NCBI GenBank assembly: GCA_949130485.1
Contig: OX422190.1
Location: 1,053,001-1,117,000, forward strand
Source of the DNA: Agelas oroides
Lineage: Eukaryota; Porifera; Demospongiae; Agelasida; Agelasidae
Length of the DNA: 64,000 nt
Direction of reading: 5' to 3'
A model generated the notes under the pieces. It was not told the origin of the DNA, did no database searches, and saw only the letters and a program-made list of their open reading frames with translations. This document shows, piece after piece, positions 1 through 64,000 of the stretch (the stretch's first letter is position 1; the number at the start of each line of letters is the position of its first letter). The position numbers were made by a program, and so were the translations under genes.

Positions 1-3000
1 AGGTGAAGGAACAAGGAGAGGGAGAGGGAATACTCAGAATTGCTACCCAGAGCTCTTGAAAGTGATTGTCCTTGTGCTTGTGTTGTGTGTGTGCAGGTCT
101 GCACCGGCTGATCCCCTAACTCCTTTCAGAAGGTAGGTGGTACCGTATGTAACAATATGCTAATGTAACGATACCCGCATATAACGGTTGTGCTAGCTGC
201 CTCATTCTGTTCCACAGCGAGAGCTCTAGGTCATCTGACTTGAAACATGCTCCCTTTCTTTCCACTCCACTCTCTGTCAGGAAAGTCAGGTACAGTCAAT
301 TGTCCTTGTGGTCTCATTCCCAGACCATCCCACCCCTGCATGGACTGGGGACAGGATGGAATAGGATGTTCATGAAGGAGTTTATTAAGTTTGTTTCAAA
401 TGACAAGCATCATCAGCCATTTTTGAGCCTGTTTCATCTTTAATCTTTCCATTGCCTGCTATTCCAATTTGTTTTTTAAATGGACTAGAACTGAGAATAT
501 TGCTAGCTTATAACAAAATTGATCTACTGGTACATTTTCTCCTCTATTTAGGAAGGGACCTCGTTTGGTTCATCCCACGCCTGTCCACCATGCCCCCAGC
601 CCTTCCCTCTCCTCGTTCCCGGATAACTCTGCTCTTTCTGGTTTTGTGAGCCACATGCAAACCTTCCGTGAGAGAATGGTCTCCTTCCTGAGGTAAAGAT
701 TACTGAGCTGACACACAAGAGTACTGAGCTATGACACACAAGAATACTGAGCTGACACACAAGATTACTGAGCTATGACACACAAGATTACTGAGCTATG
801 ACACACAAGAATACTGAGCTATGACACACAAGAATACTGAGCTATGACACAAGAATACTGAGCTATGACACACAAGAATACTGAGCTATGACACAAGAAT
901 ACTGAGCTATGACACAAGATTACTGAGCTATGACACAAGAATACTGAGCTATGACACACAAGAATACTGAGCTATGACACACAAGATTACTGAGCTATGA
1001 CACACAAGAATACTGAGCTATGACACAAGAATACTGAGCTATGACACAAGAATACTGAGCTATGACACACAAGAATACTGAGTTATGACACAAGAATACT
1101 GAGCTATGACACAAGAATACTGAGCTATGACACAAGAATACTGAGCTATGACACACAAGAATACTGAGTTATGTAAGGACACAATTTATTTTTCTCTGCA
1201 GTCAGTCTGGGACCAGTGCCATTGATACCTCCGTTATCAGAACACCAATTTCCAAGGTACAAGGAGAAAAATAGTCTCCTCCTCTTTCTCTTCCTCCTCT
1301 TTCTCTTCCTCCCCAGTCCCTTCCTCCTTGTTACCTCCCCCCGCCCCCTACTTCCTAACCATACTAATCCTGTGTATACACAACTACCATTCCTCCCTCC
1401 CTTCACTGCAGACCCCACGTTCAGTGCTACGTCGAGGCCCTCCTCTCCACTTCATGGCCACACCTCCTTCTATTCTTAAAGTGAAACCTACCACAAACAC
1501 CACCACCATCGCTGAAGAGGAGGATGGAGGAGGAAAAGATGAACACACACATCCAGAGGGAGAGGAAGAACAACCTGCAGTACCTCGGAAGATCAGGTGT
1601 GTTTGAACTGAGAGTAGCTTTGTCATACCTTCCTTCAACCCAGTTTTAGTTGCTTGTGCTACAGCCAGCCTGAAGGCCAGGGTTCAGAGCTACCTTAGAA
1701 GTCTTTCAACCTAGCTTTGGCTAGCTGCTTGCAGCAAGTCAGCCTGAAGGCCTGGAGCTAACTGAAGAGCATTTCACGGCTCACTAGTAGAGTCTGAGTG
1801 CTTACTACCCTTCTCCTGCAGGTTTGCTGTGGAGGGTAGCATCCTTCCCTCCCCGGACTCCTCGCCATGTCAAGAAAACCCTCCCAGGTGTGTGTAGTGG
1901 TTGTGCAGCTGCTGCTGCCCCTCAAGGAGCACTTAGTGGGAGGGCGCTTTGAGAGGGAGGGGTGGAGGGGGGGATAGCTTCAGTCCCAGACTCAAAATCA
2001 ACCCCAGCACAGATTGAAGCAAGATAGGCCAGATATACATTCTCAGAACCAAACTAGAGAAGGGCTAAGCATATTTGCAAAGAGCTAAGCACAAGATACG
2101 TAATGGCAAGAGGTTTCTCACATGCACAATATTGTAGTGTACGTCATGTGACAGTGATGTAATCATGATGTCATTGCTGTGACATCATAAAGGAAATATT
2201 TTCTCCCTCTACAGAATGGCTTCTCGACTGCCGACACCCTATGCTCCCTACCAGTCCTCTTCCCTCGTCACCACTTCCCTCGCCATGACCACTCCTCTCC
2301 CCAGCGATGATGATTCAGATCTCTTCCTCTCTCCTGTGCAGTCACCCTCACAACTGTCACCTATCCCCCCACACCCCACCACACCCACCTCCTCCCACCT
2401 TCTCACGCCTGCCTCCACTTCAACACCAACCCCACAACAGCCCAAACTAAAGCTCTTTGAAGCGATGGAGTCTGAGACTAGCATGGAGTCTGAGACTAGC
2501 TTGCAGCTCGAGGAGGATACTGATTCTCCGCAAGCTTTGACACCAGAGGAGGACATTGCCCAAATGCCTCCACCAGAGGAAATGGAAGCATCTGAGCTCA
2601 CTACCCAACCATCTCCCCAACCGTCACCTTCCCCTTCACCTCCTCCTCCTCCTCCTCTCCCTCCTTCGACTCAGAAGCCACTCCCGGAGGTTTCGTTGAA
2701 ATTGACTCGTCAGAGTATCGGATCTCTTTTCAAGGTACGGACCACTCCCACCTCCAGTATATTTACTCACTCACAAGCCTCGCCAGCAGTATCCAGTCCA
2801 CTTCTTTCAGCTACAAGGGCACCAAAACCTGCAAACAAACCCAGCCTCTTTGAGCCCCTGCTAGCCTCTGAAATCATTGATGCAAAGAAAAAGAAGCTAT
2901 TCTCATCCATTGAAGCAGCCAAACAGAGAGATTTTTCATACATCAGGAGTCCCCTGGCAACAGGTCAGGTGACTGCCTCACCCGTTACCAAGGTAACACC

Positions 3001-4153
3001 TACCACAACAACAACTGTTAAAGTGAGCACCGTGAGGAACATTCCCTCAGCAACGATGGTTGTTCCACCGCCTGTTGCATCCGAGGAAGAGGCACAGTTT
3101 GGTTTCTCGTCTCCAACTACAATCTCTCCCCCTCCTCCTCCCGTTGCTAGCTTGGCAGAGGGAGAGACGCAAACGAAAAAGCTTTCACCTTCATTTGTGT
3201 TTTCTCCGCCTCTCACAAGATCTGCAGCTAGGAAACAAAAGGGGAAAGAGGAGAAGGAAGAGGTTCAAGAGACGACGACTAGGAGACAGACAAGATCAAG
3301 GTAAGTCAGAAATAGGAGAGGTTATGTCCTTGAGTACTAGACACCCAATACCGTAGATCAGGAAATTTTCTCGTAGCTTTTTTTTCACATAAGAAATGTT
3401 CGTGCATTTAATTTTCGCCATGTGGCCAAGTGGCAAAATGAAACTTTAAATTTTTAATTTTCGCGTGTTTAATTTTCAGTACCTAAGCAACTGGCGAAAA
3501 AATTTTAGCGGTGAAAATTTCCCGATCCCGATGTACGGTATGTGACATTGGTAATGAGTCAGAAATTAGGAGAAGTTATGTCCTTGAGTACTGGACACCA
3601 ATATGTGACGATTGTTAATAAAAGTCGATTTATGAGAGGTTATGGCAAAATGACAGCCAGTTGAGTCAACGAAGTAAACCCGTATCATCATTCCCAGGCC
3701 TCTCCCCCGTTGCTTACACTCCCGAAAACTGGGCGAAAACTGTGAATGAGGCTATAAATTTTGAGCATCAGAGAGCTGTGTTCCAAAGTAGGGACACCTC
3801 ACTGTAAGGGACAAAATGTTAGTCCCCAATATGTCTGCTATAGTATACCTTAAATGAGCGCATTTAAATACTTCAGGAAGCTTGAACATCCTCGTGTGCT
3901 TACTAAGTTACTAGGTGAAGGCTACTTCCAGAGTGCAGTGTCGGCTTGGTGAACCTTGATCTCTCCTTGCAGCTCTCGTCGCAGTGTGTACCCCACCACC
4001 CAACCCTCACAGGAACACATCTCCTTTATCACTCCTCCCACCACCCCTCTCCCACAACCCGAGGAGAAGAAAACTACCCGCCAGAGAGCCAAGCCTGTGC
4101 GAACTGCAAAGGGTACCAGACGCAGCACACGACTGCTAGGAGAAAGAAAATGA
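1..4153 (+). CDS. Ser/Pro-rich basic nuclear-type protein with PP1-docking motifs (3' part of gene)
   Basis: The gene enters from the left edge (positions 1-2 end an exon, donor GT at 3-4). Coding exons consistent in phase are 97-132, 218-289, 552-692, 1202-1256, 1412-1596, 1822-1887, 2215-3300 and 3973-4153 (TGA stop). Most junctions split an AG|N codon, so the frame is continuous through all eight. The product is rich in Ser, Pro and Thr, with a proline run near 2640-2670, an acidic patch in exon 1412-1596, and a Lys/Arg-rich tail ending RRSTRLLGERK. A SILK motif (PPSILK, about 1463-1480) is followed about 36 residues later by KIRF, which is split over the 1596/1822 junction. This order and spacing resemble the SILK plus RVxF bipartite docking of protein phosphatase 1 regulators. 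No catalytic domain is visible. I do not recognise the orthologue; an ELYS-like or other chromatin/mitotic PP1 scaffold is possible but unproven. Confidence 0.72.
699..1175. repeat. Minisatellite, 21-23 bp unit
   Basis: About twenty tandem copies of a unit reading TACTGAGCTATGACACACAA plus GAA or GAT, with variants missing one CA. It fills the intron between exons 552-692 and 1202-1256 of the first gene. Confidence 0.95.
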
Positions 4154-4318
4154 TACCACTACTTGAACATGGTGTTGCTGACCATAATAGTGACTTTGAA
4201 CTGTTTTAACTATACCTTCATGTAGGTGAAGGTCTTTTAGTATCAACAGGGACTTTGACAGCTGGATACTGTATAATAACCATCTCAATACCTGTGTACA
4301 TGGTTTCTCTTTATGTTC

Positions 4319-4885
4319 ACCTTGGCCTTAGTTCTGTATACATGACCTATTGTATAAGTTCACCTATGTCTGAGTTAGTGTATAGATAATCTGTGTTGCA
4401 TTTATTTGTGTCTAAGTTTATGTAATTTATGGAGCCAGGCACTGTACAAAATTTAATAATCACTTTCACTCAATAACAATTTTGGTCAAGTTGACTGTAC
4501 TCCAGCATGCAACCGAGGCACAACATTTAATAATTAACTGAGCTTCTCAACCCAGCTAGGTGCAGGTTGGTTAGTCTCATCCTTCTCACGGGAGGCACCT
4601 TGGCCTTACTTCTGTATACATGACCTATTTGTATAAGTTCACCTATGTCTGAGTTAATGTATACATAATCTGTGTTGTATTTATTTATTCGTCTACGTTT
4701 ATGGAGCCTGGCACTGTACAAAATTTAATAATCACTTTCACTCAATATGCTATAACACAGTAACATTGTTTGTACAAGTTGACTGTACTCCAGCATGCAA
4801 CCGTGGCACAAAATTTAATAATTAACTGAGCTTCTCAACCCAGCTAGGTGTTGGTTAGTCTCATCCCCATCCCTCTCACGGGAGG
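4319..4885. repeat. Tandem segmental duplication of about 280 bp
   Basis: Two adjacent diverged copies, about 4319-4590 and 4598-4885. They share CCTTGGCCTTA...CTGTATACATGACC, AAAATTTAATAATCACTTTC and AATAATTAACTGAGCTTCTC. The duplication lies just downstream of the stop at 4153, so it may duplicate 3' UTR or terminator sequence. The rest of 4886-5050 shows nothing recognisable. Confidence 0.85.
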
Positions 4886-5050
4886 CATTGTGTGGGCTAG
4901 TTGGGCATGAGACTAGGTATTGGTATGGGGAGGACATGTTCATCATTGGTTCTATAGGCTTTTCCTTGATCTAGTCAATCACTTACACAATTTAATGGAG
5001 TTGTCTGGTAACAAGGATATTATATGGAAAGGGGGCAGTAGTACATACTG

Positions 5051-5423
5051 GGCATTGGCGAATTATGCGTAGCCTTTGCCCTATTATGCTACGCCAGCAC
5101 TGCTGGTAATTATGCTAGCTAGCTTGACTGTGTTGTGTAGCATGTGCAGTATGTGCAGCAATGTCTGACTGATGATCCTATATTCCTATTATAGACCCGA
5201 CTGAGCTGACTGAGCCGAGGTGTGACCGTCCTCGGTGTAAAAAACTAAACCTACCAGATTAGCACACGAAAAGAAAGCTGAGTTGAGAATCCAAAATCTG
5301 TCAAGAAAAGAAAGGCTGGCCCAGACTGTGATTTACTTCCAATTATAATGCTATGCCAGCATAATAATACAGGTATGAATACCTATTATGCTTGAAATTA
5401 TGCCAGCATAATTCGCCAATGCC
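5051..5423. mobile_element. MITE-like element with 18 bp terminal inverted repeats
   Basis: GGCATTGGCGAATTATGC at 5051-5068 recurs as its exact reverse complement at 5406-5423. Internal sequence repeats related CCAGCATAATT and GCATAATAG fragments near both ends. There is no coding potential. Together with 4886-5050 and 5424-5782 this is intergenic DNA. Confidence 0.75.
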
Positions 5424-5782
5424 TATGGAGGTTCCATGGGCGAGAAAGCCCGAGTATGTGAGGATAATGCACCCTTGCTCATAAACATATGTAGGCAGTA
5501 GCATTTTTATCCATATGATCATCACTGTGTACTGGCAGTACAGTATAATTCATTCATGGGTGATGGGTCTGTCAGTCATTCTAATACAAGTGCATGAATA
5601 TTCTCAACTTCCCAGGCCACCCTCAGGTTTAGATCTCAAATCTGAGAATGGTCTGGGAATGAGGCTAAAGGAAAATTGGGAGGCCAGGGCTATTCAAACT
5701 ATTATATGACATCATGACAGTGGTATAAACTGCTGATACACACACAGAAACAACAGTGTCCAATATCATCATATTCAGGGCA

Positions 5783-6448
5783 TCACTTTCCGAGCGATCT
5801 TCTGAGAAACCTCATCTTCTTCCTCCACTTCTTGTACTTGTGTCTGTTCATCTTTCGTCTGCGTTTCTTCATCACACTACTGCACTGCACCACATCCTCC
5901 TCCCTCACTCCAGCAGGAAGATGATACTCCATCACACTACCACACCACATGATACTCTCCTTCTCCCTGGTTCTATTGCTACACTCCAGGACATCCGGAC
6001 AACCTTCCGGTAGGAGGAAGGGGGATGACAAGTAGCCAAGTGTCAAAGGAATGCAGACGGCTCTAGGGTAAGGAACTCTTTTAGGAGTTTGAGAGGTTGA
6101 GTAGCTATAAAGTAATTTAGGAATTGGGAAATCTTTTGCCTCAGTAGTGTTTGAAGTAGGAATCCTTAATACATCCTGTCGTGGAATCCAGTTCTGAGAG
6201 ACAATGAAAGACGGTCTTCGTCTTTTCATGAAATGACAAGCAGAAGGAAGTTGTGGACGTTGCTTAATTTGGTCAGTACTACACAGTAGCACACCTCCCT
6301 TCATCGGGTTCACATGGTGAATAGCACTGCTGTGGCCTCTTCTGCAGGTTAGTCCAGTCAGTGCAGCCACCCAGGTGGTATTACACACACTCCTCTGTAC
6401 CACACCACTCAGCATCACTCCCTTCCATAGGCTAACAGCTCGGTGCAT
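5783..6448 (-). CDS. AURKAIP1: Mitochondrial small-subunit ribosomal protein mS38 / Aurora kinase A-interacting protein 1
   Basis: Single uninterrupted frame of 221 aa from ATG at 6448 to TGA at 5783-5785. The C-terminus contains KKRRRKMNRHKYKKWRKK followed by MRFLRRS. This very basic block is the hallmark of AURKAIP1/mS38, which in the mitoribosome small subunit threads into the rRNA near the decoding region. The N-terminus (MHRAVSLWKGVML...) is Arg/Ser/Val-rich and poor in acidic residues, as expected for a mitochondrial targeting sequence. The centre is poorly conserved, also as in the family. Length is close to the human protein (about 199 aa). A GTG codon six bases upstream is in frame, but the ATG is the sensible start. 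The gene lies tail to tail with the gene ending at 4153, and a tRNA on the same strand is about 230 bp upstream of its start. Confidence 0.9.
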   Translation of the reverse strand: MHRAVSLWKGVMLSGVVQRSVCNTTWVAALTGLTCRRGHSSAIHHVNPMKGGVLLCSTDQIKQRPQLPSACHFMKRRRPSFIVSQNWIPRQDVLRIPTSNTTEAKDFPIPKLLYSYSTSQTPKRVPYPRAVCIPLTLGYLSSPFLLPEGCPDVLECSNRTREKESIMWCGSVMEYHLPAGVREEDVVQCSSVMKKRRRKMNRHKYKKWRKKMRFLRRSLGK

Positions 6449-6661
6449 TTCCACAACTACAGAACTTGACTCTGGGACGGAAAATTACTCCATTCAATGC
6501 ACACCAACCAAGCTCCACGTACACGTGGTCACAATTTATCAAAATAACAAAAACCAATGTGTCTGCATAGGGCTATTAAAAATATTAGTTTTACCTGATG
6601 TGTGCTCGTTGCAAAAACTAAAAGAAGTACCTCGTTGCAAAACCTAAAGAAGTACCTAAAA

Positions 6662-6677
6662 GAAAAAAAAAAAAAAA
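6662..6677 (-). terminator. Pol III T-run terminator of tRNA-Arg
   Basis: An uninterrupted A run on the plus strand gives a long T run on the minus strand a few bases after the tRNA 3' end. Confidence 0.85.
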
Positions 6678-6680
6678 GCA

Positions 6681-6754
6681 CATCCCGGGCGGGACTCGAA
6701 CCCGCAACCTTTGAATTAGAAGTCCAATGCGCTAATCCATTGCGCCACCGGGAC
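6681..6754 (-). tRNA. tRNA-Arg (anticodon UCU)
   Basis: On the minus strand the full cloverleaf folds. The acceptor stem is GTCCCGG with CCGGGAT plus a G discriminator. The D-arm pairs GCGC with GCGC. The anticodon stem TTGGA/TTCAA encloses loop CTTCTAA (anticodon TCT). The T arm is GCGGG-TTCGAGT-CCCGC. There is no intron. A run of T (A on the plus strand, 6662-6677) directly downstream is a strong RNA polymerase III terminator. Confidence 0.97.
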
Positions 6755-7190
6755 GCTCGCCATTTCGGTGCGTAAATTTGTGTTTTATTAGGCGGCCATG
6801 TGCCGGGGCCGGGGGGGACCGCACCCATGATCGTCATGAGACTTCCCCGTTGGCGCATGCGCACTGACGGGGCACGTTCCTCGAGGAGAAGTGGAGGCAT
6901 CCTAAACGGAGGTAAGTATAGATTGCCTGTTTCACTGTCCGTGTGCTAATAATCTGTACGTGTTTCAAAGAAACCGTAAGACTCTGGTAGCTAGAAGGCG
7001 TGGTGAGAGGCGTGTACTGGGGTGTCCGTGCTTGATACAACCCCTAGCCTTGTAGGATGCAGTACCATATTCTGTGATAGCAGGAGCTTTCACAGTGAAT
7101 GTCGAGTAATCTAAGAAGGAGATGTTCTTGTGAAAATTACCCATCAATACTACCCTCTCTGCCCTTCTCTGCAGGCCGTTACACAGCAAC

Positions 7191-11141
<3,951 letters not shown>

Positions 11142-11235
11142 GGCACTCAGGCAGAAAACACTTTTTTGCCCTCCATGGTCATTTATATTTGGCTGGCAAG
11201 CTCCTAGGGTCTGAATCTGACTGTAACCGTTCTAA

Positions 11236-11241
11236 AATAAA
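11236..11241 (+). promoter_or_regulatory. Polyadenylation signal of EIF5A
   Basis: AATAAA 95 bp after the EIF5A stop codon. Confidence 0.75.
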
Positions 11242-12477
11242 TATCTAATTGTTATTTACTAAACGTGTCACTGTTATCTTCGTATGTTTGTATTCAAATG
11301 GAGATTTCAAAATTTATTTGCTTGTGCATGTGCCCTTTCGTAATCCTGCTTGCAATGTTGGCGGTTAACGAGCCAATGAGGAGTAGGACTGTTGATCGGG
11401 ACTCATGACACCTAGCTAGTTATTAACAGTGCTAGTTATTAACTCATGACACCTAGCTAGTTATTAACAGTGCGAGACAATGTGATGTCATGAGGCGAGA
11501 AAAGACGAAGACAAAAAGTTGGCTAGTAATTTTAGGTGACTAATAGAGAGGTCAACAGGAATCAAACCCAGTCCTTCTGGGTTGAGTTGGCAGTCCTCTA
11601 ATTAGCACTGAGCTGTGCGCGACAACCACCATCCCCCACAGTCTTCATTATATACTCATAATTATGTCAAAATGTCTAGCTGAGATGTTTTAAGCAAATT
11701 GTTTCTGACCCCTGAGGTGAGGAAGTGGTGCACCTTGACAATGAATAACGCTTACTGGACAGCCATCACATCTTGCTAACAAGTGAAACTTCACCTCCTG
11801 AAGGTACAATACACTCACATGCAAGCAGGACATACAAATTATGCGTTGGAGTGATGCACAAGTGTTGAATGGGCTATTCCATTGGATGATGGAACAAACT
11901 ATTTGCTTACCCTGGGACAAAAATTTAGGCCCAACACCCAGATAGTAGTTTACAGAGAATTACGGAAAATTTACAAGAGAATATGGAGAAGTCCTAGTGT
12001 ACCCCTGACACTGAAAAACCATCCATTATTAAATGGAATAGCCCAATTTCTGTGTGAGCAGTAAACCTAGCCTTGTTTGATATCTTATGGGCTGCCATAT
12101 GTCAAAATATTCAATTGGAATACACGGCACCAGAAATTCGGATTAGTTAGCGCACAGGTAGGGTAAGGGTTAGGGTTGGGCAGGTGAACAGGATTTCCGG
12201 TGCCGTATGTTCCAACTGATCCCAAGATACTATTTCATGACATTAATTTTGACTATATATATATTAGTAATAATTATAATAATTATGTTATGTTTACTTG
12301 ATGTTCGCATATAACGTGATATATCTCACTGATTCGATTGGTCAGTGACTTGTAAGTAACAACAATTTGCTGTAAACTATACAGTGTACTGTAAACTTGT
12401 ATACAATAAACTTGCCTACCTCATACATACTCATACTTATTGTAGTGTACTGTTAACTTGGCAAGGTTTATGACAAT
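11242..12477. other. Intergenic stretch with short repeats
   Basis: No gene found. A local duplication (CATGACACCTAGCTAGTTATTAACAGTG) lies at about 11403-11472. A foldback of about 110 bp lies at 12113-12222, with arms around ACGGCACCAGAAAT and its inverse. The centre of that foldback contains GGGTAAGGGTTAGGGTTGGG, which is too short to be telomeric. Confidence 0.6.
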
Positions 12478-12583
12478 AGCATGTTTTCTCATACAGTTTG
12501 GGATTAATAGCACTCGTGAATGGCATAATTGCACTCCACTTCGCCTCGTGCTATTAATCCCAAATTGCACTCGAAACCATGCT
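12478..12583. mobile_element. Small foldback/MITE
   Basis: TTTGGGATTAATAGCAC (12497-12513) pairs exactly with GTGCTATTAATCCCAAA (12548-12564). Outer arms beginning AGCATG and ending CATGCT extend the hairpin to about 106 bp. No coding potential. Sequence from 12584 to 13211 contains no gene that I can support; the stretch at 13020-13205 is a GTGTG/GGAGG-rich imperfect tandem repeat. Confidence 0.75.
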
Positions 12584-13211
12584 ACATATTTGCTCTGAGA
12601 GTTAGGCTTTCCTGTAGACCATCCATTCCCACATACCATGCATACATCACTAGGTGAGACATGGTCACATGGATTGCCATCTGCATGCTGGGGTACTCTA
12701 GACATTCACGGTTATATACAAAGCCGTGATTTTTGAGGCGATAGATGAAGTCAATGATAGTTTGACTGAAGTGGGGTTTTGAGCGTTAAAAGAATCTGGT
12801 TGTAGTCTATGATACACATCAGTCACACAGACTCCGTTTAGCAGTCGGAATTCTCTAGTGTGACGTCATGAAGACTACAAAAAAAAAAAAACATACAAAG
12901 TTGTACAACACACACGTAATGGATTGTGAATAATTTAAATTAATCTGTTTTCTTGTCTGACTGGGGTTGGATAGAACACACGTCACCTTGGCACTCTCTC
13001 GTCTTGGCCTCCTGCGTGGCAGGTGCTTCACTGTGTGTGAGGGAGAGGGTTTGCATGTATGAGGGAGGGGTGTGTATGCATGTGGAAGGGTGTGCATGTG
13101 TGCAGGAGGAAGGAATGTGGAGGAAATGTGTGAGGGGAGGGGGTGTGCATGTGTGCAGGAGGAAGGAATGTGGAGGAAATGTGTGAGGGGAGGGGGTGTG
13201 CATGTGTGCGG

Positions 13212-13277
13212 CAAGAGCACATGATATCATTTTTATTGCGGAGGGAGAAATAAAAATTATGTCATCATATGCTCTTG
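13212..13277. mobile_element. Palindromic MITE (family copy 1)
   Basis: Arms CAAGAGCAC-ATGATATCATT and its near inverse ...TCATCATATGCTCTTG enclose a short loop. Related hairpins occur at 16164-16231 and 44757-44807, so this is a dispersed family. It lies in the putative 3' UTR of the PRXL2B homologue. Confidence 0.7.
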
Positions 13278-13540
13278 GTATGTGGCCATGGGGAGGGTAT
13301 GAATGTGAGGGTGTGGCCATGGGGAGGGTATGAATGTGAGGGTGTGCATAAAGATCAGTTGTACCATGAAAACATTGAGTGTAGTGTTGCCAAAAATCAG
13401 CCAAGAGCATTGTCCTAAAATGGAACATCTTTCTCTCCACTCAACAGGCCACAAAAATTAAAACACGGAGGCATGGAAGGATATCCTCCCATTTCTGGCA
13501 GCTACATCTTGTATTTCTCATGCATGAACAATCAGTACAC

Positions 13541-13662
13541 ACACTCACGTGTACACACACTCACATGCACACACACTCACATGCACACACTCACATGCAC
13601 ACACTCACATGCACACACACTCACATGCACACACTCACATGCACACACACTCACATGTACAC
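13541..13662. repeat. TCACATGCACACAC minisatellite
   Basis: Imperfect tandem copies of a 14-18 bp ACACACTCACATGC unit, immediately after the stop codon of the minus-strand PRXL2B homologue. Confidence 0.9.
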
Positions 13663-13664
13663 AC

Positions 13665-13857
13665 TCACCCTGGCTGGCTGATCCCCAGGGCCTTGAGAAT
13701 GACGTCATTAGCAACATGATCACCAGGGGTCTCCTCACGGTGGTTCAACAGCACCTCTCCCCCTCCCTTGCTCACAACTAACAACCCTCCATTCTGCAGT
13801 CCATCCCCAGACAGGTTGCCTTCAATGTTCTTTGAGCGAGACTGGTGTGTCAGGTGG

Positions 13858-13890
<33 letters not shown>

Positions 13891-14043
13891 GGTGGGGGGG
13901 GGGGGGGGGGGGGGGGAAGGGTTAGAGTTAGCCCAGGCCTTTTCATGCCTGATGCATTTACAAAGTGGGCTTTTCGTCTCACATTTCAAAGCTATGGAAC
14001 ATAAACCATGAAGTTGGTTTCAAGGCTAAAGAGGCCGAGTTTA

Positions 14044-14075
<32 letters not shown>

Positions 14076-15097
14076 CCACCTCACTTATGGCAGCACGTGA
14101 TATCCTGCTCAAAAGGCTTGTCCAGATGTTGAGCCAGTTGAACCGACGATAGCCCAGGTCCGCATAAATCTGTTTCTTCTCATCCACATACACCTCTGTG
14201 GCGTGTGTGTTGAGAGATGGACAGGGGAGGGCCGGAGGGAGTACATTCATAAGTTTGATCATCTCCACCCTCCCACCTTCCATCCCCCTCTCACCTTCCA
14301 AACCCTTTCTCCACCGACTCCTCTGCCCCCCGTTGATCCCAACCCAATGCCACTCCATCTAACTCACCCCATTCTTCCTCCCCCCCACCTTCTCTAACAC
14401 ACCTCCCTCCTCCATTCCCACCTCTCCCCCTCCTCACCCACCTCCTTTAAAGAATTCCCTCTCCACAAACTCCTCTGCCCCCAGTTGCTCAACACCCACT
14501 GCCACCATGTTCACTCCATGTGCATCCAATGTCGGCCGGAGGAGACTAACCTTCACTGCCCCCAGCCGACACAATTGTCATCCAAACCGACGCATGAACA
14601 TGATCACTGCCGGCTTGTCTGACCAGAAGCTCTCCATGGGAACTGACTGTGTATAGACGTGGGTGATGTATTGTGTGTGTGGTGGATGGGTGGATGGGGG
14701 GGGGGAGGGGGAAGAAAACATGCATGCAACACTGCACTTTGGTTAGTCTCGCTCCCATGCCTGCCCAGCTTTCCGTTGCTTGCAGCAATTTTTCGTTCAC
14801 ATGTGGAGAAAGCTCAGTACCATGTGTGCATGTGTGTGTTGAAGAGGGACGCAATAATTATAACAGTTGAGGGTCATTTCCTACCTCTTTCGTGCGCACA
14901 TTCTGCACGAGACGTTTAGCGATCTTTGCAGCCGCCCCACTGTCTGATGATTGGCCGCTGGTAGCCATCCGGACAGGAGCAAACCAACTTTGCGGTAGCA
15001 GTACCCTCACCACTCTGCACAGCATAAAAAGACAAGCAGCTAGGTAGAGAAGTTTGCCTAGCGCGAGAAAGACCCGATTGCAAACTCGACGCAACAT
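13665..15097 (-). CDS. PRXL2B: Peroxiredoxin-like 2B (prostamide/PGF synthase type), predicted selenoprotein U with UxxC site
   Basis: Four minus-strand exons, 14885-15097, 14442-14646, 14080-14195 and 13665-13841, join with perfect phase to 236 aa, or 193 aa from the internal ATG at 14968, which is closer to the family's roughly 198 aa. The thioredoxin-fold signature reads MRRFG-TGA-QLCR: the in-frame TGA (14578-14580) stands exactly where PRXL2 proteins have the first Cys of CxxC. Family-typical blocks follow: LDAHGVNMVAVGVEQLGAEE, EVYVDEKKQIYADLGYRRF and GNLSGDGLQNGGLLVVSKGG. The family reduces prostaglandin H2/prostamide H2 or acts as a redox regulator, and fish SelU homologues carry Sec at this position. 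The long form adds a hydrophobic N-terminal segment. The gene is divergent from LZIC, with 141 bp between ATGs. A SECIS element was not identified; without one, the TGA could be a disabling mutation. Confidence 0.88.
13859..13918. repeat. (TG)n and poly-G tract
   Basis: A GTGTGTG run passes into an interrupted run of more than twenty G within the last intron of the PRXL2B homologue. The G run may form a quadruplex and is a likely assembly weak point. Confidence 0.9.
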
Positions 15098-17032
<1,935 letters not shown>

Positions 17033-17336
17033 CATCAATCTCGTCACATGCTAGCCTCGATTGAGATTTTAACTTCTGCTGTTGGGTTTTAAACAATTGT
17101 ACGTTGATACCTGCATCACCATCTTGCAGTTTAAATGTTGACTTTTTTTTTAGCAGCCTAGGGGGTTCTTGTCGACATCATCTATGTATTGTGCACTTTC
17201 AAAATTACTTTTATTTTGTATTACCCATTGTATTAATATAAGACCCATTTCTCTCTGAATCATGACTCATTCAAGTGTAACAATTTTTAAAAATCAACAA
17301 AAATCAAGATTTTACGTGTGTTAAATTGACCTATCA

Positions 17337-37250
<19,914 letters not shown>

Positions 37251-38368
37251 GTCCTAGATCCTGAGTCTAGTCGAGGCTCTCCCAACACGTGGCTAGTGCC
37301 ACGCCTCCCCTTATCCGGAATGGGAACGAGACATGGCTCGTATGAGCTGGGCGGAGGGAACCCTAACAAGCTACAAGAGAACACATGAAAGGAGGCCAAA
37401 GGTCATGATGATACAAGGGTTAAGTCAACTTTTCAAGTGTTCTTGACCTAAACAATAACTAGCCTCGTTCCCTGGCGAGGCTAGATAATAACACCAATGC
37501 AATCTTTTTATAATCTTCATGCACATCTATTGAGCATGTGCGTGTCAATGGAGGCCAGGACTTACTCTTCAGCATAGCCGCTGCAGATTTTGGACTTTTG
37601 TAGTTGCAACACCTGAAGTTGAACTGGGACTTAATATATGTGTCCTAACGTGCAGGACGCCTTGGAAGACCTGCCTATTCCTTATCCAAGTTTGTGTGGG
37701 TCACAGTAAAGGTACGTTATTTCATTAAATGTCTACTCTGCCTGTATGCCAACAACAGCAACATCAAAAACCTTTTAGCATATGTAGGTGCATGGCCACT
37801 GTTACAGACCTCTTGCATCACTTGCTCAACGTAGCTACTTGTGTGACATTGGTACTGACTTTTGGAACATGAAGGGGCTTTTCCTGAATAATATTTAAAA
37901 ATTCATCATCATCTGCCAAAAAGCCACACTGGTAGTTAATCCTGGTACAGCCGCCATTCTCTGATCTGAGGTGAGCTGCTTTCTCAACACATGGCTAGTG
38001 ACACGCCCCCCACAAGGAATGTAACTGTATGAACGTGAGATGTCTCATGCAAGGTTTAGTGGGCCCTTGCAAGAAATATACAACAGTAGGACTGAGGTAT
38101 TTTCTCAAAGTGGTTTCTTCTTTGTTTCCCAACAAGTATAGTCACTGGAAAATAAATAGCTATCATGTTAGTAACCATGCAGGGTAACAGGAAAAATCAA
38201 CTATAAAAACATAAAACATTTTGTGCACAAGTGAGCTAGTGAACTATGAAATGGTAGCTCTAGTGAGGGGGATGGTACAGCTTTAGAAAGCTGGGAAGGG
38301 AGACAGTTACTAAACTACTATACTCAACTACAGATTCCAGTATGTGTGCAGTGTTGGTTGTGTCCCGA
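37251..38368. other. Intergenic, with decayed duplicate of the MYBBP1A 5' end
   Basis: About 37925-38050 resembles 37225-37340. It shares CTGGTACAGC(T/C)GCCAT (the MAAVP start codons on the minus strand), CAACACRTGGCTAGTG and CACGCC. The copy keeps an ATG plus five codons and then diverges, so it is not a working exon. A GCCTCGTTCCCTGGCGAGGC hairpin lies near 37460. No other gene is visible. Confidence 0.55.
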
Positions 38369-39264
38369 TCACTTCACATAGAGTTCTAAGAGTTGTATTG
38401 GAGAATCTTCACTTCCAACACTATCACAGATCCTGACCTCGATGTCATCAGTTGTGGGGGAGGGTAGTTGCACATTGAACCATGGTGGTGAGTTGAAGGT
38501 GCAACAGGAGCTAGTGGGACCACACCCCTGTCCATCCCACAGGGGGTCACCATCTGGGTGAAAACCACCACCAGTAAACCGAGTTATACCTGACTCACAG
38601 AAGTAGTTCTGGCCCACAAATGAGGGAACTTGATTTCAGTAGTGCTCCCATTGACACAGGGACATGTTGCAGGTGTACCATCACCTGAGAGCCCACCACT
38701 TTCATCAATACCAGTAGCAAAGGTCCAGATGTGTTGGCGAGGAGAGCCACGTGTGACACTGACTCCATCAACATACCAGCTGTCAATTAATGAATTACCA
38801 GTGGAAAAGAAATCTGGTCCTCCAATCTGGTAGCCAATGATCCTCCCACACACCTGATCATACTGCTCACTACCAGTGGAGTATGTGAGCCCTTCACAGC
38901 TACCACCGGTGGATCTTCTCCTGCACACCCTGTATGGGGTGGTGATCTCCCTCCACACAGAGGGACACTGCTGGGAGGGGTCAGACATGTTGAGATAGGC
39001 TACACGTCTCCAGCTAGTTGATCCACATGGTTGCAGGAGGGGTATTACTGACTCTTGGAGCAGACTCAGGGTTGCATTGAGAATTTCATTCCTCACTCTC
39101 TCTTGCTGCTCCTCAGAGGGGCAGGTCTGGCTGCCATCTCCTTGCAAGACTTGTTCAGGGTAGGTGAGAGGGAGGGTAGTGTTGGCTCCCTGGCCAACAG
39201 CTGGCTGAGCTAGGACAGCAAAACTAGCTACAGCTATGCAGATAGGATACACAAAAGTTCCCAT
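38369..39264 (-). pseudogene. Secreted Cys-rich family copy B, frameshifted
   Basis: ATG at 39264 (MGTFVYP..., signal peptide intact). The frame matches copy A block for block, including GWRR-like SWRRVAYLNM, DPSQQCPSVWREITTPYRVC and SRGSPRQHIWTF-type segments, until about 38636. There copy A reads GATTTCCAGTTG and this copy GATTTCAGTAG (plus strand). The single-base loss shifts the frame so that translation ends at 38584, while the FVGQNYFCE...ELYVK remainder continues in another frame to 38369. It also lacks about ten residues before the GxSxWRR block. The break is recent because divergence elsewhere is low; a sequencing or assembly error is the main alternative. Confidence 0.8.
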
Positions 39265-41325
<2,061 letters not shown>

Positions 41326-42348
41326 TTCTTTGTACAGCTCTTGCAACATCTGTGCATGTGGGGTAGTGAGTGAGACAGTGTGAGGTAGTATTGAATGACC
41401 ATATATGGAGTGTGAGGTTACAGTGAAGAGAGATAAATAATATAGCCACAGTGTGGATAACGTGTATTTGCATCAACTACAACTGCTTTTACCTTGTTAG
41501 TGTTTTGCAGCTGTTCCTGCAGCCTCTGCGTAGTGAGAAAAGGTGAGGTGTGAGGTACGTAGTAGTGGTCATGTGATACGTGAGATAATGAAGTGATGTG
41601 AGCCCGATGAACATCTATATAACATGAATTTGGGTTAGCCCTACACATGATATATATGTACACACTTGAAGCTTGATATCCTTTTCTGCATTCTCTTCTT
41701 CAACTCTTGCTTTTTGTAGCTGTGGATGGAAGGGATGTAAAGGGGGGGTGAACTAATCATAGGCTTTATCTACATGTAGCTCTTAATTTGCACAAACAAG
41801 ATTATTGAAAGAAGCTATTGAGTGAGAACTATTTTTGCCTTCAGCAAGAAATATCACCCTTGAGTTATTAGTGAGGGTGTCGTGAGCACCTGCATGTAGT
41901 TCACAGAGGCAAACGGTTAGGGAAGTTAACTTACTACGACTTTTGCCATCTCCTCCTCCAGATCTGCTGAGTTAGATATGTGCAAAGAAGAAATGCGTTG
42001 ATGGCCCATTACATGGACTTTCATGACTCTGGAGTAAGAGAGGAGAAGAGGAAAGAGGAGGAAAGGCAGAAGGAGAATAAGTGAGCTAAAACCAGCTAGG
42101 TTGCTTGCTTCTCCACTCTTTACACACACACACATACACATACAGCAACAGAATTAAGCACACACTACTGCAACAGGTACAAGTATATATGCGTGCACAT
42201 AGCTACTGCTAAAATTTCTGTGCACATTGAGTCATACAGTCATGCATGGCTATTTTTAGGTATACCTGCAGAACTATACTGGATTCCTGAAGTGAATTAA
42301 GATACAAGCTGAGAAGCCTGGACTCACCCTTCTCTCTCTGGCTGTACA
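41326..42348 (-). CDS. Fragment of a small multi-exon coiled-coil gene
   Basis: Minus-strand exons 42328-42348, 41938-42028, 41666-41719, 41493-41525 and 41326-41349 each have GT-AG borders and join without a phase break. The joined peptide is heptad-like and charged: SADLEEEMAKV, LQKARVEEENAEKDIKLQ, RLQEQLQNTNK, MLQELYKE. Five consecutive tiny exons that keep phase and together make a coiled coil are unlikely by chance. Neither the start nor the stop could be placed, so the gene must continue on both sides. The family is not recognised. Confidence 0.45.
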
Positions 42349-42888
42349 CTTTGAAAATAATTATGATTGTATACAGTAAATTTTACAGCTGCTGTAAACA
42401 TATTTTCAAATTTTATGTATACAGTTATCCATACTAAGTGTGGGGATGTGGCTTCCAACTTTATCTTCAGGAGTAAGTCAGAGTGAGGGGTATTGGTACA
42501 AGTGCTTAGAAATAGGGCTGAGAATCAGCTGCATGAAAATGATTACCGATTGATTGGATTAATGATTCATGTTAATAAAGTTTACTGCCTCAAAGTGGTA
42601 GCTAGTTACTTATCACCAGCTGATGTGTTAGAGTAATCAGAATCAGGTTCTTGCTTTTAAGAAGTCAGAAATGTATACATTTTGTCAACAAGGTGATATA
42701 GTAAGCAAGAAGATGGTACATGCAGCTCTAGTAAAGGGATAGTAGCTACAGTTCTGTTAAATGATGCCAGAGGGGGTGATACAGCTCTGGTAAAAGCATG
42801 CCTATATGTACAGCTCTAGGAACAACTTGGTCGTCATACAACTTCACTGAATTACACTAGCTATAAAACTCAATAGGTACAGTGTTGC

Positions 42889-44037
42889 TCATTTCACATA
42901 GAGTTCCATGAGTTGTATTGGAGAATCTTCGTTTCCAATGCCTTGATCACCACAGATCCTGACCTCGATATCATCAGTTGTAGGAGAAGAAAGTTGTGCA
43001 TTGAACCACGGTGGTGAGTTGAAGGTGCAACAGGTGATGCTAGCAGAGCCACACCCCTGTCCATCCCACAAGGGGTCACTGTCTGGCCAGAAAACACCAA
43101 GTCCACCAGTATTATTCCATAGAGTTAGGCCTGTCTCGCAGAAATAATTCTGGCCAACAAATGAAGGAATACTGGATCCATCACTGCTCCCGGTGACACA
43201 GAAGCATGTTGAAGAAGTTCTAATCCCTTCATCAAGACCAGTACTAAATGTCCAGATATGTTGGCGGGGGGAGCCGTGTGTCACACTAACTCCATCAACG
43301 TAGAAGGTGTCTATTGAAAGCATACTACCACTTGAACGATAGAAGGAATCTGGAAGTCCAATCTGGTAGCCAATAATCCTCCCACACACCTGGTTATACT
43401 GTTCATTACCAGTGGAGTAAGTGAGCCCATTACAGCTAGGACCAGTGGAACTTCTCCCACACACCCTGTGTGGGGTAGTGTACTCCCTCCACACAGAAGG
43501 ACACTGCTGGGAGGGGTCAGACATGTTGAGGTAGGCTACACGTCTCCAGCCAGTTGATCCATCACAGGAGTACCCAGTGACTGTTGGAGGCTGAGTAGTA
43601 GGGGGCTGAGTTGATAGCTGAGTTGATAGCTGAGTTGAAAGTTGAGTTGTAGGCTGTGATGGTGGCTGAGTTGAAAGTTGGATTGTAGGCTGTGTTGGTG
43701 GCTGAGTTGAAAGTTGGATTGTAGGCTGTGTTGGTTGCTGAGTTGAAAGTTGAATTGTAGGCTGTGTTGGTTGCTGAGTTGATGGTTCAGTTGGGAGTTG
43801 GGTCTGCAGGAGGGGTACTACTGACTCTTGGAGCAGTCTAAGAGTAGCATTGTCAACTTCATTTCTCACTCTCTCTCGTTGTGCCTCTGAGTGGCAGGTC
43901 TGGCTGCCATCTCCTTGCAAGACTTGGCCAGGGTAGGTGAGAGGAAGAGTGGTGTTGGCTCCCTGGTCAACAGCTGGCTGAGCTAGGACAGCAAAGCTAG
44001 CTACAGCTACACAGATAAGATACACAGGAATCTCCAT
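42889..44037 (-). CDS. Secreted Cys-rich protein with Thr/Gln/Pro linker (family copy C)
   Basis: Intact single-exon frame of 382 aa from ATG at 44037. It has a signal peptide (MEIPVYLICVAVASFAVLAQ) and the same domain blocks as copy A: GWRRVAYLNM, DPSQQCPSVWREYT, QVCGRIIGYQIG, SRQHIW-type segment, FVGQNYFCE, DPLWDGQGC, CCTFNSPPWF, TTDDIEVRIC. It differs by an insertion of about 75 residues made of repeated QPTQPTIQLSTQ units between the N-terminal segment and the domain. This is a low-complexity, probably O-glycosylated stalk that is absent from copies A and B. The insertion is repetitive at DNA level (33 and 12 bp periods), which suggests slippage expansion. It is the only intact copy outside MYBBP1A. 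Confidence 0.85.
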   Translation of the reverse strand: MEIPVYLICVAVASFAVLAQPAVDQGANTTLPLTYPGQVLQGDGSQTCHSEAQRERVRNEVDNATLRLLQESVVPLLQTQLPTEPSTQQPTQPTIQLSTQQPTQPTIQLSTQPPTQPTIQLSTQPPSQPTTQLSTQLSTQLSTQPPTTQPPTVTGYSCDGSTGWRRVAYLNMSDPSQQCPSVWREYTTPHRVCGRSSTGPSCNGLTYSTGNEQYNQVCGRIIGYQIGLPDSFYRSSGSMLSIDTFYVDGVSVTHGSPRQHIWTFSTGLDEGIRTSSTCFCVTGSSDGSSIPSFVGQNYFCETGLTLWNNTGGLGVFWPDSDPLWDGQGCGSASITCCTFNSPPWFNAQLSSPTTDDIEVRICGDQGIGNEDSPIQLMELYVK

Positions 44038-44317
44038 AACATCTGGGTAGATGCAAGTCTAGCACATTTTGAAGCTCAACAGCTACTAGCTAGCTAAGAG
44101 GTATTATTCACAGTCAGGGAGTTGGTACACCAGAATATTAATACAACCTTGAATGTGGGTGAGTCAGCTGATACTCACTCAGAAATGTATAGAATGACTA
44201 TAATGAGTCAGATTGTCATATGATCACATTCACCAACCGTCTCATTGTTATCTCAAGCTCAAATGGTACTATAGCTATATTACAATGTTGAGATGAGTTC
44301 CTGTGGCCTGTCTAGCC

Positions 44318-44470
44318 TAACCATGATCCTCCCACATGTCTACCTGATCATACTGCTCACTACCAGCGGTGGACGTTCTCCCACACACCCTATATGGGGT
44401 GGTGTCTCCTGCCTCACATAGGGTATGGGCAAATGGGTCCGAAGCTGGCCATATGTCTCCAGCCAGTACA
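44318..44470 (-). pseudogene. Fragment of the secreted Cys-rich family
   Basis: Plus-strand ATGATCCTCCCACA, CTGATCATACTGCTCACTACCAG and CCCACACACCCTATATGG match the centre of copies A-D. They are separated by small deletions and no frame survives. No N- or C-terminal parts are present. Confidence 0.7.
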
Positions 44471-44756
44471 GTGCACCTGCACTGTGGTGGGTCAGTGCCT
44501 GCACTGTGGTGGGTCAGTGTATGTGCTTCACTAGTCAGTGACTAATTACACATAGCAGTGATTTTTATAGATTACATAGGCACATGGAACGCATGACATC
44601 ACATAAGCATGAGGTCATGGTAGTGTAGGCTAGTTGGAGGCTTGTTGCTTGGTGAACAAAGGTTTCATTCCTGCATGGAGTAGCTAAATGCACCATCACG
44701 TTCACAAATGTCCACTCAGATTGGATGTCCACTGCTTCCTTTGGCTGGTGTGATAT

Positions 44757-44807
44757 CAGGAGTGCATGATGATGCCATTTCAATTAAAATGATATCATAT
44801 GCTCTTA
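44757..44807. mobile_element. Palindromic MITE (family copy 3)
   Basis: AGTGCATGATGATGCCATTT / AAAATGATATCATATGCTCT, related to the hairpins at 13212 and 16164. Confidence 0.55.
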
Positions 44808-44867
44808 GTATTAATTATTTATTGCATCTTGGGGGTATAACTAAAATTACATGCAGCTGATTTTGTT

Positions 44868-45071
44868 ATACTTTATCACTACCAAATTACCAGTTGTTGA
44901 TATCTTAATCACAATGTTATACTTTATCACTACCAAATTACCAGTTGTTGATATCTTAATCACAATGTTATACTTTATCACCACCAAATTACCTGTTGTT
45001 GATATCTTAATCACAATGTTATACTTTATCACTACCAAATTACCTGTTGTTGATATCTTAATCACAATGGA
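44868..45071. repeat. 51 bp tandem repeat, four copies
   Basis: Unit ATACTTTATCACTACCAAAT followed by TACCAGTTGTTGATATCTTA and ATCACAATGTT. It is open in several frames because 51 is divisible by 3, but it has no gene-like features. Confidence 0.95.
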
Positions 45072-45226
45072 AGTATATCTAGTAAGGGAATGATGCAACT
45101 CTAGTAAGGGGATGATACAGCTCTAGTAACGTTGGGAGGGAAGATGGTTACTACAGGATAACAGTTACACTAAACTACACTACATAACTAGCTACAAACT
45201 CCACCGATTGTCTCGGTGTTGGCAGT

Positions 45227-46134
45227 TCACTTTACGTAGAGTTCAACAAGTTGTACTGGAGTATCATCGAATTGAACTTGAACACTCTGTTCCCCACAGA
45301 GCCTGACCTCAATGCCATCGGTTGTGGGGGAGGGTAGCGTTACACTGAACCATGGTGGTGAGTTGAAGGTGCAACAGGAGCTAGTGGGACCACACCCCTG
45401 TCCATCCCACAGGGGATCACCATCTGGATAGAAAGCAATATGTCCAGGATACTGAGTTATGCCTGACTCACAGAAGTAGTTCTGGCCTACAAATGAGGGA
45501 ATGTGGTTCCCATTAGTGCTCCCAGCAACACAGGGGCAAGAAAAAGCTGAGTGCAGTTCATCATAACCACCAGCAAAGGTCCAGATGTGTTGACGGGGGG
45601 AACCATGCGTCACACTGACTCCCACAACATAGACACCATCAATTGATGAATTCCCAGCAAACGGATTGAAAGCATACGGGATGCCAAACTGGTAGCCAAT
45701 GATCCTCCCACACACCTGGTCATACTGCTCACTACCAGTGGAGTAAGTGACCCCATCACAACCGGCTGTGTTTGCATGTTCAGTGGAGATGGATGTTCTC
45801 CTACACGTCCTGTGTGGGGTGGTGATCTCCTGCCACACAGAGGGACACTGCTGGGAGGGGTCAGACATGTTGAGGTAGGCTACACGTCTCTAGCCAGAAG
45901 ACCCACCACAAGAGTACTCAGTTGAGTTGGCTCGAAGGAGGGGTACTACTGACTCTTGGAGCAGTCTTTGTGTACCATTTCTGACCTCATTTCTCACTCT
46001 CTCTCGTTGTTCCTCAGAGGGGCAAGTCTGGCTGCCATCTCCTTGCAAGACTTGACCAGGGTAAGTGAGGGGGAGGGTGGTGTTGACTCCCTGGGCAACA
46101 GCTGGCTATGCAGATAAGATACACAAGAGTTTCC
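45227..46134 (-). pseudogene. Secreted Cys-rich family copy D, nonsense and signal-peptide deletion
   Basis: The C-terminal 213 codons (45227-45868) are open and keep every conserved block (DPSQQCPSVWQEIT, QVCGRIIGYQFG, FVGQNYFCE, DPLWDGQGC, CCTFNSPPWF). Directly upstream the invariant Trp of GWRR is TAG (plus strand TCTCTAGCC where copy A has TCTCCAGCC). The signal-peptide region has lost about 33 bp relative to copy A. Two independent lesions make this a pseudogene, unless an internal ATG at 45868 or a hidden upstream exon is used. Confidence 0.75.
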
Positions 46135-47073
46135 ATAACGCCTTGGTAGATGTATAAGTCTAGCACGTTTCAAAGTTCAACAGAAAAAGACGTACTATTC
46201 ACCGTCAGGGGGGTTTTCAGGCAGGATATTCATACAACCTTGAATGTGGGTGTATCAGCTGATACCCAGTCAGAAATGCAGACAATGACTATAATGAGTT
46301 GGTTTGTCAAATGATCTCATTCAACAACAACTTCAATAGCCCTGTGTCACAATATGCTCTTTCTGGCCCTTATGCTATTCCCCTTCAGTATGCATGGTCA
46401 AGGATATAACCCTTTATACTTCCACAAAGTAGCCATTGGGTAAACCATTATGCTCCTTGTCTTGTTAGAGTTTTTTTGTGTAAAATTTCAACGGTGATTA
46501 ATTCAAAATTACATAACTTCACACTTGTTATCTCCCCTCTCCCTCCCACCTCCCAATAGCATCACACCTCATAATGTCACATGGCTTATCCTCCCACTGA
46601 CGGTGATGTTATTCTTAGTAGATACACATTATCCCCACAAGGTCAAGCCACACCTTCTCCCAGAATGGAAACAAGCCCCAAGGGAACACGAATGTCTGCT
46701 TCATACCTTCGCAGGGAACCCAAGTTCATTATACACACAACAAAATATTAATGTTTAATCTGACAAAAAAAACGCCACACAGCACACAATGGTAGTTTCA
46801 TCATACTCAAGAATCCAGCCTCAAGGTACATCCAGAACCTTACAAAATAAATGGTTGAAAAAATGGACATGTGCTTGGGATGAAAAAATTAACACAAAGA
46901 TGATATATATATACAAGGGAGCTGGGGTCAATGATGAGAGTAAGCACCACATTACACTGCACTGCCAAACTCTTACGAATGTGTACAGTGTATAAAGTGA
47001 ACTTATATAAATTATAGCCGCAAGAATGGGGAGGGTGGCTTGCCATTTGAAAACAGTGCATGATATATAATGT
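46135..47073. other. Intergenic stretch
   Basis: It holds the former 5' flank of copy D (its CTCAACAG...AGTCAGCTGATAC-like motif resembles that of copy C at 44050-44230) and the 3' flank of the carrier gene. No gene is seen. Confidence 0.5.
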
Positions 47074-47258
47074 CTAGTAGAGGGATTTTTCATTGTAACT
47101 GTCAATGAGCTGGACGACAGCCTCGTATGTGAGGAACACAATGGCGGTGTTTGGGACCACTCTGAAGAGATGAGCGCTCATGCCACCATATAACCCCTTC
47201 ATACCCTCGTCTCTCCACACTTTGAGTAGCGTCTGGAAGAACGAGTGGTATCTATAGG

Positions 47259-47292
<34 letters not shown>

Positions 47293-50200
47293 TGTGTGCA
47301 TGTGAGTCTGTGTGAATATGTGTGTATTATCTATATACACATGTACATGTACAGATACAAACTACTAAATGTGGCGGCATCCTTGCAGTGGTATGCAACT
47401 ATACTAACCAAACATACTCAGACAGAGAGGTCAAGAATCCATAGTCTCACCTTCTTTCCTGTCTAGAAGCCTTTTGTCTCAGCCTTGTTCTGCACACCTC
47501 TGTACAAACAACAAAAGACCACATCCTGATAAACTCTGCACTCAATACACACACACACCTGACACTCCTCACATTCTGCAATGAAGTGGCAGTCCCAAAC
47601 CATCTTGTATTTTGAGCATGCCACCACCTTCAAAGTACTATATTGCTGATTGTCCGCTAAGGGTGGGGCTACATGCATTTCATGGGCACATCAGATACTC
47701 ATGTGTTCAGGAAGTCCATGTGAGCCCCACCCTGAACGAAGATCAGTGACTTCAAGCACGGTCATGTGTTCAGGAAGTCCATGTGAGCCCCACCCTGAAC
47801 AAAGATCAGTGACTTCAAGCACGGTGATGAGCTTGAAATGTGAGCCCCACCCTGAACGAAGATCAGTGACTTCAAGCACGGTGATGAGCTTGAAATGTGA
47901 GCCCCACCCTGAACAAAGATCAGTGACTTCAAGCACGGTGATGAGCTTGAAATGTGAGCCCCACCCTGAACGAAGATCAGTGACTTCAAGCACGGTGATG
48001 AGCTTGAAATGTGAGCCCCACCCTAAACGAAGATCAGTGACTTCAAGCACGGTGATGAGCTTGAAATGTGAGCCCCACCCTGAACAAAGATCAGTGACTT
48101 CAAGCACGGTGATGAGCTTGAAATATAATGTGCTGGAATAATGTTTGACTTCTATCGGACTACCACATACCAAACAGATACTGCAATGCACTCAAGTAAT
48201 AGTTATAGCATAGGTGCCAGGGATTTATGGCAGTAAACAGACCGAGTCCGAGGGCGTAGCCCGAGGACGAGGTTTGTTTACTACAGCCATAAATCCCTGG
48301 CCACCTGTGCTATAATTATTATATATCCCACCTGATTGGCCCTTTGTTGTTATTATTGTAAACACATCTGTACATGTGCAAGTGTTTACAGTAACTTCAA
48401 TATTATTTACTGTCACAGAAAAATGATGTAAAATCTGTACTATAGTCTGACAATGTAGTAGACTGTAAACTAAAAATACATGGAGAGGGAATTATGAGCC
48501 ATAATTTCCCTTGTAGCCTTGAGGGGACAAATTATGACAGTTAAAGTCCACTCTGGCCTATGCATGAAGTATAGTAGGTGGGATATATTGGTTGCTTAAA
48601 TGAAAAACTAGATAGGGACGTGATGTGGCGTTTCAGTTGTTTGTGTGCTGGCAATTGCTCTTGTCATGTGTCAGACAGCCGACACTCACCGTGTGGGTAG
48701 CACATGGAGGAAGCGGTGAGTTTGGCAACAGCTGCAATCCACATACAGTCAGTGAGATCCAGTTTTGAGGTCTGCTTCTTTGCCATCATCATTTTCTTCA
48801 GGTGTTCATAAATTACAAAATGGATGGCAGTCTCGGCAGTACCTATAATACAACAGACCAGAACTCATCTTGGTAGCACTGTTGTCATGGATACCACCAC
48901 TGCTAACAATTAATACACAATATGCACAATGCATTTCATCACTTCTCCACACGTTTGAACACTAGTTGCCTACAAGTCCCTTCAGATACACACGCACACG
49001 CACACGCACGCACACACGCACGCACACATGCACACACACACACACACACACACACATGCACACCTGCGTAGGAAGCTGTGAGACCTCTGTAGAACCCTCT
49101 TAAGCCATCAAGACTATAGATCTGCCTCACACAGCCATTAACTCTCAGCCTCCTCCCAGGTCTAGGGACGTGAGAAACAAGACCTGTACAGCTTGTAGTA
49201 ACAATACAACACCCAGTAACATACTAACTTAAGAGGAATCATACTGACCAATACTGTTCTGCTGTCCTATGGTACGTCCTATGGTATCAATACTGTCCTG
49301 CTGTCCTATGGTATCAATACTGTCCTACTGTCCTATGGTATGCCCTATGGTATCAATACTGTCCTACTGTCCTATGGTATGTCCTATGTACAACTCCGTT
49401 CTATTGTCCTACCATAAACTCGGGAGCATAAGTACCGGTACTTTCATTTCAAAATTGCGCATTTTTGCGGTACCGATCACGTAGGGTACTTATAAATGCG
49501 GGGTATACCATACCATGAGGCTAAATATACTGCACTGCAAATGCAGCTGTAGCGATGCCACGGTATCGACAAAGCTGCCGCTAGAGTAGACTGCTTGACT
49601 AGTCTGCGCTTACGAACGGACCCACTGCCATCTGCTCTCAATCTTTGGCATCGCCGTTGACCAAAAATGGCCATGTACCAACCGTCTAAACCGCTACATG
49701 CAGCTCGTTGTGTAACGTCGTCGGGATCCCGATTGTAGCCAGTTTCTGTGAAGTAGTATCTTGCGATTGTTGCTGCTGCTGCTCCTGGGACAGCTAAAGT
49801 TAGCTACTGCTATCTACGTTTAGTTTTAAGCAACTCCACTCCGCTCACAGACTGGTCGGGCTGATGGTACTAATATTCATAGGGTACTTCTATTCAGGAA
49901 ATTGAAAGTAATGGGTTTTGATAGGTACATTCGCATATTCATAGAGTACTAAGTCTCTAATTGATGAGTCCTTATACTCAGAGTTTACAGTATGATATCA
50001 CTATTGACCCCTTACCTTATGGTTACACCCTATGCACCAATACCTATCAATACTGACCTATTGCACTGTGGTACTGACACTGACCTATTGTCCAGCTGCA
50101 TTTGAGTCTTGACCACCCATATTGGACTGGTGCATGTTGTTGTAAAAACACCTGCATTGCATCATACATCATCATAAAGAACACGTCAAACATGCCATGA

Positions 50201-53200
50201 GTATTTCAGGTCAATATAGACCTTTTGTGTGAGGGTGATGGTTAAACATCACGCTGCTATGGTGACACTGTTTTTTTAACTACAATTTTGACAGCTCAAA
50301 TTTAAACTATGGAAGTCTTAAGCTGTACGGTTGATTTGAACAAAATCATCCACGTTTGATTATGTGCAGCAAAAAATTTGCCAACCCCATGATATGTCCT
50401 AGGGTACTGATCTCCTGTCCCATGGTACAACTTATTACCCTATGGTTCGTCCTATGGCACCGTTACTGACTTATGGTATCAACACTGACGTGTAGATCAA
50501 TAAAAAGCAGGCATCACCATAGCAAACATTATTATTTTTTAGCCACGCCTTTCACAAAAACTTGATAACTGCCTTACTCAAACAAAATCATCATTACAAC
50601 ACTGCTATTTCTTAGCTATGCCCCTTTTTGCACAACCACCTTTACAGACCTAGCCTCGTTCCCAGGCCACTCCCAGATTTTATCTCGCAACGGTGAAAAA
50701 ACCCCTGATTTTTCTCCATGGCTGCGAGATCAAATCTGAGAGTGGCCTGGGAACAAGGCTATTACAGACTTTCTGTTAGGATCGTTCGGTTATAGCACAA
50801 CAGATTTCAATTGTTTTTTTTTTTTGTTTTTTTTTTACTTATGTCGATCTGTTAACTCCCTACCTGCTGATACTGCGGAGCACAGGTGCACAAGAGGGCT
50901 CTCGTAGGAGAAGATTCTGTTGTAGCGCTGCTTGGCCTGTGAGTATGCAGTGAAGTACAGGGCTCTATTGTATGGAGAGAGGAACAAAAGAAATAAAACA
51001 GTGAACACATGCTGTTGTGCCTTTGAGGTAGAGGCCAGACAAATTATGCTGAGGTTACCCCCAACAGTCCTTATAAGGAAGGTAGTAAGTAGCTTACATC
51101 ATGCAAGAACAGTTCATACTGTGAGAACAACAAAAGATGTATTCTATGGGAATCTAGTTTGTTGTACAGAACAACAAAAGAAGTACTCTATGGGAGCCTA
51201 GACCCAACCCACAGAGGAAAGGGTCTGGTGACACAAGTCTGAATTCCTGTGCTTACTCCAAAATTTGTGAAACCGACCAATGGAATCATGGCATTAAAAT
51301 GGGGAATACTGCTACTACCACTTGAAAGCGCTTCATTTTCCACACACAAACCAACTGAACCACAAAGACCTTTGTGGGTTGGAAACACAAACGCTAATCA
51401 TGCACTGGGAATGGGCTCTTATGTTCAACCACTTCAGGTAAAGGATAGGGCCTTCACAGACCTGGTTGGTATGATTCCGAATAAGCTGGGTGTCAGTCCT
51501 TTGAACAATGCTTGTATCCCTTCTGTAGCCAGAAGATATCTGCAGAGAAAACAGCAAAGACCTAGAATAATGTTCCCTATCTCTTACTCCATCACACTGA
51601 CTGCTGGAAACCTGAACAGCTAGAATAACATTCCCTTCTCTCTATTGTGCTGACTGCTACAGATTCAACCTGAAACACACATAAAATTGAACACAGGTTT
51701 TCTTGTTGAGCTGTGGCTTAGGAAGGGATCAGGTTGGCATCTACATCTGCAACAGATTTACAAGCAACCCTTTCTTTGACCAGCTCCAAAATTTTGATAT
51801 CTTGTTATGAGAGCAAGCATGTCCTACAACCTCCGGTGAGAAGACAGCTGAATTTCTCAAGAGAGGGCCATATACCTACCAGTGATAAGAGTTATGATCT
51901 GCCCTAGATGATCTGATACAGTCTTGAAGTCAACACTACATGTACCAACCCATGTGCAAACTACACAGCCAGTGAATAACACTATGAATATTCTTGTGGA
52001 TTAAAAATAAAGTTGTGAATTAGTAAGAAAACAGCCATGAATTTTTGTAAATAAAAAAGATAATGACTTCAATGAATACTTGGAACTGGAACAAAAAATG
52101 CATTCTTCAGAGAGTCAATTTGTACCAGAGCACATGCTCAGAAGGTGAGCAGAGCATTCTTTGAATGGCCACAAATTAGAGAGAGAAATAGCCACAACTG
52201 AACAGAGTGATGTATAATTCATGAATTTTGTAAGATCAGCACTATCTTATTAGCTTTAAACATCTTGGAAATAAAGAGGTGTTTAATATTACAACCACTG
52301 AGCAGAATAGTAGCTCAAGCCAGGAGCCCTGGGTTCAATTTCTGGCAACTGCCGACTTATCACTTATCTCTCTCTCCTCATAACATGTTTATGTTATCTG
52401 GAGACGAAACTAGATGCAACAACATTCAAAAGCTTCCAAGCTATCACTAGCATAGTCTGTCAAGCTAGAGTAGCTCTCACCCTCCAGAAAACTTGACTGG
52501 AAGGTGGGAGATGGTCTAGCTTGATAGACCACCACTGGTAGCCAGCCTACCTTATGTAGTATACTGGTCGTGGTAGTTCCAGTGTGGCTGTTCTAGCTGG
52601 TAGTTGATGTCCGAGAGTTACCGTTTCCTGAAAAAAGGTAGACACTTGTCTCCTCACCTGGAGTACATTCTGGCCCACTGTCGACTAGAGGAGATAAATC
52701 AAAAGAAGAATCAATGTAAATTTTATCAACAAATCTATTGTTCTTTTCACCACAGTCTAACACCTAATTCCGAAGCACAAGAGATTTCAAATCAATTGTG
52801 ATTTCTGATCTCTTATTTCTGATCAATCTGGTACTCATTTTTCTGACTTTACTGATGGTATACAGACATAAACTTAATCAAGCTAATTTCTATAGTTTAC
52901 TAACACAAACAGGTACTTCCAACTGATTTCTAGCTTTACTGATTTTAGTTTCAATTTCGACAGTAGATGAGTTTTCAATTTTGTTGTAACTGAACAGGTT
53001 TTGTCTACAAAGCAAGGATCATCATGTCTTTACCTGTAATCTGGTCTTCACTACTTCCAGAGGACAAGTCACAGTTGTACCAGCTGCCCCAGCGAGACTA
53101 AATAAAGTGAGAGAGGGAGGGAGGGGCTTCAACTAACAATTGATGCATGGTTACAGTAGTTCCTTAGTTATCTTATAGAATTTACTATTAACTTACCCTC

Positions 53201-53235
53201 CAGCAATAAAGTGTGTGATTGGGTCAACAGGCATG
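47074..53235 (-). CDS. SLC25A36: Mitochondrial pyrimidine nucleotide carrier, SLC25A33/36 type
   Basis: Ten minus-strand exons, 53198-53235, 53034-53097, 52551-52627, 51462-51539, 50864-50964, 50085-50151, 49064-49161, 48690-48842, 47451-47499 and 47074-47251, give 300 aa with every junction in phase. The three repeats of the carrier fold are visible: THFIAGG...CPLEVVKTRLQ, then TSPIWVVKTQMQLD with GLRGFYRGLTASYAG, then SMCYPHEVCRTRLRQ with GLYGGMSAHLFRVVPNTAIV. The variant second signature (S/N-PIW-x-x-KT) is typical of PNC1/SLC25A33/SLC25A36/Rim2, which exchange pyrimidine nucleotides across the inner mitochondrial membrane. One protein here appears to stand for the vertebrate pair. The short Met-Pro-Val start lacks the usual N-terminal extension. 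The gene is head to head with the PXYLP1-like gene. Confidence 0.95.
47700..48130. repeat. 57 bp tandem repeat, about seven copies
   Basis: Unit GTGAGCCCCACCCTGAACGA followed by AGATCAGTGACTTCAAGCAC and GGTGATGAGCTTGAAAT. The unit is a multiple of 3, so long open frames appear on both strands. It lies in the carrier intron between exons 47451-47499 and 48690-48842. Confidence 0.95.
48203..48588. mobile_element. Nested hairpin elements
   Basis: An inner hairpin at 48203-48315 pairs TTATAGCATAGGTGCCAGGG and GGATTTATGGC with GCCATAAATCCCTGGCCACC and TGTGCTATAA. Just outside it, ATATATCCCACCT (48321-48333) is inverted at 48576-48588. These are probably two adjacent foldback MITEs in the same carrier intron. 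Confidence 0.75.
49250..49400. repeat. Imperfect repeat of GTCCTATGGTATCAATACT
   Basis: Several copies of a unit near 20-30 bp in the carrier intron between exons 49064-49161 and 50085-50151; degenerate copies recur near 50400-50480. Confidence 0.85.
50650..50760. mobile_element. Hairpin copy of the TAGCCTCGTTCCCAGGC repeat
   Basis: TAGCCTCGTTCCCAGGCCAC and TCCCAGATTTTATCTCGCA pair with TGCGAGATCAAATCTGAGA and GTGGCCTGGGAACAAGGCTA around a loop with CGGTGAAAAAACCCC. This is the best-preserved full-length member of the family seen here. Confidence 0.85.
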
Positions 53236-53826
53236 GTACTGGTGGTCTTTTTGTATATCTCAATTTGTGTTTCTGATGAAGCTTGCATGAAGCAGTTCTC
53301 ACTGAAAGTTCAGTGCATACAGTAGTGTTTCTGTTTGCGTTTCTGACAGCGTGTGCACGAAGCAGCTCTCATCAGCAGCTACAGTGACAACAGCGAAGCC
53401 AACACTTCATTGACTTAGTGCGCTTGCACTTGAACCGAGTTGTCCAAGACCTCTTCTCGCCTGCTGTGCGGGGAGCTTCCAGCATCCCTGGTACACTGAT
53501 ACCGTCCCTAATAGGAGAGAAAGTGCTCTATTTGACAATCTAAGTGCTTCTCAGTACGTAGACTCGTAGTAACTTCTCTATACCGCTCTGTCTATAGCTC
53601 TAGCTCTTCAACAAAAGCAATTTTTGATTGGCTGCGTGGTGATGTGGAGTACACGTGGTGACGTCGAATGTTCACATGGTAAAAACGTGGCGGCGGGCGT
53701 AGCCGCATAAACACATGCTCTACTTGCTTCGTTCCCAAGCAAAGGTAAGTATTTGTGCGTGATCTGGGAACGAGACTAGCAGTAAATCGTTTGTGACCGG
53801 CCGGCTGGCCAGGCGCGCGCGAAACT
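53236..53826. promoter_or_regulatory. Shared upstream region of the carrier and the PXYLP1-like gene
   Basis: About 590 bp lie between the divergent starts. The segment near 53620-53730 contains GATTGGCTGCGTGGTGA, ACGTGGTGACGTCGAATG and CATGGTAAAAACGTGGCGGC (CCAAT-, CRE- and YY1-like words). This is consistent with a bidirectional promoter but not proven. Confidence 0.4.
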
Positions 53827-53914
53827 ATGGTGGGAGCGAATAATTCGCGAGATCATTTTCTGAGTATGAAAAGAAAAACGGTGCTGTACTTGGGTCTTCT
53901 ACTTCTTTGTGGTG
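53827..53914 (+). CDS. Possible first exon of the PXYLP1-like gene
   Basis: ATG at 53827 opens MVGANNSRDHFLSMKRKTVL followed by YLGLLLLCGG, up to donor GGTG|GTAAGG. This is a good hydrophobic N-terminus. It ends in phase 1, which would fit an acceptor at AAAG|AGG (54333/54334) leading in frame into the large exon. No other evidence links them. Confidence 0.3.
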
Positions 53915-54389
53915 GTAAGGTCACCGGATATTCTACTTCCACTAAGGGTATACCCTATTTGAGGAGAATTGTGTCTAGTCCAGCATAGGTCGTGTAGTCG
54001 TTGAGTACATAGTAGATAGTAGAGGTCTACTGTCAAGGCTTATGGAGTCTTGAGGAGCATTTCAATTTATGAGGCTGAGGTGGTCTTTTAATTATGTGCT
54101 ATGAAAGTGTCTCGAGGCTGTAAACCCTTCTCTGAGCATCCAGTTTCCAAGGTATTATGTCATATTGGAACTCAAGTGCTAAGTGTGGAGGCCGGTAAGA
54201 TCTGTTAGTGTGTTGACGTGAATAACACAAGTTGGAGACACTTCCTACTGAACTTCTCATTTATTTTCACATGCTTTCTGTGCTCACACAATGTTTAATA
54301 TAACGTAATGCCATGGAAACCGGGTGCTTAAAGAGGAGTCTATTGGAAAAGTAATTCTCAATAAGGGTATACGTCTATCTCTTTTGCCG

Positions 54390-55817
54390 ATGATTTTTAT
54401 GTATACAGGAGGACTTATGTGGGTATATATTCTCTACACCGACAATCCCTCTTCTGACAGCGCAGTAGACTTAAAAACATATTTTGAGAGACAATGTGAG
54501 TTGAATCCTCGAGTGTGTAAGGAGTTCTACTCGCGGTTAGACCGGTACTGCCATCACACACTTTTGAACACATCTCGTGGAAGTGAAGGCAACTTGCGTT
54601 TTGCAAGTGGAGGCAATGCCTTTGAGCTTGTTCATGTCAACATTCTTGTAAGGCATGGAGATCGTACTCCAGCCTCGACATTCAGAATTGGCTCACCTCG
54701 ATTCTACCAATGTGGACTGGTAGACGGAAACCAAAATTGGAAAGGCCTGAAGGATTTTCCGCAGCTCTCTCCACTCCCTCCCACAGCAAGAATTAAAACT
54801 GCTTACTTAAAGATGTTTCCTGGTACAGACAGCAAGCGTTGTGGGATGGGTTTGCTCACAAACCTAGGATTTCAACAGCTTCATGCACTGGGCACCCTTA
54901 TGAAGCACAAGTATGCCACATTCATTGGAGATTCTTTTGCTAATGCTAAAAGGATATTTGTACACTCGACCGACTATCCAAGAACTATTCACAGTGCAGC
55001 CTCTTTTCTGTTGGGGTTCTTGCCTGACAGTTCACAGATTAGGCAATCCACTGCTATTCATGTATCCCGAGGCTCTGCACTTCAAGCTGCACCCATAGGT
55101 ATCAAATTGGCATATGGCTTTTGTGTTCGTGAAGTTCCATTCCGGATACGTGAAATGAAAACATATTATTCCACTGAGAAGAGAGTCTGGCATCCATTAA
55201 TGGAGCGTCTCTGTGACATGTTCAATCTCCCAAACAGGAATGAGCCAATAATCCAGGATTTGTTTGACCACATTGCAGTGAGGGCCTGCAACACACGTCT
55301 CCTCCCTTGTAACCGTCAAGGAAAATGTGTAGACTACACATTTGCAAAAAAGCTCTTTGACTTCACAGACTGGTCATGGAGTCACAGGTATCCACCTAAC
55401 TCTTCCACCCTAGTTGCAATGACCTTTATAAGACACACACTGCTTGATATGATGGGCAATGCAATCAACCACAGACCCCCAGATATGAAATTTATGCTCT
55501 CTTTCGCCCACGATTCGACTCTTGTGAGAGTTTTAGCTGCTGTAGGTATAGTGCTGGATGAATGGGTGCCATATGCTTCAAGGATTGTGTTTGAACTATG
55601 GAGAAAGAGAGACTCTAAACAGGATTTGTACTATGTGAGGATGCTTTTCAATGGTACCCCCATCACCAATAGAATTCCTATGCTACAACAGTATCAGAGA
55701 ACTCGAGAAGAGACTGGTTTAAATCTTGTGCAGTTTTCTGCGCTGAAGGAATACCTTACAACAGGAAAATACAGAGCTGTAGAATCATGGCTCAGTACCT
55801 GTGGCACTCGGAGATAG
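54390..55817 (+). CDS. PXYLP1: Histidine acid phosphatase family protein, PXYLP1-like
   Basis: A large uninterrupted frame ends at TAG 55815-55817. The first in-frame ATG is at 54390 (475 aa); open sequence extends back to about 54309 with a stop at 54306, so an upstream exon may supply the true start. The N-terminus has one hydrophobic segment (MIFMYTGGLMWVYILYT), consistent with a type II Golgi membrane protein. The catalytic N-motif LVRHGDRTP is at residues 86-94 and the C-terminal catalytic HD is in SFAHDSTLVRVL near residue 374. Both are signatures of branch-2 histidine phosphatases. HSTDYPRTIHSAASFLLGFLP supplies the substrate-side block. PXYLP1 removes the 2-phosphate from xylose in the proteoglycan linker. 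Orthology rests on overall layout and neighbourhood; another lysosomal or acid phosphatase relative is possible. Confidence 0.75.
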   Translation: MIFMYTGGLMWVYILYTDNPSSDSAVDLKTYFERQCELNPRVCKEFYSRLDRYCHHTLLNTSRGSEGNLRFASGGNAFELVHVNILVRHGDRTPASTFRIGSPRFYQCGLVDGNQNWKGLKDFPQLSPLPPTARIKTAYLKMFPGTDSKRCGMGLLTNLGFQQLHALGTLMKHKYATFIGDSFANAKRIFVHSTDYPRTIHSAASFLLGFLPDSSQIRQSTAIHVSRGSALQAAPIGIKLAYGFCVREVPFRIREMKTYYSTEKRVWHPLMERLCDMFNLPNRNEPIIQDLFDHIAVRACNTRLLPCNRQGKCVDYTFAKKLFDFTDWSWSHRYPPNSSTLVAMTFIRHTLLDMMGNAINHRPPDMKFMLSFAHDSTLVRVLAAVGIVLDEWVPYASRIVFELWRKRDSKQDLYYVRMLFNGTPITNRIPMLQQYQRTREETGLNLVQFSALKEYLTTGKYRAVESWLSTCGTRR

Positions 55818-56098
55818 AAATCAAGCTAAAGTATGTTGTGATTGACTGTTTTTCCTTTTTTAAGTTATATGTCACATACTATTTCACTCTCTGATCAGTA
55901 CTATACTCCATTCAGTTACAGAAGTATTTTCAACCCCCAGGGCATGGCAAACATCTCAGTTACACCATAGATAATATATACCCGTCGGTATGTATTATCT
56001 ATGGTTACACTCATCAAAATGTTAATATCCTACTACTCTCAGCCCCACGTTATTAGCCCCGCCCCCTAATTGGTTTCCACGGAAACGGCCAAACTGTC

Positions 56099-61486
<5,388 letters not shown>

Positions 61487-61514
<28 letters not shown>

Positions 61515-62068
61515 GGTTGTTGTGCATTAGCAGTCATTGTTAGCAGTCATTGCAGCACATTGTATGTGTGGTTCATGTAACACACAGTCATGATGCTAGC
61601 TAGGGTTGTTGTGCATTAGCAGTCATTGTTAGCAGTCATTGCAGCACATTGTATGTGTGGTTCATGTAACACACAGTCATGATGCTAGCTAGGGTTGTTG
61701 GCAGATGTTGTTAGCAGTCATTGCAGCACATTGTATGTGTGGTTCATGTAACACACAGTCATGATGCTAGCTAGGGTTGTTGGCAGATGTTGTTAGCAGT
61801 CATTGCAGCACATTGTATGTGTGGTTCATGTAACACACAGTCATGATGCTAGCTAGGGTTGTTGTGCATTAGCAGTCATTGTTAGCAGTCATTGCAGCAC
61901 ATTGTATGTGTGGTTCATGTAACACACAGTCATGATGCTAGCTAGGGTTGTTGGCAGATGTTGTTAGCAGTCATTGCAGCACATTGTATGTGTGGTTCAT
62001 GTAACACACAGTCATGATGCTAGCTAGGGTTGTTGGCAGATGTTGTTAGCAGTCATTGCAGCACACTG
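61487..62068. repeat. Tandem repeat of the LRRC34 3' end, about 85-97 bp unit
   Basis: Units contain GTAACACACAGTCATGATGC and TAGCTAGGGTTGTT, then GTTAGCAGTCATTGCAGCAC and ATTGTATGTGTGGTTCAT. The first unit overlaps the last nine codons and the TAG stop of LRRC34 (61512-61514). Confidence 0.95.
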
Positions 62069-63044
62069 TATGGTAGCTCGTGTTGACTAGCAAAAGTCAT
62101 GATAACTAAAAATAATCCCAGTTTGCATGTGAGTCTGGAAATTATAAATGAGGCTAAAATGACACCGTAAGTGATCGAATTTCCTGGTGGGGATAATATT
62201 TCCTAGGAAAAAGTTACGCTCGGCGATAAAATTTATCCAAACCTTTTGAGACAGCTGCACGAGATACTATTATACTATATGGATAAGGCCAGCTACCTGA
62301 CTGTCTTGCAGGATATAGCACAGTCCCCATCTCCCGGTCACCCCAGCACAGCTGATGAAGCCTGGTAAATATTGGCCAAATAGTGTCCTGTGCAGTGGGT
62401 GACTCTACATAACACATTGAGGCCTTAATTTCACAGGCAGCTGTGGTTTGTTGATAGTCCCACTAATACCAGGAATGTGGTTCCAAGAAGGCTTGCAAGC
62501 CTGCAAAGTGTTCTGTAAGATTTCTGTTGTGTCTGCTAGAATTTTGATTTTTAGAGCTCAAAAATAACCGTAGAAGATTTGATCACTTATCTGAAGCTCC
62601 ATTGATCCAATTATCTGAATCCTCCCAAAATATTTTCCATCCAGAAAGGAATCTGGTTTGAGTGTACACAAGTTATCTGAGGCCAATATAAGTATTTAAA
62701 TTAGGCTCTAGTAAACCTCACCGTGACCAGCACCACATGATTGTCATGTGATGCTGTGTGAAAGTTTGCTAATTTAACTCGAGCTTCATCATCCCTGTCC
62801 TTTGTATCCTGTGAACATCTTGGGGTGAGGTTTATGCTTGTAACGTGTGTGCTTTAAAGGTGCGTCGCTGTCCTTTAATTGTCGCTGAAAATGTCATTCA
62901 TTCATCCGTGTAACGTTCTTGTAACATTGAACAATTCACCACAATGACATGTTGTACAATATTTGGTCAGTGAAACCACACATTAAATTACGACGACACA
63001 CAACATCACATAGACTTCAATGACACACGTTGACATCACGCAGA
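62069..63044. other. Intergenic stretch
   Basis: No gene found. GTCCTGTGCAGTGGGTGACT (about 62387) also occurs near 16141, so a repeat is shared. About 62570-62720 contains TTATCTGAA-type words resembling decayed pogo ends. Confidence 0.5.
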
Positions 63045-63655
63045 TCAATACGTTGAACTGTAAGTGAACTCAGTTCGACCTCGACTGATACTGTCGCTGC
63101 GATACCTGCTGCTCTGCATCAGTTCCACTGCCCGATGAGCTCGCTCACGTACCTCCACGGCACTCACCTCCGAGAACTGTAGGTCAATCTAACCAAGAAA
63201 ATGAGAAGGACTTATCAAACTTCATGAGTGTAATCACTGGTACTAACTAGCCTCATGCCCAGGCTGCTCCTCCCCTGCAGAGGAGCAGCCTGGGTACGAG
63301 GCCAGGCTCTCCCCTCGCCCTGACGAAAGACGAAAAATAATTTTTTGTCAGGGCGAGGGGAGAGCCTGGGAATGAGGCTAGGTCCTAACTTTGTTCCCAG
63401 GATCTCCTCACTTGTGAACGAAAAATCAACAGAAAAGGGGTCAACTCGCTGCAAGATATGGAAGGTTGGATGAATGGACAATCCCGGGAACAAGGCCTCA
63501 TAATGTGCAAGTCAAATTTATCCATACTTCTTGAGGCTAAACATTGGTCCCATACTTATCTACAACCCTTGTGACATTACACTTCAGATACCTGAAATTG
63601 TTCTTTCCACATGTCTGCCAGGGCAGACTCAAACTTGCCGAGTTCATACTCTGAA
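63045..63655 (-). CDS. C-terminal end of an unidentified gene (runs off the right edge)
   Basis: Two minus-strand exons, 63592-63655 and 63045-63188 (TGA), join in phase 0. They encode SEYELGKFESALADMWKEQF then Q, and IDLQFSEVSAVEVRERAHRA followed by VELMQSSRYRSDSISRGRTE and FTYSSTY. The peptide is helical and charged with a Ser/Arg/Tyr-rich tail. No membrane segment or known motif is recognised. Upstream exons must lie beyond position 64000 or in the repeats between 63690 and 64000. Confidence 0.6.
63246..63383. mobile_element. Two adjacent hairpins of the CCTCGTxCCCAGGC family
   Basis: TAGCCTCATGCCCAGGCTGC pairs with GCAGCCTGGGTACGAGGC, then AGGCTCTCCCCTCGCCCTGA pairs with TCAGGGCGAGGGGAGAGCCT and GGGAATGAGGCTA. 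This suggests insertion of one element into another. Confidence 0.8.
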
Positions 63656-63694
63656 CTGAAGCAAACTAACCATAGACCCTGGTCATAGGACTGT

Positions 63695-63697
<3 letters not shown>

Positions 63698-63742
<45 letters not shown>

Positions 63743-64000
63743 AGGGTGGGGTAGGAAGATATGAATTATCATTGTGTGCATGCCAGAGGATGGGGAGGAG
63801 TAGATGTGTGCATGTGTGGAGGAGTGGAAGGAGTGAGGGTGTGATGTGCATGTGTGAAGGAGTGATATGCATGTGTGGAGGAGTGGAAGAAGTGTGAGTG
63901 CATGTGTGGAGGAGTGGAAGGAGTGAGGGTGTGATTGCATGTGTGAAGGAGTGAGGGTGTGATGTGCATGTATGAAGAGTGAGGGTGTATGATGACTCAC
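63698..64000. repeat. (TG)n followed by a GGAGTGGAAGGAGTGAGGGTG minisatellite
   Basis: A TG run at 63698-63740, then about 200 bp of imperfect repeats built from GCATGTGTGGAGGAGTGGAAGG, continuing to the window edge. Confidence 0.9.

Follow-up and report, generated by a model that had tools for sequence, protein, structure and literature searches.

A very probable SelU3 selenoprotein gene in the sponge Agelas oroides, with an in-frame TGA at its redox centre and a SECIS element downstream

A gene on the minus strand of a 64,000-nucleotide stretch of the Agelas oroides genome (contig OX422190.1; this whole stretch is referred to as the window) is very probably an intact SelU3 selenoprotein gene, that is, a member of the prostamide/prostaglandin F synthase (PRXL2B) branch of the peroxiredoxin-like 2 family in which UGA at codon 51 would specify selenocysteine (Sec). 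The reading frame carries a TGA at the first cysteine position of a CxxC motif, the second cysteine of this motif is kept, and a SECIS element is present 3' of the gene's stop codon. TGA51 is almost certainly read as selenocysteine because the gene also carries this element, the RNA hairpin needed for such decoding. By homology and according to established knowledge of the pathway, the hairpin in the 3' untranslated region (UTR) would recruit SBP2, eEFSec and Sec-tRNA during translation, following which the UGA at codon 51 would be decoded as selenocysteine. The gene is predicted to encode an oxidoreductase of thioredoxin fold whose redox centre is U-x-x-C; Sec would attack a peroxide or disulfide substrate and Cys54 would resolve the intermediate.

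Gene structure, neighbourhood and family

The gene comprises five exons (minus strand, 14968-12940), which join into a single frame of 222 codons before a TAA stop. Its features, together with the downstream element, are as follows.

14885-14968, minus strand: exon 1, from the first ATG as chosen; the start codon is uncertain and the frame is open upstream of this ATG
14442-14646, minus strand: exon 2, which carries the in-frame TGA and reads ...MRRFG-TGA-QLCRLGAV...
14578-14580, minus strand: TGA, codon 51, in a UxxC motif written TGA CAA TTG TGT; in the alignment it stands opposite the first CxxC cysteine of 9us9_A
14569-14571, minus strand: TGT, encoding Cys54 of the UxxC motif, presumably the resolving cysteine, assigned by sequence and alignment
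14080-14195, minus strand: exon 3, assigned by splice borders and phase
13669-13841, minus strand: exon 4, assigned by splice borders and phase
12940-13030, minus strand: exon 5, with a C-terminal CQGDVC motif and the TAA stop (12942-12940); a similar exon is found in the homologues P0037 and P0038
12800-12881, minus strand: SECIS element, 58 nt past the TAA, with helix I, an AUGAC/UGAU core, helix II and an unpaired AA

Exon borders were placed by eye; all introns (238, 246, 238 and 638 nucleotides long) run from gt to ag with compatible phases, and the similarity of P0037 and P0038 to the SelU3 protein begins at the splice site of exon 5, this exon being closely alike in them. The joined frame contains one internal stop, the TGA at codon 51 that gives U-Q-L-C, while the remaining two frames of the same exons contain 8 and 13 stops. 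A first-pass annotation of this DNA had placed exon 2 exactly and had recognized MRRFG, TGA and QLCR in it; the TGA lies at 14580-14578. Its description of phase-matched, otherwise open exons holds for the phases and the frame, with the number of exons being five and not four, and its view that the gene is intact apart from the TGA agrees with the soundness of the splice sites and the rest of the frame. The interval 12853-13664, which it had treated as 3' UTR, turned out to consist mostly of intron 4 and of exon 5, the last one that is coding; the true 3' UTR begins at 12939. Within 11000-12945 a single AATAAA is present, at 11318, and ATTAAA is absent. Searching the window by tblastn for a further SelU copy yielded, beyond the five exons, two matches only (E 3.0 and 9.3).

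With respect to its surroundings, the SelU3 gene lies head to head with an ICAT-domain gene, presumably LZIC-like, which extends from 15239 onwards on the plus strand; the chosen start codons are about 270 bp apart, and a shared promoter is possible. Tail to tail with the SelU3 gene is an eIF5A gene (plus strand; exons 7134-7472 and 10752-11141, spliced by eye). An inverted repeat at 12479-12582 (minus strand, GGGATTAATAGCAC / GTGCTATTAATCCC), located 3' of the SelU3 stop, came to notice as a microRNA match below threshold and possibly represents a small hairpin transposon. Elsewhere in the window, the block 24001-28000 is strongly purine-skewed (GC skew 0.292, AT skew 0.313), and a histidine phosphatase (branch 2), possibly a 2-phosphoxylose phosphatase, is encoded in a single frame at 54309-55814 (plus strand, by Pfam). 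Four tandem paralogues on the minus strand (31622-32566, 38587-39300, 42892-44058 and 45230-45889) encode secreted-looking, cysteine-rich proteins (WRRVAYLNMSDPSQQCPSVW...); the one paralogue scanned against Pfam at E 0.01 gave no match, and 2100 relatives, 120 of them listed, were retrieved from the protein database, so that these proteins belong to a very large uncharacterised family.

The family assignment of the SelU3 protein is given by a match to AhpC-TSA_2 (PF13911; E 1e-24, 87.5 bits versus a cut-off of 27). The only solved relatives at E up to 10 are 9us9_A, a prostamide/prostaglandin F synthase (E 4.9e-45), and 9usa_A. The alignment to 9us9_A runs without a gap over 178 residues (query residues 14-191) and places TGA51 on the first and C54 on the second Cys of CxxC, so the similarity to PRXL2B on either side of the TGA, as noticed in the first-pass annotation, is confirmed. 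Since 9usa_A has Ser at both of these positions, its depositors seem to have replaced the cysteine pair, which would then be the redox pair. The ranking of named matches suggests that the relationship of the protein to PRXL2B is closer than that to PRXL2A or PRXL2C. Among the 120 of 353 relatives listed, which were retrieved with an alignment that included a PRXL2B, the named matches are mostly prostamide/prostaglandin F synthases; other names are uninformative except that of P0163 (Daphnia sinensis), which is of PRXL2A type ('Peroxiredoxin-like 2 activated in M...'), and no vertebrate row named PRXL2A or PRXL2C occurs among the matches listed. The sole NCBIfam match, SelL-related redox protein (NF040769; residues 25-186, E 7.9e-18), was rejected.

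The SECIS element and its occurrence by chance

The position of the SECIS element, 58 nt past the stop codon, would place it in the mature 3' UTR. Its helix I pairs 12880-12872 with 12808-12800 (9 bp), and above this helix an open core is formed in which AUGAC (AUGA from 12869) faces UGAU (12821-12818). Helix II follows, starting with 7 perfect pairs; the AA (12852-12851) is located in an internal loop 12 nt past the quartet, and on top is a short apical stem, which presumably makes the element one of the 'form 2' type. This structure was obtained from a constrained fold, in which the core and the AA were forced to be unpaired; in the free fold helices I and II are unchanged and two core bases become paired. 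An AUGA/GA quartet between two helices and an unpaired AA are in agreement with the features of eukaryotic SECIS elements as described in passages of PMC8704476 and PMC3473315. The first-pass annotation had called for a SECIS element in the 3' UTR, where the present candidate lies, and had seen no convincing one in 12853-13664; this interval does contain only the 5' part of the element, which is nonetheless present at 12881-12800.

When the 64 kb were scanned for the core, the minus strand returned one match, the SECIS element itself, with 7 Watson-Crick pairs and a helix I of 9 bp, and the plus strand two weaker matches, whose Watson-Crick pairs number 4 and 5 and whose helix I has a length of 2 and 3. 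In a first-order random control (30 sequences of 64 kb), a mean of 0.33 loose matches and 0 strict matches were obtained, a strict match being defined as 7 Watson-Crick pairs plus a helix I of 7 or more, while 654.5 Mb of second-order random sequence contained 3918 loose matches, 279 with 7 Watson-Crick pairs and 12 strict ones; these figures are post hoc, as the Python scan was written and its thresholds chosen once the element had been spotted by eye. Two results speak against the element. The fold energy is only moderately low (z -2.29), with 4 of 200 shuffled sequences being equally or more stable, and the SECIS families of Rfam gave no match either in 5.5 kb (E up to 1) or in 161 bases (E up to 10), in searches whose sensitivity on known SECIS elements was uncontrolled.

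Codon 51 in relatives and the competing readings

Homologue searches returned 37 proteins and then 353, the best 120 of which were listed, and all 135 distinct listed proteins were examined at position 51. Cys is present in 87 and Trp in three (P0035, P0180 and P0216), while the remaining 45 do not reach this position. Those Cys rows that bear an organism name are all vertebrate among the matches listed, and several Cys rows are without a name. The named fish rows among these matches likewise have Cys, contrary to the expectation of the first-pass annotation that UxxC would occur in fish; a Sec-containing SelU does exist in fish, but it belongs to SelU1 (PRXL2A) and not to the PRXL2B branch, as set out in PMC3316567.

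As many as 16 of the 45 short homologues start one to two codons past position 51, six of them with MCR and ten with M[FY]CR, the initial Met falling at query position 53 in the former and 52 in the latter when the alignment is extended. Mechanical gene calling yields starts of this kind when codon 51 is a stop. Among the 16 are the NCBI-named Daphnia records P0162 and P0163, which start with MFCRLAAQ one codon past the expected Sec and are probably selenoproteins that have been annotated too short. The other 29 have later starts, which in nine fall on the Met of position 68 and in several lie close to exon borders; P0002, the nearest of the matches listed (86% identical over 56% of the query), is among those that start at position 68, and such starts fit truncation as well as other causes. 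A TGA at codon 51 may thus be conserved in relatives, as 16 of the 45 protein start points would fit. Scans for relatives at the DNA level, in viral contigs (queried once by the protein and once by alignment A1) and in prokaryote contigs (queried by A1), produced 5, 127 and 155 matches, none of which was confirmed as a relative. The prediction of a selenoprotein U in the first-pass annotation is thus supported by the 16 starts just past position 51, by the alignment of the TGA with the first CxxC cysteine and by the SECIS element 3' of the stop.

Three other explanations of the TGA have to be weighed against selenocysteine. A pseudogene or a sequencing error, in which a Cys codon has become TGA in this copy or assembly, would require one base only, as TGA is one base away from both TGC and TGT, and the DNA examined comes from one assembly; this explanation is nevertheless improbable, given that neither the splice sites nor the remainder of the frame show damage, that a SECIS element with every core part lies downstream and that 16 listed homologues start just past the same codon. 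Even less probable is a genuine stop, with a product that terminates at codon 50 or a restart of translation downstream, the SECIS-like hairpin being fortuitous. The lack of an Rfam match for the hairpin would agree with such a stop, as would the database records of relatives that begin past the codon, but similarity to PRXL2B is found on both sides of it and an element of this kind is rare in random sequence.

An altered nuclear code or readthrough, by which UGA would be translated without selenium as another amino acid such as Trp, is just as improbable as a genuine stop. The three homologues with Trp at position 51 speak for it, although these rows may stem from a gene caller that reads TGA as Trp. 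TGA serves as a normal stop codon in this genome, because it closes a COX24_C-domain frame directly past the last profile position and three of three checked tandem paralogues (four exist) at the same conserved C-terminus. A general reassignment of UGA to Trp is ruled out by the stops of these four frames of the window; furthermore, CxxC chemistry would be lost if Trp replaced the nucleophile, and the SECIS element would be left unexplained. Decoding of UGA51 as selenocysteine therefore remains by far the preferred reading.

Significance and relation to known selenoproteins

The Sec form of the SelU3 branch is already known in invertebrates, sponge included, having been published in 2012 (Jiang et al., PMC3473315), and the Agelas oroides gene is a further example of it. 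Since both the family and its invertebrate Sec form are in print, this gene is of value for annotation and for working out when PRXL2B changed from Sec to Cys: it offers a clean Sec-SelU3 example with exon structure and SECIS element, and ordinary gene calling shortens such genes, as in the two named Daphnia records. Passages of Jiang et al. 2012 (PMC3473315) give Cys-SelU3 only in deuterostomes. Mariotti et al. 2012 (PMC3316567) place every vertebrate Sec-SelU in SelU1 and report that evidence for an early Sec-to-Cys change was lacking in SelU2 and SelU3. In flatworms, PMC3828610 describes a Sec-containing SelU from a planarian and homologues from two parasitic species that have Cys. It is reasonably likely that, outside deuterostomes, SelU3 generally has Sec in place of Cys, a state kept all the way from early-branching animals to crustaceans, and that databases hide this state since their records start one to two codons past the UGA. 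If true, this would extend the observations of Jiang et al. 2012 to many more lineages and would conflict with Mariotti et al. 2012 on the early change.

Compared with known systems, the protein has its redox motif at the same place as the CxxC of the PRXL2B 9us9_A, with the codon for the first Cys being TGA in Agelas oroides. The SelL-related redox proteins of NF040769 are matched only weakly (64.7 bits, below the curated cut-off of 120), so that the protein is a non-member by that model. SelU1 (PRXL2A), which contains Sec in fish, birds and platypus, belongs to the same peroxiredoxin-like 2 family, according to PMC3473315 and PMC3316567, but its subfamily differs from SelU3. The Sec-containing SelU3 of the sponge Amphimedon queenslandica, set beside the present gene by its published description, shares both the prostamide/prostaglandin F synthase branch and Sec. 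Four SelU were published for Amphimedon, including Aq.SelU3_b with a SECIS element and Aq.SelU3_c, which is incomplete and without one (in passages of PMC3473315). According to the same passages, 12 of 21 Amphimedon SECIS elements, that of Aq.SelU3_b included, are of the GUGA type, whereas the SECIS element of the Agelas oroides SelU3 gene carries AUGA.
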